DNA of 64,000 bases, from NCBI RefSeq assembly GCF_014698305.1, contig NZ_JACJST010000022.1, positions 1 to 64,000 on the forward strand, in the 5' to 3' direction. Below are positions 1 to 64,000 of the stretch, in pieces (position 1 is the stretch's first letter; each line of letters begins with the position of its first letter). A model generated the notes under the pieces. That model made no database searches. It saw only the letters and a list, made by a program, of their open reading frames with translations, and was not told the DNA's origin. The stretch is from Anabaena lutea FACHB-196. Its GTDB lineage: Bacteria > Cyanobacteriota > Cyanobacteriia > Cyanobacteriales > Nostocaceae. The position numbers and the translations under genes were made by a program.

Positions 1-44
1 TAACAATTATATGATTCGAGTTCTCAGTTCCTGTTTCATTGACT

Positions 45-182
45 CTACATTAGATTCCTCTCATCCCTTATGTCAAGCCTAATTGAGATGCTCTTACCCT
101 GTTCTAATTCATCCACCAATAGTAAAGCTTCAGGAGTTTTACCCTGTTCTAGAAGTTGTCTCAGTTCTAGTAGTTCTTCCAT
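45..182 (-). pseudogene. 45-codon ORF resembling the N-terminus of small DUF29-type proteins; probable remnant
   Basis: The minus strand from the ATG at 182 reads MEELLELRQLLEQGKTPEAL and continues to a stop at 45. From memory this resembles the N-terminus of small cyanobacterial DUF29-family proteins (a helical stretch ending in LVEELEEM). Similarity breaks down after about residue 30, where a 12-bp direct repeat (taccctgttcta at 95-106 and 140-151) is present, so the rest looks lost or scrambled. The family call is recollection, not a search. Confidence 0.3.
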
Positions 183-314
183 GTTAGTTGTGTAAATTTT
201 GATTAACAATTAATATTTATTATATTTTCAATTCATTACTAAACGTACCTATGGTGGATTTTTTAAATGCAGAGAGCATAGCATGAATTTATCTGTTGGT
301 GTTTAGAGTTAACG
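183..314. other. AT-rich spacer before the WD40 gene
   Basis: Together with the remnant ORF at 45-182, the first 314 bases hold no convincing complete gene. The part from 183 to 314 is AT-rich and presumably carries the promoter of the WD40 gene, but no clear -35/-10 pair was identified. Confidence 0.4.
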
Positions 315-1298
315 ATGAAACGCATCCATGAGATTTGTGGTAAGAGTGCCTTGAAACCTAACTATTTCTCGATCAGTACGGACAACAGAACTTTAATTAC
401 CAATGCACATAGTTTGGTTTCTGGCGAAGATCAGTACGAAAATGTGAATTTCTGGGATCTAGCTACAGGTGAGTTGATTAGAGTTTTTGATTTTCGACAC
501 GACCATATTAGTTTTGGCTGTAATGAAAGATGGCTTTTAGGAATTGTTTACAATGCGAATGCCATCATTACACTGAATCTAACAACGGAAGAATATAATC
601 TTTTTGTTGATGCTGCACCAAGCTGTCTGTCTGTAAAAGAAAACAATATTTCTCCTCTTGCTATCAGTCCGTATGAACCGATTTTTGTCTGTGGAGATTT
701 TGTCTACAACTCCCCGCAGACAGGGAACATCAAGGTTTATAACTTACTAGCAGAACCTATTAGTCAAGAAATAGGTTCTATTAGGCTCCCAGTTCAAAAA
801 TTTAGGTGGAACCCTCAAGAGTATCCTGCCTGCAACTCATCTGTCTTAATTAGTCCAGATAGTAAGGTTATGCTCAGTCAGACAGTGCTTACACATTACG
901 GTTTTCATCATTTATGGGATTTACAGACAGGTGAACTGATTCGGACATTTGATGTCTTAAGTTGTGGATTAGCAGAGTGCCTTGCAGTTAACAAAATGGG
1001 ACAGATACTTGCTTGTGGTTGGAGATTAGGACAAATTCAGATTTGGGATATACTTACTGGCAATACTATTTGTTCTATAGATGGTCACTTACCTGTGACA
1101 ATGACCATGAATGGACGGCTTTTAACATACTGTAATATTGAGAGCAAAATTGTTGTTTGGGATATTGAAAGTAATCAGGAACTCTGGACGTTGAACAACA
1201 GTTCGACAAAAATTGAGCGAATTACCATAAGTCCAGATGGAAAGTGGGCTGCAAGTTACAATCAAGATCAAACAATCGAGATTTGGTGTTCGGTTTAG
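315..1298 (+). CDS. WD40-repeat protein
   Basis: A 327-residue protein made almost wholly of degenerate WD40 blades. Blade-ending motifs visible in order are VNFWDLATGEL (about residue 44), IKVYNLL, HHLWDLQTGEL (about 198), IQIWDIL, IVVWDIE and the C-terminal IEIWCSV. The blade-3 and blade-5 hydrophobic strands are poor, so it may form one six- or seven-bladed propeller. There is no signal peptide, membrane segment or effector domain, so a cytosolic scaffold role is inferred. Many cyanobacterial WD40 proteins are fused to kinases or NTPases; this one stands alone. The ATG follows a weak purine stretch (agag at 305-308). Its partner is unknown. Confidence 0.75.
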   Translation: MKRIHEICGKSALKPNYFSISTDNRTLITNAHSLVSGEDQYENVNFWDLATGELIRVFDFRHDHISFGCNERWLLGIVYNANAIITLNLTTEEYNLFVDAAPSCLSVKENNISPLAISPYEPIFVCGDFVYNSPQTGNIKVYNLLAEPISQEIGSIRLPVQKFRWNPQEYPACNSSVLISPDSKVMLSQTVLTHYGFHHLWDLQTGELIRTFDVLSCGLAECLAVNKMGQILACGWRLGQIQIWDILTGNTICSIDGHLPVTMTMNGRLLTYCNIESKIVVWDIESNQELWTLNNSSTKIERITISPDGKWAASYNQDQTIEIWCSV

Positions 1299-1440
1299 AA
1301 ATCTCCAAGTACCAGCGCAGCAATAAGTATAAATATTACCTCATTTACCTAAAATCTGCTGTATTTTCATTCTAGTATTAATTCTTCTAATACCAAAAAA
1401 GTTTATACTGCTAAAAGCTGTTTTTGGTCAATAAACGTCA

Positions 1441-2103
1441 ATGAGTACCGATAAAACCACGGAATTACCGCTTTGGGTACAAGATAGAGAAGTAGTCCTG
1501 ACTCATGATCAAGGGGTAGAATGGCGAGAAGGACAAAAGCCAGACTATTCTTATACTAATGAATTTCTACACAAAGAAAGTAAATTTAACCATCCCGAAG
1601 GTTCTTTAGAAGCGATAGCCCAAAATTTAGTTCGCACCTTTGAAATGGAAGCTTCTCATAAATTGAATCCTCAACAATGGCTTTCTATCGTTGCGGACAA
1701 ATTTAGAATGAGTAGCAACGGCGGACAACAATACACCGCTAAAGAAGTAGTTGAACAAGGAACATACAACTTATTTATAGTTGACAACGAGCATTATTGT
1801 CCAGCGGCTGAAACCTTTGAATCTTCATTTGAACTGTTTCACAAAGCCTTTCCCAACGGCTTTTTATGGGAATTAACAGAAGTCCTATCTGGACCACCTA
1901 ACGTTACCTTTAAATGGCGACATTGGGGAACATTTACAGGTACATATAAAGATTATGCACCCACAGGGGAAACAATAGAAATAACGGGTATGAGTATAGC
2001 CCGTGTAACTGAAGATTTAAAGATTGAATCTTTAGAGCATTATTTTGATAATAATGCATTCTTGCAAAAATTAACTGCTGGTGGTTGTCCCTTCCATTCT
2101 TAA
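1441..2103 (+). CDS. SnoaL-like / pathogen-related-type protein (NTF2 fold)
   Basis: A 220-residue soluble protein. The central part has the layout of SnoaL-like proteins of the NTF2 fold: an N-terminal helix pair, then strands with aromatic-rich motifs such as WRHWGTFTG (about residues 157-165) and a C-terminal LEHYFDNNAFLQKL. From memory it resembles plant 'pathogen-related' proteins and their cyanobacterial homologues, whose biochemical role is not established. It is not in an evident operon. A 9-bp perfect hairpin follows 10 bp after the stop. An enzymatic role is possible because NTF2 folds host cyclases and isomerases, but no catalytic residue can be assigned. Confidence 0.65.
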   Translation: MSTDKTTELPLWVQDREVVLTHDQGVEWREGQKPDYSYTNEFLHKESKFNHPEGSLEAIAQNLVRTFEMEASHKLNPQQWLSIVADKFRMSSNGGQQYTAKEVVEQGTYNLFIVDNEHYCPAAETFESSFELFHKAFPNGFLWELTEVLSGPPNVTFKWRHWGTFTGTYKDYAPTGETIEITGMSIARVTEDLKIESLEHYFDNNAFLQKLTAGGCPFHS

Positions 2104-2113
2104 TATATTGTAG

Positions 2114-2134
2114 GGGTTTAGCAATGCTAAACCC
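2114..2134 (+). terminator. Perfect hairpin after the SnoaL-like gene (repeat-derived)
   Basis: GGGTTTAGC (2114-2122), loop AAT, GCTAAACCC (2126-2134). There is no T-tract, so it is a weak intrinsic terminator at best. The same core (GGGGTTTAGC...GCTAAACCCC) recurs near 31181-31211, so it belongs to a dispersed palindromic repeat family. Confidence 0.45.
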
Positions 2135-2177
2135 TCACAAATTGACGGATATATAGATTTTATTTACCATAATTTAA

Positions 2178-3638
2178 ATGGTAAATTTTAATATGAATAT
2201 TTCTAGCAACACCTCATTAATAGAAGTTCGCACTGCATTAAAACAAATTTGGGGTTATGATGATTTTCGTCCCCCCCAAGGGGAAATTGTCAGAACTTTA
2301 TTATCCCAAAAAGACGCATTAATTATTATGCCCACAGGTGGGGGAAAATCAATTTGTTTTCAACTTCCCGCATTATTGAAAACCGGATTAACTTTAGTAG
2401 TTTCTCCCTTAGTAGCACTAATGGAAAACCAAGTAGAAGAACTGCGACAGAGAAATCAAAAAGCCGCACTTTTACATAGTGAATTACCTACTTCTCAGCG
2501 TCGTGCAACTTTACAAGCTTTAGAAAAACAACAATTAAGATTATTATATTTATCACCAGAAACTTTACTCAGTCCCCCGGTTTGGGAAAGATTATCTCAT
2601 CCCCAATTACAAATTAATGGAATTATCCTGGATGAAGCTCATTGTTTAGTACAATGGGGTGATACATTTCGTCCAGCTTATCGGCGTTTAGGTGCAGTTC
2701 GTCCAGCGTTATTAAAATCAAAACCACCAGGAACTAAAATTAGTTTAGCAGCTTTTACCGCAACGGCTGATCCTTCAGCACAAAAGATTATTTCTACAGT
2801 TTTACAATTACACCAACCTGATAGTTTTAAACTTAATCCTTACCGTCCAAATTTACATCTTAGTATTCGTATTGCTTGGACACCAAAAGGAAGAAAACAA
2901 CAATTATTAAAGTTTATTCAAAATCGACCAAATCAAACAGGTTTAATTTATGTCCGCACTCGGAAAGATAGCGAAAATTTAGCAGAGTGGTTAACAGAAA
3001 TGGGATATAAAACTGCTAGTTATCATGCAGGATTAGGTGCAACAGAAAGACGCGCAGTAGAAACAAGTTGGTTAGGTGGAAAAATACCGTTTGTTGTTTG
3101 TACCTGCGCTTTTGGAATGGGGATTAATAAAAGTAATGTGCGCTGGGTAATTCATTTTCATGCACCACATTTGCTATCTGAATATGTGCAAGAAATGGGA
3201 CGTGCTGGAAGAGATGGAAAACCAGCGGAAGCCTTAACTTTAATCAGTGAACCAACGGGTTTTCTAGATGCTGAAGATAAACAAAGACAGCAATTTTTTC
3301 AAGAACAAATGTTGAAGCAACAACAAAAAGCCCAACAGTTAGCGAAAAAATTACCAAAACAGGGAGAAGTAAATGCTGTAACGCGACAATTTCCTGATGC
3401 TGCAACGGCGCTTTCTTTACTTCATAGTAGTGGACAATTGCAATGGCTTGATCCTTTTAATTATGTGATTTCTTCAAAATCAGGAAATCAGCCACAAATG
3501 CAATTACAAGCTGCTAAACAAATGAATGAATATTTGCATACTAAAAAGTGTCGTTGGCAATTTTTATTAAATGCTTTTGGTTTTGGTAAAGAATCTGCAA
3601 ATTGGCGTTGTGGACATTGTGATAATTGTCGAATTTGA
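2178..3638 (+). CDS. recQ: RecQ-family ATP-dependent DNA helicase (short form)
   Basis: A 486-residue superfamily 2 helicase. It has the RecQ motif 0 (WGYDDFRPPQ), Walker A TGGGKS in motif I, DEAH box DEAHCLVQWG, motif III AFTATAD, motif V GMGINKSNVRWV and motif VI QEMGRAGRDGKP. At the C-terminus the zinc-binding cysteines are visible (KKCRW..., CGHCDNCRI), but the winged-helix and HRDC domains of long RecQ proteins (about 600-700 residues) are absent. It presumably unwinds forked DNA 3'-5' in recombination repair. An ATG eight codons into the ORF sits next to the first one, so the start is uncertain by a few codons. A second, long RecQ elsewhere in the genome is likely. Confidence 0.9.
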   Translation: MVNFNMNISSNTSLIEVRTALKQIWGYDDFRPPQGEIVRTLLSQKDALIIMPTGGGKSICFQLPALLKTGLTLVVSPLVALMENQVEELRQRNQKAALLHSELPTSQRRATLQALEKQQLRLLYLSPETLLSPPVWERLSHPQLQINGIILDEAHCLVQWGDTFRPAYRRLGAVRPALLKSKPPGTKISLAAFTATADPSAQKIISTVLQLHQPDSFKLNPYRPNLHLSIRIAWTPKGRKQQLLKFIQNRPNQTGLIYVRTRKDSENLAEWLTEMGYKTASYHAGLGATERRAVETSWLGGKIPFVVCTCAFGMGINKSNVRWVIHFHAPHLLSEYVQEMGRAGRDGKPAEALTLISEPTGFLDAEDKQRQQFFQEQMLKQQQKAQQLAKKLPKQGEVNAVTRQFPDAATALSLLHSSGQLQWLDPFNYVISSKSGNQPQMQLQAAKQMNEYLHTKKCRWQFLLNAFGFGKESANWRCGHCDNCRI

Positions 3639-3644
3639 TTTGTG

Positions 3645-3673
3645 TGTACATCGTACGCCTAAAATGCTATAAT
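3645..3673 (+). promoter_or_regulatory. Candidate sigma-A promoter of the TacA/TacT-like operon
   Basis: TGTACA (3645-3650), a 17-base spacer and a perfect TATAAT (3668-3673) lie 31 bases upstream of the antitoxin start. The sequence around the -35 (gtgtgtacatcgtacgc) is partly palindromic and could be the antitoxin operator, as these operons usually autoregulate. Confidence 0.5.
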
Positions 3674-3704
3674 CTGAATTTAGGATGTTCGCTAAATCGC
3701 CAAG

Positions 3705-3989
3705 ATGTTAGAAACCTCTTCACCCAAAGACAGTAGAGTTGATTTGAGGGTTACACAAGAGCAAAAAGAACTCTTAGAACAAGCAGCAGCCCTTAAAGGA
3801 GTTTCCTTGACTGCTTATACCCTTTCTCATCTGCTTCCCATTGCTAGACAGGAAATAGATTCCCACGAAAGACTAGTTTTATCAAGTCGGGATAGGGATT
3901 TATTTATGTCTGTAATAGAAAATCCTCCACAACTAAAGGGAAAACTCAAAACTACCCTGAAAAAGTTTCGGGATAAATATGACAAATAG
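3705..3989 (+). CDS. DUF1778 (TacA-like) ribbon-helix-helix antitoxin
   Basis: A 94-residue protein with the DUF1778 signature: an N-terminal RHH strand (RVDLRVTQEQKELLEQAA), the helix-turn-helix region ending LTAYTLSHLLPIARQEI, and a C-terminal arm with the usual RDRDLFMSVIENPP that wraps the toxin. In TacAT-type modules the antitoxin binds operator DNA as a dimer and neutralises the acetyltransferase toxin. The next gene overlaps it by 11 bases, which indicates translational coupling. A good promoter lies directly upstream. Confidence 0.88.
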   Translation: MLETSSPKDSRVDLRVTQEQKELLEQAAALKGVSLTAYTLSHLLPIARQEIDSHERLVLSSRDRDLFMSVIENPPQLKGKLKTTLKKFRDKYDK

Positions 3990-4500
3990 CGAGGAGAGAT
4001 GGAATTTTCTACCGATTGAGAAGAAATATAAAAAGAATTCTTTTGACTGTGGTTATCAAGTTCTTAATGACTATCTAAAAAAATATGCTGGACAAAACCA
4101 TCAAAAAGGTATTGCTAAAACCTTTGTGGCGGTGAAAGAATCAGGAAGTATGAAAGTTGATGGTTACTATACACTGAGCGCGAGTATTATTGAGTATGAA
4201 TTCTTGCCTGAATCTTATCAAAAAAGAATACCTGCTTATCCGATTCCTGCTACTTTAATTGGTAAGTTGGCAGTTGATAATACTGTAAAGGGACAAGGTT
4301 TAGGGGGAGAACTTTTAGCAGATGCATTATATCGTATTGTTCGCGCTGCTCAAGAAATTGGTATTTTTGCAGTAAGAGTTGATGCTATAGATTTACAAGC
4401 TAAGGAATTTTATCTAAAACATGAGTTTATTCCTTTTTTAGATCGGGAATTATCTTTGTTTTTACCTGTAGAAACAATTTCTAAAGAGTTTGATTTTTAA
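3979..4500 (+). CDS. GNAT acetyltransferase toxin (TacT-like)
   Basis: A 173-residue GNAT-fold protein, the expected partner of the DUF1778 antitoxin. The N-terminus has the family motif FDCGYQVLNDYLKKYA, the core has GYYTLSAS and IGKLAVD, and the acetyl-CoA loop is KGQGLGGELLADAL. Motif FYLKHEFIPF near the C-terminus carries the usual catalytic-region tyrosine. Characterised relatives acetylate the amino group of charged tRNAs and stop translation; the substrate here is inferred only. The gene overlaps the antitoxin by 11 bases and appears intact. Confidence 0.88.
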   Translation: MTNSEERWNFLPIEKKYKKNSFDCGYQVLNDYLKKYAGQNHQKGIAKTFVAVKESGSMKVDGYYTLSASIIEYEFLPESYQKRIPAYPIPATLIGKLAVDNTVKGQGLGGELLADALYRIVRAAQEIGIFAVRVDAIDLQAKEFYLKHEFIPFLDRELSLFLPVETISKEFDF

Positions 4501-4519
4501 CATTTATATGCAGTAAATA

Positions 4520-5260
4520 TTAGTTCAAAGATTCTAAAAAAGGACGTATTCCTCCACTGTAAAGTAAGTCTTGCATTTTAAAATCACCGGAATATTTTAT
4601 TTCTGCTGTGGGTTTAAAACCTGCGATTATACAATCGCATTCACTTGATATCTTGTCTACCACAATATAATTCATTAACAATATACAAATAAGAACTTTA
4701 TTTTGATGAATTTCTTCTGATTGGATATTCCACTTTATGCTATCTATTCTAGTCATCCTATCTTGCCAAAGATAAAATCCACACTCATCTACATCATCTT
4801 CACTTAATTTATTTTTGCATATATCTCTTAAGGATATTCGATTTAAGGTTTTAGTTTTTACCTGTATACCAATATGTTTATTATTTTTAACTAAAAAATC
4901 TATTCCACCATCTCCACCAGAATGAATTTTATAATCCACCCCTGTAATTAGGTTGTTTAAATAGACTTTGACTGCTTCTTCTCCAAGTTTACCTATCTTG
5001 TAGTTCATATAAGAATCTACAGCAGGTTCATGATTATATTTTTCAGCTAACTCACCACAAAATCTATCAATCTTTTCTTCATCAAGTGCTGAAATTATAA
5101 TTCGTTCGCTTGGGTATGATCTTTCACAGTAAAATGGGTGATAATTGAAATGACTGAGGGTAAGATTATCATATTCTGGGTTGCTTAAGCTGTACTTTAA
5201 TCTTTGAATAAAGTCTTGTTGCTGCGCCTGTAAAACTTTTTGCCAAGTCAGTTCTTTCAT
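4520..5260 (-). CDS. DUF4365-like protein with a PD-(D/E)XK-type nuclease core
   Basis: A 246-residue protein convergent with the toxin gene. Residues about 95-150 hold the pattern of a restriction-endonuclease-like core: KIGKLGEEAVKVYL, GGDGGIDFLV and GIQVKTK. The aspartate of GIDF and the lysine of QVKTK match the D-(E/Q)XK catalytic set seen in DUF4365 and Mrr-like proteins, with Q replacing E as in many members. The N-terminal ~80 and C-terminal ~90 residues are not recognised. It sits next to a toxin-antitoxin pair, so a defence or DNA-processing role is plausible but unproven. Confidence 0.55.
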   Translation of the reverse strand: MKELTWQKVLQAQQQDFIQRLKYSLSNPEYDNLTLSHFNYHPFYCERSYPSERIIISALDEEKIDRFCGELAEKYNHEPAVDSYMNYKIGKLGEEAVKVYLNNLITGVDYKIHSGGDGGIDFLVKNNKHIGIQVKTKTLNRISLRDICKNKLSEDDVDECGFYLWQDRMTRIDSIKWNIQSEEIHQNKVLICILLMNYIVVDKISSECDCIIAGFKPTAEIKYSGDFKMQDLLYSGGIRPFLESLN

Positions 5261-5307
5261 GATTCATGCTGATTTGAAATCGTTGGTTCATTTCAAAGAA
5301 TTATCAA

Positions 5308-5326
5308 GGGCGGGGAAACCCCGCCC
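5308..5326 (-). terminator. GC-rich perfect hairpin downstream of pheS
   Basis: GGGCGGGG (5308-5315), loop AAA, CCCCGCCC (5319-5326) lies just past the pheS stop on the minus strand. The T-tract is poor. The GGGGAAACCCCGCCCC core looks like a dispersed repeat that could serve as terminator. Confidence 0.45.
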
Positions 5327-5331
5327 CTACA

Positions 5332-6324
5332 TTAAAACTGCTGCAAAAAGCGCAAATCGCTATTATACAAACGGCGAATATCGTCAATTTGATGTAAAAC
5401 CATCGCAAAGCGTTCTACACCAAAACCAGCAGCAAAACCACTATAAATCTCTGGATCATAACCCACAGATTTTAATACATTCGGGTCAACCATTCCGCAC
5501 CCCATGACTTCTAACCAGCGTCCATTCCACTGCAAATCAACTTCCGCAGAAGGTTCAGTAAAAGGGAAATAACTAGCGCGGAAACGAATTGGTAAATCAC
5601 CAAAAATCGCTTGTAAAAATACCTTAACTGTGCCTTTGAGGTCTGTAAAACTCAGTCCTTCATCAATGGCTAAGAGTTCAATTTGATGGAAAACTGCGGA
5701 GTGGGTAGCATCTACATCATCTCTTCGATAAACTCGTCCTGGGGCGACAATTCTAATCGGTGGTTCTTCCTTTTCCATGTGGCGAATTTGCACCGATGAA
5801 GTATGAGTCCGCAGTAAATTCCCATCTGGTAAATAGAAGGTATCCTGCATATCACGGGCTGGGTGGTCAGGTGGGGTGTTGAGAGCTTCAAAATTGTAGT
5901 AATCTGTTTCCATCTCCGACCCTTGAGCCACGGTGTAGCCCATACCGACAAAGATATCCAACGCCTGGTCAATGATACCATTGAGGGGATGAATGCGACC
6001 TTGGGGGCGGTAAATACCGGGCATAGTCACATCTAAAGTTTCAGACTCTAGCTGTGCTTGAATTTGAGCAGATTCTAAAACGGTGCGTTGCTGGTCAAGA
6101 GAGTTTTGGATGGCTTCTTTAACTGTATTAGCGATCGCGCCAATTTTGGGACGTTCCTCCGCACTCATTTGTCCCATGCTGCGTAACAGCGCCCCCAATT
6201 GCCCTTTTTTGCCCAAATAGTTAACTCGCAGTTCTTCCAGGCGTTCCAGGGTATCAGCAGATGCGATCGCTGCTTCTCCTTCTTGGCGCAATGCTAAAAG
6301 TTGATCCTCTAAATTGCTAGTCAT
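5332..6324 (-). CDS. pheS: Phenylalanine--tRNA ligase alpha subunit
   Basis: A 330-residue class II aminoacyl-tRNA synthetase subunit that charges tRNA-Phe as an alpha2beta2 enzyme with PheT. Visible parts are the N-terminal coiled-coil tRNA-binding arm (residues 1-90, with [11 protein letters not shown]), motif 1 around [19 protein letters not shown], motif 2 around [18 protein letters not shown], and motif 3 [20 protein letters not shown] near the C-terminus. Length is normal. pheT is not adjacent, as is usual in cyanobacteria. A HIP1 octamer lies in the coding sequence near 6130. Confidence 0.97.
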
Positions 6325-6643
6325 TAGTCATTATCTTGAGTTATTAGTCATCAAAAAAGGGAACAGCGAATAGAGAACAGAGAACAAAATTTCCTATTTC
6401 CTGTACCTTCACTTTCATGGCAGATTTCAGGTGGACTATGAAACCCGATTTGAAACTCCCTGTTCCCTGTTACCTCATTAATAGTCTATAGTCCAAAGTT
6501 ATGGACTGGAGAATAAATAAGCTTTGTAATATGCCATTAATAAACTAGACTATTTCTCTTTTTAGCAGTTTAGAGGTATTTTTTATTCTTCACTTGTGAC
6601 CGCAGACACTGACAACCGACCCTTAACTGATGAATATCGAAGT
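6325..6643. other. Divergent spacer between pheS and surE
   Basis: This spacer between two divergent genes must hold promoters for both. It contains short imperfect repeats of gaacag/ctgttc (near 6362-6385 and 6452-6472) that can pair across about 80 bases. No ORF is convincing apart from the possible 16-codon GTG extension of surE from 6596. Confidence 0.35.
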
Positions 6644-7441
6644 ATGAAATTACTAATTAGCAACGATGACGGCATTTCTGCCCTGGGTATCCGTACCTTA
6701 GCTAACTGCTTGGCAGAAGCGGGTCATGATATTACAGTAGTTTGCCCAGATCGAGAGCGTTCAGCAACAGGACACGGACTAACATTACATCAACCAATTC
6801 GCGCCGAAATAGTGGAATCACTTTTTCATCCTGCCATCAAAGCATGGGCTTGTGATGGCACACCATCCGATTGCGTAAAATTGGCATTGTGGGCATTACT
6901 AGATTCGCGCCCTGATCTAGTGCTATCAGGCATTAATCAAGGTGCCAATTTAGGAACAGAAATTCTTTACTCTGGAACTGTTTCCGCCGCAATGGAAGGA
7001 GTGATAGAAGGAATTTCCAGCATCGCCCTAAGTCTTGCCAGTCATACATACAAAGACTTTCACCCAGCTGCGAACTTTGCCAAACTCCTAGTAGATCAGC
7101 TAGTAGCAGAACCTCTCTGTGACTTGATGTTGCTTAACGTCAATATTCCTCCCGTCCCGTCGGCAGAAATTGCTGGTGTCACTTTTACCCGTCAGGGAGT
7201 GCGCCGCTACGTTGATGTTTTTGACAAAAGAGTAGATCCACGAGGAAAAACTTACTACTGGTTAACAGGAGAGATTTTAGAGGATGTAGAACCGCCCACA
7301 GGGTTGAATTTACCGCTAAACATTCCCATCGATGTGCAGGTGATCCGTGAAAACTACATCAGTATTACCCCATTGCAATACAATCTTACTTATGCCAATG
7401 CACTGCAACAATTATCGCAACGGGAATTTAAACTTCCGTAA
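6644..7441 (+). CDS. surE: 5'/3'-nucleotidase SurE
   Basis: SurE is a divalent-metal-dependent phosphatase for nucleoside 5'- and 3'-monophosphates and short polyphosphate. The protein opens with the invariant [10 protein letters not shown] metal-binding motif, followed by [24 protein letters not shown] and [20 protein letters not shown], all SurE hallmarks. I start at the ATG at 6644 (265 residues) because family members begin exactly there. An in-frame GTG at 6596 would add 16 unrelated residues. Length is normal for the family. Confidence 0.95.
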
Positions 7442-7733
7442 ATTTTTGGTTTTCTGATTCAGACACCAGACGAAATTAAATTCATGACCGCACAATTTAA
7501 GCTATAAAAAAGTGAGGAGATATATTGAAATCACTAAATAAGTATAAACTCTAATATCGTGAAAAATGGTATACTTGAATACACCAGTCGTAATTTTCCA
7601 AAAAGTCCTTAAACAGGGTATGATGTTTTACCAATAAAGACCTAGTAACAAAGGTAGTAAGACAGCATAAACTAAAAAAAATAAGACCAATCCTTTTTAA
7701 TCGATCGCCCGCTCAGTCCAGCAACCAACACCC

Positions 7734-8627
7734 ATGTCTAGGATAGAGAACCAGTTTACAGTACAATTTTGGGGCGTCAGGGGCAGCATCCCCTGTCCAG
7801 GTATAAAAACCGTCCGTTATGGGGGTAATACCCCTTGCATAGCAATGCAAGTGGGCGGTAAGCGCTTAATTTTTGATTGTGGTACAGGAGTTCATGTTTT
7901 GGGGCAATCTTTGTTACCCCAAATGCCCGTAGAAGGTCACATATTCTTTACTCATAGCCACTGGGATCATATGCAGGGGTTTCCTTTCTTTACCCCAGCA
8001 TTTATCAAAGGTAATAAATTTAATATCTACGGAGCGATCGCACCAGATGGCTCGACAATTGAGCAAAGGCTCAATGATCAGATGCTTCATCCCAACTTCC
8101 CCGTACCCTTGCAGATTATGCAAGCACACTTGAATTTCTACAACATTAAAGCGGGACAACCAATCGAAATCGAGGACATTTTCATAGAAACTGCACCTTT
8201 AAACCATCCAGGTGAAGCCGTAGGATATAGAGTTAACTGGCGAGGTGGTTCTGCTGTTTACATCACAGATACTGAACATTTTCAAAATAAATTGGATGAA
8301 AATGTCCTGTGGCTGTCCCGTGATGCCGACATCGTCATTTACGATTCCACCTACACAGATGATGAATACTATTCTCCAAAATCACCAAAAATTGGTTGGG
8401 GACATTCCACCTGGCAAGAAGCTGTAAAAATAGCACAAGCAGCCAACGTCAAAACCCTGGTGATTTATCACCATGACCCCGCCCACAACGATGATTTTTT
8501 AGATAATGTCGGCAAAGAAGCAGTTGAGAAATTTCCTGGTGCAATCATGGCACGGGAAGGATTAGTGCTTCAGGTTCCAGTCTTAGATCCTTTCACAGAA
8601 TCTTTTTCTGTCAGCAAGTTAGTGTAA
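7734..8627 (+). CDS. MBL-fold metallo-hydrolase
   Basis: A 297-residue metallo-beta-lactamase-fold enzyme. The start VQFWGVRGSIPCPG and the early GGNTPCIAM are typical of the cyclic-phosphodiesterase-like/PhnP-related branch. The dinuclear zinc motif is HSHWDH (H74, H76, D78, H79), later ligands are HPGEAVGYR and TDTEH, and the last histidine lies in VIYHHDPAHNDD. The substrate cannot be read from sequence; a phosphodiester or cyclic nucleotide is the family expectation. It is alone between two long spacers. Start ATG at 7734 matches the conserved N-terminus. Confidence 0.85.
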   Translation: MSRIENQFTVQFWGVRGSIPCPGIKTVRYGGNTPCIAMQVGGKRLIFDCGTGVHVLGQSLLPQMPVEGHIFFTHSHWDHMQGFPFFTPAFIKGNKFNIYGAIAPDGSTIEQRLNDQMLHPNFPVPLQIMQAHLNFYNIKAGQPIEIEDIFIETAPLNHPGEAVGYRVNWRGGSAVYITDTEHFQNKLDENVLWLSRDADIVIYDSTYTDDEYYSPKSPKIGWGHSTWQEAVKIAQAANVKTLVIYHHDPAHNDDFLDNVGKEAVEKFPGAIMAREGLVLQVPVLDPFTESFSVSKLV

Positions 8628-9084
8628 TTTCTAATTGATAATGCGTAATAGTGCCGACCGTTTCGTTAGGGATAAGTAATTATCACCCCATGTTTAAAGC
8701 CAGGGGCTTGTAACCTTGAATTACGTTGGCGTAGCCTGCTATAAGCACTATTACGAATTACGTTGGCGGTAGCCTGCCGTAGGCACTATTACGAATTAGT
8801 AATTATTTGGTCAGTGTAAAGATTCTCAATTTGAGGGATTTATAGATTTTAGATTAGATTGGTGATCAGGAGCTTTCAGCGTCAGAGCATACCTATTGCT
8901 TAGATGGCGACAACTGGTAAATTAACTTTATAGTTTCACCAACAGCCCAAAAAAAGCCGCTAGATGCCTCTCTAAGGGCTGAGGGTAGGTAAACAACTCC
9001 CCCTAGCAAAAAAGGGGCTATGGTTCCCCTCACAGGGTTGCCCAGCGCTGATAGCTAAGATAAACCTAAAATCCCAGAATCCAC
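8628..9084. repeat. Repeat-rich spacer upstream of ribF
   Basis: Bases 8641-8800 contain at least two copies of a ~35-bp unit with the core ttggcg(g)tagcctgc and gcactattacgaatta. A reverse copy of the start (gtgccgaccgtttcgttagg, 8651-8670) also occurs at 43014-43040 as cctaacgaaacggtcggcac. Further copies of the family lie at 33145-33180, 43030-43107, 44236-44275 and 52420-52450. From 8800 to 9084 I see no gene. A C/G-rich stretch at 8995-9045 can form hairpins, but it does not match the FMN riboswitch consensus as I know it. Confidence 0.7.
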
Positions 9085-10152
9085 GTGCTAAATTTGTCTC
9101 AAAATGGGTGTTCTGTGTGGGTTGCTTCCTCGACCAAATTGGCTCTAACACCAACTGCTGTTGCCCTTGGAAAATTTGATGGTGTTCATCTTGGTCATCA
9201 AAAGGTAATTCAACCAGTTTTGCAGTCAGTTGGGAATGAAGAGGGGTGGGGAGATGGGGAGAAATTACCAGAAAACTCACCCCAAAAACCTACATACTCA
9301 ACAGTTGTCACCTTTCATCCCCATCCACATGAGTTTTTTACAGGCCAACCCCGTGCTTTGTTAACACCGCTGGATGAAAAAGTTCAACAGTTGCGATCGC
9401 TTGGGGTAGAACAACTGGTATTATTGCCCTTCGATAAAGAACTATCAGCCCTATCACCTGAAGAATTCGTAGAAAAAATCCTTGTCCAACAACTGCAATG
9501 TCAACGAATCAGCGTTGGTCAGGATTTCTGTTTTGGTCAAAAGCGCACGGGTACTGCCCAGGATTTGCAAATACTCGCAGCCAAGTACAAAATACCCGTA
9601 ACCATCGTTCCCATCCAAACTGATACCAACGATTTACCCGCAAATGGTAAAAGCGTTAATAATACTTCGAGTGAAGACCATCGGATTAGCACTTCATTGA
9701 TTCGCCAAACTTTGCAAGAAGGCGATATTCAACGGGCAACTCGCTTATTAGGCAGACCCTACACCCTGACGGGATTAGTTATCCCAGGTCAACATTTGGG
9801 TAAAACCATCGGCTTTCCTACCGCTAACCTCCAACTACCAAAAGACAAATTTTTACCCCGTCAAGGAGTTTATGCAGTTCGGGTTATCATCCTCAGCGAA
9901 ACGTCAGATACACCTCCGACTCAGAACTTAGGTGTAATGAATATCGGCAATCGCCCCACTGTCAACGGTACTGATTCCTCGGTAGAAGTACATTTGTTAG
10001 ATTTGTCTACTGATTTATACGGTAAAAACCTAGTTGTGCAACTAGTAAAATTTTTGCGTCCTGAACAAAAATTCCCTTCTCTAGAAGCCCTAAAAAGCCA
10101 AATTCAACTTGACTGCACCGTAGCCAGAGAAATTTTGAGTAGAGAATGCTGA
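9085..10152 (+). CDS. ribF: Bifunctional riboflavin kinase/FAD synthetase
   Basis: RibF phosphorylates riboflavin to FMN and adenylates FMN to FAD. The N-terminal nucleotidyltransferase shows GKFDGVHLGHQKVI (HxGH) and later the ISTSLIRQTL motif; the C-terminal kinase begins around TGLVIPGQHLGKTIGFPTANL and ends VQLVKFLRPEQKF. The start codon is GTG at 9085. Between the HxGH motif and TFHPHPHEFF the protein carries a spacer (EEGWGDGEKLPENS) whose DNA, around 9240-9262, is a heptanucleotide-type repeat like those of the intergenic regions, inserted in frame. Length (355) is slightly above typical for that reason. Confidence 0.95.
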   Translation: MLNLSQNGCSVWVASSTKLALTPTAVALGKFDGVHLGHQKVIQPVLQSVGNEEGWGDGEKLPENSPQKPTYSTVVTFHPHPHEFFTGQPRALLTPLDEKVQQLRSLGVEQLVLLPFDKELSALSPEEFVEKILVQQLQCQRISVGQDFCFGQKRTGTAQDLQILAAKYKIPVTIVPIQTDTNDLPANGKSVNNTSSEDHRISTSLIRQTLQEGDIQRATRLLGRPYTLTGLVIPGQHLGKTIGFPTANLQLPKDKFLPRQGVYAVRVIILSETSDTPPTQNLGVMNIGNRPTVNGTDSSVEVHLLDLSTDLYGKNLVVQLVKFLRPEQKFPSLEALKSQIQLDCTVAREILSREC

Positions 10153-10187
10153 ATTGGGAATGTTAATAGGGAACACTGTATATAGAA

Positions 10188-10220
10188 GAAGGTGACAGGT
10201 GACAGGTTACAGGTGACAGT
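10188..10220. repeat. Short tandem heptanucleotide repeat (GGTGACA)
   Basis: About four imperfect copies of ggtgaca/ggttaca occur in tandem just after ribF. This is a short tandemly repeated (STRR) array of the kind typical of heterocystous cyanobacteria. Confidence 0.8.
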
Positions 10221-10254
10221 GAAGAGGAAATAGGTAAGAAGTAATATGTTATTC

Positions 10255-10301
10255 TCCCAACCTCCCAACCTCCCAACCTCCCAACCTCCCAACCTCCCAA
10301 C
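10255..10301. repeat. Tandem octanucleotide repeat (TCCCAACC)x5
   Basis: Five exact copies of tcccaacc run from 10255 to 10294, followed by a decayed copy. The array lies in the short ribF-moxR spacer and ends about 28 bases before the next start codon. Confidence 0.9.
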
Positions 10302-10328
10302 CTCCCCAGTCCCTAATACCTAGTGAGC

Positions 10329-11237
10329 ATGAGAGAAAAAATTGACGCTTTAACACAAAATCTGGCTCGTACCATTGTTGGCAAAAATGAAGCAATACGC
10401 TTAGTGCTAGTTGCTTTGCTGGGTGGTGGTCATGCCCTTCTAGAAGATGTCCCTGGAGTTGGTAAAACCCTGCTTGCCAAATCTCTAGCGCGATCGCTTG
10501 ATGGTAAATTTCAAAGGATACAATGTACCCCCGATTTACTACCAACGGACATCACCGGCACTAACATTTGGAACCCAAAAAGCGGCGAATTTACTTTTCT
10601 CCCTGGGCCAGTATTTGCCAATGTCCTGCTATCTGATGAAATCAACCGTGCCACCCCGCGTACTCAGTCAGCTTTACTAGAAGTAATGGAAGAGTATCAA
10701 GTCACAGTTGATGGTGTCTCTCGTCCCGTTCCTCAGCCTTTCTTTGTCATTGCTACCCAGAACCCCATCGAGTACCAAGGCACATTTCCCCTGCCAGAAG
10801 CACAAATGGATCGGTTTATGCTGTCCTTGAGTTTAGGCTATCCCTCAGAGTCAGAAGAACTGCAAATGCTGCAAACTATCCAGCAGCGTCTTCAAGTTGA
10901 TGATGTGCAGCCTTGTATTACCTTGGCAGAAGTAGCTCAATTACGCCAACTTTGTTCTCAGGTACAAGTTGAACCCTCCTTGCAACAATACATCCTGGAA
11001 TTAGTGCGGACAACCCGACAGGATGAAGAAATCACTCTCGGCGTTAGTCCTCGTGGTAGTGTGGCATTACAAAAAGCTACCCAAGCACTAGCTTTTATCT
11101 CCGGCAGAGATTACGCTCTTCCTGATGATGTCAAGTTTCTTGCGCCTTATGTTTTGTGTCATCGCCTCATTCCTAGAGGTGGACGCAATGCTAAAACTGT
11201 GGTGGATAGGTTATTGCGATCTGTGGCGATTCCGTAA
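10329..11237 (+). CDS. MoxR-family AAA+ ATPase
   Basis: A 302-residue MoxR ATPase. Walker A is GVGKT within LLEDVPGVGKTLLAKSLA, Walker B is LLSDEINRA, sensor 1 is VIATQNPIEYQGT, and the arginine-finger region is PLPEAQMDRF. The C-terminal lid contains SPRGSVALQKA. MoxR proteins act as chaperones that mature metal-containing or envelope complexes, usually beside DUF58 and von Willebrand A proteins; neither is adjacent here. The ATG at 10329 is preferred over an in-frame GTG at 10323 because family members start MREKI. Confidence 0.9.
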   Translation: MREKIDALTQNLARTIVGKNEAIRLVLVALLGGGHALLEDVPGVGKTLLAKSLARSLDGKFQRIQCTPDLLPTDITGTNIWNPKSGEFTFLPGPVFANVLLSDEINRATPRTQSALLEVMEEYQVTVDGVSRPVPQPFFVIATQNPIEYQGTFPLPEAQMDRFMLSLSLGYPSESEELQMLQTIQQRLQVDDVQPCITLAEVAQLRQLCSQVQVEPSLQQYILELVRTTRQDEEITLGVSPRGSVALQKATQALAFISGRDYALPDDVKFLAPYVLCHRLIPRGGRNAKTVVDRLLRSVAIP

Positions 11238-11383
11238 TTTTAAAAAGGTTAATAAATGTATCCAAAACTGCTGGCTTGTCTTGCTGAGGTGATTTTCCTT
11301 GATAAACAAGTCAGCGATGGGTAGCATCTAATAAATTCGTTTTGGTACATTGATTGTAGAATATAAAAAAAGAAATTTGAATT

Positions 11384-12064
11384 ATGCAGAAAATTATTAT
11401 CAAAAACTTTGGTGCAATTCAAAATGCAGAAATTGAAGTCAAGAAAATATTAGTTTTGATTGGTGAGCAAGCTAGTGGTAAAAGCACTAAGGAACATCTA
11501 TCAAATACTTTCCCTAAGTTTCCTGATCTTCTACAAATAGAATTGAGAGAAGAGTTTTCAGTCACAGACTATAAAGGACAATCTTTCATTATCATCAGTA
11601 TTCAATTGGACGATAATACCTTTACTATTAAACTCAATGATATTGAAACTATTGTAGAAGAATTTGATAGCAATAAATTATTTAATGTCAGCAATGATAC
11701 GAGGATTGGCTTTATTCCTATTGATGGAAAACAAGGACTTTTGGGATTTGGTGATTCTCATTGCGATTTTGTCTTTTTTGATGAAACAGATTTTTGTTTT
11801 GTAGAGTTTAAATTGAATGCAACTAGTGAGAGAAAGGTAAACAAGAATAGGGTAGACGCTATTGGGCAATTAAAAAATACTATTAATTTATTTGATGATA
11901 AGTTAGAAAAAAATTACGCAGGGTTAAATTTAGAAGCTTATGTTTGTACTCCTGAATTTTACAAATACCCAAGATTCAATTCAAGTTGGCAAGAATTGGC
12001 AGAAGAGTTTTTAGAGGAAAATGGTATTCCACTTTTTGAAAGAAATTATAAAACCTGCCAATAA
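11384..12064 (+). CDS. Chimeric ORF: truncated AAA-ATPase N-terminus joined to a PD-(D/E)XK-like protein
   Basis: Residues 1-35 are a clean AAA/OLD-type ATPase start: MQKIIIKNFGAIQNAEIEV followed by Walker A GEQASGKST. Directly after the GKST the ATPase stops; no Walker B, signature or sensor follows. From residue 36 the protein is different: an unrecognised segment, then residues ~118-145 with CDFVFFDET and VEFKLN, a D...ExK pattern of restriction-endonuclease-like nucleases. The simplest reading is a deletion that removed most of an ATPase gene and the start of its downstream neighbour, joining them in frame. Whether it is expressed or functional is unknown. Confidence 0.55.
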   Translation: MQKIIIKNFGAIQNAEIEVKKILVLIGEQASGKSTKEHLSNTFPKFPDLLQIELREEFSVTDYKGQSFIIISIQLDDNTFTIKLNDIETIVEEFDSNKLFNVSNDTRIGFIPIDGKQGLLGFGDSHCDFVFFDETDFCFVEFKLNATSERKVNKNRVDAIGQLKNTINLFDDKLEKNYAGLNLEAYVCTPEFYKYPRFNSSWQELAEEFLEENGIPLFERNYKTCQ

Positions 12065-12190
12065 CACATCATGCAACAAATTTTTATAAAACCTGTCTAA
12101 ACATCAGGTGGTCACAGATTTCTCAATGAAGAGCTTTTTAGTTTAATAGATACAAGAAAATACAATATTTACGCTAAAGTAACTAAATTG

Positions 12191-12730
12191 ATGTTAAATA
12201 CAATTAAGCGCAAATCATCCCATCCAAGACTGAAACGCCAACTGCTGATTGTGATGCTAGTCATTTTTGGTTGGAGTATAGCCATAGGATTTATACTAGG
12301 TTTAGCCACCAGCACCCACGCAGCTAACCCTCCATCATCCCTTGGCACTGTTGACGTAGTGCCGGCACAATACCAACTAGGGCAAGAATTATATCTAGAA
12401 AACTGTGCTACCTGTCACATCGGCATACCACCAGCGGTTTTTCCCACCCAAACATGGAAAAATATCCTCCAAGATTCCCAGCACTATGGTGTACAGATTA
12501 AGCCTTTAGTAGATCCACCGCGCATTTTAGTGTGGAAGTACCTTTCTACTTTCTCTCGTCTTCACCTCCAAGATGACTCAACACCCTATCGCCTCAATGA
12601 GTCCCGTTATTTCAAAGCTTTACATCCTGGTGTTAAATTACAACAACCTGTAAACATGAACGGTTGCGTCAGTTGTCATCTTGGTGCTGTTAAGTATGAC
12701 TTCCGCAGCCTGACACCAGAGTGGAAGTAG
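12191..12730 (+). CDS. Exported diheme c-type cytochrome
   Basis: A 179-residue protein. The N-terminus has a basic stretch, a hydrophobic segment (LLIVMLVIFGWSIAIGFILG) and a THAAN cleavage region, so it is exported or membrane-anchored on the lumen/periplasm side. Two covalent haem sites are visible: CATCH in the first half and CVSCH close to the C-terminus, matching bacterial diheme cytochromes. The electron partner is unknown. The ATG at 12191 directly follows an in-frame TTG; I chose the ATG. A strong terminator stands 230 bases downstream, past a repeat array. Confidence 0.85.
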   Translation: MLNTIKRKSSHPRLKRQLLIVMLVIFGWSIAIGFILGLATSTHAANPPSSLGTVDVVPAQYQLGQELYLENCATCHIGIPPAVFPTQTWKNILQDSQHYGVQIKPLVDPPRILVWKYLSTFSRLHLQDDSTPYRLNESRYFKALHPGVKLQQPVNMNGCVSCHLGAVKYDFRSLTPEWK

Positions 12731-12910
12731 GGATTAGAGACACGGGGACGCGGAGATGGGGAGATGGGGAGAGGCGGAGATGGGGAGAGGCGGAGAAATA
12801 ATTACCTACTGCCTTCTGCCTTCTGCCTACTGCCTTCTGCCTTCTGCCTTCTGCCTTCTGCCTCCTGCCTCCTGCCTCCTGCCTCCTGCCTTCTGCCTCC
12901 AATGCCCCTT
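12731..12910. repeat. STRR heptanucleotide arrays (GGGAGAT and TGCCTTC types)
   Basis: Bases 12740-12795 carry ggggaga(t) and aggcgga-type units. Bases 12805-12903 carry about fourteen units of tgccttc/tgcctcc/tgcctac. Both are typical heptanucleotide arrays. This and the following 12911-13126 stretch contain no gene. Confidence 0.9.
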
Positions 12911-12960
12911 CTAGCGGCAAAATGATACTATGAAGACAATTTAAAATAAGATATAAGTTA

Positions 12961-12998
12961 AAACCAATCATTGATTCAGGTGATTGGTTTGTTTTTAT
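12961..12998 (+). terminator. Strong intrinsic terminator upstream of secA
   Basis: A perfect 10-bp stem, AAACCAATCA (12961-12970) and TGATTGGTTT (12981-12990), with a 10-base loop, is followed by GTTTTTATT. It can end the cytochrome transcript, or a short RNA starting after the repeat array, before secA begins at 13127. Confidence 0.8.
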
Positions 12999-13126
12999 TC
13001 TGTTTTTGAGTTAATTCTGGTTTCTCAGCCATCCACAAGCAAAACGGCTGGGTTAGGTTAAATGTCTATAATCAAATAACCAAAGCTTTAATCTCCATCC
13101 CCCTTGATTTAGTTCTATAAACTGCC

Positions 13127-15916
13127 ATGCTAAAACTTTTGTTGGGCGATCCCAACGCTCGTAAGCTTAAAAAATACCAACCTTACATTACAGAAATTAA
13201 CCTTTTAGAGGAAGAAATTAAGGCGCTCTCTGATGAAGAGTTAAAAGGTAAAACCGCTGAGTTTAAACAGCGTCTGGCTAAAGGCGAAACACTAGATGAT
13301 ATCTTACCTGAAGCTTTTGCCCTTGTCCGGGAGTCGGGACGACGAGTGCTGGGGTTACGGCACTTTGACGTGCAACTATTAGGCGGAATCATTCTCCACA
13401 CTGGGCAAATCGCCGAAATGAAAACCGGTGAGGGTAAAACTCTGGTTGCTACCTTACCGAGTTATTTAAATGCTCTAACTGGTCAAGGTGTACACGTTAT
13501 TACCGTTAATGATTACCTGGCACGTCGGGACGCGGAATGGATGGGTCAGGTACACCGGTTTTTGGGGTTAAGTGTGGGGCTAATTCAGTCCACCATGACC
13601 CCTAGTGAACGCCAAAAAAACTATGCTTGTGATATTACTTATGTCACCAACAGCGAGATAGGCTTTGACTATCTGCGGGATAATATGGCGACATCGATGG
13701 CCGATGTGGTACAACGCCCGTTTAATTATTGCGTCATTGATGAAGTAGACTCGATTTTAGTTGATGAGGCGCGGACACCGCTGATTATTTCTGGACAGGT
13801 GGAAAGACCGACAGAAAAGTACTTGAAAGCAGCAGAAATCGCTTTTACACTCAAAAAAGATGAGCATTACGAAGTCAATGAAAAGGATCGTAACGTTCTG
13901 TTGAGTGATGAAGGCTTTGCCGAAGCAGAAAATCTTTTGGGTGTGACAGATTTGTTTGACCCAGAAGACCCTTGGGCGCATTTTGTGTTTAATGCGATTA
14001 AGGCTAAGGAGTTGTTCCTCAAGGATGTGAATTATATTGTCCGTAATGACGAAGTTGTTATTGTCGATGAATTTACAGGTCGGGTGCTAACGGGACGACG
14101 CTGGAGTGATGGTTTGCACCAAGCGGTTGAAGCGAAAGAACGCGTAGAAATTCAGCCAGAAACCCAAACTTTAGCCACAATTACCTATCAAAACCTGTTT
14201 TTGCTGTATCCCAAGTTGGGGGGGATGACGGGAACGGCAAAAACGGAAGAAGTCGAGTTTGAAAAGATTTACAAACGGGAAGTAACTATTATTCCCACCA
14301 ATCGAGTGAGAAGACGGGAAGACCTGTCTGATATGGTATTTAAGACTGAAGCAGGTAAATGGGGTGCGATCGCTAGAGAATGCGCCGAAATGCACCAAAA
14401 TGGTAGACCTGTGTTAGTGGGAACCACCAGCGTTGAAAAATCTGAACTTCTCAGCCGACTCCTGAAGGAAATGAATATTCCCCATGAGTTACTCAACGCT
14501 AGACCAGAAAACGTGGAACGGGAAGCAGAAATTGTCGCCCAAGCCGGACGCAGGGGTGCTGTAACTATTGCCACAAACATGGCAGGAAGAGGTACGGATA
14601 TTATTCTCGGTGGTAACTCCGAGTATATGGCGCGGTTGAAGTTGCGAGAATACTTTATGCCCCGCATCGTCAGCCCAGAAGATGAAGATAGTTTTGGGAT
14701 GCAAAGGGCTTCTGGGCTACCTATGGGTCATGGTAGTGGACAAGGTTTTGCGCCTGGTAAAAAAGTGAAAACTTGGCGGGCTTCCCCGGAAATTTTCCCT
14801 ACCCAGTTGACAAAGGAGACAGAACAGCTTTTAAAAGAAGCGGTGGAAGTGGCTGTAAAATCTTACGGTGAGCGCAGTTTACCGGAATTGGAAGCAGAAG
14901 AAAAGGTAGCTGTAGCGGCGGAAAAAGCACCTACTGATGACCTGGTAATTCAGAAATTGCGGTCAGCTTACCAAAGCATTAAGAAGGAGTATGAAGTATT
15001 CACTAGCAGCGAACATGATGATGTGGTGAATAGAGGCGGTCTGCACGTGATTGGTACAGAACGCCATGAATCGCGCCGCATTGATAACCAATTGCGTGGA
15101 CGGGCGGGAAGACAAGGCGACCCCGGAACGACAAGATTCTTCCTCAGCTTAGAGGATAACTTATTACGGATCTTTGGGGGCGATCGCGTTGCCGGCTTGA
15201 TGAATGCTTTCCAAGTAGAGGAAGATATGCCTATTGAGTCGGGGATGTTAACCCGCAGTTTGGAAGGCGCACAGAAGAAAGTTGAGACTTATTACTACGA
15301 CATCCGTAAGCAGGTGTTTGAGTATGACGAGGTGATGAATAACCAGCGTCGTGCTATCTATGCGGAACGTCGGCGAGTGTTGGAAGGTCAAGATTTGAAG
15401 GAACAGGTCATTAAATACGCTGAAAAAACGATGGATGACATCGTTGATTATTACATCAACCCTGACTTACCTTCGGAAGAATGGGAGTTGGATAAGTTGG
15501 TGGATAAGGTGAAGGAGTTTGTTTACCTGTTGGCTGATATGCAGTCAAGTCAGTTGGAGGATATGGGGGTTTTAGAAATTAAAGCTTTCCTCCATGAACA
15601 AGCGCGTATTGCCTATGATATGAAGGAAGCGCAAATTGACCAAATTCAACCGGGTTTGATGCGTCAAGCGGAACGGTTCTTTATTTTGCAACGCATAGAT
15701 ACTTTGTGGCGTGAACATCTGCAACAAATGGATGCTTTGCGTGAGTCGGTTGGTTTGCGTGGTTATGGTCAGAAAGACCCGCTGATTGAGTATAAGAGTG
15801 AGGGTTATGAGTTGTTCTTGGATATGATGGTGAATATCCGCCGTGATGTGGTTTATTCGCTGTTTATGTTCCAGCCTCAGCCTCAGCCAACGGTGCAGAC
15901 TTCGGAAATGGTTTAA
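13127..15916 (+). CDS. secA: Preprotein translocase ATPase SecA
   Basis: A 929-residue SecA, the motor that pushes unfolded precursors through SecYEG at the cytoplasmic and thylakoid membranes. Nucleotide-binding domain 1 has GEGKT (101-105) and [20 protein letters not shown]. The preprotein cross-linking domain follows, then NBD2 with [10 protein letters not shown] and [13 protein letters not shown], and a helical scaffold ending in [20 protein letters not shown]. The zinc-binding cysteine tail of proteobacterial SecA is absent, as in other cyanobacteria. The ATG gives the conserved [10 protein letters not shown] start. A terminator follows 18 bases after the stop. Confidence 0.98.
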
Positions 15917-15933
15917 GAGTTTTTTCACGCAGA

Positions 15934-15970
15934 GACGCAGAGGCGCAGAGAGTTTCTTTCTGCGTCTTTT
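15934..15970 (+). terminator. Intrinsic terminator of secA
   Basis: GACGCAGA (15934-15941) pairs with TCTGCGTC (15959-15966) over a 17-base loop, followed by TTTT. The arms match the common 'acgcagag' dispersed repeat of these genomes, which here doubles as a terminator. Confidence 0.7.
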
Positions 15971-16136
15971 GTTTTAGGAGGAATGAACCACGAAGGGACG
16001 AAGGACACGAAGGAAGAGGAGGAAGAAGAGAGTTTTTGTGTAAAGGAATTCAGGCAACCTGTTATTTTTTAGACATTGGCTATAATATGAAAAATAAGCT
16101 ATTAGGCATTAGTCACTAACTTAAAAAATTAATAAT

Positions 16137-17009
16137 ATGGTTAATCGGCAGTATTATTCAGCACGTACAGGTAAAAATGTAGATGCGATTCGTTTCGATT
16201 TACCGATGCTTCGTCGTTTATTTCGAGACATATTTTTGGCATTTACATCCAACGATTATTTTCAAGAGGCTTTTGGCTATTACTGCGTAAATGCGGGAGA
16301 AGTACCAGGTCAATTAGGTACTGATATTGAAGCTCAAATGTTTAAGAGTTTGCGAAAGTCTAATTTATGGCCAATCCAAGATAAATGCTTAGACTATACT
16401 GAAGATGATTTATTTGATGTAATAGAATTATTACACGATTGGATATCCAAGCCTATAGATGGATTTCATCATACGTGGAATGATTGTGGTTGGCACTACA
16501 ATATATTTGATAAACAAGCAGGACAAAAAGAATTTCGAGATCAGATCAATTATATTCTTTGCGACTATCAAGATGGTTATGAGCTTTCTGATAAGGGTGA
16601 AATTTTAAAACAAGCAGAAGAAGGACTAGATTTACTTTTTGAAGCAGATTTACCTACCTATGATCCAGAAAATGTTGAAAAAAGAGTAGAAGCAGCAATC
16701 AGCAAATTTAGGAGCTATCGTTCAACTCTTAATGATAAACATGATGCTATTAGAGAATTAACAAATGTTTTAGAATTTATTAGACCTAAACTTAAAGAAA
16801 TAATTGCTCGAAAAGACGAAGACGATTTATTTAATATAGCTAATAATTTTGGTATTCGGCATCACAATGACAAACAAAAAACTGATTATGATAAAGAAGT
16901 GTGGTATAATTGGATGTTTTCTTACTATTTAGCAACTATTCATGGATGTATAAGGTTAATGAAGAAACCAGACACCAAAAACAATAATAACTCTAATTCA
17001 GACTATTAA
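16137..17009 (+). CDS. Hypothetical protein, possibly HEPN/abortive-infection-like
   Basis: A 290-residue soluble protein with no signal or membrane segment. Not recognised with confidence. The first ~170 residues are tryptophan- and aspartate-rich (LLHDWISKPIDGFHHTW). The C-terminal ~110 residues are helical and end with NNFGIRHHNDKQ followed by a long amphipathic helix (VWYNWMFSYYLATIHGCIRL). That final layout resembles the C-terminal helical domains of abortive-infection proteins of the HEPN type, though the strict R-x4-6-H motif is not met. A TATAAT lies at 16081-16086. AT-rich base use and its neighbourhood suggest acquired DNA. Confidence 0.4.
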   Translation: MVNRQYYSARTGKNVDAIRFDLPMLRRLFRDIFLAFTSNDYFQEAFGYYCVNAGEVPGQLGTDIEAQMFKSLRKSNLWPIQDKCLDYTEDDLFDVIELLHDWISKPIDGFHHTWNDCGWHYNIFDKQAGQKEFRDQINYILCDYQDGYELSDKGEILKQAEEGLDLLFEADLPTYDPENVEKRVEAAISKFRSYRSTLNDKHDAIRELTNVLEFIRPKLKEIIARKDEDDLFNIANNFGIRHHNDKQKTDYDKEVWYNWMFSYYLATIHGCIRLMKKPDTKNNNNSNSDY

Positions 17010-17027
17010 TAGCATGGTAGCAAACTT

Positions 17028-17972
17028 TCATTTTAATTTTGGAGTAACACACCTTTCTAAAAGTTTGTTTGTCTCTCCAAGTAAATTATAACTAATAATA
17101 CGTGCTGTTATTGCCCCATCTAAATTATCAGCAAAATATGAAGAATGGGCATCTTCAGCAGCAATAACCATTGCCATATCTGATTGACCCATATTTCTTA
17201 ATGTTAGTTCAGTTCCATTTGCATCTTGCCAAACATACTGGTCAAAAAATAGTAAATCAGAACTTATTTCATTTTCTATAGCAGCTTTTAAAGGATAAGC
17301 AATTAAATCAGATGAATGGATAATATTTACCCATTTGAGTTGATAACTATTACCAGAATTTTTACTACTAGATTTATCTATAATAGAATTAACAATAGAA
17401 AAATCAATATCTAGCATTTCTTTGAGGAATAACAAAGGAGAACCTAACGTAGTAATGCTGACTAAATCTAGTCTGTGTAGTTTATCTCGAAACTGTAAAA
17501 CGGAGTCATCATTAGAAATAATATCTGAAAAAAGAATATCCCAAAGAATTAAACTACCTAAAGAATGAGCAATGAAATGAATTTGAGTTTCTTTAGGGTG
17601 GTCTTGGATAAATTGGTTAAATTCCTCAAATATCCGTTTACGAATAAGTTGACCACGTTTAGGATTTTGATAAATTAAGAAATCTCCTAGAAAATTACTA
17701 ATTAATTCCTTTCTTCTACATCTATATCTGTAAATATCATCTTGCCAAGATTTATATTCTGGATGTTGCTTACAAGCTCTTGAATAATCTTTATCTATAT
17801 AATCAATAAGTTGATGTTTCTTATGGTTGAATAAATTTCCCCAATAGCTTGAATAAAAATATAGTGAAGTCTCAACTTTTGTTTTACGAACTTCCTTTTT
17901 GATATTTTTTATCAGTGCTTCAGCATAGGTAGACTTTTTTGTACTGACACCGTGAATAAAGAAGACGAGCAT
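17028..17972 (-). CDS. Alpha/beta-hydrolase-fold protein (lipase/esterase-like)
   Basis: A 314-residue protein that opens directly with the first strand and oxyanion region (MLVFFIHGVSTKK). The nucleophile elbow is AHSLGS with S137, and TLGSPLLFLKEM is the following strand. The C-terminal AHSSYF supplies a plausible catalytic histidine. A charged helical insertion lies at residues 50-115. There is no signal peptide, so it acts in the cytoplasm. It converges with the preceding hypothetical gene (18-base gap). Substrate unknown; such hydrolases occur in accessory and defence islands. Confidence 0.6.
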   Translation of the reverse strand: MLVFFIHGVSTKKSTYAEALIKNIKKEVRKTKVETSLYFYSSYWGNLFNHKKHQLIDYIDKDYSRACKQHPEYKSWQDDIYRYRCRRKELISNFLGDFLIYQNPKRGQLIRKRIFEEFNQFIQDHPKETQIHFIAHSLGSLILWDILFSDIISNDDSVLQFRDKLHRLDLVSITTLGSPLLFLKEMLDIDFSIVNSIIDKSSSKNSGNSYQLKWVNIIHSSDLIAYPLKAAIENEISSDLLFFDQYVWQDANGTELTLRNMGQSDMAMVIAAEDAHSSYFADNLDGAITARIISYNLLGETNKLLERCVTPKLK

Positions 17973-18002
17973 AGTAAAAGCAGCTTATTAAATATTATTC
18001 AA

Positions 18003-18218
18003 TCATAATAAAACATCATTGCCATTTTCTGCCATTTCTATAAATGCTTGTTCCCAACCTCTTCTTACTTGTTTAACTGGGCGAATAATGAAATGATTTC
18101 CTTGAACTTCTATTTCTACTTCTGAAGTAATACCGATTTGTTCTAACAGAGTTTTAGGAATAAAAACACCTTGCAAATCTCCGATTTTGACAATTTGGGT
18201 TTTAACAGTTTTGCCCAT
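18003..18218 (-). CDS. AbrB/MazE-type antitoxin (orphan)
   Basis: A 71-residue swapped-hairpin protein: KTQIVKIGDLQGVFIPKTLLEQIGI, then EVEIEVQGNHFIIRP and an acidic C-terminal tail for toxin binding. I start at the ATG at 18218; a GTG at 18245 would add nine residues. No MazF/PemK toxin gene is present on this strand, so it is an orphan. A mazF relic lies 270 bases away on the opposite strand beside a different antitoxin. It is divergent from the following 65-residue gene. Confidence 0.75.
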   Translation of the reverse strand: MGKTVKTQIVKIGDLQGVFIPKTLLEQIGITSEVEIEVQGNHFIIRPVKQVRRGWEQAFIEMAENGNDVLL

Positions 18219-18306
18219 TGTATGTGATTGAGTAAATATATTCACAATCTTAACACAAAAATCTTATAATCATGTTATTCTATAAAAGTGTATGGAGAAA
18301 AAATCC

Positions 18307-18504
18307 ATGACTACTTTAGTGAAAGAATTATTAAGCACATTTGATAGTTTACCAGAATCAGAAAGACTAGAAATAGCTGTGGAAATTTTGAAACGAGTTA
18401 CAAATTTAGACTTTCCACCTTTATCTGATGACGATTTAGTGTGGAATGCTGAAGAAATTTTTTTAGAATTAGATCAACAAGAAACAGACTATGAGTACCC
18501 CTAG
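18307..18504 (+). CDS. Small antitoxin-like protein upstream of a mazF relic
   Basis: A 65-residue helical protein (VKELLSTFDSLPESERLEIA ... LDFPPLSDDDLVWNAEEIF) of the 'addiction module component' type. A GGAG at 18294-18297 sits nine bases before the ATG at 18307, which decides this start over the ATG at 18292. Its end overlaps by 14 bases the start of a decayed MazF-like reading frame, the layout of an antitoxin-toxin operon whose toxin was lost. Confidence 0.65.
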   Translation: MTTLVKELLSTFDSLPESERLEIAVEILKRVTNLDFPPLSDDDLVWNAEEIFLELDQQETDYEYP

Positions 18505-18559
18505 ACGTGGAGAAGTTTGGCTTGTTGACGTTGGTTAGACAGCAAAAGTCAGACCAACA
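18491..18559 (+). pseudogene. mazF/pemK-like toxin relic (N-terminal fragment with nonsense codon)
   Basis: From the ATG at 18491 the frame reads MSTPRRGEVWLVDVG, then TAG (18536-18538), then TAKVRPT in the same frame before similarity is lost. RGEVWLVD...TAKVRP is the diagnostic N-terminus of MazF/PemK endoribonucleases, with the stop replacing a residue in between. Everything past residue ~23 is missing. The next antitoxin gene starts at 18588, so a deletion joined two toxin-antitoxin loci here. Confidence 0.75.
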
Positions 18560-18587
18560 ATATTTCAAAATTCAAGGAAGAAATATT

Positions 18588-18815
18588 ATGAATACATCTA
18601 TTTCTGACCAAATTATTGAACAATTAAAAATCATGCCTCAAGACTTGCAATATCAAGTCCTGGAATTTGCCCGCAATTTGACAAAATCAAAAATCAAAGG
18701 TGTTCCCGGTAAAGAATTACTAAGGTTTGCAGGTTCAATACCCAAAGAAGACTTACAGCTAATGAGTGAAGCAATAGAACAAGATTGTGAAAAGGTTGAC
18801 TTTGATGAATGGTAG
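18588..18815 (+). CDS. DUF2281-type antitoxin
   Basis: A 75-residue protein beginning MNTSISDQIIEQLKIMPQDL, typical of DUF2281 antitoxins paired with PIN toxins. A purine-rich aaggaag stretch lies about 9 bases before the ATG at 18588, and 27 unrelated upstream codons of the longer frame read through the mazF relic. The C-terminus (QLMSEAIEQDCEKVDFDEW) is acidic with the W typical of VapB-like tails. The toxin gene starts within its last codons. Confidence 0.8.
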   Translation: MNTSISDQIIEQLKIMPQDLQYQVLEFARNLTKSKIKGVPGKELLRFAGSIPKEDLQLMSEAIEQDCEKVDFDEW

Positions 18816-19197
18816 ATACTTGCTCGATACTAATATCATTATTGCTTTCTTCGCTGATGAAATAGCAGTCAAAAACAACCTTTCACAAGCAACTGAAGTT
18901 TTCATTCCCAGTATTGCAGTAGGGGAATTGTTTTATGGTGCTAGAAAATCGGGACGTTCAAAAGAGAATATAGAACGTATTGAAGAATTTATTGCTAAAA
19001 ATACTGTGCTTGAATGTAATACAGAAACATCTCGAATATACGGTGAAATAAAAAATCAGCTACGTTTAAAAGGTCGTCCCTTACCTGAAAATGATATTTG
19101 GATTGCTGCAATAAGTCTTCAATATAATCTAATTTTAGTTACGCGCGATGCTCATTTTCAGGAAGTTGAAAATTTACAAACTGTTTCTTGGATATAG
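18805..19197 (+). CDS. vapC: PIN-domain toxin (VapC family)
   Basis: A 130-residue PIN-domain ribonuclease. The acidic metal-binding residues are visible: LLDTNIIIAFF near the N-terminus, SIAVGELFYGARKS, ENDIWIAAISLQ and the final VTRDAHF. It starts at the ATG at 18805, overlapping the DUF2281 antitoxin stop by 11 bases, a normal coupling for VapBC pairs. VapC toxins cleave specific tRNAs or the sarcin-ricin loop; the target here is unknown. The gene looks intact. Confidence 0.88.
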   Translation: MNGRYLLDTNIIIAFFADEIAVKNNLSQATEVFIPSIAVGELFYGARKSGRSKENIERIEEFIAKNTVLECNTETSRIYGEIKNQLRLKGRPLPENDIWIAAISLQYNLILVTRDAHFQEVENLQTVSWI

Positions 19198-19225
19198 CAC
19201 GCAGATTGGTAATAAAAAAATAATC

Positions 19226-19543
19226 ATGACAGAAAATATTGAAATAACAAGCAGTAGCGGTAACGTATTTGCTGATTTAGGTTTACCCAACCCAGACGAA
19301 ATGCTAGTAAAAGCAGAACTAGCACGAAAAATCAGTAACGCTATCACCGCACGTCATATTACCCAAGCTGAAGCGGCTGAATTATTAGGAATTGATCAAC
19401 CAAAAGTTTCTGCTTTAATGAGAGGAAGACTTACAGGTTTTTCTCTAGAAAGAATGTTTAGATTTCTCAATATATTGGGAATTGATGTAGAAATTACAGT
19501 AAAACCTAAATCTAGAGATGATGCACGAATAATGGTAGTTTAA
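19226..19543 (+). CDS. XRE-family helix-turn-helix antitoxin-like protein (orphan)
   Basis: A 105-residue protein with a C-terminal XRE HTH: ITQAEAAELLGIDQPKVSAL followed by LTGFSLERMFRFLNILGIDVEI. This is the COG5606/HigA-like type normally found after a RelE/HigB-like toxin gene. Here the toxin gene is missing; the upstream neighbour is vapC and the downstream gene starts one base after the stop. I chose the ATG at 19226 (MTENIEIT); the longer frame from 19148 only reads through the end of vapC. Confidence 0.8.
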   Translation: MTENIEITSSSGNVFADLGLPNPDEMLVKAELARKISNAITARHITQAEAAELLGIDQPKVSALMRGRLTGFSLERMFRFLNILGIDVEITVKPKSRDDARIMVV

Positions 19544-19544
19544 G

Positions 19545-19871
19545 ATGAAAAAGCTATTATTCCTCTGTAGCCAAAATAGACTACGCAGCCCTACCGCTGA
19601 AGCTGTATTCTGTGAATATCCAGGACTAGAAGTAGAATCCGCTGGTTTAGACAGAACCGCCGAAAACCCAGTCTCTACAGAAGCTATAGAATGGGCTGAT
19701 ATCATCTTTGTGATGGAAAAATCCCATAAAAGCAAACTATCTAAGAACTTCTAACCGTTCCTAAAAGGTAAAAGGGTGATCTGTTTAGATATCCCTGATG
19801 AATATGAATATATACAAGCAGATTTAATTGAGTTATTAAAGCGTAAGGTTTTGCCACTATTGGGAACATAA
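19545..19871 (+). pseudogene. Low-molecular-weight protein tyrosine phosphatase-like gene with in-frame stop
   Basis: The frame has the LMW-PTP loop LCSQNRLRS (C8-x5-R14) and continues to EKSHKSKLSKNF, where a TAA stands at 19752-19754. The same frame then goes on without break for 38 more codons (PFLKGKRVICLDIPDEYEYI ...) to a second TAA at 19869-19871. Those codons contain the DxPD general-acid region expected of the family. A single base change explains the stop, so this is a nonsense-mutated gene or a sequencing error. The 69-residue product alone would lack the catalytic aspartate. Confidence 0.8.
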
Positions 19872-20074
19872 TAGCTTTTTTCCTCCCTACCCTTTAACTT
19901 GAATATATATTAAGTATTGTTTCCACAACTTCTGCACAATGTTGGTCTAAATTAAAACTATGAGAGTACTGCGACTATTGCTGTAGGTAAATGATTTTCG
20001 TTTAATCGACCATCGCTATCCGTAGTCATCATCACTCTGATTATACCAAATTAACTTTTTAATCCAGAGGAGAC

Positions 20075-21274
20075 ATGAGTAATCTAAAACTTATAGAATC
20101 TACTAGCCTTTTTCAAGAATTCCAAATTTGTACACAACTGCAATATAACGGACAGTTAAATATTAGGAATTCAGAAGGAAAAACATGGATTTTCTATTAT
20201 CGTCTAGGACAGCTAGTTTGGGCAACGGGAGGAACTCATCCATCTCGACGGTTGCGGAGAAATTTAGCTAAATATTGTCCCTATCTTGATATTAGTAAGT
20301 TAAACTTAAGTCCTGAAAACACATCAATAGAACATTGGGATTATCACTTTCTAGAAAATCTGCGTCAAGGGAATAAAATCACAAATGAACAAATTAACGC
20401 TATTGTAGAAAGTACAATATCTGAACTTTTATTTGATTTAGCCCAGCAGGCAAATTCTACTTCTTTAACTTGCGAAAAAAACCAAAATATCATTTTAGAA
20501 GCACCAATTATTTCCACAACTGCAAAGATGTTTCTCAGGCAAATGCAAGACTTTTGGGATAGTTGGTCAAACGCTGGATTAGCAAGTTTTTCTCCTGACT
20601 TAGCACCAGTTTTGGTCAAACCAGAGGAACTTAAAAGACAAGTAAGTCCATTAGTATACAAAAATTTTGAGACTTTTCTTAACGGCAAACATACGCTGTG
20701 GGATTTATCTGTAAAAATGAAACAGAGCGTTATCAAAATTGCTCATTCCTTGCTTCCTTATATTAATCAAGGAATAACAGCACTGGTAGAAGTCCCCGAC
20801 TTGCCGTTACTAGTAATGAAAGTTAAAAACAAATACAACAGTAACAAAAAATCAAATAATCCGAATGCTCCATTAATAGCTTGTATTGATGATAGCCCCC
20901 AAGTTTGTCAAATGTTAGAGAGAATTGTTATCTCCAATGGAATGAGGTTTATCAAAATTGAAGATCCTTTGCAAGCTCTACCAATTTTAATTCAGAGTAA
21001 GCCAGACTTCATTTTTTTAGATTTGATTATGCCAGGGATAAATGGTTATGAACTCTGTGCAACTTTACGACGAACTTCTTTGTTTGCTAAGACACCTATA
21101 GTCATCTTGACAGGCAGTGATGGTGTTTTTGATAGAGTTCGGTCTAAAGTTTTTGGTGCTACAGATTTTATGAACAAACCAGTATCTACAGATAAATTGG
21201 TGGGGATAGTAGATAAATATTTAGGTACTGCACCAACCATAGATAATCTGTCTGATTTGGCATTTTGTTCTTAA
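20075..21274 (+). CDS. PatA-like response regulator (PATAN + C-terminal REC)
   Basis: A 399-residue regulator with an N-terminal DUF4388/PATAN-type region (residues ~1-240; typical motifs GQLNIRNSEGKTWIFYYRLG and LVWATGGTHPSRRL) and a C-terminal receiver domain with D316 as phosphoacceptor (FIFLDLIMPG), acidic pair IDD and KPVS lysine. The layout is that of PatA, PixG and TaxP1; PatA itself controls heterocyst pattern, but many paralogues exist, so no gene name is given. A clear AGGAG stands at 20065-20069 before the ATG. It converges with the hybrid kinase gene 10 bases downstream. Confidence 0.85.
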   Translation: MSNLKLIESTSLFQEFQICTQLQYNGQLNIRNSEGKTWIFYYRLGQLVWATGGTHPSRRLRRNLAKYCPYLDISKLNLSPENTSIEHWDYHFLENLRQGNKITNEQINAIVESTISELLFDLAQQANSTSLTCEKNQNIILEAPIISTTAKMFLRQMQDFWDSWSNAGLASFSPDLAPVLVKPEELKRQVSPLVYKNFETFLNGKHTLWDLSVKMKQSVIKIAHSLLPYINQGITALVEVPDLPLLVMKVKNKYNSNKKSNNPNAPLIACIDDSPQVCQMLERIVISNGMRFIKIEDPLQALPILIQSKPDFIFLDLIMPGINGYELCATLRRTSLFAKTPIVILTGSDGVFDRVRSKVFGATDFMNKPVSTDKLVGIVDKYLGTAPTIDNLSDLAFCS

Positions 21275-21283
21275 ATTCAATAT

Positions 21284-22447
21284 CTAAATATCGGAAATTG
21301 CTTTCCCTGGATAACGGGGTAGGTATACAGTAATCTTTGTACCTATTTGTTCTTTACTTTCCAGTAAAATCCTTCCTTGATGAACTTCCACACATTTTTT
21401 CACTACCGCAAGTCCTAAACCAGTTCCTTTTATATCACCAACATTACTAGAGCGGTAGAATGCTTCAAACAAGTATGGTTGATTTTCTAAGGGAATTCCC
21501 ATTCCTTGATCTCGGACTTGGAATATAGTCATGTGGTTTTGACATTCTAAATCAAGGTAAACCGGCTCTCCAGGATGAGAATATTTAATAGCATTAGAGA
21601 GTAAGTTATTCAGTATTCGTTGGAGTATTGTTAAATCCATTTCTGCCTGGGTTGAGTCTCCCAAGCAAGTGAAACATATTTGATTTTGATCACCTAGACT
21701 ATATTTTAGGGTGTCAATGAGTTCGTGACAAAATTCCTGCAAGTTAACTGATACAGTTTTATACTGCATTTTTCCCACTTCTATACTGCCGATGAGCAGG
21801 ATGTCATCCAATAAAGAAAGCAGGTTATCAACAGCAGTATTAATCTTGTTAATGTAACGGTTGATTGTCTCAGGAGCAGGAGTTTCTCCACCACATTCCA
21901 GCAAGCCGGCAAAACCTTGAATGCTGGTAAGTGGATTGCGAAAATCATGGGAAATCATGGACACAAACTCTGACTTGAGACGGTTGAGTTCTTGCTCCTG
22001 TTCTAAAGCTTTTAGTGCTTTTGCTTTTGCTTGTTGGAGTTCTATTTGCATTCGTCGCAAACTTAATTGATTCTCAATGCGAGCCAGCACTTCCTCTACT
22101 TGGAAAGGTTTGGTAATATAGTCTACTGCTCCGACACGAAAAGCTTTGACTTTATCTATGGTTTCGCTGAGGGCGCTGAGGAAAATTACGGGAATTTCTT
22201 GAGTATGCTGATCTCGTTTTAACTGCTCACAAACCTGATAGCCATTGATATTGGGCATATTAATGTCTAAGAGGATAATATCTGGATGCTCCATCGCTAC
22301 AGCCTTGAGTGCGATCGCACCGTTATTGGCACAACGTACCTCATACCCCTGTTCTTCCAGCATACTAGAAAGTAAATGTAAATTGTTGGGCGTATCGTCA
22401 ACAATCAGAATGTTACCTTTACCTGGATCAGTGTGAAAGTTGTTCAT
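21284..22447 (-). CDS. REC-HisKA-HATPase sensor kinase (response-regulator-linked)
   Basis: A 387-residue protein: receiver domain (residues 12-128, VDD acid pocket, D61 phosphoacceptor), short coiled coil (130-158), HisKA with H167 in MISHDFRNPLTS, and HATPase with NLLSNAIKYS (N box), DQGMGIP (G1) and GTGLGLAV (G2). There is no membrane segment or sensor domain, so it is a cytosolic relay kinase taking phosphate at its own receiver. It lies 25 bases downstream of the next gene on the same strand and is probably cotranscribed with it. Confidence 0.9.
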   Translation of the reverse strand: MNNFHTDPGKGNILIVDDTPNNLHLLSSMLEEQGYEVRCANNGAIALKAVAMEHPDIILLDINMPNINGYQVCEQLKRDQHTQEIPVIFLSALSETIDKVKAFRVGAVDYITKPFQVEEVLARIENQLSLRRMQIELQQAKAKALKALEQEQELNRLKSEFVSMISHDFRNPLTSIQGFAGLLECGGETPAPETINRYINKINTAVDNLLSLLDDILLIGSIEVGKMQYKTVSVNLQEFCHELIDTLKYSLGDQNQICFTCLGDSTQAEMDLTILQRILNNLLSNAIKYSHPGEPVYLDLECQNHMTIFQVRDQGMGIPLENQPYLFEAFYRSSNVGDIKGTGLGLAVVKKCVEVHQGRILLESKEQIGTKITVYLPRYPGKAISDI

Positions 22448-22472
22448 AATTAACAGCTACAAGTCAATCTGT

Positions 22473-23978
22473 CTAAATCTGATTTCTGATGGTGCGGATG
22501 CGCTGGAGACGATTGACAATTCTGATTAAGAGTTCCTGAGCGACAATGGGCTTTGTCAAATAGTCATCAGCACCTTTAATAAAAGCTTGTTGCAAAGTCT
22601 CCGCATCAGTACAGCCAGTCAGAAACAGTATAGGCAGCCAATTCCAGTCATGATTTTGACGTATAGACTCACATAAATGCAACCCTTCAGTTCCACTAGG
22701 CATATTGATATCAAGAATCACAAAATCTGGGCGAGTCAAATTCAATATTTTCCAGAAATCATCGGGATTATCTAAGCAAGTCAGTTTCACTCCCAAAGGT
22801 TCCAGTAATGTTTTGAGTATGCGTAAAATTTGTGGATCATCATCAACTACCAAAATTCTGGCATTGATTGGCTCAAATAGCTGATAATTATGGGCTATAG
22901 TCTGGATATCAATTACTTCTTCAATAGTTCCTTCCAGTTCCTGACGTAAGGTAATCACCAAAGGCTCTAATTTCCGAGCCAATTTCTGTAGGTAAATAAT
23001 AGTAAAGTGCGATCGCATCTGGAATTCAGATTCAAATAGAACTTCGATTTGCCGCGCTATAGTACTGCCTCTGTCAAAGCCAAACATACCCAGAGACCCT
23101 GCCAGCTTATGAGCATTTTGAATAAGTTGTAAACACAACGTTTCATCAAATATCCCTAATTCCAGAGAGGGAATCGCTGCTTCGACAATACTTAAGCGCT
23201 CAAAAGTTAAGTTTTTTGTACTCTGCCATATTTCTGCAACAGCGTTATCTAAAGTTTCCTGCTTCACTGAACTGACAACCGTTTGATTATGACTAGACGA
23301 AATAAAACTAGGATTAATCCTATATCCTTGTCCATAAACCGTTTCCAGCAAATCAACCGCACCAACGGCTTTTAACTGACGACGAATATTTTTAATGTGA
23401 GATCTAACCGTAGATTCATGAGGTGGTTCAGCATCAAACGGCCACAAATGATCAACAATATCTCTGCAACTGTAAACCCGTTTTTGATTGCGGAGAAACA
23501 ACTCCACCAAGAGGTACTCTTTGCGACTGAATGGCAGCACCTGTCCCCGATAAGTCACCTCATGCATATTTGAGTCCAGATGTAGCTCACCACAAATGAG
23601 AATAGGATTTACAGAAATACTACCACGACGGATTAATGCCCGAATTCTGGCTGCAAGTTCTTGGATATTAAAAGGCTTAACAACATAATCATCTGCTCCA
23701 CTATCTAGCCCTACCAGCTTATCAGTCGTGGTATCACGAGCCGTCAACAGCATCACCAACACTGGATTTTTTTGATCTCGCAGGCGACGGCAAAAGCTGA
23801 TCCCATCCAGTTTAGGGAGCATCACATCCAACAAAACCAGATCATACTGAAAGCCTTCTACCAACTCCCAACCAGACTCACCATCTTTGGCTACATCGAC
23901 AACATAGTTCTGCTCCCGTAGCAGTCTTGTCAAAACTCCTACTATACTTTCATCATCGTCTACCAGCAGAATCCTCAT
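22473..23978 (-). CDS. OmpR-type response regulator with added Hpt and second REC domain
   Basis: A 501-residue multidomain regulator. Order: REC1 (1-118, D51), OmpR/PhoB winged helix (127-225; SRKEYLLVELFLRNQ and HESTVRSHIKNIRRQLK), an Hpt domain with H290 in NAHKLAGSLGMFGF, then REC2 (374-495, D423). It therefore holds input receiver, DNA-binding output and an intramolecular phosphotransfer path. With the adjacent REC-kinase it can form a full phosphorelay. It starts at the ATG at 23978 and is divergent from the REC-only gene across a spacer carrying two palindromes. Confidence 0.92.
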   Translation of the reverse strand: MRILLVDDDESIVGVLTRLLREQNYVVDVAKDGESGWELVEGFQYDLVLLDVMLPKLDGISFCRRLRDQKNPVLVMLLTARDTTTDKLVGLDSGADDYVVKPFNIQELAARIRALIRRGSISVNPILICGELHLDSNMHEVTYRGQVLPFSRKEYLLVELFLRNQKRVYSCRDIVDHLWPFDAEPPHESTVRSHIKNIRRQLKAVGAVDLLETVYGQGYRINPSFISSSHNQTVVSSVKQETLDNAVAEIWQSTKNLTFERLSIVEAAIPSLELGIFDETLCLQLIQNAHKLAGSLGMFGFDRGSTIARQIEVLFESEFQMRSHFTIIYLQKLARKLEPLVITLRQELEGTIEEVIDIQTIAHNYQLFEPINARILVVDDDPQILRILKTLLEPLGVKLTCLDNPDDFWKILNLTRPDFVILDINMPSGTEGLHLCESIRQNHDWNWLPILFLTGCTDAETLQQAFIKGADDYLTKPIVAQELLIRIVNRLQRIRTIRNQI

Positions 23979-24325
23979 AAGCTTTGATACTAGTATCCCA
24001 AGACGGAATTAAAAATTAAACATTAAAAATGAATACAGCATGAACTTTTCAGAGATTGGATGGGAATAGGTGATTTATTTCCGTCCTGCGGTACTAGTAC
24101 CGCTTTCTCGGAATTAAAAATTAACAATTAAAAATTAAAAAAGTAGATTAAACAGGCTTTTTCAGTATTTTTAATGATTGCTTAACTTACGCCGTGTTGT
24201 ACTAGTGCAATTCATCGAGAAGAAAGCAAGATTTACTAATGGGATAAAATCTATCCATAACTACTAACTTACTGCCATATAGTTGAGTTTTGTACTCTAG
24301 TTGACGACAGAACTCATAAAAGCCC
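23979..24325. promoter_or_regulatory. Divergent control region with ACTAGT-centred palindromes
   Basis: This 347-base spacer between divergent response-regulator genes has a perfect 12-bp palindrome gatactagtatc (23987-23998), a perfect 16-bp palindrome gcggtactagtaccgc (24088-24103) and a third tactagt at 24200-24206. The first two are each followed by ggaattaaaaatta-type AT-rich repeats. They may be operator sites or simply a dispersed repeat. No gene is seen in the spacer. Confidence 0.5.
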
Positions 24326-24706
24326 ATGAAAACAAAAAAAGTTTTGGTGATAGATGATGAAGATGATATTCGGGAAGTGGCTAAAATTAGCCTAGAAATC
24401 ATGGCAGGATTAGAGGTAATTTTGGCTCGAACTAGCAGGGAAGGACTGCAAAAAGCCGAGACTGAGCAGCCTGATGCAATTTTGCTAGATGTGATGCTGC
24501 CAGACATGGATGGATTAATGACATTTCAAAAACTTCAATCTAACCCAGCCACAAAGCATATTCCCGTCATTCTGCTAACTGCCAAAGTACAAGCATCAGA
24601 TCAACGCCGCTTTGCTGATTTAGCTGTCAAAGCCATGATTGCCAAACCCTTTAAACCTGCTCAATTAGCTGAACAGCTGTTGGTGGCTCTAGGTTGGAAA
24701 AAATGA
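24326..24706 (+). CDS. Single-domain response regulator (REC only)
   Basis: A 126-residue stand-alone receiver domain. The acid pocket is IDDEDD, the phosphoacceptor is D55 (AILLDVMLPDMDG), the conserved threonine lies in VILLTAK, and the lysine in AKPFKP. With no output domain it acts as a phosphate shuttle or protein-binding switch (CheY/DivK type). It lies at the head of a plus-strand run with the HisKA-EAL protein and the large hybrid kinase, which are likely partners. Confidence 0.93.
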   Translation: MKTKKVLVIDDEDDIREVAKISLEIMAGLEVILARTSREGLQKAETEQPDAILLDVMLPDMDGLMTFQKLQSNPATKHIPVILLTAKVQASDQRRFADLAVKAMIAKPFKPAQLAEQLLVALGWKK

Positions 24707-24797
24707 AGTTGGCGTTGCTACTCCACATATTTTCCATAATTGCTCCCTATTCTTCTCAACTATCAGCCTATTACTTTGTCAACACAAAGCATCAAAT

Positions 24798-25865
24798 ATG
24801 ACTACTAATCAGCTATTAAAGTTCCAACCTGTTGAAATTAATACGCCAAACTTGAACGATGAGATGTTCTTGGATATCAGTCATGAGTTGCGTACCCCTT
24901 TGACTGTAATCCAGGTCGCACTAGAGCTTTTAAGCTGTGGTAAATTGGGTACTCTCTCCGAACAGGAACAGCGGCTGGTGGAGATTGCTGCTAACAATGC
25001 CGAACGGCTTATGAAATTGACGAATGCAATTGAGCGACAACCAGAAGCTCAAACCACATTCCTATCTGCGGAAGAACTAGCTCAACTGCGATTAGAGCGA
25101 GATATGAAATCGGCCATAGTTCACAACGAGTTTAAGCTTTGTTATCAACCTATTGTTTGCATGAAAAATGGCGAAATTTTAGGTTTTGAAGCCTTAATCC
25201 GCTGGCAACATCCTACTCTGGGATTAGTATCTCCTGACCAATTTATCCCTTTAGCAGAGAGAAGCGGCTTGATTATCGAAATTGACGCATGGGTTTTGCA
25301 AGAAGCTTGCCGTCAACTGGGCAGCTGGCAACAGCAATTTCCTAATCATTTTGACTCTCTGAGTGTCAGCGTCAATATTTCTAGTCAACAGTTAGCATCT
25401 CCTCATGTAGTTGCACAAGTCCAGCAGATTTTACAAGACACAGGTTTGCCGTCTCAAAACTTAATCTTAGAGATTACTGAGACGGCGATGGTAGAGAATG
25501 CAGTCACTGCCAAGCAAACACTAGAAAACCTGCGAAAGTTGGGAGTGCGGATATATATCGATGATTTTGGCACTGGTTACTCTTCTCTGAGCCGACTTTA
25601 TGAATTACCACTGGATGTCTTAAAGATTGATCGTTCTTTTGTCCAAAAACTGGATTTATCAAGTGGAAAGCACGTAGTTCGGGCAATTATCAACCTAGCC
25701 CATGACTTAGGAATTCAAGTGATTGCCGAGGGCGTGGAAAAAGTCGAACAAATTTTAAAACTTCAGTTGCTTGGTTGTACTAAGGGACAAGGATATTTCT
25801 TTTCCCAACCTCTAGAAAATCATGCGGCCACAGATTTACTTTTTAGATTAGCAGTTAACATCTAA
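24798..25865 (+). CDS. HisKA (DHp-only) - EAL domain fusion, putative c-di-GMP phosphodiesterase
   Basis: A 355-residue protein with two parts. Residues ~20-80 are a HisKA dimerisation domain with H29 in ISHELRTPLT, but no HATPase follows. Residues ~105-350 are an EAL domain with the active-site set EALIR (131-135), the Asn in VNISS, EITETA, DDFGTGYSS (255-263), LKIDRSF and EGVE (311-314). These are the residues needed for c-di-GMP hydrolysis, so the EAL domain looks active. The DHp histidine could receive phosphate in trans from neighbouring kinases and gate the EAL output; that is inference. Confidence 0.88.
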   Translation: MTTNQLLKFQPVEINTPNLNDEMFLDISHELRTPLTVIQVALELLSCGKLGTLSEQEQRLVEIAANNAERLMKLTNAIERQPEAQTTFLSAEELAQLRLERDMKSAIVHNEFKLCYQPIVCMKNGEILGFEALIRWQHPTLGLVSPDQFIPLAERSGLIIEIDAWVLQEACRQLGSWQQQFPNHFDSLSVSVNISSQQLASPHVVAQVQQILQDTGLPSQNLILEITETAMVENAVTAKQTLENLRKLGVRIYIDDFGTGYSSLSRLYELPLDVLKIDRSFVQKLDLSSGKHVVRAIINLAHDLGIQVIAEGVEKVEQILKLQLLGCTKGQGYFFSQPLENHAATDLLFRLAVNI

Positions 25866-25867
25866 TT

Positions 25868-25895
25868 ACTAATTCGTAATTCGTAATTCGTAATT
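25868..25895. repeat. Heptanucleotide repeat (ATTCGTA)n
   Basis: Three tandem attcgta units lie in the spacer before the large hybrid kinase. Longer arrays of the same unit are at 33093-33144 and 60997-61036. Confidence 0.9.
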
Positions 25896-25996
25896 ATATC
25901 TCCTGTCACCTGCTATAACTCCTGAATTATTAAATTAAACATAGTCAAGCAAGATGAATAAACAGAAAATCGTCTTTATCCAGAATAAAAAGAAGT

Positions 25997-28900
25997 ATGA
26001 GCCAGCAAAAATCGCAATTTTTAGCAAATATATTAGTAGTTGATGATAATCCCATAAATTTAATTCTACTATCTAAAGTACTGTCTAATTATGGTTATAA
26101 AGTGCGCTCTGCACCCGATGCAGAAATGGCACTAAGGTCAGTTCATGCCAAGTTACCAGATCTGATTTTGTTGGATATTATGATGTCCGATATGAATGGC
26201 TATGAACTTTGCCAAAGGCTGAAGGAAAATGAATATAGCCGTGATGTACCTATTATTTTTATCAGTGCTTTAGATGAACCTTTAGATAAAGTAAAATCAT
26301 TCACAGTAGGTGGTGCTGATTACATTAGCAAACCCTTTCAAACCGAGGAAGTAATAGCCAGAGTTGAAAATCAACTGCGAATTAGATATTTACAAAATCA
26401 ATTAGTTGCTCAAAATGAAGAGTTGCTGAAAAAAACTCAGGCACTAGCTGATTTTAGTTCTAGTTTAAAGCAGTTACATCGGATCAATATGACCGATTTT
26501 CATAATGTTGAAGAACTTTTTTTAGACTATTTAACCACAGGTTGTCAAGTCCTCCGGTTTTCAGCAGGGGCAGTAGGTCAGATTTATAATCAAACTTATT
26601 CATTTCTGGCTGTCAAATCTAACATTGATACATTAGTTCCCGGTTTAAAAATTGAACTTTCAGATGCTTATTGTGGCCAGGTAGTTGAGCAAAATGAAAC
26701 TGTTACTTTCCACAATGTTGGGCAAATAGAGGAGATGCGTTCTCATCCAGTCTACCAAAGCCTGAAAATAGAGTCTTACATTGGCACTCCCATTTGGGTT
26801 GATGGCAAGATTTATGGTACGCTTTGCTTTTTTTCCACTGATATTAGAAGTGAGAAATTTGCCAGTCATGAAAAAGAAATCATTGAATTAATGGCTCAAA
26901 GTATTGGCAAGTTTATTAGTGCTAATCAAACAGAGATAAAACGCCTACAGGCAGAAGAAGAATTAAAGAAAAGTGAGGAACGCTGGCAATTAGCAATTCA
27001 AGCCAGTAAGGATGGAATTTATGATTTCAATTTACAAACATCGGAAATCTTTTACTCTGCTCGCTGGAAAGAAATACTCGGTTATGAAGAACAGGAAATT
27101 GCCAATGATATTAAAGAATGGCTCAAACGCATTCATCCAGATGATTTAGAATTTGTAATTCATGCAAATTATACTCACATGAATCGGGAAGTTCCCTTTC
27201 TCATCCAAGAGTATCGGATGCTGTGTAAAGATGGCAGCTATAAGTGGATTTTAGAGCGCGGTCAAGCACTGTGGGATGAAAATAACAAGCCAATTAGATT
27301 TATCTGTTGCCATACAGATATTAGTGAAAAGGCGCGGCTTGAAGCTGAACGCAAACGACAAGAAGAAGAAATTAGACAAACTCAAGCATTCCTAGATTCA
27401 ATTATCGAAAATATTCCCGATATGATCTTTGTAAAAGATGCCAAAGATCTAAAGTTTGTCCGCTTGAACAAAGCAGGGTCGGAGTTACTTGGATATACGA
27501 GAGAAGAGTTGCTTGGCAAAAAAGATGCTGACTTTTTTACTCCCCAAGAAGCAGATTTTTTTACTAGTAGAGATCGAGAAGTTTTAGCCAACCGAACTTT
27601 ATTAGAAATAATAGAAGAAACCGTTCAAACCAAAGAGAAGGGAGTCAGAATCCTACATACTAAAAAAATCCCGATTTTAGATGCCAATGAAACTCCACAA
27701 TATTTATTGGGTATTTCCGAAGATATCACCGAACGCAAACGTCAGGAAACTGCCTTACAGTTAATTTTTGCAGGTACAGCCTCAAAAACGGGCAGTGAAT
27801 TCTTTCGTTCATTGGTTCGTTATCTAGCAGAAGTTTTACAAGTTCGCTATGCTTTTGTGACCCGATTTGTAGATTCTGCAAAAACTAGAGCTTGTACATT
27901 AGCATTCTGGCAAGGAGAAGACTTTGGGGAAGACTTTGAGTATGATTTGGCCGGAACTCCCTGTCAACAAATATTATCAAAATCAATAGTCTACTATCCC
28001 CATAGTATCCAGTCTTGGTTTCCTAACCATGAACATCTTGGTAAGTTGAAGGTAGAAAGCTATTGGGCGATTCCACTGAATGATTCAACCGGAAATATTC
28101 TGGGACATTTAAAGGTTTTAGATACCAAGCCAATGACGAAAAACCAAACCGAAGAACTCATTTTAGAAATTTTTGCCGCCAGGGCTGGGGCAGAGTTAGA
28201 AAGGCAATTGTTTGAGGATGCTTTGAAGAAAAATATAGAACAGCAACGGGCAACATTGCGAGTAGTTGAACGTATGCGGCAAACTTTAGATATTGAACAA
28301 ATTTTTCGCGCCACGACACAAGAATTAAGACAATTATTAAAGTGCGATCGCGTAGCTATTTACCGCTTCAATCCAGACTGGAGTGGAGAATTTGTGGCTG
28401 AATCTGTAGGTAGTGGATGGATTGCTCTGTGGCAAGAACAAAATAATTATTCCAACTTGGCGGAAAATGTGACTCTAGATGAGCGATGTACTGTCAGAAA
28501 TTTCGATAGAGCAGCCAAAGATAATACTGATAACTATAACTTATTAGAAGATACTTATCTCCAAGAAACCAAAGGTGGTCGTTACAATCAAGGCATAAAT
28601 TATCGAGTTGTAGAAGACATATATAAAGCTGGATTTGAAGATTGTTATTTGCAACTTTTGCAGAAATTTCAAGCTAGATCTTATACTACTGTACCAATTT
28701 TTCAGTCTGGCAAATTATGGGGATTGTTGGCAGTTTATCAAAACTCTAGTCCCCGTCAATGGAAACAAACCGAAATTGATCTTGTTGTCAATATTAGTAC
28801 CCAGTTAGGAATCGCCCTCTATCAAGCTGAATTATTTACTCAGATTCAACAACAATCAGTAGAGCTAGAAAAAGCCAAAGATGCAGCAGAATTAGCTAAT

Positions 28901-30325
28901 CGCGCTAAAAGCGAATTTCTTTCCAACATGAGTCATGAACTGCGGACTCCACTGAATGCTATTTTGGGCTTTTCTCAAGTTATGAGCCGTGATGTCACCC
29001 TGGATAAAAAAAATCAGGGGTATCTGGAAATTATCAACCGCAGTGGGCAACACTTGCTAGAACTGATTAATGACGTGCTGGAAATGTCCAAGATTGAAGC
29101 AGGCAGAATTACACTTAATCCCACCAGTTTTGATTTATATTACTTGCTGGACAGTCTGGAAGATTTATTACGTCTGAAATCTACAGCCAAGAAGTTGACA
29201 CTCATTTTTGATCGGGCTGTGGACGTTCCTCAATACATCACAACTGATGAAGTTAAACTCCGCCAGATTTTACTAAACTTGTTGGGAAATGCCATTAAAT
29301 TTACGCAACAAGGGCTAGTGACACTACGAATTAGAGCAGGGGGTAGGGCAGACAAGGTTTCTGCTATCTTGCTTTTTGAGATTGAAGATACGGGAGTCGG
29401 CATTGCACCAGAGGATATCAAGCGGCTATTTACTCCGTTTGTGCAAACCAGAATTGCTCAGTCTGATGAAGGAACAGGATTGGGATTAGCCATTAGCCAA
29501 AAATTTGTCAAGCTGATGAACGGTGAGATTACGGTTGAGAGTGTGGTGAGTCAAGGGAGTATATTTCGCTTTACTGTTAAGGTTGATTGTGCTGAAGAAG
29601 TAGCTGTTCCTGCCCAACTACCAAACCGTCGTGTGATGCACTTAGCTCCGAATCAACCGGTTTACCGTTTACTTGTGGTGGAAAACCAATGGGAGAGTCA
29701 AAAACTTTTAGTCGAGTTGCTTAGTCCACTGGGGTTTGAGGTGTATGAAGCGGCTAATGGTTTGGAAGGGGTTCAATTATGGGAGCGTTACCAACCCCAT
29801 CTGATATTTATGGATATGCAGATGCCTGTGATGGATGGTTATGAAGCAACTCGGCGGATTCGGGCTGCACAGAGGCAAAATTCAGAGTCTGTGCAGAATC
29901 ATTGCAAAATCATTGCTTTGACTGCCAGCGCCTTTGAAGAACAGCGAACTGCCATTCTATCTATAGGTTGTGATGATTTTATTCACAAGCCTTTTCAAGA
30001 AGAATTTCTATTAAATAAACTGGCTGAACATTTGGGAGTTCGTTATATTTACGCCGAAAAAACGGAAGATCTAGGCGAAAAAAATCCAGATTCTTCATTA
30101 TTTACCCTTTCTTCTTCATCTTTACAGATGATGCCTGATGAATGGATTGTGCAGCTACAGAGGGCTGCGAGTAAATGTAGCAAACGTCAGACTGTTGACT
30201 TGATAGCTCAAATTCCCGATGTCCAAGCAGATCTGGCTAAGGCTTTAGCTGATTTAGTCCAGGACTTTCACTTTGAGAAGATTGTGCAGTTATGTATTGA
30301 GTATTTGTCAGGACAGCTAAAATAG
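25997..30325 (+). CDS. Large hybrid sensor histidine kinase (REC-GAF-PAS-PAS-GAF-GAF-HisKA-HATPase-REC)
   Basis: A 1442-residue cytosolic hybrid kinase. Domains in order: REC1 (~10-130, D60), GAF (~165-320), PAS1 (~330-450, RIHPDDLEF), PAS2 (~465-585), GAF2 (~600-745), a phytochrome-like GAF3 (~765-950, CDRVAIYRFNPDWSG), HisKA with H980 (MSHELRTPLN), HATPase (~1085-1200, NLLGNAIKFT and GTGLGLAI), REC2 (~1225-1345, D1273) and a helical tail. GAF3 resembles bilin-binding GAFs, but no chromophore-binding cysteine could be assigned. REC2 reads VVENQ where the acidic pair normally stands, so its phosphorylation may be impaired. No membrane segments. It probably integrates several signals and shares the relay with the genes upstream. 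Confidence 0.92.
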   Translation: MSQQKSQFLANILVVDDNPINLILLSKVLSNYGYKVRSAPDAEMALRSVHAKLPDLILLDIMMSDMNGYELCQRLKENEYSRDVPIIFISALDEPLDKVKSFTVGGADYISKPFQTEEVIARVENQLRIRYLQNQLVAQNEELLKKTQALADFSSSLKQLHRINMTDFHNVEELFLDYLTTGCQVLRFSAGAVGQIYNQTYSFLAVKSNIDTLVPGLKIELSDAYCGQVVEQNETVTFHNVGQIEEMRSHPVYQSLKIESYIGTPIWVDGKIYGTLCFFSTDIRSEKFASHEKEIIELMAQSIGKFISANQTEIKRLQAEEELKKSEERWQLAIQASKDGIYDFNLQTSEIFYSARWKEILGYEEQEIANDIKEWLKRIHPDDLEFVIHANYTHMNREVPFLIQEYRMLCKDGSYKWILERGQALWDENNKPIRFICCHTDISEKARLEAERKRQEEEIRQTQAFLDSIIENIPDMIFVKDAKDLKFVRLNKAGSELLGYTREELLGKKDADFFTPQEADFFTSRDREVLANRTLLEIIEETVQTKEKGVRILHTKKIPILDANETPQYLLGISEDITERKRQETALQLIFAGTASKTGSEFFRSLVRYLAEVLQVRYAFVTRFVDSAKTRACTLAFWQGEDFGEDFEYDLAGTPCQQILSKSIVYYPHSIQSWFPNHEHLGKLKVESYWAIPLNDSTGNILGHLKVLDTKPMTKNQTEELILEIFAARAGAELERQLFEDALKKNIEQQRATLRVVERMRQTLDIEQIFRATTQELRQLLKCDRVAIYRFNPDWSGEFVAESVGSGWIALWQEQNNYSNLAENVTLDERCTVRNFDRAAKDNTDNYNLLEDTYLQETKGGRYNQGINYRVVEDIYKAGFEDCYLQLLQKFQARSYTTVPIFQSGKLWGLLAVYQNSSPRQWKQTEIDLVVNISTQLGIALYQAELFTQIQQQSVELEKAKDAAELANRAKSEFLSNMSHELRTPLNAILGFSQVMSRDVTLDKKNQGYLEIINRSGQHLLELINDVLEMSKIEAGRITLNPTSFDLYYLLDSLEDLLRLKSTAKKLTLIFDRAVDVPQYITTDEVKLRQILLNLLGNAIKFTQQGLVTLRIRAGGRADKVSAILLFEIEDTGVGIAPEDIKRLFTPFVQTRIAQSDEGTGLGLAISQKFVKLMNGEITVESVVSQGSIFRFTVKVDCAEEVAVPAQLPNRRVMHLAPNQPVYRLLVVENQWESQKLLVELLSPLGFEVYEAANGLEGVQLWERYQPHLIFMDMQMPVMDGYEATRRIRAAQRQNSESVQNHCKIIALTASAFEEQRTAILSIGCDDFIHKPFQEEFLLNKLAEHLGVRYIYAEKTEDLGEKNPDSSLFTLSSSSLQMMPDEWIVQLQRAASKCSKRQTVDLIAQIPDVQADLAKALADLVQDFHFEKIVQLCIEYLSGQLK

Positions 30326-30369
30326 TACCCAGGATGATCGGTGGTACTGTCAATGGTAGGAGGCAAAGT

Positions 30370-31110
30370 ATGGGTGGGGCTGGAATCAGAATTGTGTTAG
30401 TAGAGCCAGCAGGCCCCTTAAATTTAGGCTCAATTGCCAGAGTTATGAAAAATTTTGGCTTATGTAATTTAGTATTGGTAAATCCACAGTGCGATCGCTA
30501 TGATGATGATGCCTTAAAGATGGCTGTTCATGCTCAGGAGATTTTAGAATCTGCGGTTATAGTAGAAACATTACCACAAGCATTGCAGGGATGCGTCCGC
30601 GCGATCGCTACTATGGGTCGTGATTACAGTGGAGAAATCCCCCTAGAAAGCCCTCGCACTGCCCTACCTTGGTTATTAGCAGAACCAGAACAGCCTGTAG
30701 CTTTAATTTTTGGCAGAGAAGACCGAGGATTAAGCAATGAGGAATTAAATTATGCCCAAAAGTTAATTTTCATCCCCACCAGTCCCAATTATCCATCCCT
30801 AAATTTAGCTACCGCTGTGGCTATTTGTTGTTACGAATTGTCTCAATTAGCAGAAGTAGTCGTCACTCAGAAGCTACCTCCTACAGAAATCGCCCCCTTG
30901 GATGTCGTGGAACCTTACTACCAAGAATTAGAATCCCTACTATTATCTATAGGTTATCTTTATCCTCATACTGCCGCTAGTCGAATGGAAAAATTTCGTT
31001 ATCTATATAATCGCGCTCACATAAAAACTGCTGAAGTCGCTATGCTGCGCGGGATTTTGCGACAAGTAGAATGGGCAATCAACAATCGGATTCAACAAGA
31101 AAACTTGTAA
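30370..31110 (+). CDS. TrmJ-like tRNA 2'-O-methyltransferase (SpoU family)
   Basis: A 246-residue SPOUT methyltransferase. It has the family start RIVLVEPAGPLNLGSIARVMKNFG, motif 2 ALIFGREDRGLSNEEL and motif 3 YPSLNLATAVAICCYEL, which together form the knotted SAM site. Bacterial TrmJ methylates tRNA position 32. An excellent AGGAGG (30358-30363) six bases before the ATG at 30370 fixes the start, against a possible ATG at 30334. It follows the hybrid kinase closely and may be cotranscribed. Confidence 0.88.
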   Translation: MGGAGIRIVLVEPAGPLNLGSIARVMKNFGLCNLVLVNPQCDRYDDDALKMAVHAQEILESAVIVETLPQALQGCVRAIATMGRDYSGEIPLESPRTALPWLLAEPEQPVALIFGREDRGLSNEELNYAQKLIFIPTSPNYPSLNLATAVAICCYELSQLAEVVVTQKLPPTEIAPLDVVEPYYQELESLLLSIGYLYPHTAASRMEKFRYLYNRAHIKTAEVAMLRGILRQVEWAINNRIQQENL

Positions 31111-31180
31111 TTAATAGCTTATAGAAGTTACGCATTGACAATCAAGGTTAAATATGTATTGTCTAAAAACCATATCTTCC

Positions 31181-31211
31181 GTAGGGGTAAAGCGCATTGC
31201 TAAACCCCTAC
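31181..31211. repeat. Palindromic dispersed repeat downstream of trmJ
   Basis: GTAGGGGT (31181-31188) and ACCCCTAC (31204-31211) enclose an agcgcattgct core. The family is the one seen at 2111-2136, and it may serve as a terminator. Confidence 0.6.
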
Positions 31212-31247
31212 AATACTGGTCTATTTACAATCAAAATAATTGTGGAT

Positions 31248-31331
31248 ATAGCCGTGGACAGGGTGGTTAGGACATCAATTGATCATGGAACTCTCACTAC
31301 AAGAGGGTTTTACTCCTGACTCCTGCTATAA
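31248..31331 (+). repeat. ~85-bp dispersed repeat, copy 1
   Basis: The sequence starting atagccgtggacaggg and ending ctcctgctata recurs with few differences at 47409-47518. It contains the palindrome atcaattgat. It has no coding capacity. The remaining 31332-31497 holds no gene and presumably includes the promoter of the next one. Confidence 0.8.
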
Positions 31332-31497
31332 AAGCCGGAAACGACCTACTTTCGTGAAAGCATACTATGATTAATTTGTACAGTGCGTAAGTCCTAGCTT
31401 AATATCTACGCAATTATTACCCAAAAGGATTAATATGACTTACACTAAACAAAAAAAAGCTACTTAGTTCCACAACGTGATCTGAGTATCAAGGTGC

Positions 31498-33093
31498 ATG
31501 AATAGTCAATTTTGGGTCGAACGTTTAAAAAAAACCAAGTCTAGTGGGTCACAAGGAGTAGCTGTGTCAGAATCAAGTGACAAACTAATAGCTGTCTCAC
31601 GACGGCAACCTAGAGAGCGTCGTCGCCGTCCACGCCCAGTCCAAAAGGCAGTACCAAAACCAGTCAAGAACCAGCAACAAGCTACGACTAGAGGCGAATC
31701 TGTGGCGATAACACGCCTAAATAATAATATCAGTCCGCCCACACTTCCAGCTGAAGGGCGAAGACCACCCTCTAAAGTAGTAATGCCAGCAGCTGTGAAA
31801 CCCATCCCCAAGGGTAAGATGGAACAACCGGGTACTGTGAAGTTTAAAACAGTACGTGTCCAAAAACAAGGCAAGCCGAAAATAGACCGGCGCAGCTCGC
31901 GGAAGACACGGTTAAAGCCAATGGCCAGAACGATATTGTATTCGTTGCGGTTGTTGATTGTCGGAGTTGGACTCGGTGCGATTGTCGGCACGCTGTTGTC
32001 AGTTTTAGATCCTGCTAATCGCATCACTTCAGCGCCTGCTTCCCCATCTCAGGCTAATGGCCAATCTCAGACACAATCTAATTCTCCAGTCACAACTCCT
32101 AGCTTATATCTATCCCAGGAAATAATCCCTTTGAAAACCGCTGTGCAGAATCTGGCCACAGCCGAGCCAAATCTGACTCCTGGGGTGTTTATGGTAGATT
32201 TGGATACGGGCGCTTATGTGGATATTAATAGCAATGCGAGTTTTTCAGCAGCCAGCACGATTAAAGTCCCAATTTTAATTGCTCTTTTCCAGGATGTGGA
32301 CGCGGGAAAAATCCGCCTGGATGAAATGCTGACTCTGCAACAAGAGATGATTGCAGGTGGTTCTGGAACTTTAAAGTCCAACCGTGTTGGTACTCAATAC
32401 AGTGCGCTGGAAATCGCTACCAAAATGATTACTATCAGCGATAATACAGCGACAAATATGCTCATTTCCCGACTGGGAGGTAAGGAAGTACTGAATGAAC
32501 GTTTTCGCACTTGGGGATTAGCGACGACAATGATTCGTAATTCACTCCCGGATTTGCAAGGAACAAATACCACCAGTCCTAGAGAATTGGGGAATTTGAT
32601 TTCTATGATCAATCAGGGAAATATTGTGAGTATGCGATCGCGTGATCTAATGTTAAATATTATGAGCCGCACAGAGAGAGATCATCTCTTACCCTCTGGT
32701 TTGGGACAAGGCTCAAGAGCTTACCACAAAACAGGCGATATTGCCACAATGTTGGCAGATGCAGGTTTAATTGATATTCCCTCTGGTAAGCGCTACATCG
32801 CTGCTGTCATGGTACAACGCCCAAATAACGATCCTCGCGCGGAAAAACTCATTAGTTCCATCTCTGCTGCTGCTTACCAACACTTTAGTCAAAGTGCTGT
32901 CACTCCCCGCACTCCCACAAATAATCTACCTATCACTAATTTTCAGCCACCTGTACAACCAGTCCAACCAGTTCAACCTTTTATTCAACCCCCAGTAATG
33001 AATCCTGTTGTCCCTAACGGGATGGTTAATAATGTTCCTATGGGTACTTATCAAGCCCCTGTGATGACTCCACAATATTATCCACCACAATGA
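31498..33093 (+). CDS. Membrane-anchored serine hydrolase of class A beta-lactamase fold
   Basis: A 531-residue protein. Residues 1-140 are basic and proline-rich, residues ~145-170 form one membrane anchor, and residues ~205-465 make the beta-lactamase-like domain. Active-site motifs are STIK (253-256), SDN (314-316) and KTG (411-413). The omega-loop ExxxN typical of class A penicillinases is not evident, so it may be a DD-peptidase-like or esterase-type relative rather than a resistance enzyme. The tail (~470-531) is proline/glutamine-rich and low in complexity. It probably acts in the periplasm on cell-wall peptides. Confidence 0.82.
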   Translation: MNSQFWVERLKKTKSSGSQGVAVSESSDKLIAVSRRQPRERRRRPRPVQKAVPKPVKNQQQATTRGESVAITRLNNNISPPTLPAEGRRPPSKVVMPAAVKPIPKGKMEQPGTVKFKTVRVQKQGKPKIDRRSSRKTRLKPMARTILYSLRLLIVGVGLGAIVGTLLSVLDPANRITSAPASPSQANGQSQTQSNSPVTTPSLYLSQEIIPLKTAVQNLATAEPNLTPGVFMVDLDTGAYVDINSNASFSAASTIKVPILIALFQDVDAGKIRLDEMLTLQQEMIAGGSGTLKSNRVGTQYSALEIATKMITISDNTATNMLISRLGGKEVLNERFRTWGLATTMIRNSLPDLQGTNTTSPRELGNLISMINQGNIVSMRSRDLMLNIMSRTERDHLLPSGLGQGSRAYHKTGDIATMLADAGLIDIPSGKRYIAAVMVQRPNNDPRAEKLISSISAAAYQHFSQSAVTPRTPTNNLPITNFQPPVQPVQPVQPFIQPPVMNPVVPNGMVNNVPMGTYQAPVMTPQYYPPQ

Positions 33094-33183
33094 ATTCGTA
33101 ATTCGTGATTCGTAATTCGTAATTCGTGATTCGTAATTCGTAATAATGCCTACGGCAGGCTACCGCCAACGTAATTCGTAATT
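33093..33183. repeat. (ATTCGTA)n array followed by GCCTACGGCAGGC-type repeat
   Basis: Six or seven attcgta/attcgtg units are followed by the gcctacggcaggctaccgccaacg unit, the reverse of the repeat at 8760-8790 and 43075-43095. The array fills the convergent gap between the hydrolase gene and dprA. Confidence 0.88.
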
Positions 33184-33186
33184 ACC

Positions 33187-34299
33187 TTAGAGTTTTTGAT
33201 ATCGCATTCCTGGTAATTGCGAGACTAAACCCATGAGTTCTAATTGTAATAAAGAACTGGAAACTAAAGCAGCATTCATCCCTGTTTTTTGAATAATAAA
33301 ATCAAAAGATAAAGCATCAATAGCTAAAGTATCTATTACCTGTTGCAATTCTGGTGATAAATTCGGTAAAGGAGTCGATTTAACTATGGGTGTTTCTACA
33401 TCTATTTGGGGAATTGCTCCCAGCATGATTAATAATTCACTCAGTTCCTGATTTATTAAACCCGCACCTTGACTAATTAATTTTAAACAACCTTGTGATG
33501 GTTGATCATCAACTCTTCCCGGTAAAGCATAAACATCTCGACAAAATTCATTCGCATAAGTTGCTGTAATTAATGCACCTGATTTTATCGGTGCTTCCAT
33601 GACTAACACCGCACGACTTAAACCGGCAATAATCCGATTTCGACGGGGAAAATGGGTACGGTTAGGTGCAGTTTTCGCGGGATATTCACTAATTACTATT
33701 CCAGATGTCAAAATCTGTTTATATAAATCTCGATTTTTCTGAGGATAAATAACATCTACACCTGTTCCCACAACTGCTATTGTTCTTCCTCCCGCTTTCA
33801 TTGCTGCTGAATGACTTTCGGTGTCTATTCCTTCGGCCATTCCCGAAACAACAGTAAAACCGTTTTTTGCTAAAGCGGTACTAATTTGACGAGTCCATTT
33901 AATTCCATATTCTGTAGGTTGACGTGTTCCCACAATTCCCACTAAGGGTTTTTGTCCTGAATTTTCCTGTAAATCAACTTCACCCCGATAGTACAACAGT
34001 GGTGGTGGACTGGGAATTTCTCGCAGCAATTGAGGATATTCTGCGTCTGCTGGTGTCCAGAAATGGGGGTTTGCTTGTTGGTGTTGGATAAGTAGTTGTT
34101 CTGGATTTAAACGGGTTCTCTGTTGGACGACTTTTTCTAATGTTTGAAATCCAAAACCTTCAACTTTTCGCAATTCCCCAGGACTAGCTTTCCAAGCAGT
34201 TTCTAAATTACCAAAATGCTCTTGTAATCTTTGCAGTAATATAGGACCAATACCAGAAATTTGCGACCAAGCTAACCAATATTTTCGTTCTTCTGTCAA
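33187..34299 (-). CDS. dprA: DNA-processing protein DprA
   Basis: A 370-residue DprA, which loads RecA onto incoming single-stranded DNA during natural transformation. An N-terminal HhH/SAM-like part (SQISGIGPILLQRLQEHFG) precedes the Rossmann core with VGIVGTRQPTEYG, VVSGMAEGIDTESH, AVVGTGVDVIYP, PRRNRIIAGLS and the KSGALITA and ALPGRVDD motifs. A C-terminal winged-helix domain (about 305-370) is present. It is intact, which fits the natural competence known in some cyanobacteria. Confidence 0.96.
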   Translation of the reverse strand: MTEERKYWLAWSQISGIGPILLQRLQEHFGNLETAWKASPGELRKVEGFGFQTLEKVVQQRTRLNPEQLLIQHQQANPHFWTPADAEYPQLLREIPSPPPLLYYRGEVDLQENSGQKPLVGIVGTRQPTEYGIKWTRQISTALAKNGFTVVSGMAEGIDTESHSAAMKAGGRTIAVVGTGVDVIYPQKNRDLYKQILTSGIVISEYPAKTAPNRTHFPRRNRIIAGLSRAVLVMEAPIKSGALITATYANEFCRDVYALPGRVDDQPSQGCLKLISQGAGLINQELSELLIMLGAIPQIDVETPIVKSTPLPNLSPELQQVIDTLAIDALSFDFIIQKTGMNAALVSSSLLQLELMGLVSQLPGMRYQKL

Positions 34300-34392
34300 T
34301 TTTTCTGTCTCACTATTAGTATTTTGATGATTTCCTGATTAGCTTTGTTGTTTATTTGTTAACCAACCACAGAGTACACAGAAAGAAGAAAA

Positions 34393-35049
34393 TTAAACTT
34401 TTGCTTTACGTTGATTTTCTAAATAATCAAATACAGATTTATCCCCAATATCATCAGGAATATTTTGGACTGTTTTCCGTAATGCAAAAACTAGAAATAA
34501 AATCGCCCAAATTCCTAATAAAACCTGTTCTGCTTGAGTTGATAATATTCCTGTTAAATGTCCTAACAAAAGTAAGGGAACAAGGGGAGTTAGGATTTTA
34601 GTTTCTAAACGATGAAAGCAAAAACCTTCTTTGAAGAAAATACCTGTTAATGCTGCAAAGGTAAAACCAATCCCGAATATAGTTAAGGGTTGATTATAAA
34701 TAGTTATTGCCAAAGGCTGATTATCAAAATGTCCAAAAATAAAAGCAGAAATGCTCCCAATTATCCAGAAAAGCTGTAAGATTTGGTGCAGCAATTTCAT
34801 ATATATGTGAATAGTTAATAAACTGACACCAAGTGCAAGACTAAAACAGGTGTAAAGTGGGGTAATGGCTTGGATAGCACCAGGTTGAGGAGAGAATAAG
34901 GCTAACCCGCTACCAATGGCAAAACTAACAGCAGCGACCATTAAACCTGTACGATAGATGATCACACCTGTGCGATCGCTCTTCGTAATTGTAAAATCGC
35001 CAAACTGACCTTGATATACTTCTGGTGTAGATATTGTTTGTGTAGTCAT
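34393..35049 (-). CDS. DUF2301 integral membrane protein
   Basis: A 218-residue protein with six or seven hydrophobic segments (for example GLMVAAVSFAIGSGLALF, LFWIIGSISAFIFGHF and VLLGIWAILFLVFALRK) and soluble ends. It matches the cyanobacterial and plastid DUF2301 family from memory (GFCFHRLETKILTPLVPLLL is typical). Function unknown, probably in the thylakoid or cytoplasmic membrane. The ATG at 35049 gives the usual start. It is downstream of no clear operon partner. Confidence 0.8.
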   Translation of the reverse strand: MTTQTISTPEVYQGQFGDFTITKSDRTGVIIYRTGLMVAAVSFAIGSGLALFSPQPGAIQAITPLYTCFSLALGVSLLTIHIYMKLLHQILQLFWIIGSISAFIFGHFDNQPLAITIYNQPLTIFGIGFTFAALTGIFFKEGFCFHRLETKILTPLVPLLLLGHLTGILSTQAEQVLLGIWAILFLVFALRKTVQNIPDDIGDKSVFDYLENQRKAKV

Positions 35050-35113
35050 AATTCAATAAATAATGGATCAGATTTTTAACAGGCTTCTATAACTATTTTA
35101 TCTCATACCCTGA

Positions 35114-35149
35114 CTCTTAGCCCTTTTTAAAGGGGGTTGGGGGAGATCG
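35114..35149. repeat. Dispersed CCCTTTTTAAAGGGGGTTGGGGGAG-type repeat
   Basis: The sequence agccctttttaaagggggtt followed by gggggagatc has a palindromic start (CCCTTTTTAAAGGG) and a G-rich tail. Related copies are at 36659-36711 and inside purL near 53192-53214. Confidence 0.65.
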
Positions 35150-35230
35150 AATTTTCCAGTATTCAGTAAAATTACGATCACTAATGATTTAAAATAGGTA
35201 TATGATATTCTGGGTAGAGGGGTGAATCTG

Positions 35231-36604
35231 ATGATCGATAGAATCATTACAGGACGTTACAAAATCATCAAAAACATAGGAAAGGGTTCATTTGGAACGA
35301 CTTATTTAGCCATAGATACACAAATACCAGAACCTAACGAATGTATAGTTAAGCATTTTACACCATCAAGCAAAGACCCGGAAGTATTAAAAAAAGCTAA
35401 GGAATTATTTGAACGCGAAGCTAAAACCCTCAACCAACTTGGTAAACATCCACAAATACCAATGCTTTTAGCACATATCCAAGAAAATCAAGATTTTTTT
35501 ATAGTTCAAGAATATATAGCAGGACATGATTTAACACAAGAATTACCTAATGGTGTTCCCATCAGTGAAAAGTTTGTAATTCAATTATTAAAAAATATTC
35601 TTGAAGTTTTAATAGTTATTCATGAGCAAGAAGTAATTCACCGTGACTTAAATCCAGGAAATATCAGAAGACGCATAAAAAACAAAGAAATAGTAATCAT
35701 TGATTTTGGTGCAGTCAAAGAAATCAGCACTCAATATTTAGGAAATCAACAACCACAAAATGCTACAAGCATTGGTACTCCTGGATATAGACCCAAAGAA
35801 CAAACTGATGGAAATCCAGTATTTAGCAGTGATATTTATGCTGTAGGGATGATTGGTATTCAAGCAATTACAGGAATACATCCTATAAATTTATCTGTAG
35901 ATAGTCGCACGGGGAAAGTGATTTGGCGTAATGATATTAAAGTTAGCAATAAATTTGCAGATGTGTTAGATAAAATGGTGAGTTATCATCATCAAGACCG
36001 TTATCTCACCGCTAAATCAGCTTTAACAGCATTGGAAAGCATCTCACATACAAAATGGAAATTACCTAAAATTAATCCTCTTTTTTGGAAAGTTACATTT
36101 ACAGGATTAGTAATGACAATTGCTGTTGTTTTATTTCTTAACCGTCGTCTTCCTGAATGTGGAGGAAAATTAGCAATTTATCAAAATACTGAATATAATT
36201 TGAATATTAAATATCCCGAATGTTGGCAAAGAGACGAATCAGCAGAACCATTTTCAGGGAAAATATTGACATTAATTCAACCTCAAGAAAATGCCAAGTT
36301 GATTATTAGCATTTCTCCATATTCAGGAACATTAGATAATTATCAAAAACTGCATATCCAGGATATAGAAAATCATTTAGAAGCAGCAGATATAATTGAA
36401 CAAGGTACACATATTGTCGATAATAAACCAGGGAGAACAATAATTGCTACTGGTAAAAATGGTGATGAAAATATCAAAAATTTTTATGTCATGACTTTGC
36501 GAGGAAATAAAGCTTATTTAATTACTTATTCCGCAGCAATAGCTGATTATGATAAGTTTTTACCAACAGCAGAAAAGATGATTCAATCATTAGAACTTCA
36601 GTAG
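35231..36604 (+). CDS. Serine/threonine protein kinase with membrane anchor and extracytoplasmic PsbP-like domain
   Basis: A 457-residue Hanks-type kinase. The glycine loop is GKGSFGTT, the ATP lysine K41 (CIVKHF), the catalytic loop HRDLNPGN (137-144) and DFG at 158-160. The loop lysine usual in HRDxKPxN is replaced by N141, which may lower activity. A membrane helix lies around 286-306 (FTGLVMTIAVVLFL). The C-terminal ~150 residues resemble PsbP/Mog1-type domains (YNLNIKYPECWQRD). I chose the ATG at 35231, nine bases after an AGAGGGG, over the GTG at 35222. Confidence 0.88.
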   Translation: MIDRIITGRYKIIKNIGKGSFGTTYLAIDTQIPEPNECIVKHFTPSSKDPEVLKKAKELFEREAKTLNQLGKHPQIPMLLAHIQENQDFFIVQEYIAGHDLTQELPNGVPISEKFVIQLLKNILEVLIVIHEQEVIHRDLNPGNIRRRIKNKEIVIIDFGAVKEISTQYLGNQQPQNATSIGTPGYRPKEQTDGNPVFSSDIYAVGMIGIQAITGIHPINLSVDSRTGKVIWRNDIKVSNKFADVLDKMVSYHHQDRYLTAKSALTALESISHTKWKLPKINPLFWKVTFTGLVMTIAVVLFLNRRLPECGGKLAIYQNTEYNLNIKYPECWQRDESAEPFSGKILTLIQPQENAKLIISISPYSGTLDNYQKLHIQDIENHLEAADIIEQGTHIVDNKPGRTIIATGKNGDENIKNFYVMTLRGNKAYLITYSAAIADYDKFLPTAEKMIQSLELQ

Positions 36605-36658
36605 GTTGGGTTAAGAGGATGTCTGAGAAGTATCAGAATTGATCAAGATCCCCCCTCA

Positions 36659-36711
36659 CCCCCCTTTCCAAGGGGGGATAAATTACTCAAAGTCCTCCTT
36701 TTTAAGGAGGA
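36659..36711. repeat. Two adjacent perfect hairpins (CCCCCCTT.. and TCCTCCTT..)
   Basis: CCCCCCTT/AAGGGGGG (36659-36677, loop tcc) and TCCTCCTT/AAGGAGGA (36693-36711, loop ttt) stand in the convergent gap between the kinase gene and the Uma2 gene. They are part of a dispersed repeat family and can end transcription from both sides. Confidence 0.7.
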
Positions 36712-36802
36712 TTTAGGAGGATCTACAAGTGTTAGATACCACACGAAAAAGTTTTCAGATATCCTCTAAGGAACAAAACCCAACATCCATTTTCAATGGT
36801 AG

Positions 36803-37462
36803 CTAAATTGTATCTGGGTCAATATTTAATTCCCGCAATTTTGCTGCTAAACTTTCTGCGGTTTCTTCTGGTGTGGGAACTAATTTCCCTGCTGGTGTAA
36901 AATAGCGTAATAATCCTTCATGAATTCCCAAATATAATCCTAGTTGTTGACTCCATAAATATCCTTTTTCATTTGCTTCTAGGGGTTGATATTTACCATC
37001 TAATAAATGAAAACCTGCAAATTCTAATGTATAGGGGTCAAACCAAAAATAATCCGGTGTCCGAAAAGTATCTTGATAAAGTTGTTTTTTATATTCTCTA
37101 TCTGTTTTTGCTGTTGTTGGTGAGAGAATTTCTAAAATTACATGAGGATATTTACCATCTTCTTCCCACACTACCCAACTTTTACGGGTTTTGCGTTCTG
37201 TTCCTAAGACTACAAAAAAATCAGGACCTCGGAAATATTCTGATTTTTTTTGGTTAGGACTATAGTAAATACTCAGATTTCCCGCAGCATAGAAATCATT
37301 TCTATCTTTCCATAACCATTCTAAACATTTTAACAGTAATATTATTTGTCGTAGATGTAGTTCTGTTTCCACGGGAGGTTCATCACTATATAAATCACTG
37401 GGAGGAAAAATTATATCTTCAGAGATGTTTTGTTCAGATGCTAATTCTTGAGTAATCATCAT
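36803..37462 (-). CDS. Uma2-family (DUF820) endonuclease-like protein
   Basis: A 219-residue member of the large cyanobacterial Uma2/DUF820 family with a restriction-endonuclease-like fold. Characteristic segments are RGPDFFVVLGT (the conserved PD), VILEILSPTTAKTDREYK (E and D of the active site), LYQDTFRTPDYFWFDPYT and the C-terminal TPEETAESLAAKLREL. DNA or RNA targets of the family are unknown, and dozens of paralogues are usual per genome. It appears complete. Confidence 0.88.
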   Translation of the reverse strand: MMITQELASEQNISEDIIFPPSDLYSDEPPVETELHLRQIILLLKCLEWLWKDRNDFYAAGNLSIYYSPNQKKSEYFRGPDFFVVLGTERKTRKSWVVWEEDGKYPHVILEILSPTTAKTDREYKKQLYQDTFRTPDYFWFDPYTLEFAGFHLLDGKYQPLEANEKGYLWSQQLGLYLGIHEGLLRYFTPAGKLVPTPEETAESLAAKLRELNIDPDTI

Positions 37463-37499
37463 GATATGATACCAAGTCGTTATTTGTTTATCTTAACAT

Positions 37500-37690
37500 T
37501 TTAATTGTCTGAATCAGGATTTACAGGATTTAAGGATTTACAGGATTTTTATTGTCTGAATCAGGATATCCAGGATTTTAGGATTTACAGGATATGATTT
37601 TTAAATTTCTTGTTTTCCTTTGCGTCTTTTTTTGTCTGATAGCGTAGCGCAAGCCATATCAGGATTTAAGGATTTACAGGATTTTTATTG
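37500..37690. repeat. Dispersed 'tcaggat-ttacaggat' repeats, block 1
   Basis: Repeated units of tctgaatcaggat, ttacaggatt and ttaaggatt fill this part of the 37463-38046 spacer. The same family occurs at 37895-38042, 39672-39895 and 40110-40300. An embedded gatagcgtagcgcaagc piece (37637-37653) is another dispersed repeat. There is no gene. Confidence 0.8.
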
Positions 37691-37704
37691 CTTGAATATT
37701 CCTC

Positions 37705-37840
37705 AAAAACCCCTTGACATTTTTCTAGTTTAGGTTATCATTAAATTTATAGTGGGAATCTGTGTCGGCATATAGGGTCAGATTTAAAACTCACAGAGTC
37801 ATAAAAAACAATCAATATCAAAAATCCTGGTAAAAAGATA
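37705..37840 (+). repeat. ~135-bp inverted repeat, left copy, carrying a promoter-like sequence
   Basis: This segment is about 93% identical by eye to the reverse complement of 39952-40086, with nine differences including one gap. It contains TTGACA (37714-37719), a 16-base spacer and TATCAT (37736-37741) on the plus strand. That would drive transcription towards the 3' end of the protease-TPR gene, which lies on the minus strand. The two copies enclose that gene. Confidence 0.85.
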
Positions 37841-37894
37841 TCCAAATTCTGTTTTCATTCTCCTGAAGATTAATAAATAAAGTGAGAAATCCGG

Positions 37895-38042
37895 GTAAAA
37901 TCCTGTAAATCCTAAAATCCTGTAAATCCTGATTCTGACAGAATGTAATATTAGGTTTCACGCAAAGACGCAAAGGAAAACTAGAAATTTAACAATCACA
38001 TCCTGTAAATCCTCAAATCCTGGACATCCTGATTCAGACAAA
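37895..38042. repeat. Dispersed 'tcctgtaaatcct' repeats, block 2
   Basis: Several copies of atcctgtaaatcct and atcctgattc(tg/ag)aca are in reverse orientation to block 1. The array reaches within five bases of the protease-TPR stop codon. Confidence 0.8.
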
Positions 38043-38046
38043 AATA

Positions 38047-39657
38047 CTATTGTTGTAATTGTCTAATTCTATTCAAAGCATCTTGATAATCTTCATTCTT
38101 ACCTTGTTGTTGAGACAATTTAGCTGATTGCTGAAAGTCAGATATTGCTTGAAATGTATTCCCTAATTGAGAATAGGCATTTCCCCTATTGTAGTAGGCA
38201 TTGGCATAGTTAGGATTAATTTTAATAGCTTGGTTGTAATCTGCTATTGCACCTTGATTATCTCCTAACTGACGACGGACAGTTCCCCTATTGTAGTAGG
38301 CTAAGGCAAAGTTAGGATTAAGTTTAATAGCTTGGTTGAAATCTGCTATTGCACCTTGCTTATCTCCTAAATCAGAACGGACAGTTCCTCGGTTGATGTA
38401 GGCATCGGCATAGTTAGGATTAATTTTAATAGCTTGGTTGTAATCTGTTATTGCACCTTGCTTATCTCCTAAATCATCACGGAAAACTCCCCGGTTGCTG
38501 TAGGCTTTGGCATAGTTAGGATTAATTTTAATAGCTTGGTTGAAATCTGCTATTGCACCTTGCTTATCTCCTAAATCATCACGGGCAAGTCCCCGGTTGT
38601 AGTGGGCTATAGCATCGTTAGGATTAATGTTAATAGCTTGGCTATAATCTGCTATTGCACCTTGATTATCTCCTAAAGCAGAACGGACAACTCCCCGGTT
38701 GTAGTAGGCTTGGGCATCATTAGGATTAATGTTAATAGCTTGGTTGTAATCTGCTATTGCACCTTGCTTATCTCCTAAGTCAGAACGGGCATTTCCTCGG
38801 TTGTAGTAGGCTTCGGCATAGTTAGGATTAATTTTGATGGCTTCATTATAAGCAACTATAGCTCCTTGCTTATCCCCTTTTTTTTGCTTATCCAAACCTA
38901 ACGCAAAATAATCATCAGCAGAACCTAAAACCAAATCCAAATCATCATCAGCACCCCCACCTCTAGGTTTAGCAGTTACACCGGTTGAAAGCCTGATAAA
39001 AGTATTAATAGGAATACCAGCATATCTATTTAAATTCCTATTTTCAAACTCATCACCCCGGCCATGAATACCTATCAACTCTCCTTGCTGGTTTAACACT
39101 GGTCCCCCACTCATACCCCTGAGAGTCTGGTTAGTATAAACCAAGTTATAACCACCATCCACAGTCACCTGTTTAGCATTAGCGGAAACTTCCCCATTAA
39201 AACAGTCATAAAGCGGAATAGGAATACTACCAGTTTGGGGACGAAAACCACCCACATAAACATTATCCCGACGTTGCACCACATCAGAATTACCAAACTT
39301 AGCAACTTGATAACTTCTATTACTGCTAAACTGCACCATCGTTAAATCTACCGCAGTTCCCAGAGGCTTGATATTCTGCACATTAATGGGATAACGTTGT
39401 CCATCTGGGGTGAAAATGGTATATCTTAAATTCTGATCTCGGAAATTATGAAAAGCAGTGAGAACAGTATAAGTATTGCCATCTTTTTTGATTAAAGTTC
39501 CCGAACCATTGTATTTACCATTATCAATTAAAACGGTGATTTTTTCGGCTATTACATCTATTTCTTTACTGCATGATAAACCCTGTCCTGTAGCTGGTTG
39601 AGTCAGGGTGAGGGAGGTGAGGATAAATAAGGTGGGAAGAGTATATTTATAGTGCAT
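38047..39657 (-). CDS. Secreted trypsin-like serine protease with eight C-terminal TPR units
   Basis: A 536-residue protein. A signal peptide (FILTSLTLTQPATGQG) leads into a trypsin-like domain (~30-225) with H70 (VLTAFHNF), D104 (AVDLTMVQF) and S183 (RGMSGGPVLN), so the triad is complete, though the usual TNAH/TAAH is TAFH. A linker (PRGGGADDDLDLVLG) is followed by eight near-identical 34-residue TPRs (~250-520) of the pattern AYYNRG-x6-LGD-QGAIADYNQAI. The DNA therefore has 102-bp tandem repeats. It probably acts in the periplasm, with TPRs recruiting substrates. It shares its surroundings with the COP23/protease pair upstream. Confidence 0.9.
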   Translation of the reverse strand: MHYKYTLPTLFILTSLTLTQPATGQGLSCSKEIDVIAEKITVLIDNGKYNGSGTLIKKDGNTYTVLTAFHNFRDQNLRYTIFTPDGQRYPINVQNIKPLGTAVDLTMVQFSSNRSYQVAKFGNSDVVQRRDNVYVGGFRPQTGSIPIPLYDCFNGEVSANAKQVTVDGGYNLVYTNQTLRGMSGGPVLNQQGELIGIHGRGDEFENRNLNRYAGIPINTFIRLSTGVTAKPRGGGADDDLDLVLGSADDYFALGLDKQKKGDKQGAIVAYNEAIKINPNYAEAYYNRGNARSDLGDKQGAIADYNQAININPNDAQAYYNRGVVRSALGDNQGAIADYSQAININPNDAIAHYNRGLARDDLGDKQGAIADFNQAIKINPNYAKAYSNRGVFRDDLGDKQGAITDYNQAIKINPNYADAYINRGTVRSDLGDKQGAIADFNQAIKLNPNFALAYYNRGTVRRQLGDNQGAIADYNQAIKINPNYANAYYNRGNAYSQLGNTFQAISDFQQSAKLSQQQGKNEDYQDALNRIRQLQQ

Positions 39658-39671
39658 ATTATTATTTTTAT

Positions 39672-39895
39672 TTTATCAGAATCAGGTGGTTATCGAGCGT
39701 TCACGAAGTGTGTCGAAGACAAGTCGAGATGATGTCCAGGATTAAAGGATTTATGGCTTTAGCTTGCGTGACGACGTAGGAGTCATACGCCACGCTACGC
39801 GAACAGGATGTGATTGTTAGATTTATGGTTTTCCTTTGGGTGTTTTTTGTCAGAATCAGGATGTCCAGGATTTCAGGATGTTCAGGATTTTAGGT
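39672..39895. repeat. Mixed dispersed repeats upstream of the protease-TPR gene
   Basis: Units of tcaggat, gtccaggatt and tttcaggat are interrupted by two palindromic pieces, gttcacgaagtgtgtcgaa (39700-39718) and cttgcgtgacgacgtaggag with cgccacgctacgcgaa (39762-39807). No gene is seen in 39658-39951. Confidence 0.7.
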
Positions 39896-39951
39896 TACAG
39901 ATTTTTGACTTAATTTATTATTCTTTAAAAGGAGGAAAAAAAGAATGTGAC

Positions 39952-40086
39952 TATCTTTAAACCCGGATTTTTGATATTGATAGTTGTTTATGACTGTGTG
40001 AGTTTTAAATCTGACTCTATATGCCGACACAGATTCCCACCATAATTTAATGATAACCTAAACTAGAAAAATGTCAAGGGGTTTTT
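39952..40086 (-). repeat. ~135-bp inverted repeat, right copy, with promoter for the protease-TPR gene
   Basis: Inverted copy of 37705-37840. On the minus strand it carries TTGACA, a 16-base spacer and TATCAT (boxes at about 40072-40077 and 40050-40055), reading towards the protease-TPR gene whose start is at 39657. This copy is therefore the likely promoter, leaving a long (~380-base) leader full of repeats. Confidence 0.8.
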
Positions 40087-40109
40087 AATAACATTTAGAT
40101 AAAAAAATT

Positions 40110-40300
40110 CCTAAAAATCCTCAAATCCTGAATATCCTGATTCTGAGAAATAAAGACCCAAAGTCAAACCATAAATTCAACAATTACATCCTGTAAATTC
40201 TCAAATCCTGGATGTCCTGATTCTGAGAAATAAATTCTGACTTTTGACTTTTGACTTCCTGAAGGGTGTCCTGGATATCCTGACTCTGACAAATAAAATC
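40110..40300. repeat. Dispersed 'atcctgaatatcctgattctgag' repeats, block 3
   Basis: Copies of atcctcaaatcctg(g)a and tcctgattctgagaaata lie between the inverted repeat and the end of the next protease gene. No gene is seen in 40087-40327. Confidence 0.8.
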
Positions 40301-40327
40301 ATCAATATCATTTTACATTATGGTGAG

Positions 40328-41188
40328 TCAGAGACTCAAGTTTACATTCCCAGTCTCAGACTGGGAACGAGAATTTTTAATGTTTAGTTTTTCTATGGGT
40401 ACAGCCCAACTTAAACGGATGATTTGTTGATGTAATGTTTCTGTTGTTGGTGTACCATCAATATATGTTGAGGGAGTATCCCAAATTGGATAAGCGTGCA
40501 TTCCATTGACACCGACTAACTCACCTTGTTTATTTAATAATGCTCCCCCACTCATGCCTTTTTCTAGTTGGTTTGTATATCCTATTTGATATCCTCTTTC
40601 TAAGGCTTTTTCTAACACCAAAGCTATTTTCCCAGTCGTTAATACTAGTTTTGGAACTGCGCTTTCTTCGTTAGCTGGGAAACCCGCAACAAATACTTCA
40701 TCCCCTGTTTTCGGTTGTTTACCAATAGTTGCTACCGAATACCCTTTGCTAGTAGAAAATTCCAAGATTGCTAAATCATATTTTGCCAAGTTCGCTTTTT
40801 TCGATACTTTGGCTTTATAAACTTTCCCATCTGGAGTTACTATTTTATAAGGTGGTTCGTCTGCTTCTAAAACATGAGCATTGGTTAAAACAGTATAAAT
40901 ATTACCTTTTTTGTTCAGCAAAATTCCTGAACCTAAAAACTGCGTTGATAGCACTTTTACAGTAATAGCTGCTGCTTGCTGTTTTAACTGGGTTTGGAAA
41001 AGTTCAGTTATGGGTTGATCAATACTCGCATTTTCAGCATAAACACACAGGTTAGCGGTTGACGCTGGAAGCATGATAGATAAACCACTAATACAAATGA
41101 TTAATTTGATGATGGTATGTAGAGACGTTCCATGGGTAGGGATTCTCGTCTCTACATTATTGGTAATCAGATATTTATTTTTGCTCAC
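40328..41188 (-). CDS. Exported trypsin-like serine protease
   Basis: A 286-residue protease with a signal/anchor segment (residues ~26-46, IIKLIICISGLSIMLPAS) and the triad H105 (TNAHVLEAD), D138 (YDLAILEF) and S213 (EKGMSGGALLN). The start is a GTG at 41188, overlapping the COP23 gene by 14 bases, so translation is probably coupled. Residues ~11-23 are encoded by a palindromic dispersed repeat (gtagagacg...cgtctctac), so the native N-terminus may have been rebuilt by repeat insertion. The product probably works in the periplasm on the same targets as the TPR protease. Confidence 0.87.
   Translation of the reverse strand: MSKNKYLITNNVETRIPTHGTSLHTIIKLIICISGLSIMLPASTANLCVYAENASIDQPITELFQTQLKQQAAAITVKVLSTQFLGSGILLNKKGNIYTVLTNAHVLEADEPPYKIVTPDGKVYKAKVSKKANLAKYDLAILEFSTSKGYSVATIGKQPKTGDEVFVAGFPANEESAVPKLVLTTGKIALVLEKALERGYQIGYTNQLEKGMSGGALLNKQGELVGVNGMHAYPIWDTPSTYIDGTPTTETLHQQIIRLSWAVPIEKLNIKNSRSQSETGNVNLSL
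41119..41156. repeat. Palindromic repeat GTAGAGACG...CGTCTCTAC inside the protease N-terminus
   Basis: A perfect 9-bp inverted repeat, gtagagacg and cgtctctac, with a 20-base interior containing ttccatggg. This is a common cyanobacterial intergenic repeat, here found within coding sequence. Confidence 0.75.
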
Positions 41189-41699
41189 CTGCTAAATTAT
41201 TCAAATAAATATCAAAATCAAACATAATATCTTCAGGATCACCATTTTGAGTCTCAATATTACCAGCGGCTAAAGCATTCTGATTAAATAGTCTATTAGC
41301 TATGGCTTTCCTATTTGCACCTTTTTTGAGGGTAAATAATAAATTACTGTTGTTGCAGACTGTATTAGAATCACTTCCAGAGCAAATTACAGGTAGCTTG
41401 TTAACTATGCCAGAGGATATTTTTCTCAGTGTACCATTATCATAATTTCTCTGAAATCTTGATGATACTTCGTAACACCGATTTTTGGGATTATGAGGTG
41501 CGGGAAAGTCTGTAGATGTCCATTTCATCACTCTGTATCTTCTCCCATCTTCTGTCCGGGCAAAGGTGAAATATTCACCGCCACTTCTGTCACAATAGAA
41601 TGTAGTGCCTCCAGCATAACTGGGTTGAGAGATGGTTGCGGTAGTAGCTACTGCCATCAAAGATGCGAAAATAAAGGTTGTTGATAATTTGTATTTCAT
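41175..41699 (-). CDS. COP23-domain secreted protein
   Basis: A 174-residue exported protein. After a signal peptide (FIFASLMAVATTATISQPSYA) comes the COP23 domain (circadian-oscillating polypeptide, PF14218) with TFYCDRSGGEYFTFART, VMKWTS, CYEVSSRFQRNYDNG and PVICSG. COP23 was named from a membrane-associated Cyanothece protein that cycles daily; its biochemical function is not known. I chose the ATG at 41699 because it gives a clean signal peptide; an ATG at 41738 would add 13 residues. Two-gene operon with the protease downstream. Confidence 0.85.
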   Translation of the reverse strand: MKYKLSTTFIFASLMAVATTATISQPSYAGGTTFYCDRSGGEYFTFARTEDGRRYRVMKWTSTDFPAPHNPKNRCYEVSSRFQRNYDNGTLRKISSGIVNKLPVICSGSDSNTVCNNSNLLFTLKKGANRKAIANRLFNQNALAAGNIETQNGDPEDIMFDFDIYLNNLAGEQK

Positions 41700-41750
41700 T
41701 AGGGGTTTAAATTGTACTGTATCAATATCCTCTAACATTCATAGTATAAA

Positions 41751-42548
41751 TTAGCAAGATTGCAAAAACAAGACGTGTAGGGTATCTTGCCAGTTAATCT
41801 GCAATTGCATATGTGCATTACCGCTATTGATCGCAATTTCTACCCAACCGTGACTACCAACTAAAGCTAAGGCTTCCCCAACTTGTACATCACTGTAGGT
41901 TTCACATCCTGGTATTGTTAAATCTGCTACATTTACCCTCCAGGTTTTCCCTTGTACATAACTTTCGGGAATGTTGCTGACTAAGTTACCAAAGTGGTCT
42001 ATATATTGAATACAGCCTGCTACACCTGTAGTTGTCTCGTAGCATTCGCCAATATCTAATTTTACCAAGGTTGCAGGATTGATTTCCTTTCCTAATTCTT
42101 GCAAAGATACACCACTTGCTAGATGCGCTGCTACTGGTGCAAAGATATCTCTACCATGAAAGGTGCTGCTGGGTTGGGATGTGCGCCAATAGTTAAGATT
42201 TGTAAGCTCTACTGCTGTAATAACCTGATTTTTGCTGGTTATGCCACTAAAAATGCCGTTATCGGGGCCAACAAGAAAACCTTGAGCTAATTTTAGTGCG
42301 ATCGCTCTCCTTTGACTACCCACCCCCGGATCTACCACTGCTAAATGTACTGTATCAACGAGGAAATAGGGATAAGCATTCATCAAGCAAAACCTTGCTG
42401 CGGCGACGTTTTGGGGAGGAATTTGGTGCGTCAAGTCTACTAACTTCAAATCTGGATTAATTTGAGCAATAACACCCTTCATTACCCCAACATACACATC
42501 GTTATTGCCGAAATCGCTCAATAAAGTCAGGATTTTTGATTGGCTCAT
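41751..42548 (-). CDS. DUF62/SAM hydroxide adenosyltransferase-type protein
   Basis: A 265-residue member of the DUF62 family, characterised relatives of which split S-adenosylmethionine to adenosine and methionine using water or hydroxide, related to fluorinase and chlorinase. Hallmarks are LLSDFGNNDVYVGVMKGVI at the N-terminus, VVDPGVGSQRRAIAL and GPDNGIFSG, with FHGRDIFAPVAAHLASG and DHFGNLVSNI. The SRR/GSQRR arginine and the early aspartate of the conserved triad are present. The ATG at 42548 replaces a TTG five codons upstream. Confidence 0.92.
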   Translation of the reverse strand: MSQSKILTLLSDFGNNDVYVGVMKGVIAQINPDLKLVDLTHQIPPQNVAAARFCLMNAYPYFLVDTVHLAVVDPGVGSQRRAIALKLAQGFLVGPDNGIFSGITSKNQVITAVELTNLNYWRTSQPSSTFHGRDIFAPVAAHLASGVSLQELGKEINPATLVKLDIGECYETTTGVAGCIQYIDHFGNLVSNIPESYVQGKTWRVNVADLTIPGCETYSDVQVGEALALVGSHGWVEIAINSGNAHMQLQINWQDTLHVLFLQSC

Positions 42549-42600
42549 TTGCTGATGAAACAAGGCTTGACTATTAATATATATTTTAATATAATTTTCT

Positions 42601-42614
42601 GTAACAACAGCTAC
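42601..42614 (+). promoter_or_regulatory. NtcA-binding site (GTA-N8-TAC)
   Basis: GTAACAACAGCTAC is a perfect match to the NtcA consensus GTA-N8-TAC. It lies 60 bases upstream of the small PirA-like gene. A -10-like TATAAC at 42631-42636 is somewhat closer than the usual 20-24 base spacing, so the promoter class is uncertain. NtcA activates nitrogen-limitation genes in cyanobacteria. Confidence 0.6.
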
Positions 42615-42673
42615 AAAATATATGTTATGTTATAACTGCATGACATAAAAATAAACATAAAGGAGTTATGGCT

Positions 42674-42829
42674 ATGAGTAGCAATAGACTAGAAGCAGTT
42701 CAAAAAGCGGAAGAAGCACACAGACAGAACATTCAAAAAAGTCTAGAACATCGCTTGGAAGTAGCTAGAGCTAAGTCTGACGAAAAGCTAGTTCGACAGT
42801 TGGAAGCAGAGATGGCTTCTTATCGCTAG
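42674..42829 (+). CDS. pirA: 51-residue PirA-like protein (PII-interacting regulator of arginine synthesis)
   Basis: A short gene encoding 51 residues, starting MSSNRLEAVQKAEEAHRQNI and ending RQLEAEMASYR, a single charged helical protein. The AGGAG at 42661-42665 is eight bases before the ATG at 42674, which decides it over the ATG at 42668. Length, helical charge pattern and the NtcA site upstream match PirA of Synechocystis (ssr0692, also 51 residues), which binds PII and relieves N-acetylglutamate kinase activation. The homology is recalled, not searched. A terminator follows 38 bases after the stop, so it is monocistronic. Confidence 0.6.
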   Translation: MSSNRLEAVQKAEEAHRQNIQKSLEHRLEVARAKSDEKLVRQLEAEMASYR

Positions 42830-42866
42830 GATTAAGTTTTCAAAGTTCATAGTTGTGTTGTGTGTA

Positions 42867-42888
42867 AACCTGCGTGAGCGGGTTTTTT
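42867..42888 (+). terminator. Intrinsic terminator of the PirA-like gene
   Basis: AACCTGC (42867-42873), loop GTGA and GCGGGTT (42878-42884) form a 7-bp stem with one G-U pair, followed by TTTT. Confidence 0.8.
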
Positions 42889-43013
42889 GTTGAGCTTTTT
42901 TTTGAGTAGATTCGGTGCAAAAAAACAAAGTACGTAAATTCTGCTTCACAGGGTTTAAGTAAAGAGCTTCTATCAGGGGTCTAAATCTTTGTTACAAAAC
43001 TTAATTATATATT

Positions 43014-43107
43014 CCTAACGAAACGGTCGGCACTATTACGTTGGCGTAGCCTGCTGTAAGCACTATTACGTTGGCGGTAGCCTGCCGTAGGCACTATTAC
43101 GAATTAT
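43014..43107. repeat. Dispersed 'ttggcggtagcctgccgtaggcactattacg' repeat
   Basis: It starts with cctaacgaaacggtcggcac (the reverse of 8651-8670) and is followed by two ~36-bp units, both with the actattacgttggcg core. The rest of the 42889-43192 spacer has no gene. Confidence 0.85.
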
Positions 43108-43192
43108 TTTATCTGGAGATAGATATTTTTGCTAAACCTTTTGTTTAAAATCCTTAATTTAGAATTGAATTATTTGATTTGGGGAGCGGGCT

Positions 43193-44233
43193 TTGATAAA
43201 CAATATTCGGAATCGTTTTAGTGAGTTCAAGCGTAAAAAGGTTGAACCATCACAACTAAAACAGTTGGTCTATGAGTTGTTGGAAGAGTCTACTGCCGAC
43301 GCAACATATTTGGTGTTGATTATTGGTTCATGTGCGATCGCTACATTTGGGTTACTCACCAACAGCACTGCTGTAATTATTGGAGCGATGATTATTGCAC
43401 CCCTGATGTTACCAATTCGAGGTTTAGCCTTCGGTGCATTGATCGGAAATATCAACCTATTTCGTCAAGGCGTAATAGCAGTATTATTAGGCACATTATT
43501 AGCACTTTTAATTTCTTACAGTATAGCTGCCCTAGTTAATTTACCTAGTTTTGGTAGTGAAGTGTTATCTCGCTCCAAACCTAACCTACTCGATTTGGGT
43601 ATTGCTGTTGCCGCAGGTGGTATCAGTGGTTACGCCAAGGTAAATACAAAAATCTCTGCTAGTCTGGCAGGAACAGCAATAGCTGTGGCGTTGATGCCGC
43701 CAATCTGCGTCATTGGCTTAGGTCTAGCAAAATCTGACTGGTCGCTGAGTTTAGGAGCAACATTGCTCTACCTAACCAACCTTTTGGGTATTAGCCTTGC
43801 TTGTATGCTGACATTCTTATTGACTGGCTATTCTCCTTTGCATCGCGCCCGAAAAGCACTCCTATGGGCATTGGCATTGACGGGTATTTTACTGATACCT
43901 TTAACGGTGGGCTTTACCCAACTAGTTAGACAAGCACAACTTGAAAACAATCTGCAAAAGGCTCTACTAAACCGAACCATAACTTTTCAACGCTTAGAAC
44001 TACTGAAAACTGATACTAATTGGCTGAATAATCCGCCCCAAGTTCGCCTGAGTGTTCGCGCCCAGTCACCTGTAACATCAAAGCAAGTAAGTCTTTTAGA
44101 AGCGTTTCTCGAAAAAGAAATGGGTCAAGCATTCACACTAATTTTTGAAGTAAGTGAGGTGAAAGAAATCAGGCGAGAAATATCAGATTCTAGTGGCAAA
44201 ACTCTAATGGACAAGGAACAAATTAAAAATTGA
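43193..44233 (+). CDS. DUF389 (TIGR00341-type) membrane protein
   Basis: A 346-residue protein. After a soluble N-terminus (~1-35) come about seven membrane helices (for example YLVLIIGSCAIATFGLL, STAVIIGAMIIAPLMLPI, GVIAVLLGTLLALLISYSI and LYLTNLLGISLACMLTFLL), then a soluble C-terminal domain (~245-346). Motif NSTAVIIGAMIIAPLM is the DUF389 signature. Function is unknown. The start is TTG at 43193 after GGGGAG (43181-43186); another in-frame TTG lies six codons upstream. It leads a run of three ion- or osmotic-type membrane genes. Confidence 0.82.
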   Translation: MINNIRNRFSEFKRKKVEPSQLKQLVYELLEESTADATYLVLIIGSCAIATFGLLTNSTAVIIGAMIIAPLMLPIRGLAFGALIGNINLFRQGVIAVLLGTLLALLISYSIAALVNLPSFGSEVLSRSKPNLLDLGIAVAAGGISGYAKVNTKISASLAGTAIAVALMPPICVIGLGLAKSDWSLSLGATLLYLTNLLGISLACMLTFLLTGYSPLHRARKALLWALALTGILLIPLTVGFTQLVRQAQLENNLQKALLNRTITFQRLELLKTDTNWLNNPPQVRLSVRAQSPVTSKQVSLLEAFLEKEMGQAFTLIFEVSEVKEIRREISDSSGKTLMDKEQIKN

Positions 44234-44235
44234 AA

Positions 44236-44275
44236 TTACGTGGGCGTAGCGCGAGAGTCGGCACTATTATCAATT
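44236..44275. repeat. Short dispersed repeat after the DUF389 gene
   Basis: The sequence aattacgtgggcgtagcgcg followed by agagtcggcactattatc is a diverged member of the family at 43014-43107. Confidence 0.6.
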
Positions 44276-44382
44276 AATAATTATTTTCATACTATTAATA
44301 GAGAGTAAAAAGTAACTATAGATGGAATTAAATAACAGGACTTTTGCTTATCATCAGCATTGCTGATCATTAAGTAAATATC

Positions 44383-45396
44383 ATGAATGCAGATATATCC
44401 GCACTTTGGGACAGAATCCAGGGAATGATTAACGGATTCATTGTCCTACTGCCGAATATCGTGCTGGCATTGATTGTCTTTGCCATCTTTTTCCTTATTG
44501 CTAGAGCAATTAAGAGACTAGTTAAACGATTAACACGCGATCGCCACCAGGCTCGGAATCTAGGAATAGTACTGGGACGCTTGGCGCAAGGTACAACACT
44601 GTTAGTAGGACTATTTGTGGCTTTGTCGATTGTCATACCGACATTTCGAGCCGGGGATTTGGTACAATTACTGGGGATTAGCGGCGTGGCCATCGGCTTT
44701 GCTTTTCGTGACATCCTGCAAAACTTCTTGGCTGGTATTCTCATCCTCTTGACAGAGCCATTCCGAATCAATGACCAAATAGTTTTTAAAGGCTTTGAGG
44801 GAACTGTAGAAAATATTGAGACACGAGCGACAACAATTAAAACTTACGACGGTCGTCGCATTGTGATTCCTAACTCAGAATTGTTCACTAATTCAGTGAC
44901 TGTGAACACTGCCTTTGAAAGTCGCCGACTACAGTATGATGTCGGTATTGGTTACGGCGATAACATAGACCTAGCTAAGGAGTTAATGCTTGAAGCATTG
45001 CATAGTGTGCCAGAAATACTGAAAGACCCTGCTCCTGATGTGCTGCTCATGGAACTAGCCGAAAGTACTGTTAACATCCGCGTTCGTTGGTGGATCAACC
45101 CGCCACGACGTGCAGATGATCTCGTCTCACGGGACAAGGTGCTATCTACAATAAAGAAAACCCTAGTCGAAAACGGCATCGATTTACCCTTTCCCACACA
45201 GCAAATTTTGTTTCACGACCAAACAGAACAGACAGATGGAAACCGCTTTCGTCAGCGTGAAGGTTGGCCGGCAGGCAGAGGCCAAGTACCAAAACCCCGC
45301 TGTATCAGCGATTCACTTCGGCTGCTTGCTCAAATGCAGACACAAAAAGATGATAATGGCAAGGTAGATTCTCCAAAAGCTAACGACGAAAACTAA
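44383..45396 (+). CDS. MscS-family mechanosensitive channel
   Basis: A 337-residue small-conductance channel. Three membrane helices (~15-45, 65-90 and 95-130) end in the pore-lining TM3 with ISGVAIGFAFRDILQNFLAGI. The beta domain follows (EPFRINDQIVFKGFEGTVE, and the ETRATTIKTYDGRRIVIPNS signature), then an alpha/beta domain. The C-terminal ~55 residues are polar and disordered. Such channels release solutes on hypo-osmotic shock. It lies between the DUF389 and antiporter genes, a context that suggests a shared role in ion and osmotic balance. Confidence 0.94.
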   Translation: MNADISALWDRIQGMINGFIVLLPNIVLALIVFAIFFLIARAIKRLVKRLTRDRHQARNLGIVLGRLAQGTTLLVGLFVALSIVIPTFRAGDLVQLLGISGVAIGFAFRDILQNFLAGILILLTEPFRINDQIVFKGFEGTVENIETRATTIKTYDGRRIVIPNSELFTNSVTVNTAFESRRLQYDVGIGYGDNIDLAKELMLEALHSVPEILKDPAPDVLLMELAESTVNIRVRWWINPPRRADDLVSRDKVLSTIKKTLVENGIDLPFPTQQILFHDQTEQTDGNRFRQREGWPAGRGQVPKPRCISDSLRLLAQMQTQKDDNGKVDSPKANDEN

Positions 45397-45597
45397 ACTA
45401 CTTGCCGCTAAACCTGTTGAATTCAGTTATAACAGCGTGTAACTTCTAGTTGTTCTGGCTGGGTAAAAGATATAGAGAAAAGCTCTAACAGCAGCTGGTG
45501 GCTGTGGTTGTCATTTTACTCCGGGTAAAATGTTGGCGGTTTGATAGTTTCTCTATTTTCATTGATAGTAAATCTTCTATTTAAGTGAAATACTCTT

Positions 45598-47169
45598 ATG
45601 GCATTGGAGTCTGCAACAGGTGAAGTCCTAATTACAGAACAACTCAAGCAATTTCTACTAGTACTCTCTGTGTCTTTGAGTGTAGCAACACTACCGCAAA
45701 TTTTTAGTTGGTTTCGCCGCATCCCTTACACACTCTTACTGGTGATTGTGGGATTAGGGTTAGCATTCGTAAATGTGCGATTGGTGAATCTCTCTCCTGA
45801 ATTAATTCTGGTGATTTTCCTCCCACCATTACTGTTTGAAGCTGCTTGGAATTTGAAGTGGTCAGACTTAAAGCGAGATTTGCTACCTATTTGTCTGTAT
45901 GCAGTGCTTGGGGTGGTAATTTCTATTGCCGGAGTGGCACTCGGCCTTCATCAATTTGCTGGACTTGAACTGAGTGTTGCTCTATTAATTGGAGCTAGTC
46001 TATCAGCAACTGATCCAGTTTCGGTAACGGCTCTGTTTCGGGAACTAGGCGCAAGCAAGCGTCTAACAACGCTGATGGAAGGGGAAAGTTTATTTAATGA
46101 TGGTATGGCCGTTGTGGCTTTTGGTTTACTAGTTGCTCTGCCGTTAGGTACTGCCACATTGGACTTCCAGTCTGCGTTATGGGAATTTTTTCAGGTAGTA
46201 GGTATTGGTATCGGCGTTGGCGGACTAATTGGGTTTGGCATTTCCTACCTAACACAACGTTTCGACTTGCCACTAGTAGAACAATCTCTCACCCTTGTTT
46301 CTGCCTACAGCACTTACTTAATTACAGAACATTTAGGTGGTTCTGGAGTGATTGGAGTAGTCACCACAGCTTTGATTTTAGGCAACTTTGGCTCGCGCAT
46401 TGGCATGAATCCGCGCACACGGATCATTGTCACTGAATTTTGGGAATTTCTAGCTTTTTTTGTCAATTCGATTGTTTTTCTCTTAATTGGCGATCAAATT
46501 CACTTTGCTGTTTTAGGAGATAATTTAAAAATTATTGCAGTCACAATTGCCGTCATTATTGTGGCCAGGGCAGTATCTATTTATAGCTTAAGCAGTCTCA
46601 GCAACTGGCTAGGCAAATCCGAAATTTCTTTATCTGAACAAACTGTGTTGTCGTGGGGTGGTCTGCGTGGGTCTGTCTCCATTGCCCTGGCTTTGAGCGT
46701 ACCAGCCACACTCCCGCAAAGAGAAGAAATTATTGCCACAGTATTTGGAGTAGTTTTATTTACACTGTTAGTACAAGGCTTAACCACCCAACCATTGTTA
46801 GAAAAACTAAAACTTTTAGGTTCGCAACCGTTACGTCAAGAATACATGGAAGCAATTGCTCGTCAAGTTGCTCTCCAACGGGCGCTGGAATATTTAGAAA
46901 CAACACAAAAGCGTCCTGGAATTCAGCCAGAGTTTTATCACTACCAGAAGACGCTGCTTTTAGGAGAAATTACTCTTTTGCAAGAAAAAATTGACAAGTT
47001 ACTTGATGAATACCCAAACTTACAAGAATTTACAACCGCAGAACTGCGAGGAGAACTGCTGGCAATTGAAGCAGATACCTATGCGGAGTTTGTCCGGGCA
47101 GGTAGGTTAAATAAAGAACTTTCACCTTTTTTGCAAACAATGCATAACAGCGCGAATGAAGAGGATTGA
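45598..47169 (+). CDS. CPA1-family Na+/H+ antiporter (NhaP-like)
   Basis: A 523-residue antiporter with about twelve membrane segments in residues 10-410 and a soluble C-terminal tail (~415-523) rich in helices. Signature motifs are PPLLFEAAWN (helix 3), GASLSATDPVSV (the ion-binding helix with its aspartate) and GESLFNDGMAVVAF. Several paralogues are usual in cyanobacteria, where they give salt and pH tolerance, so the exact ion preference is not assigned. The ATG at 45598 gives the normal short N-terminus. Confidence 0.93.
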   Translation: MALESATGEVLITEQLKQFLLVLSVSLSVATLPQIFSWFRRIPYTLLLVIVGLGLAFVNVRLVNLSPELILVIFLPPLLFEAAWNLKWSDLKRDLLPICLYAVLGVVISIAGVALGLHQFAGLELSVALLIGASLSATDPVSVTALFRELGASKRLTTLMEGESLFNDGMAVVAFGLLVALPLGTATLDFQSALWEFFQVVGIGIGVGGLIGFGISYLTQRFDLPLVEQSLTLVSAYSTYLITEHLGGSGVIGVVTTALILGNFGSRIGMNPRTRIIVTEFWEFLAFFVNSIVFLLIGDQIHFAVLGDNLKIIAVTIAVIIVARAVSIYSLSSLSNWLGKSEISLSEQTVLSWGGLRGSVSIALALSVPATLPQREEIIATVFGVVLFTLLVQGLTTQPLLEKLKLLGSQPLRQEYMEAIARQVALQRALEYLETTQKRPGIQPEFYHYQKTLLLGEITLLQEKIDKLLDEYPNLQEFTTAELRGELLAIEADTYAEFVRAGRLNKELSPFLQTMHNSANEED

Positions 47170-47271
47170 TTTTGTGAATGTGTGACACCACTGGGTGAGG
47201 AGTGGGGAATCAAAGGAAAAAGGAAAAAGAGAAGCAATACTTGTCGGTTAAGCTCAAAAAAATGAAATCAC

Positions 47272-47360
47272 GTAGGTTGGGTTGTTCGCTGTCTTTGTTG
47301 CGGAGCAATGGAACGTATACAAGCATTTGTTGGGTTTCACTATCGTTCAACCCAACCTAC
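47272..47360. repeat. Long hairpin repeat GTAGGTTGGGTTG...CAACCCAACCTAC
   Basis: A perfect 13-bp inverted repeat (47272-47284 and 47348-47360) encloses 63 bases with nested partial pairing. It is the widespread 'gtaggttgggttg' repeat of these genomes; a partial copy is at 36602-36613. Confidence 0.85.
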
Positions 47361-47408
47361 AAAAATTCTTAACCGAACAGTATTGAAAAGAGAAGGACAT
47401 TTTTAGTT

Positions 47409-47518
47409 ATAGCCGTGGACAGGGTGGTTAGGACATCAATTGATAATGAAACTCCCACTACAAAAGGGTTTTACTCCTGAACCGGAGGTCTGCGTAGCGT
47501 CTCCTGACTCCTGCTATA
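47409..47518 (+). repeat. ~85-bp dispersed repeat, copy 2, with 27-bp internal insertion
   Basis: It matches 31248-31331 except for scattered changes and an extra 27 bases (47481-47507) that contain ggag...gcgtagcg...ctcc and duplicate tcctga. The 47170-47551 spacer has no gene. Confidence 0.8.
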
Positions 47519-47551
47519 TTTCTTTCCTCTTCCCCTTCTTTGGTAAGCGAT

Positions 47552-47842
47552 TTACTCAGCATTCAGAATTTTAGGGACTTTGAAAAAATCGCCTTCCTGT
47601 TGAGGTGCGCTGCTGAGGATGGCTTCTCTATCAGGATAGGGCTGTAACTTATCTTCTCTTGTCACATTGCTGACATCAATAGCTCTGGTTGTTGGCAGTA
47701 CATCTGTGACATCAAGTTCACTTAGTTGTTCGACGTACTCCAAAATACTGCCCAATTGGGTGGTGAATTTCTCTTCTTCGTCAGGTGTCAATTCTAAACG
47801 AGCGAGATTAGCGACTTTGCGAACTTGTTGACGATCAATCAT
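47552..47842 (-). CDS. gatC: Asp/Glu-tRNA amidotransferase subunit C
   Basis: A 96-residue GatC, the small belt subunit that holds GatA and GatB together in the enzyme making Gln-tRNA(Gln) and Asn-tRNA(Asn). The family pattern is [20 protein letters not shown] ... [16 protein letters not shown], followed by P and acidic residues near [11 protein letters not shown]. Length is normal. gatA and gatB are not adjacent, as usual in cyanobacteria. The ATG at 47842 is preceded by a TTAGTGATTAG-type tandem repeat. Confidence 0.95.
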
Positions 47843-47847
47843 AGTTT

Positions 47848-47915
47848 AGTAATTAGTGATTAGTAATTAGTGATTAGTCATTAGTCATTAGTAAATTACT
47901 GAAGACCAATGACTA
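47848..47915. repeat. STRR of (ATTAGTC/ATTAGTA/ATTAGTG) units
   Basis: Tandem seven-base attagt-n units fill the gatC-ycf3 spacer. Confidence 0.8.
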
Positions 47916-47921
47916 ATGTGG

Positions 47922-48443
47922 TTAAAAGAATACGTCAATTTGCGATCGCCCAGTGGTTTTTAACCAGTTTTGAGCTTCAATGTAATTATTGGGAGCCATG
48001 CGAATTGCTCTAATCCAATAATCTGCGGCTTGGTCAAAAAGTGCTTCTCCAGCGTCGTTATCACCCTCTTCTTTAGCCTTTTCGCCTTGAAAATGATAAA
48101 TCACGGCGATGTTATTCAAAGCTTGGGGTAGACGAGGATTTAACTCAACAGCCTGGTGATAGTATTCTAAAGCTTTGTTGTGGTCGCCATTACTAGCGTA
48201 AATCAGCCCCATATTGTAGAGAATATAACTCTGATCATTGGAGTCTTCCTCTAGAGAGAGAGCTTCTTCATAGTAATCCAGTGCTTCAGCATATTCGCCT
48301 TCTGCCTGGGCTGACATTCCATCTCGGTAATAGACAAATGCTTCTTTAGCTTTTCTGTTAGCTGGTAGCAGTTTGAGGATCAAATCTGCCATGACGGTAA
48401 AGGATTTGTCAACAAAGTTATCGTTTTTCTGTGTTCTTGGCAT
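47922..48443 (-). CDS. ycf3: Photosystem I assembly protein Ycf3
   Basis: A 173-residue TPR protein needed for PSI complex assembly at the thylakoid membrane. Three TPRs are visible: [40 protein letters not shown] and [16 protein letters not shown]..., followed by the typical [20 protein letters not shown] end. Length matches cyanobacterial and plastid homologues (about 170). Start at the ATG at 48443 ([15 protein letters not shown] is conserved). Confidence 0.97.
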
Positions 48444-48481
48444 ATTTGCCTCTGTGTTGGCTCAAATGAAGCAGACTTTTT

Positions 48482-48573
48482 CAGGAGTACCGAGTACCGA
48501 GTACCGAGTACTAAGTAACCCCATAACTAATTTTCAGGAGTACCGAGTACCGAGTACTGAGTATCGAGTACCG
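48482..48573. repeat. STRR arrays of GAGTACC
   Basis: Two blocks of four or five gagtacc/gagtact/gagtatc heptamers (48484-48516 and 48537-48573) are separated by a short spacer. The rest of 48444-48698 has a cgcgtctctgtgtccccgtg stretch, also repeat-like, and no gene. Confidence 0.9.
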
Positions 48574-48698
48574 ATAGCTTTAGACATGGGGTATCCCCGC
48601 GTCTCTGTGTCCCCGTGTCCCCGTGTCTTCTTCAAAATCAGCAACTGCTCCATAGTTAATTTAACTGATTTATGGGCAGTTCTCATCTTTCACAGGTT

Positions 48699-50189
48699 TT
48701 ATGATTGATTCTTGATTCTTTGCTGTAAAGCGTCTCGTGCTTGTTCGCGGTCGTCAAAATGGATTTTTTCAGTACCGAGAATTTGATAATCTTCGTGACC
48801 TTTCCCAGCCAACAACACCCCATCACCGGGTTGAGCTTGTAAGATAGCGGTATGAATTGCTGTAGAGCGATCGCATATTACCATCGGTTGAACAGAATCA
48901 GGAATACCAGCCAGCACATCTTGGAGAATTTTTTCTGGGTCTTCAGTCCGGGGATTATCTGAAGTCACCACAGCCACATCAGCTAATTGGGCAGCTATTT
49001 TTCCCATTTTAGGACGTTTAGTGCGATCGCGATCGCCCCCACAACCAAACACACAAATCATTTTACCAGGAATAAACGGACGAGCCGCTTTCAGCAAATT
49101 TTCCAAACTATCAGGAGTATGAGCATAATCTACAATCACACTCACATCTTGCTCATCATTAATTTGTACCCGTTCCATACGTCCAGGAACACCAGGAAAA
49201 TCAGGAATCGCATTGGCTACCAATTGCAAATCTAACCCCAAATGTAAAACCGCACCAACAGCAGCCAAAAGATTTTCTAAATTATACTGACCAACTAAAG
49301 GCGAAGCAAAAGCCACATCACCCTTTGGTGTATGTAAAATTCCATTGACACCATTTGGCTGATAACTTAAATCACTCATCCAAAAATCAGCGTTATTGTC
49401 GTTAACACTGTAACTCCAAACTCGTTCTCGTTTCAATCCTGCAATTAAACGCTTACCATAGGCATCATCAGCGTTAATAACTGCCCTTCCTTGGAGATAA
49501 TCAGGACTAAATAACAACGCCTTCGCTGCAAAATAATCCTCCATATCTGTGTGATAGTCAAGATGGTCTTGGGTGAGATTGCTAAAAACCCCCACCTCAA
49601 AAGCACAACCCAAAACCCTACCCTGTGCTAAAGCGTGGGAACTGACTTCCATTACCCCAAACTCACAACCAGCATTCACCGCTGCGGCTAATTGTTGTTG
49701 TAATTCCACCGCAAAAGGAGTAGTGTGAACAGCAGTTTGTTCAAAACCCGGCCAACGAGTGTAGAGAGTTCCCAGCAAAGCCGTAGGTAAACTAGCTTTC
49801 GTAATAAAATATTCAATCAAGTGAGTAGTAGTAGTCTTGCCATTTGTACCAGTTACACCCACCAATTTCAGTTTTTGTCCAGGATAACCGTAAAAAGCTG
49901 CCGCAATTTGAGCGCAAGCTTGATTCATATTATTGGCGCTAATCACCACAGAATCTGGTGTAGGCGGATTTTTTGCCACCGCTTGGGGAGAAACAACCGC
50001 TGCAACCGCACCAGAAGCCAAAGCACTCGACCAAAACTCCCCACCATCTACTCTAGTTCCTGGCATCCCAATAAACAAATCTCCCACACCACAAGCATGA
50101 GAGTTAGTTTTAATGCCCTTAACTTCCACATCGACTAAACTAGGATTTTCCAGACCTTCTACTGTCGCTAGTAATTCCCTTAAGTTCAT
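48699..50189 (-). CDS. murE: UDP-N-acetylmuramoyl-tripeptide synthetase MurE (meso-DAP adding)
   Basis: A 496-residue Mur ligase that adds meso-diaminopimelate to UDP-MurNAc-L-Ala-D-Glu. The ATP loop is GVTGTNGKTTTTHL, the central domain shows EVSSHALAQGR and FSNLTQDHLDYH, and the DAP-specific motif is DNPRTEDP, which indicates meso-DAP rather than lysine. The glycine-rich FGCGGDRDRTKRP starts the third domain. A GAGG eight bases before the ATG at 50189 favours that start over the GTG at 50198. It follows the glutaredoxin-like gene by 32 bases. Confidence 0.97.
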   Translation of the reverse strand: MNLRELLATVEGLENPSLVDVEVKGIKTNSHACGVGDLFIGMPGTRVDGGEFWSSALASGAVAAVVSPQAVAKNPPTPDSVVISANNMNQACAQIAAAFYGYPGQKLKLVGVTGTNGKTTTTHLIEYFITKASLPTALLGTLYTRWPGFEQTAVHTTPFAVELQQQLAAAVNAGCEFGVMEVSSHALAQGRVLGCAFEVGVFSNLTQDHLDYHTDMEDYFAAKALLFSPDYLQGRAVINADDAYGKRLIAGLKRERVWSYSVNDNNADFWMSDLSYQPNGVNGILHTPKGDVAFASPLVGQYNLENLLAAVGAVLHLGLDLQLVANAIPDFPGVPGRMERVQINDEQDVSVIVDYAHTPDSLENLLKAARPFIPGKMICVFGCGGDRDRTKRPKMGKIAAQLADVAVVTSDNPRTEDPEKILQDVLAGIPDSVQPMVICDRSTAIHTAILQAQPGDGVLLAGKGHEDYQILGTEKIHFDDREQARDALQQRIKNQS

Positions 50190-50221
50190 TTGCTGCACCT
50201 CGCCACAAGCTTTACTTGCGC

Positions 50222-50509
50222 CTATTCTGCATTATTTTTTTCTGAATTGGACATATATTTACACAGGATTTGTTCCAATTGCTTGACACTAGCACGAGGA
50301 GAAGGACGGGGTACAGGATGTTCAACCTCTGCTTCATCTTGAATTACATACAGTACAGGTATTTCATACTGATATTTACCGAACCAATCTTCACGAGTTG
50401 TAATATCCCGAATTTCCAACTCGAAACTAGGATTTTGGATTTTTTCAAGCTTTTCTTGCAAGCCTTCGCACAAATGACAACCGGGTTTACTGTATAAAAT
50501 TAATCGCAT
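50222..50509 (-). CDS. Glutaredoxin-family / thioredoxin-fold protein
   Basis: A 95-residue protein of the DUF836/glutaredoxin-like family: LILYSKPGCHLCEGLQEKL gives the CxxC (CHLC), IPVLYV is the cis-proline loop, and a short C-terminal helix follows. The dithiol suggests redox exchange; the substrate is unknown. It is just upstream of murE on the same strand, probably one transcript. Confidence 0.88.
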   Translation of the reverse strand: MRLILYSKPGCHLCEGLQEKLEKIQNPSFELEIRDITTREDWFGKYQYEIPVLYVIQDEAEVEHPVPRPSPRASVKQLEQILCKYMSNSEKNNAE

Positions 50510-50559
50510 AGGCTAGTAATTAAATTTAACGAAGAGACGCGGGGACGCGGAGATGGGGT

Positions 50560-50788
50560 GATGGGGGGATCTGACAAGGGTAGGTTTTTAATATTATCTG
50601 TTAAGGCAGGACTAGGAAGACAAGGAGGGAAAGTAGACAAGGAAGATTTTCTCCGCACAATGGTCTTTTTGTTACTAAGAGAATATGATTTTGTACGTGT
50701 TTCCTCCCTTGTCCACTGTCCTTCCTTGTCCCCCAAGTCTTGCCCTCACGACAATGTAAAATACCTACCCTTGTGAGGATGGGGGGAT
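50560..50788. mobile_element. MITE-like foldback element with 11-bp flanking direct repeats
   Basis: An inverted repeat with ends ACAAGGGTAGGT (50574-50585) and ACCTACCCTTGT (50763-50774), plus imperfectly paired inner parts (ggcaggact/agtcttgcc and the gacaaggagg/ccttgtc runs), spans ~200 bp. It is flanked on both sides by gatggggggat (50560-50570 and 50778-50788), which looks like a target-site duplication in a G-rich heptamer array. It encodes no transposase. The short ORFs inside on both strands are by-products of the foldback. Confidence 0.6.
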
Positions 50789-50807
50789 GGGGTGAAATAA
50801 TGATCTA

Positions 50808-50862
50808 CTACCCCCTGCCTCCTGCCTCCTGCCCCCTGCCTCCTGCCCCCTGCCTCCTGCTT
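50808..50862. repeat. STRR of (TGCCTCC/TGCCCCC)
   Basis: About seven tandem tgcctcc/tgccccc heptamers lie just past the purF stop. Confidence 0.9.
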
Positions 50863-50890
50863 TTGTGATTTACTGAGTTTTGAAGAACAA

Positions 50891-52351
50891 CTAAACGCCG
50901 ATTTTTTCCAACATCAATTTAGAACGTTTCACCTGTTCTGGAATAGCCACCGGATAATCACCAGTAAAACAAGCAGAACAGAAATTATTAGTATCTTCTT
51001 TGGTTTCTTCCAACATTCCTTCCCAACTCAGATAAGCAAGGCTATCAACTTCTAATTGTTTCGCAATTTCTGCCACTGATTTAGTCGCAGCAATTAATTG
51101 ATCCTGAGTATCGGTATCAATCCCATAGAAACAAGGATGAGTTACAGGAGGTGAAGAAATTCTCATGTGTACTTCCACCGCACCGGCTTCACGCAGGGTT
51201 TTGACGAGTTTACGGCTGGTAGTACCCCGCACAATGGAATCATCGACAATGATCACTCTTTTATCAGCTAACACATCTTTGAGAGGGTTGAGTTTCATCC
51301 GCAAACCTAATTCACGCATGGCTTGTGTCGGCTGAATAAAGGTGCGTCCAACGTAGCGATTTTTAATTAGTCCTTCACCGTAGGGAATACCCGAAGCTTG
51401 GGAAAAGCCAATTGCAGCAGGTATACCAGAATCAGGAACTCCAAAAACTATATCGGCATTTACAGGGGATTCTTTGGCTATTCTCCGTCCTAATCGCATC
51501 CGATAACTATATAAAGTTTCGTTGTGCATGAGGCTATCAGGACGGGCAAAATAGATCATTTCAAAGATACAGAGTTTGCGTTCTGGCTGTTGACTCCAAT
51601 GGAAGGACGCTAAACCGGCTTCGGTGATCCAAACTAACTCTCCTGGTTCGACATCTCGCAGGTATTCTGCACCAATAATATCTAACCCGCAAGTTTCGGA
51701 AGCGAGTACGTAACGCACAGGATCACTATCTAAAGTGCCTATGACTAAGGGACGAATCCCATGAGGATCACGCACACCCATCACACCTGTAGGTGTGCCA
51801 ATAACTAGGCTAAATGCACCTTCACAACGTTTAAAGGCGCGGATAGAACCTTCTAACCAATCTGCACCGGCGTTGACTTCTTGTGCGATCGCATAAGCAA
51901 TCATTTCTGAGTCGGTTGTGGTGACTAAGTTAACATTACTCTTGACTAATTCTTCTCGCAGTTCTACTGTATTGACTAAGTTACCATTATGTGCTAATGC
52001 TACTGAACCTAAGCGAGTCTCTACCACAGCGGGTTGGGCGTTAACTTTGCGACTAGAACCCGTGGTTGAATAACGTGTGTGACCTACAGCTAGATTACCG
52101 GGTAACTCATCTAAAATGTTTTCATTAAAGACTTGAGATACCAAACCCATATCTTTGTGTTGGTGTACTACCTGACCCTCAAAGGTAGCAATACCAGCAG
52201 ATTCTTGACCCCGATGCTGAAGGGCATACAATCCAAAGTAGGTCAATTTAGCAACGTCTTGTTCTGGGGCGTAGATGCCAAAAACACCGCAAGCTTCTTC
52301 TGGCTTGTCAGGACGGTATTCATCCGAGGTAACGGAATTAATGGGAATCAT
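50891..52351 (-). CDS. purF: Amidophosphoribosyltransferase
   Basis: PurF makes 5-phosphoribosylamine from PRPP and glutamine, the first step of purine synthesis. After a 20-residue leader the nucleophile C21 follows in EEACGVFGIY; the leader is presumably cleaved as in Bacillus-type enzymes. Glutaminase motifs are QHRGQESAGIA and GHTRYST; the PRPP loop is VIIVDDSIVRGTT. The C-terminal cysteines (CFYGIDT, CSACFTGDYP) are those of the [4Fe-4S] type. The ATG at 52351 has an AGGAG nine bases upstream. purL lies next upstream on the same strand. Confidence 0.97.
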   Translation of the reverse strand: MIPINSVTSDEYRPDKPEEACGVFGIYAPEQDVAKLTYFGLYALQHRGQESAGIATFEGQVVHQHKDMGLVSQVFNENILDELPGNLAVGHTRYSTTGSSRKVNAQPAVVETRLGSVALAHNGNLVNTVELREELVKSNVNLVTTTDSEMIAYAIAQEVNAGADWLEGSIRAFKRCEGAFSLVIGTPTGVMGVRDPHGIRPLVIGTLDSDPVRYVLASETCGLDIIGAEYLRDVEPGELVWITEAGLASFHWSQQPERKLCIFEMIYFARPDSLMHNETLYSYRMRLGRRIAKESPVNADIVFGVPDSGIPAAIGFSQASGIPYGEGLIKNRYVGRTFIQPTQAMRELGLRMKLNPLKDVLADKRVIIVDDSIVRGTTSRKLVKTLREAGAVEVHMRISSPPVTHPCFYGIDTDTQDQLIAATKSVAEIAKQLEVDSLAYLSWEGMLEETKEDTNNFCSACFTGDYPVAIPEQVKRSKLMLEKIGV

Positions 52352-52656
52352 GCTGGTTTTGCTCCTGGTGGGGTGTCGAGTCAATGGGAACTGGGAACTG
52401 AAAACTGGTGATTGGTGATTGGTGTTGGCGGTAGCCTGCCGTTAGGCATATGGGAATTGGGAATTGGGAATTGGGTAATTTTATTTCTTCTTTCTCCTGA
52501 ACTCCTGACTCCTGTACGGGTGAACGGCCGTTCGCCCCTCCTGACTCCTGCTTCTTAACAAATCTTTAACCATCCATTAAAACAGTACCGTAAATTGGTT
52601 AAGGATCAAGTATGAATTGTAAATATTAATGTTCAATCCTTGATTTTTGATGTCGA
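52352..52656. repeat. purL-purF spacer with STRR and dispersed repeats
   Basis: Runs of gggaactgggaactg, ggtgattggtgattgg and gggaattgggaattgg (52386-52470) surround a gttggcggtagcctgccgtt unit (52423-52442). A tgaacggccgttcg palindrome at 52522-52535 and the actcctgactcctg repeats follow. There is no gene. purF must have its own promoter or be read through these repeats from purL. Confidence 0.75.
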
Positions 52657-55068
52657 TTAGGTATTGGTGTAGATAGCGAGACGTTTAGAGATAGCTAAAG
52701 AATAGCGATCGCTCATATCTTCGAGACTAACTTTGAGCAAGCTGTGATTATCTGCGGTTACAATCTCCAAATTCCCTGAATTAGCGACTGTTCCCAGTTT
52801 TTGCCAATTTCCTGTCAGATGTTCCTGTAAATAGGATTCCCAAATTTCTTGGTTTTCTCCACTTACAGAAACTAAAATTCTCGCCCCACCTTCACCAAAC
52901 AGAAGTTCATCAAATCGTAAATGATGCTGGTTTTGTTTTTGGGCGGTAATTGGGAAATTAATTTCAGCCCCCAAATTTCCAGAAAGACAAGATTCCGCTA
53001 AAGCCACAGCCACACCACCTTCAGCCGAATCATGGGCAGAATTTACCCAACCAGCACGAATACCATCACGACAAGCTTTTTGTACAGTGCGTTCTAAATC
53101 AAAATCAACTCTAGGGGGTTTACCTGCGATCGTATTATGAATCGTTGCTAAATATTCAGAAGCACCCAATTCAATTGTAGCCCCACTGCTTTCTAAGGGG
53201 GGTTGGGGGGATCTCAATTGAATTGCTAAACCCAGAAGATAAATTACATCCCCGACATTTTTCCAACCTTGACCACAAATTTTCGTTAAATCAGGAATCA
53301 ACCCCACCATACCCACAACCGGAGTCGGATAAATTGGTTGGGGATTACCTTCCGCATCAAAAGTTTCGTTGTAGAGAGAGACATTCCCACCAGTTACCGG
53401 CGTTCCCAACTCTTTACAACCTTCACTCAAACCCCGACAAGCCGACGCTAATTGCCAATAACCAATCGGTTTTTCTGGGCTACCAAAATTGAGGTTATCG
53501 GTCACAGCCAAGGGTTCAGCACCCACACAGCTAAGATTGCGGGCAGCTTCAGCCACTACTGCCTTTGCCCCTTCATAGGGATCAAGATAAACATAACGAG
53601 AATTACAATCTACCGTAGCCGCAACACCGGATTTTAGATTTTCGATTTTGGATGTCAGATTGGGGGTTTCTTCTAAAGGCCGGAGACGCACCACAGCCGC
53701 ATCTGCACCACCGGGTAACAATACCGTATTATTCTGAACTTGATGGTCATATTGACGATAAACCCAGCTTTTAGAAGCAATGGTGGGAGTATCTAGCAAA
53801 GTCAATAAAATCTGATTCCAACTTTGCAAACTTCCCTCAATTTCAATACCCGCAGCATTGCAAACAGGTAAACTAGTACTTGTCCATTGCCAAGCTTTTT
53901 GTGCATATTCGGGCGGTTCTGTCAATAATTCTCTTTCATACAAAGGCGTATTTTCCGCCAAAGCTTCAGCAGGAATTTCCGCAGCAATTTTCCCCTGAAA
54001 CCAAATCCTGACAATGGGTTCTTCAATTACTGTCCCTGCCACAACGGCTTGCAGTCCCCAACGATGGAAAATATCAATTAATTCCTGTTCTCGTCCCTTT
54101 TCGGCTACAAACAACATTCGTTCTTGAGATTCCGAAAGCAGGTATTCATAGGGAATCATTCCCAATTCCCGCACCGGAATTTTATCTAAATCGAAGTCAA
54201 TACCAACTCCACCTTTAGCAGCCATTTCTGAAGTTGAACAGGTGATACCAGCCGCACCCATATCTTGGGCAGCAACCACAGCCCCAGTTTTAAATGCCTC
54301 TAAACAAGCTTCAATTAAGGACTTTTCTAAAAATGGATCTCCTACTTGCACAGCAGGACGGTTATCCATTGATTCATCAGTTAATTCGGCACTGGCGAAA
54401 CTTGCCCCGCCCATACCATCCCGTCCGGTGGTTGAACCCACATACAGCACGGGATTTCCGAAGCCTGAAGCCCCTGATTTGACAATTTCCGGCGTTTCCA
54501 TCAATCCCAAGGCCATGACGTTGACAAGGGGATTTCCAGAATAAGCGGGGTCAAAATAAACTTCACCACCAACAGTGGGAACCCCAACGCAGTTACCATA
54601 ATGGGAAATTCCCGCAACTACACCTGTAAACAATCTTTGGGTTTTTGGATCATTCAAATCACCAAAGCGCAAAGAATTTAATAAAGCTATGGGACGCGCC
54701 CCCATTGTAAAGATATCTCTTAATATACCACCTACTCCGGTTGCAGCACCTTGGAATGGTTCAACGGCGGAAGGGTGGTTATGGGATTCTATTTTAAACG
54801 CTAATTGTAGTCCGTCGCCGATATCCACAACTCCAGCATTTTCACCGGGGCCAACGAGAATGCGGGGGCCTGTGGTGGGAAACTGTTTGAGTAATGGGCG
54901 GGAATTTTTATAACAGCAATGTTCTGACCACATTACGCCAAACATACCTAGTTCGGCTTTGTTGGGATGACGACCTAAGCGGCGGACAATTTCGGTATAT
55001 TCTTCTGGTTTTATGCCTTCTGAGGCTATTTCTTGGGGAGAAAAGGGATTTTCGGAAATGGTGGTCAT
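52657..55068 (-). CDS. purL: Phosphoribosylformylglycinamidine synthase subunit PurL
   Basis: A 803-residue PurL of the small (PurQ/PurS-dependent) type, making FGAM from FGAR, ATP and ammonia. Family motifs are [83 protein letters not shown] and [12 protein letters not shown]-like TDNLNFG. Two extra segments are encoded by dispersed repeats in frame: around residues 470-480 (SKIENLKSG) and around 617-626 ([10 protein letters not shown]). Both seem to sit in surface loops, and the frame stays open, so the enzyme is probably functional. Confidence 0.97.
53192..53214. repeat. Dispersed repeat inside purL (AAGGGGGGTTGGGGGG)
   Basis: The core ctaaggggggttggggggat is shared with the intergenic copies at 35128-35145. 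It codes in frame for [10 protein letters not shown] in PurL. Confidence 0.75.
53630..53662. repeat. Heptamer-type repeat inside purL (GATTTTAGATTTTCGATTTT)
   Basis: An AT-rich tandem of gatttta/gattttc/gattttg units, like the aatccaaaatcgaaaatcc array at 62000-62022 in reverse. It codes in frame for the SKIENLKSG loop. Confidence 0.75.
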
Positions 55069-55216
55069 GGAAGCTTATGCACCAAGAGGACAGAGAAATA
55101 TTCTATCTGTTTACGGCAATTAAGATCATGGATTTCTTTTTAATCTTGTCAATAAATTATCAATTATAAAGTTATTCATAATGTTATAATGTGACCAGTT
55201 TTTACCCTGTATTTTT

Positions 55217-55453
55217 ATGACATTGACAGAAATTTTGCCATCACTGCGAAAATTATCTGATCAAGAAAAAATCAAAGCTATTCAATTTTTAGCCGCAGAA
55301 TTAGCTAAAAACGCAGAAAATTTAGCTTTTCTTGAAGATGGTAAAACTTATGAAATTTGGTCACCTTATGATGCTTTTTCAGCAGAAAAAACTTTAACTG
55401 ATATGTTGCAACAGCATTTACAAAAAGAAATAAATGACCAGGTTATAAATTAG
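55217..55453 (+). CDS. Small conserved hypothetical protein
   Basis: A 78-residue helical protein (LTEILPSLRKLSDQEKIKAI ... NAENLAFLEDGKTYEIWSPY), soluble and with an acidic C-terminal half. The layout (helix pair, then a W-S-P-Y-D-A motif) recurs in small cyanobacterial antitoxin-like proteins, and it stands nine bases from the convergent hicB gene. There is no toxin partner on its own strand. Function unknown. Confidence 0.6.
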   Translation: MTLTEILPSLRKLSDQEKIKAIQFLAAELAKNAENLAFLEDGKTYEIWSPYDAFSAEKTLTDMLQQHLQKEINDQVIN

Positions 55454-55461
55454 ATTTCTAC

Positions 55462-55674
55462 TTAAATTAAAACTTCAACTTCTTGAGCGATACTTGTAGG
55501 TTGAGGAATTGGTAAACCTGACTCTATTAAACCTTCTATATGAAATTCTATGGACTCTACAATTAGTTGTTGGACTTCTGCTAATGTTTCAGCCACAGCT
55601 ATACAACCGGGTAAGTCGGGAACATAAGCACCATAGCTAGTATTTCCTTTTTCAATTACTACTGTATAACGCAT
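55462..55674 (-). CDS. hicB: HicB-family antitoxin
   Basis: A 70-residue HicB of the short type without a DNA-binding tail. It has the partial RNase-H-like fold MRYTVVIEKGNTSYGAYVPD, the LPGCIAVAETLAEVQQLIVE motif and EFHIEGLIESGLPIP. The ATG at 55674 shares one base with the hicA stop (TAATG) and has GGAGGAAG upstream, which decides the start. It neutralises HicA. Confidence 0.9.
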   Translation of the reverse strand: MRYTVVIEKGNTSYGAYVPDLPGCIAVAETLAEVQQLIVESIEFHIEGLIESGLPIPQPTSIAQEVEVLI

Positions 55675-55865
55675 TATTCTTCCTCCAATTGTGCTTGTTT
55701 CCATATACTTTTTAGTGTACCAATTGGTACGTCAATATTAGGTTTACCGGAAACTGTAACTGTACCAAGTTTATGAGGATGTTTAAACTGTCGGTGACTT
55801 CCTCTAGTTCTTGCTAAATACCAACCATCAGCTTCTAGTCGCTGAATCACTACTCTTACTTTCAT
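55674..55865 (-). CDS. hicA: HicA-family mRNA interferase toxin
   Basis: A 63-residue double-stranded-RNA-binding-fold toxin: VRVVIQRLEADGWYLARTRGSHRQFKHPHK, with the catalytic histidine in GSHRQFKH, and VTVSGKPNIDVPIGTLKSI. HicA cleaves mRNA and tmRNA without needing ribosomes. I start at the ATG at 55865, since the 16 residues upstream of it in the open frame are not family-like. It overlaps hicB by one base. Confidence 0.9.
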   Translation of the reverse strand: MKVRVVIQRLEADGWYLARTRGSHRQFKHPHKLGTVTVSGKPNIDVPIGTLKSIWKQAQLEEE

Positions 55866-55930
55866 ATTAACATCTATCTGTACAGGTGAAATTTCTGTTA
55901 TAGATTTTCTCATCTTTTATAATTTCTATT

Positions 55931-56899
55931 TTACTCCTCATCATCATCCAAATTTGAAATATAAGGTGGAAGTTTACCAAAACTAATTCTTTTTACATAT
56001 TTAATGGCGCGATGTTCCTCTAATGAGGTTTGAATTAAGGTGTTTATTAACAACCGAAATTTATTAACATCTGCTTGAGATGGTGATTTTAATTGTGAAG
56101 CTAATAAACTGGAAATTTGCAGTATCAACTTAATATTAGGTAAGTTAGTTTCGGTTTGTTCAATGATTTCATACTTTTTATTAAGACAATATTCATTACC
56201 TATATGAGAATAATCAGCCAGTGTTTTTAATAGTTCTGGTTTCCAATTAATAATTACTTGTTTTATTCCTGGGATTCTATTTAATAAAACAGCGATGATT
56301 TGCGGTAAGTTAGGAATGAAATCACCGATATTTCTAAATCTATATATGAGAGTATCAAGAATTAATTCTATTGTGCTAACTGGTGGTGTGCCAAATGTAT
56401 AAGTTTCTAAGGTATAAGGTGCAATAGGTTTTAATTCGGTTTCACTAATTCGTTTAGTAATTAATGTAGCCGCAGCACCGCCTAAACTATGTCCAGTGAC
56501 GAAAATATTTTTGTTGGCATTTTCTTGTCTTTGAATAAAGTCTTGTAATTGTTGCCAGAAACTTTTAACATAAAGATTAAAACCGGAATGAATTGCTTCT
56601 GAATTTGGGAATGCAAGTAAGTTAAAGAAGTAATCATCTAATCTTTCTGTACCTCTAATAGCCATGACAATATCATTGTCTGTGGATAGGAGTAAACCAC
56701 AACAAACTAATTCATCGGTATCACTCAAAGGACGTGATGCTGAGATAAATTCTATGGTTTGATATGGTGGAAAAAATGATGGAGAACCTGTTTTTAGGAT
56801 ATTGCTAACTATATCATTTCCTTGTTTATAGGCGACGTAAGCGAGTTGAGAAATACAAGCCATTTCTAGGGTGCGTTGTCTGTCGGTAGATGTTTTCAT
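55931..56899 (-). CDS. Lipase class 3 family protein
   Basis: A 322-residue alpha/beta-hydrolase of the fungal-lipase-like class 3. The oxyanion segment is VMAIRGTERLDDY, the nucleophile elbow GHSLGG (S138), the aspartate region IYRFRNIGDFIPNLPQ, and the histidine ADYSHIGNEY. There is no signal peptide. Substrates are probably glycerolipids but cannot be assigned. It lies between hicA and a PIN-toxin operon. Confidence 0.85.
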   Translation of the reverse strand: MKTSTDRQRTLEMACISQLAYVAYKQGNDIVSNILKTGSPSFFPPYQTIEFISASRPLSDTDELVCCGLLLSTDNDIVMAIRGTERLDDYFFNLLAFPNSEAIHSGFNLYVKSFWQQLQDFIQRQENANKNIFVTGHSLGGAAATLITKRISETELKPIAPYTLETYTFGTPPVSTIELILDTLIYRFRNIGDFIPNLPQIIAVLLNRIPGIKQVIINWKPELLKTLADYSHIGNEYCLNKKYEIIEQTETNLPNIKLILQISSLLASQLKSPSQADVNKFRLLINTLIQTSLEEHRAIKYVKRISFGKLPPYISNLDDDEE

Positions 56900-56964
56900 G
56901 TTGGTTAAAGAATTAGATTTTTGATTTTATTTCTGCAAAATAGATATGGTAGCCTGATTTACTG

Positions 56965-56970
56965 TATAAT
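56965..56970 (+). promoter_or_regulatory. -10 box of the RHH/PIN operon
   Basis: A perfect TATAAT stands 26 bases before the antitoxin start. The -35 region 17 bases upstream (agatat) is weak, which fits an autoregulated toxin-antitoxin promoter. Confidence 0.4.
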
Positions 56971-56995
56971 TAACTATGTAGCTCGCTGATAAAAT

Positions 56996-57208
56996 ATGCA
57001 AGATACCCTAACCATTGCCATTACACCAGAACTAAAAGCAGCACTTTTAGAAATTACCCAAACTGAAGGTATATCTGCTGATAGTTTAGTCGGTAAAGCT
57101 ATTGAAGACTATATTTTTACTCACAAATTCCGTGCATTGCGTTCGTATTTGATGAAAAAGAATGAAACAGTTTACACAGATGAGGAAATTTTTGAGATAA
57201 TTTCATGA
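56996..57208 (+). CDS. Ribbon-helix-helix-type antitoxin
   Basis: A 70-residue protein: TLTIAITPELKAALLEITQT followed by ISADSLVGKAIEDYIF, the pattern of a CopG/RHH DNA-binding domain, and a C-terminal toxin-wrapping arm (MKKNETVYTDEEIFEIIS). The PIN toxin gene overlaps its end by four bases (ATGA), showing translational coupling. Confidence 0.8.
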   Translation: MQDTLTIAITPELKAALLEITQTEGISADSLVGKAIEDYIFTHKFRALRSYLMKKNETVYTDEEIFEIIS

Positions 57209-57609
57209 AGCTAGTTATAGATACCAATGTTTTGATTGCTGCTTTTATTGCTAAAGGGATGTGTAGTACAGTTGTTGAACACTGTCTAATTGTGCATTCT
57301 CCCATTACTTCAGATTTTATTCTCAATGAATTACATGAAAAACTGACAGTAAAGTTTAAATACTCTCCTAAAGATGCGGGAGAGGTGATAAATTTATTGC
57401 GTTCTAGAATGCAGGTTGTAATACCTACACCGTTAAATGTGCCTGTCTGTCGTGATACAGATGATGATATGATTTTAGCAACTGCAATTACTGGAGAGGC
57501 AGTTTGCATTATTACAGGTGATAAAGACTTACTAATATTGAAAATGTTTGAATCAATTAAAATTATTGATCCAAAGGAATTTGCTGCTTCTGAAGAAATG
57601 CTGAGGTAA
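57205..57609 (+). CDS. PIN-domain toxin (TIGR00305 family)
   Basis: A 134-residue PIN ribonuclease of the 'putative toxin component' branch. Acidic residues are visible in VIDTNVLIAAFI, NELHEKL, CRDTDDDMILATAI and ITGDKDLL. It is complete and coupled to the antitoxin before it. The RNA target is unknown. Confidence 0.88.
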   Translation: MKLVIDTNVLIAAFIAKGMCSTVVEHCLIVHSPITSDFILNELHEKLTVKFKYSPKDAGEVINLLRSRMQVVIPTPLNVPVCRDTDDDMILATAITGEAVCIITGDKDLLILKMFESIKIIDPKEFAASEEMLR

Positions 57610-57895
57610 AGTTCTCTATCCATTTTAAATATTTCTTTTAAGTATATTTACGTAAAAGCTAAACTCGGAACATTCTCAATTGTATTTTCAGGTAGAAGCA
57701 GTGAGCTAGATATAAATGTATGTTTACTTATATGAAAAGACCAAAATTTATGTTACTATAATTACGCTTAGTAGCTTTTTCAAGTAAGCCTACTATTTCC
57801 CTAATGTGTCTTCAAAATTTACTCCCTTCAATACTCTCCTCAGTATAGAGATGGGTATCAAGGATTAATTATAATACACTATTAAGGAAATTAGT

Positions 57896-58144
57896 ATGAG
57901 TTATGTTCCCGCTCCAAAAACTCTTGAAGCCTTTCCACAAGCTAAACTAGTTAAAAGTAGAACACCCGTACAAGGAGGCGGCACATTACGAAAAAGATGG
58001 GAGGATAAAAAGTATATATATGAGTGGGATTCTAGACATGGTTTAGTTGAAAAGTATGATAAACGAGGTAATCATCTGGGAGAGTTTGATCCTGTAACAG
58101 GAGAAAAAATAAACCCTAGAGTAGCTTCTCGTAGAATCATTTAA
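57896..58144 (+). CDS. Stand-alone colicin E3/pyocin S6-type ribonuclease domain
   Basis: An 82-residue protein consisting only of the cytotoxic rRNase domain (PF09000 type): FPQAKLVKSRTPVQGGGTLR, KYIYEWDSRHGLVEKYDKRG and LGEFDPVTGEK. The four ColE3 catalytic residues D510, H513, E517 and R545 correspond exactly in spacing to D45, H48, E52 and R80 here. ColE3 cuts 16S rRNA in the decoding A site and stops translation. There is no receptor-binding or translocation domain and no signal peptide. An AAGGAAA precedes the ATG. A hairpin and a small gene, probably immunity, follow. Confidence 0.88.
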   Translation: MSYVPAPKTLEAFPQAKLVKSRTPVQGGGTLRKRWEDKKYIYEWDSRHGLVEKYDKRGNHLGEFDPVTGEKINPRVASRRII

Positions 58145-58150
58145 CAAAAT

Positions 58151-58169
58151 TGGGGGCTTTATGCCCCCA
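58151..58169 (+). terminator. Hairpin between ribonuclease and putative immunity gene
   Basis: TGGGGGC (58151-58157), loop TTTAT and GCCCCCA (58163-58169), followed by TTATCTAAAAATT. A weak T-run means partial termination; it could set the ratio of toxin to immunity message. Confidence 0.6.
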
Positions 58170-58226
58170 TTATCTAAAAATTAGATTTAATATTAAATTG
58201 AGTAATGAGTATTAGGAGAGTGAGTA

Positions 58227-58490
58227 ATGAGTATTAGAACACATAAACCATTAGTTCAAAGAGTTGTACGTTGGTATGCTAAATATGGCAGTGATCTTGT
58301 AGGAGAGAAAGTTTTGAATAATGTAAATCTTCCTAACCTCCAAAATTTATTTAGAGTGGAATCAAATAATCCTATGTATGATTGTTATCCAATTAAGTCT
58401 TTTGAACAAAAAAATTATATTGAAAAAACTTTTAGTTTTAAGCTAAACACACAGGCATACGATTATTTTATAGAATGTGATGCTATCTAA
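58227..58490 (+). CDS. Putative immunity protein for the E3-type ribonuclease
   Basis: An 87-residue protein, 82 bases after the toxin on the same strand with AGGAGAG (58215-58221) before its ATG. It is soluble, with a basic N-terminus (THKPLVQRVVRWYAKYG) and an aromatic-acidic C-terminus (LNTQAYDYFIECDAI). From memory, small DUF7683-type proteins of this look stand beside E3-type cytotoxin domains. ColE3 immunity (Im3) is also ~85 residues and acidic, but similarity to Im3 is not obvious. The role is inferred from position. Confidence 0.55.
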   Translation: MSIRTHKPLVQRVVRWYAKYGSDLVGEKVLNNVNLPNLQNLFRVESNNPMYDCYPIKSFEQKNYIEKTFSFKLNTQAYDYFIECDAI

Positions 58491-58669
58491 ATGTGTAAAG
58501 CTGATTTATATTTTTATTTTCTAACTTCATCATTTTTATCTATTGATTAGGTGCATTTTACAAATTTAATATCTCATTATTTAACGTTATTCAATTAATT
58601 GAACAGGTAGCCCAAGATATCAAATTTGAACAACATCGCACGGTTTTAATTAGAGCCTATGGTTTATTT

Positions 58670-59413
58670 GTGCAAGCTATAAACCGTTTACGTTCAGCTA
58701 TACAATTACAAGATATTAGCCGCAGAAATGCAGAAATTGACGCTGCTAGAGGAATGTTATTTGAGGCTTTAGCAGATTATACTAATCCCCATTTATTAGC
58801 AGAAACCTGTGCGCCTGGACAACTGCGGCGGTTAGAATGTTCTTGGGCTATTGAACAAGCAATTATTATCACTTATCAAGTGCAAAATGAAGTTTCGGCA
58901 GTAAGCGATCGCTTGCACCAACTCCAAACTAAAATATGTGAAGATGCCCATACTGTAATTAATCAATGTGAATCCCACGACGAACTTGATTTTCTCTTTC
59001 CTGAACTTACCCGCATTCATAATCATGATTTAGTAATCATCGAATCATGGCAAAATCATGTAGATTGGGTAAAATCTCTACCTCCAGCAGAATTAAAACT
59101 TTTAAATAGTGCTGATTTCAACAATTCCGAAACAACCCAAACTATAACTAATTCAGAAATACCACTAGAACAAATCAGCTATGAAACCATAGCCGAAAAA
59201 TCTCATTTTTATTCATTACGTGATCAATTATTATTTATGTTTGCTCCAGAATTACGCCGGGAGTATGAAAATTATGTCAGTCAACAAGCTGCAAATTCTG
59301 GATACAGAACATTAGTTACATCTAATTTACAACAAGCATCAGATTTAACAGTTGCTAATCTTTTTCACTATTTTAATATTAGAAATGAATCACAGGAAGA
59401 AGTAAATCAATAA
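58670..59413 (+). CDS. Hypothetical protein, probably 5'-truncated
   Basis: A 247-residue helical protein (SAIQLQDISRRNAEIDAARG, LAETCAPGQLRRLECSWAIEQA, AVSDRLHQLQTKI), soluble and of unknown function. The first usable codon is GTG at 58670, but the same frame is open for 41 more codons back to a TGA at 58544. Those codons read like protein (QVAQDIKFEQHRTVLIRAYG) but contain no ATG, GTG or TTG. The true start was probably lost by deletion or the gene is a fragment. Confidence 0.5.
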   Translation: MQAINRLRSAIQLQDISRRNAEIDAARGMLFEALADYTNPHLLAETCAPGQLRRLECSWAIEQAIIITYQVQNEVSAVSDRLHQLQTKICEDAHTVINQCESHDELDFLFPELTRIHNHDLVIIESWQNHVDWVKSLPPAELKLLNSADFNNSETTQTITNSEIPLEQISYETIAEKSHFYSLRDQLLFMFAPELRREYENYVSQQAANSGYRTLVTSNLQQASDLTVANLFHYFNIRNESQEEVNQ

Positions 59414-59474
59414 TCAACTTTTGAAAATGTTAAAAAACTGCTCAGTAAAACTAATCACTTTCCATTTATTCTAA

Positions 59475-59849
59475 CTACTCCGAAGGAGTTTCATCAACAG
59501 ATTTTTCCGCGACTTTCCTCACCGCTTCAATATCCACACCTAAATTTGCGGCTATTTGTTCCACAGTCAAACCTAACTGCAATAACAGCGGTACTGTTTC
59601 TAACTTACCTTCTAACTTACCCGCTACGTTTGCTTCCTCCGCAACTTCTCGAAAATACCGTGTTTGCTTTAATTCATCTAGAGTAAACATTGCTTCAATC
59701 TCCTGACGAGTTAAATTACTTAATTTATAAACTAAGATCGTCTCTAACAATTCTAGAACTTTTTGCCTTTTACTGGCATCAGTTAATTGTTGTCGGGATT
59801 TTTGGATTAACTGTTTGGTATGATCAATCGCAGTTTCCTGTTTTTCCAC
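59475..59849 (-). pseudogene. C-terminal part of a DUF2887/Rpn-family protein
   Basis: Residues 1-124 match, from memory, only the C-terminal ~110 residues of cyanobacterial DUF2887 (Rpn/PD-(D/E)XK-type recombination-associated) proteins: QKVLELLETILVYKLSNLTR, QEIEAMFTLDELKQTRYFRE and the coiled GKLEGKLETVPLLLQLGL. The nuclease domain of about 150 residues is missing; the frame starts with GTG at 59849. It is presumably a truncated remnant. Confidence 0.6.
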
Positions 59850-59904
59850 AACTAGTTGATATTTTGTATATTTACTTGAAAAAATACTACGGTTTGTATT
59901 GACC

Positions 59905-60546
59905 TTACCTACCTATTTCTAGATTTTTCAAAATTAAATCTGCTCTTGGACTAAAGCCATCACCATATTCTACCGGCAAATGAGTGATGACATAGAAAGC
60001 TTTACCTTTTTGTTCTCCAATGTAAACAGCACCCACTATATTTTTACCTTGGCTGAAAACAATTCTTTCTTTCGCCCAGGCATATTTGACATTATTACTC
60101 CGGCTCACAACCCGCCATTTATTAGATGCAATTAAACCATTTTTGCCATTCACAAAGTTTCTAACTTGTCCGAGAGTTTTTAAATAATTCAAAAAGGCAA
60201 AATGAATATATGCATTCTCATTTTTTTTACCACCAAAGTTAGCAATAAACCTCACTCCGCTTCCTTCTCCAGAACTGCTTTCTGTAACTAAAAAATCCTT
60301 TTCAGGAAAGTAGGTAGTTAATAAATTGCTATATTTATATAGTCTGAGTTTAACGGGAACTTTTTCACCTTCGACGGTAATTGTGGCAGTTTTGGTAGGC
60401 GGTTTATCGGCTTGAGAATTATCTCTAGTTAAAAGTGCTGTTTGGGTAGTTGTGAGGGTGTTTTCATGCTTCTGTGGCATAGCACAAGCAATGGATACGC
60501 CTAGAAGCATTATTCCAGCGGTTAATCTCATTAAATTCAGCTTCAT
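59905..60546 (-). CDS. Putative lipoprotein of unknown function
   Basis: A 213-residue exported protein. The N-terminus (MKLNLMRLTAGIMLLGVSIACAM) has a lipobox-like VSIAC, so lipid attachment at that cysteine is likely. A polar linker follows, and the ~150-residue rest is a mixed alpha/beta domain (PVKLRLYKYSNLLTTYFPEKD, GVRFIANFGGKKNENAYIHF). Not recognised. The ATG at 60546 removes three codons of the longest frame. Upstream lies a structured noncoding region. Confidence 0.65.
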   Translation of the reverse strand: MKLNLMRLTAGIMLLGVSIACAMPQKHENTLTTTQTALLTRDNSQADKPPTKTATITVEGEKVPVKLRLYKYSNLLTTYFPEKDFLVTESSSGEGSGVRFIANFGGKKNENAYIHFAFLNYLKTLGQVRNFVNGKNGLIASNKWRVVSRSNNVKYAWAKERIVFSQGKNIVGAVYIGEQKGKAFYVITHLPVEYGDGFSPRADLILKNLEIGR

Positions 60547-60862
60547 TTTATATCCCAAGTATTTAGTATTAACTTAAATAAAAGAAACAGACACAGAGGG
60601 AAACTCTGATGCTGAGAACCTTTCAAATGCGGAGTTTGGGTATTCAACCCAAGTTATCCTCCCGAGAGTAAACGCTCTGCGTCTTCTTGATCAGAGTTGA
60701 CTGTTGGATCTGAGCAACTGTTCCTAACTCAATAATGTTGACGTATTTTTATATATCAATAAAATGCTAAATACAATACATTTTATCTGTAATTTTTACG
60801 TGATTTTCATCACTAGTATTTATGATTAGAATCACACGTATTCATGATTAAGATCGTCTCTT
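60547..60862. other. Structured noncoding region upstream of the lipoprotein gene
   Basis: At 60631-60662 GGAG pairs with CTCC around a perfect TTGGGT-loop-ACCCAA stem (60636-60641 and 60647-60652). A second short stem, AGAG/CTCT, stands at 60664-60677. This could be a 5' leader structure of the minus-strand lipoprotein gene or an unrelated RNA. 60678-60862 shows no gene. Confidence 0.35.
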
Positions 60863-60967
60863 TATAATTAGCAAATTGGCATAATTCAGTACAACTGAAC
60901 TCTAGCCGAGTCATTAATAGGGAACACATCAAGTGCCGACAGCCTTTTACAGGATTGTTGGCTTTTT
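60863..60967 (+). ncRNA. Candidate small RNA with promoter and terminator
   Basis: A TATAAT at 60863-60868 is followed 67 bases later by an intrinsic terminator: GCCGACA (60935-60941) pairs with TGTTGGC (60956-60962), then TTTTT. Nothing in between codes for a protein of note. The -35 region is weak. If transcribed, an RNA of about 90 bases is expected. Confidence 0.35.
60935..60967 (+). terminator. Intrinsic terminator of the candidate RNA
   Basis: A 7-bp stem with one G-U pair, a 14-base loop and a five-T tail, on the plus strand. Confidence 0.65.
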
Positions 60968-60996
60968 ATTAATGGTAATTCTAAACAATTAAAAAT

Positions 60997-61036
60997 AATT
61001 CGTAATTCGTAATTCGTAATTCGTAATTCGTAATTC
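60997..61036. repeat. Heptanucleotide repeat (ATTCGTA)x5
   Basis: Five near-perfect attcgta units. From here to the apcD stop at 61367 no gene is seen; a minus-strand frame at 60886-61134 runs through the repeat and is spurious. Confidence 0.9.
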
Positions 61037-61366
61037 AGTTTTTCAACGGGGAAGCAAGCTAAGGGTAACGTCCCGTAGGTAAAGCTCACTTGAGCCGCTG
61101 ACGCTGATTCAGTCGAACGCTTGTCAAAACTCACGGCGGAAGCCTGTCACTTGTCATATTACAAAAATAAGGCTAATGGTCGTTGAATAGGGATTTTGAT
61201 CAAATATCCCCACAATCGGTTAATAACTTGACACATAATTTGCCATAGCCACTACCAAGTGTGGGGACAAGATGATCACATGAAGAAATTTATTGCCATC
61301 AAGTGCTAACGTCTGATAACTCTAGTAGACTCAAAATCCACTGGGAGAACCAGCACAGGCTTTATA

Positions 61367-61852
61367 TCAGGACATCGCTTGAATGATGTAATCAAAGTAA
61401 GGCGCTGTTTCGGCGGCATCTTCAGCACTCAATAAATCCAATGATGCTTGCTTCAGGGAAGTGATAGCTTCAACCATTCCAGGAACAGGAACGCCCAGAG
61501 AGTTGTACATTTCCCGCACGCCTACTAAACCAATCTTTTCAATTGGTTCTTTATCGCCAGCAAGTACACCGTAGGTAATCAGGCGCAAGTACCAACCGAA
61601 ATCACGGATACACAAAGCACGTTGTTTTTCACCGTAAGCATTACCGCCGGGGGCAATAAAGTCAGGACGCTTCTGCCAAAGTTTTTTGGTGGCTTCTTGG
61701 ACTATCTTTTTTTCATTTTCGGCGAGGGTAGTAACGATTCTTGTGCGTTGTACACCAGTTTCCAAAAATTCTTTAATACTCTTGAGTTCGCCACTACTGG
61801 GGTAGCGCAGTTCGTCATCGGCTTGGAGAATAACTTGGCTAATTACAGTCAT
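61367..61852 (-). CDS. apcD: Allophycocyanin alpha-B subunit (ApcD)
   Basis: A 161-residue phycobiliprotein, a terminal emitter of the phycobilisome core that passes energy mainly to photosystem I. The bilin-binding cysteine lies in [18 protein letters not shown]; further motifs are [19 protein letters not shown] and [18 protein letters not shown]. The end [19 protein letters not shown] fits ApcD rather than ApcA or ApcF. Length matches (161). The ATG at 61852 is clear. It stands alone, as apcD usually does. Confidence 0.95.
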
Positions 61853-61931
61853 GATTATTAAGCTGTTACGCGAAATATTATTTGCTAGTTTAACTAGTTA
61901 GAGGTACAGAAGTGAAGGGTGTGAGAAGATA

Positions 61932-61962
61932 GGGATGGGAACTGGGGATTGGGGATTGGGGA
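61932..61962. repeat. STRR of (GGGGATT)n between apcD and rlmD
   Basis: About four ggggatt/gggaact heptamers lie in the divergent spacer. A second repeat-like stretch (aatccaaaatcgaaaatcc) is at 62000-62022. Confidence 0.85.
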
Positions 61963-62034
61963 AAATTAAGGAAGTAATTGTAATAATTCTTCAATCACCA
62001 AATCCAAAATCGAAAATCCAAAATTGAATGACTA

Positions 62035-63414
62035 ATGACTAATACAGCTTGGCGACAGGGTGAAGTAATTGAAGTTGATATTTCTGATTTGAGTGATACT
62101 GGTGATGGCGTGGGACGCTTTGATCAGCGTGTGGTCTTTGTTCCAGACACTGTTAGGGGCGATCGCGTGCTGGTGAGATTATTACAAGTTAAACCAAAAT
62201 ATGCTTATGGTAAACTGGAGCAGATAGTCCAACGCTCTCCAGGACGTATCCGACCAAGTTGCATTGTGGCTGATAAATGTGGTGGCTGTCAGTGGCAGCA
62301 TATTAATTATGATTATCAGTTAATAGCCAAGCGTAATCAGGTGATTCAAGCATTAGAACGTATTGGCGGGTTTGTTCAACCACCTGTAGACCCTGTATTG
62401 GGGGCTGATTCATCCTTAGGTTATCGGAATAAAGTTACCTATCCTCTGGGTGTCTCAGCGACAGGCCAAGTGCAAGCTGGTTATTACCAAAAAGGTAGCC
62501 ACCAATTAATTAACTTAAATCAATGTCCAGTCCAAGACCAACGCTTAAATCCCATGCTGGCTGAAGTCAAGCAGGATATCCAAAAGCAAGGTTGGTCAAT
62601 TTACAACGAACGTCGTCACCAAGGGCAAATTCGCCATCTGGGTTTACGTATTGGTCGTCGGACAGGTGAAATGCTGCTGACTTTGGTGGTGAAGGATTGG
62701 AAATTACCCAGAATTGAAAGCCAAGCCGAAGAATGGTTGCAGCGATATCCCCAATTGGTAGGAGTGTCACTGAATCGGAATAGCGATCGCACAAATGCTA
62801 TCTTTGGCAACGAAACTCGTTGTGTTGCCGGAGTTCCTGCCCTGCGCGAAATATTTGCTGGGCTAGAATTTCAAGTACTCCCAGATACATTTTTTCAAGT
62901 ATCCACCGAAACAGCAGAAGCCCTATTAAAGGTAATTCAGTCAGAACTCAATCTTCAAGGTCATGAAGTTCTGGTCGATGCCTACTGCGGCATTGGGACT
63001 TTAACCTTGCCTTTAGCGAAACAAGCCCGGCAAGTTACAGGCTTGGAAGTGCAATCAGCAGCCGTAGAACAGGCTATTTCCAATGCCCAACATAACGGGA
63101 TTAATAATGTTACATTTCAAATAGGAGCAGTGGAGAAAATCCTGCCAGATTTGGGGATTATACCAGATGTTGTATTACTTGATCCGCCACGTAAAGGATG
63201 TGAAGCTAATGTCATCAAAACTTTACTTGACTTGAAACCATCTCGGATTGTTTACGTCAGTTGTAAAGTAGCTACCCTCGCCCGTGACCTTAAATTACTT
63301 TGTAAAGATGGAATATACACTCTTACCAGAGTACAGCCCGCTGATTTATTTCCCCAAACCGCTCACGTCGAAGCTGTCGCTTTTCTGGTATTATCACCTT
63401 TGGCTCAAAGTTAG
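62035..63414 (+). CDS. rlmD: 23S rRNA (uracil-C5)-methyltransferase, RlmD/RumA type
   Basis: A 459-residue SAM-dependent rRNA methyltransferase. An N-terminal TRAM domain (EVIEVDISDLSDTGDGVGRF) is followed by the [4Fe-4S] cysteines in CIVADKCGGCQWQH and a later NQCPVQDQ. The Rossmann domain shows YCGIGTLTLPLA, the catalytic region LLDPPRKGCEANV has the active-site cysteine, and YVSCKVATLARDL follows. It targets a uracil of 23S rRNA (position 1939 or 747 in E. coli numbering); which one is not decidable. The ATG lies inside tandem atgactaatgact copies. Confidence 0.93.
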   Translation: MTNTAWRQGEVIEVDISDLSDTGDGVGRFDQRVVFVPDTVRGDRVLVRLLQVKPKYAYGKLEQIVQRSPGRIRPSCIVADKCGGCQWQHINYDYQLIAKRNQVIQALERIGGFVQPPVDPVLGADSSLGYRNKVTYPLGVSATGQVQAGYYQKGSHQLINLNQCPVQDQRLNPMLAEVKQDIQKQGWSIYNERRHQGQIRHLGLRIGRRTGEMLLTLVVKDWKLPRIESQAEEWLQRYPQLVGVSLNRNSDRTNAIFGNETRCVAGVPALREIFAGLEFQVLPDTFFQVSTETAEALLKVIQSELNLQGHEVLVDAYCGIGTLTLPLAKQARQVTGLEVQSAAVEQAISNAQHNGINNVTFQIGAVEKILPDLGIIPDVVLLDPPRKGCEANVIKTLLDLKPSRIVYVSCKVATLARDLKLLCKDGIYTLTRVQPADLFPQTAHVEAVAFLVLSPLAQS

Positions 63415-63825
63415 CGAATTCTTTACAAAAACCCAAATGAAAAATTTGTAGTCTAGTGCATAGTACTAATGCTAAGATCTAATTAGGCTAAAAATAGAAA
63501 TTCTTTTTTTACATTGAAGTTGCATAGGCTCTTAAAAAGGTGAATTAGATTGCGTAAATTATAAAGAGGCAATTAAATAGAGTATTTCCATACTCATTCA
63601 AATTAATAGCAACTTAAAAGTTGTTAAATGCATTAGTCAAGATAATTACAGCCAATTTTGAACCAAGCAATTCTAACTTATGTTTAGAGTCAATGCTCCC
63701 CAGCATTTTCAAAATTTAGTTTTACAGACGCTAGTTTGAAAGCAGCATGACCACCTCAATTTTTATCAGGGTGCCTGTGACAGCAAACTGATGTCTAGCT
63801 AACTAAAAGCTACGGGGTTTCTCTT
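63415..63825. other. 411-base spacer upstream of the anti-sigma-factor-type gene
   Basis: AT-rich, with no ORF of note and no clear repeats. A TATAAA near 63561-63566 is a possible -10. An imperfect inverted repeat agcaacttaaaagttgtt at 63608-63625 is visible. Confidence 0.4.
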
Positions 63826-64000
63826 GTGATTACCATTTCTCTTCGTCCAGTTGGACGTTCTTGGGGTACTATTAGTTTTGCCTCGACTCTTTATCTTTGT
63901 CCCATATTAGATTTACTATTGGCAGAAGTTCCCGCCAAATTACAAGCAGAGTTGCGGCTAGGACTTCAAGAAGCCCTAGTAAACGCAGCTAAACATGGAA
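63826..64000 (+). CDS. Anti-sigma regulatory factor / RsbW-type ATP-binding protein (partial)
   Basis: The frame opens at GTG 63826 and runs off the window end after 58 codons. The visible part (VITISLRPVGRSWGTISFAS, LRLGLQEALVNAAKHG) includes the N box of a GHKL/HATPase_c_2 domain, with EALVNAAKHG typical of RsbW/SpoIIAB-like serine kinases. Such proteins bind sigma factors or phosphorylate STAS-domain partners. The rest of the gene lies outside the window. Confidence 0.75.
   Translation, partial: MITISLRPVGRSWGTISFASTLYLCPILDLLLAEVPAKLQAELRLGLQEALVNAAKHG

Follow-up and report, generated by a model that had tools for sequence, protein, structure and literature searches.

Colicin E3 cleaves 16S rRNA at the bond that joins A1493 to G1494, and the cut ends carry a 2',3'-cyclic phosphate and a 5'-OH (PMC9223846). 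In Pseudomonas aeruginosa PAO1, the immunity gene of pyocin S6 has been kept after a toxin remnant, and this gene protects (PMC4905994). Standalone toxin cassettes have been described in general, and polymorphic toxins are reported to vary by recombining with them (PMC3482391). A survey of nuclease bacteriocins dropped ORFs of fewer than 350 residues and E3-type pairs more than 60 bp apart (PMC5536347), and the stand-alone form reported here would have been missed because these size and spacing filters exclude such pairs.

Our study examined a window of 64 000 nt from Anabaena lutea FACHB-196 (contig NZ_JACJST010000022.1), in which a preliminary description had proposed a stand-alone colicin E3-type rRNase gene followed by a putative immunity gene. 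Both ORFs are present as it had placed them, on the plus strand at 57896–58144 and 58227–58490.

The E3-type toxin gene and its DUF7683 partner

The 82-aa product of the first gene matched PF09000 with an E value of 1.3e-34 and 118.8 bits (cut-off 22), residues 4–81 covering profile positions 1–79 of 80, that is, the whole domain. Five colicin E3 chains were matched in the PDB (E 7.9e-14 to 2e-12), and these two results rule out a chance resemblance. The profile search that had been suggested as a check therefore upheld the domain assignment, and the enzyme identity is well supported by sequence and fold; by sequence, the protein is predicted to cleave 16S rRNA. No match was found in NCBIfam, and PADLOC gave only a weak one (NsnC, E 0.0091, 13.5 bits).

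The putative catalytic set comprises D45, H48, E52, H60 and R79. The first three fall on the DxxHxxxE motif of colicin E3 in the alignment and agree with the preliminary description, which had named R80 as the fourth residue. R80 does keep the raw spacing to the colicin E3 numbers quoted there (510, 513, 517 and 545), but a gap of one residue, located between E52 and H60 in the alignment, shifts the conserved arginine to R79. In an alignment that excluded identical rows, three duplicate loci, L005 and L006, position 79 was arginine in 11 of 12 stand-alone rows (L021 lacks it) and 78 of 80 others, compared with 4 of 12 and 17 of 80 for position 80, and D45, H48, E52 and H60 were kept in all 12 stand-alone rows. 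Row L076 lacks eight loop residues.

Absence of a delivery domain was also borne out. The toxin frame spans 89 codons from stop to stop, and an in-frame stop precedes the start by 7 codons. The frame holds no fused translocation or receptor domain, and no delivery-domain match was found in the 4 kb upstream. The toxin is the single PF09000 match in the whole genome (G000).

The second gene, at 58227–58490, is real; it encodes 87 aa and matches the Pfam family DUF7683 (PF24731) with 67.9 bits. Its predicted fold is that of the colicin E3 immunity protein (ImE3), with 16% identity in the fold alignment and a different Pfam family, and the input alignment of the model included four cloacin-type rows, which may have nudged it towards the Im3 fold. 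Profile comparison linked the partner to cloacin-type immunity (probability 94.3). A PDB profile search placed ImE3 top but weakly (E 0.0047), and a sensor protein and calmodulins came next, from E 0.0057. Because ImE3 was so closely trailed by unrelated proteins, we give more weight to the fold result. When the partner sequence itself was searched against the PDB, it returned chance matches only, NCBIfam gave matches below the cut-off, PADLOC gave none, and no DNA-binding family was seen in the Pfam search.

DUF7683 is also the first downstream ORF of 57 of the 69 non-stand-alone E3 toxins scanned. The partner thus combines a position after an E3 toxin with a profile match and the colicin E3 immunity fold, which bears out its description as a putative immunity gene. 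It is very probably the antidote of the neighbouring toxin, a role well supported by sequence and fold, and it would be expected to neutralize the toxin of the window. Im3-type proteins bind their toxins very tightly. In 64 of 66 pairs the toxin was better conserved than the immunity protein, so the partner evolves faster, and the distances of the two proteins were correlated (r 0.64; Mantel 0/5000), which may merely reflect shared descent. In one stand-alone locus (L023:5281–5949) the DUF7683 partner has an additional C-terminal part of about 120 aa without a Pfam family. DUF7683 genes also occur in genomes free of PF09000 at L015:413–1746 and L016:749–1746, near a P-loop kinase gene that, read by eye, has the look of a zeta-type toxin.

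The two genes are separated by an 82-nt spacer (58145–58226, plus strand) with a 7-bp G+C-rich hairpin (stem-loop 58151–58169; RNA fold z −3.0 and −3.2). Its first 60 nt, a stretch picked after the alignment had been viewed, are identical at 60 of 60 positions to those of L020, a locus in another genus of the family, compared with 171 of 200 upstream. The hairpin was matched in 7 of 177 loci, all of them copies of the window place and of the L012/L020 place, and no stable hairpin was seen in the other ten stand-alone spacers or overlaps. A role as a conserved regulator is ruled out by this confinement; the hairpin might set the toxin:antidote ratio where it occurs. Rfam had no match at 54000–62000.

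Promoter-like hexamers (TAGAGA-18-TATAAT) precede the toxin gene at 57846–57875 on the plus strand, as weak evidence from a consensus scan that found 8 such sites in the region against 5.3 expected. In five other stand-alone loci (L022, L024, L025, L027 and L028) the 52 nt before the start share 55–83% identity around an ATAAT core, whereas a shuffled control, made from one pair, gave a mean of 30% and a maximum of 45%. The next 52 nt upstream were alike in 3 of 10 pairs (L022, L024 and L027 among themselves), and the 52 nt after the partner reached at most 44% identity among the five. This pattern suggests that a promoter travels with the pair in these loci. L023 lacks the ATAAT-core leader, and the leader of the window differs from that of the five and holds a TATAAT box.

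Distribution and surroundings of the pair

Scanning a collection of species genomes, with motifs whose source alignment was rich in cyanobacteria, returned 133 relatives. Among the best 80 of these 133, which were kept for analysis, 11 encode a toxin of 76–84 aa without an N-terminal extension, and all 11 are cyanobacterial. With the window there are 12 stand-alone cyanobacterial loci, in each of which the toxin starts at the domain edge; L020, L028 and L057 duplicate L012, L008 and L003, respectively, and each such locus was counted once. The hosts include Argonema, three Xenococcaceae, a Chroococcidiopsidaceae MAG, Pleurocapsales LEGE 10410, Myxosarcina, Symploca and Prochloron. DUF7683 is the next ORF in 12 of 12, as called with a custom profile seeded with three of them and with Pfam (11 loci, then L023), so that the linkage proposed for survey was found throughout. 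One genome (G156) carries a stand-alone pair and, separately, an E3 toxin in fused form that likewise has a DUF7683 gene beside it.

An in-frame stop lies 0–9 codons upstream of the toxin start in all 12 loci. Delivery-domain DNA was found upstream of none of them, with controls positive at 6 of 7; the queries were 86 delivery parts of fused toxins, few of them cyanobacterial, with which a cyanobacterial remnant could be missed, and the DNA searched was short at L028 (124 nt), L022 (631 nt) and L024 (2219 nt). Flanks are largely unshared, except that the window and L020 share theirs; two more gene families connect L027 to L025 and to L028. No common neighbour fit to be a secretion part was seen in a comparison that covered part of the ORFs against families and short flanks for L022, L024 and L028. 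About 1 kb upstream of the toxin, L027 has HigB/HigA-type toxin–antitoxin-like genes (read by eye), which parallel the PIN-domain pair of the window.

PF09000 was found in 2 of 40 relatives and in 6 of 386 sampled cyanobacteria, and DUF7683 in 6 of the same 386, the genome of the window being counted each time. Both families occur in three sampled cyanobacteria (G000, G100 and G156), whose four PF09000 loci (two in G156, one of them the fused toxin) all adjoin DUF7683. DUF7683 occurs without PF09000 in G173, G214 and G079. Three genomes have PF09000 without DUF7683: in G077, which belongs to the family of the window's host, the first histidine is replaced by K (read from a Nostoc sp. UHCC 0870 plasmid record with matching coordinates), in G108 by T, and in G092 the match is partial (34 positions). 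In the Nostoc plasmid (L004:3–5234) the E3 domain ends a giant protein, in a 3215-codon frame in G077.

Elsewhere the domain was seldom free-standing. The Actinomycetota sample had a PF09000 match in 4 of 396 genomes (centre genome counted): one fused, one stand-alone and two in which a shorter E3-like match has another partner. The stand-alone case (L166:1230–1743, minus strand) encodes an 82-aa toxin with DUF7683 (35 bits) 7 nt downstream, so the pair, placed by the preliminary description in a cyanobacterial chromosome, is present in one actinomycete genome as well. In the Pseudomonadota sample, 6 of 398 genomes (centre genome counted) held 9 loci, eight in frames of 386–423 codons and the ninth, a partial match, in a frame of 150 codons; all 26 viral-contig loci have N-terminal extensions of at least 441 residues. 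Since the stand-alone form was seen in 0 of 26 viral-contig and 0 of 9 Pseudomonadota loci, gene calling does not generally produce it as an artefact. Four short E3 ORFs from Pseudomonadota/Enterobacterales (L047, L053, L083 and L096) all have delivery-type sequence upstream, and they were classed as non-stand-alone because their starts adjoin or fall inside it. Plasmid records with a PF09000 match numbered 893, mostly from Klebsiella; H1, H2 and their surroundings were inspected.

E3-like genes with PF09000 scores of 49.7–56.6 bits were also seen in Gordonia phage Phabuloso (L005:2665–4018) and at L167 and L168; judged by eye, they retain D, H, E, H and R in the positions expected of the domain. 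The Phabuloso gene is annotated 'HicA-like' and sits between an immunity repressor and an integrase. The partners at these three loci have no Pfam family and share an 'IDDW/Y.DRWH' motif, and IrrE-like protease genes come next in L167 and L168.

In the window, the pair has toxin–antitoxin-like company, and the 'toxin–antitoxin-rich island' of the preliminary description is a fair term. HicA/HicB-like genes lie at 55462–55913 on the minus strand (HicA_toxin 73 bits, HicB_lk_antitox 57.7 bits), and a PIN-domain toxin-like gene (PIN_3, 52 bits) with a small upstream partner of 70 aa, for which no Pfam family was found, lies at 56996–57609 on the plus strand. Between these is a class-3 lipase-like gene (55931–56899, minus strand, 64.2 bits). 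The contig is likely chromosomal, since a gene that we read as PurL-like lies at 52657–55068.

The PIN-domain gene forms the left border of a variable slot. A congener (G001) has flanking genes 94% identical to those of the window, with the break between positions 57614 and 58592; by these BLAST break points, a 977-bp segment (57615–58591) differs and is represented in G001 by about 2.7 kb of other genes, among them one for a 662-aa dynamin-like protein (Dynamin_N 85.4 bits; PADLOC LeoA 68.2 bits). The sequence comparison indicates that the pair stands in place of this Leo-like dynamin gene. Directly to the right, at 58592–59437 on the plus strand, is the 3' part of a neighbouring gene, which is 428 aa in full form in G001 and leaves here an ORF of 247 aa (58670–59413). 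The same slot holds a similar dynamin/425-aa gene pair in G004, an 804-aa protein that combines an AAA ATPase domain and an exonuclease domain in G002, and other small genes in G003; PF09000 was absent from all four congeners. In L020 the arrangement is the same as in the window. The pair thus occupies a variable, defence-like slot. Congener slots L152 (4595–7958), L153 and L156 carry a Leo-like dynamin with an unclassified 425–428-aa gene, or the 804-aa protein.

Among five Xenococcaceae/Pleurocapsales loci (10 pairs), dN/dS was 0.11–0.43 for the toxin and 0.12–0.27 for the partner; by sequence, this demonstrates selection against amino-acid change in both genes within this one clade. Between the window and L020 the toxin had a dN/dS of 0.69, from 12 nonsynonymous and 5 synonymous differences, compared with 0.34 for the partner and 0.08–0.22 for four neighbouring genes. 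Given so few changes, the toxin value may reflect relaxed constraint, diversification or noise in the lineage of the window. In a tree of 92 rows and 96 columns that left 46 of its 89 inner branches open, 2 changes were required for the stand-alone label and a single clade was not rejected (p-AU 0.917), so that the stand-alone form may have a single origin, as far as compatibility with this tree goes.

Function of the pair and competing explanations

Taken together, the sequences and predicted folds document an enzyme domain with its catalytic residues, a partner defined by family and fold, constant pairing and no delivery parts. The locus is probably a self-contained rRNase/immunity cassette, used intracellularly as a toxin–antitoxin or defence module, and this suggests a weapon part converted to an internal toxin–antidote switch. 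We infer intracellular use: the pair most likely acts in its own cell, because no receptor, translocation or secretion part accompanies it. By gene layout alone it has the anatomy of a type II toxin–antitoxin system, namely two small adjacent genes without export parts.

In such a cassette, the E3-type endoribonuclease would be expected to remain in the cytoplasm and would cut 16S rRNA at the decoding centre, at the same A1493/G1494 bond as colicin E3, while the Im3-like immunity protein would bind it and block cutting. The cassette would be harmless for as long as the antidote is made; its loss or removal, presumably through loss of the element, infection or stress, would stop the ribosomes. 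A 15-base 16S stretch, which we take to hold the colicin E3 cleavage site, was found in G100, a genome with the pair, and the toxin should therefore endanger its own cell without the antidote. For the window's own genome, the assembly yielded no 16S gene. Repair by RtcB2-PrfH in the genomes with the pair was considered and set aside, as none of the 12 had a match above the PrfH cut-off; sub-threshold matches in all 12 were read as ordinary release factors.

Several features count against a toxin–antitoxin reading. Tight Im3-type binding and the lack of a DNA-binding family are unlike a classic labile, autoregulated antitoxin, and the faster evolution of the partner resembles that of weapon immunities. 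The toxin dN/dS of 0.69 between the window and L020, the lack of a convincing PADLOC match for the pair, the missing arginine of L021 and the shortened loop of L076 also weigh against it. More tentatively, and as a possibility we would not yet bet on, decoding-centre cleavage, familiar from secreted weapons of the colicin type, may serve as a chromosomal suicide or anti-phage switch, its cassette moving among defence slots across the Cyanobacteria, with a parallel form using a different partner in actinomycetes and in a Gordonia phage lysogeny region.

The same rapid divergence of immunity (64 of 66 pairs) would fit an exported weapon, in which machinery encoded elsewhere (T6SS, a contractile particle or vesicles) would secrete or inject the toxin and DUF7683 would shield the producer. 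In most other loci these enzyme and immunity families come at the end of large delivery proteins, and a phage-type sheath gene (PF04984) occurs in 6 of the 12 genomes with a stand-alone pair, although these genomes need not have contractile particles, because phage sheath genes match the profile too. Export is nevertheless unlikely, as the protein is the catalytic domain alone, the flanks searched for the 12 loci showed no common secretion-like neighbour, and the sheath match is absent from G000 and five other genomes. Cargo of a contractile particle (eCIS) is accordingly disfavoured for the genome of the window. Of the three roles first offered, a self-contained toxin–antitoxin-like or defence module is favoured.

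No more probable is a spare cassette kept for recombination into larger toxins, or an immunity gene kept against incoming E3-type toxins. Precedents are the recombination of polymorphic toxins with standalone cassettes, as reported in PMC3482391, and the protective S6 immunity gene retained by PAO1 (PMC4905994), and DUF7683 does occur without PF09000 in G173, G214 and G079. Against this, the genome of the window has no parent toxin for its single PF09000 match, no delivery remnants lie beside the 12 pairs, and the toxin keeps its catalytic residues, with purifying selection in one clade. It is very improbable that the gene is a decayed relic, now functionless, of a colicin-like or polymorphic toxin: the dN/dS of 0.69 against L020, the adjoining truncated gene and the delivery-domain DNA upstream of the four short Pseudomonadota ORFs would fit decay, but D45, H48, E52 and H60, the start point with its stop 0–9 codons upstream, and the partner are all kept in 12 of 12 loci, and toxin dN/dS is 0.11–0.43 in one clade.

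The absence of linked delivery, a leader that seems to travel with the pair, an antidote present at every locus, the variety of contexts and the defence-type slot therefore favour intracellular use as a toxin–antitoxin-like or defence module over export, reservoir or immunity keeping, and decay. If this is true, the pair shows how a delivered ribotoxin can lose its delivery parts and become an internal switch, offers a small, directly testable system for decoding-centre cleavage within its own host, and gives DUF7683, a Pfam family of unknown function, a role as the common E3-type immunity family.

Comparison with known systems

No title among the literature matches listed concerned a stand-alone E3/DUF7683 pair, which is no proof of absence, and no literature naming DUF7683 was found. 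The enzyme, the immunity principle, cyanobacterial Tox-ColE3 and the notion of standalone cassettes are already known, as PMC3482391 describes; what appears to be new, within these literature searches, is that a delivery-free pair is conserved across Cyanobacteria, that it lies in a defence-like slot and that its Im3-type partner is DUF7683.

Colicin E3 and the cloacin-type rRNase bacteriocins have translocation and receptor domains that are absent from the toxin of the window, and ImE3 belongs to another Pfam family than its partner, at the low identity given above. Pyocin S6 likewise combines a PF09000 killing domain with a small downstream immunity gene, but is a 571-residue protein with delivery domains (PMC4905994). 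Closest in domain content are the Tox-ColE3 polymorphic toxins, which have the same toxin domain and are reported from cyanobacteria; the immunities given for them in PMC3482391 are Imm-Cloacin and Imm45, whereas the partner here is DUF7683. Unlike those cassettes, the pair stands in a genome without a parent toxin and recurs as an independent unit in varied contexts. Among type II toxin–antitoxin systems, RelS-RelI is also a small 16S rRNA-cutting toxin with a protein antitoxin, cutting by the window toxin being predicted, but RelS is of the RelE superfamily and cuts the anti-Shine–Dalgarno region, and RelI is a helix-turn-helix protein (PMC13284704).
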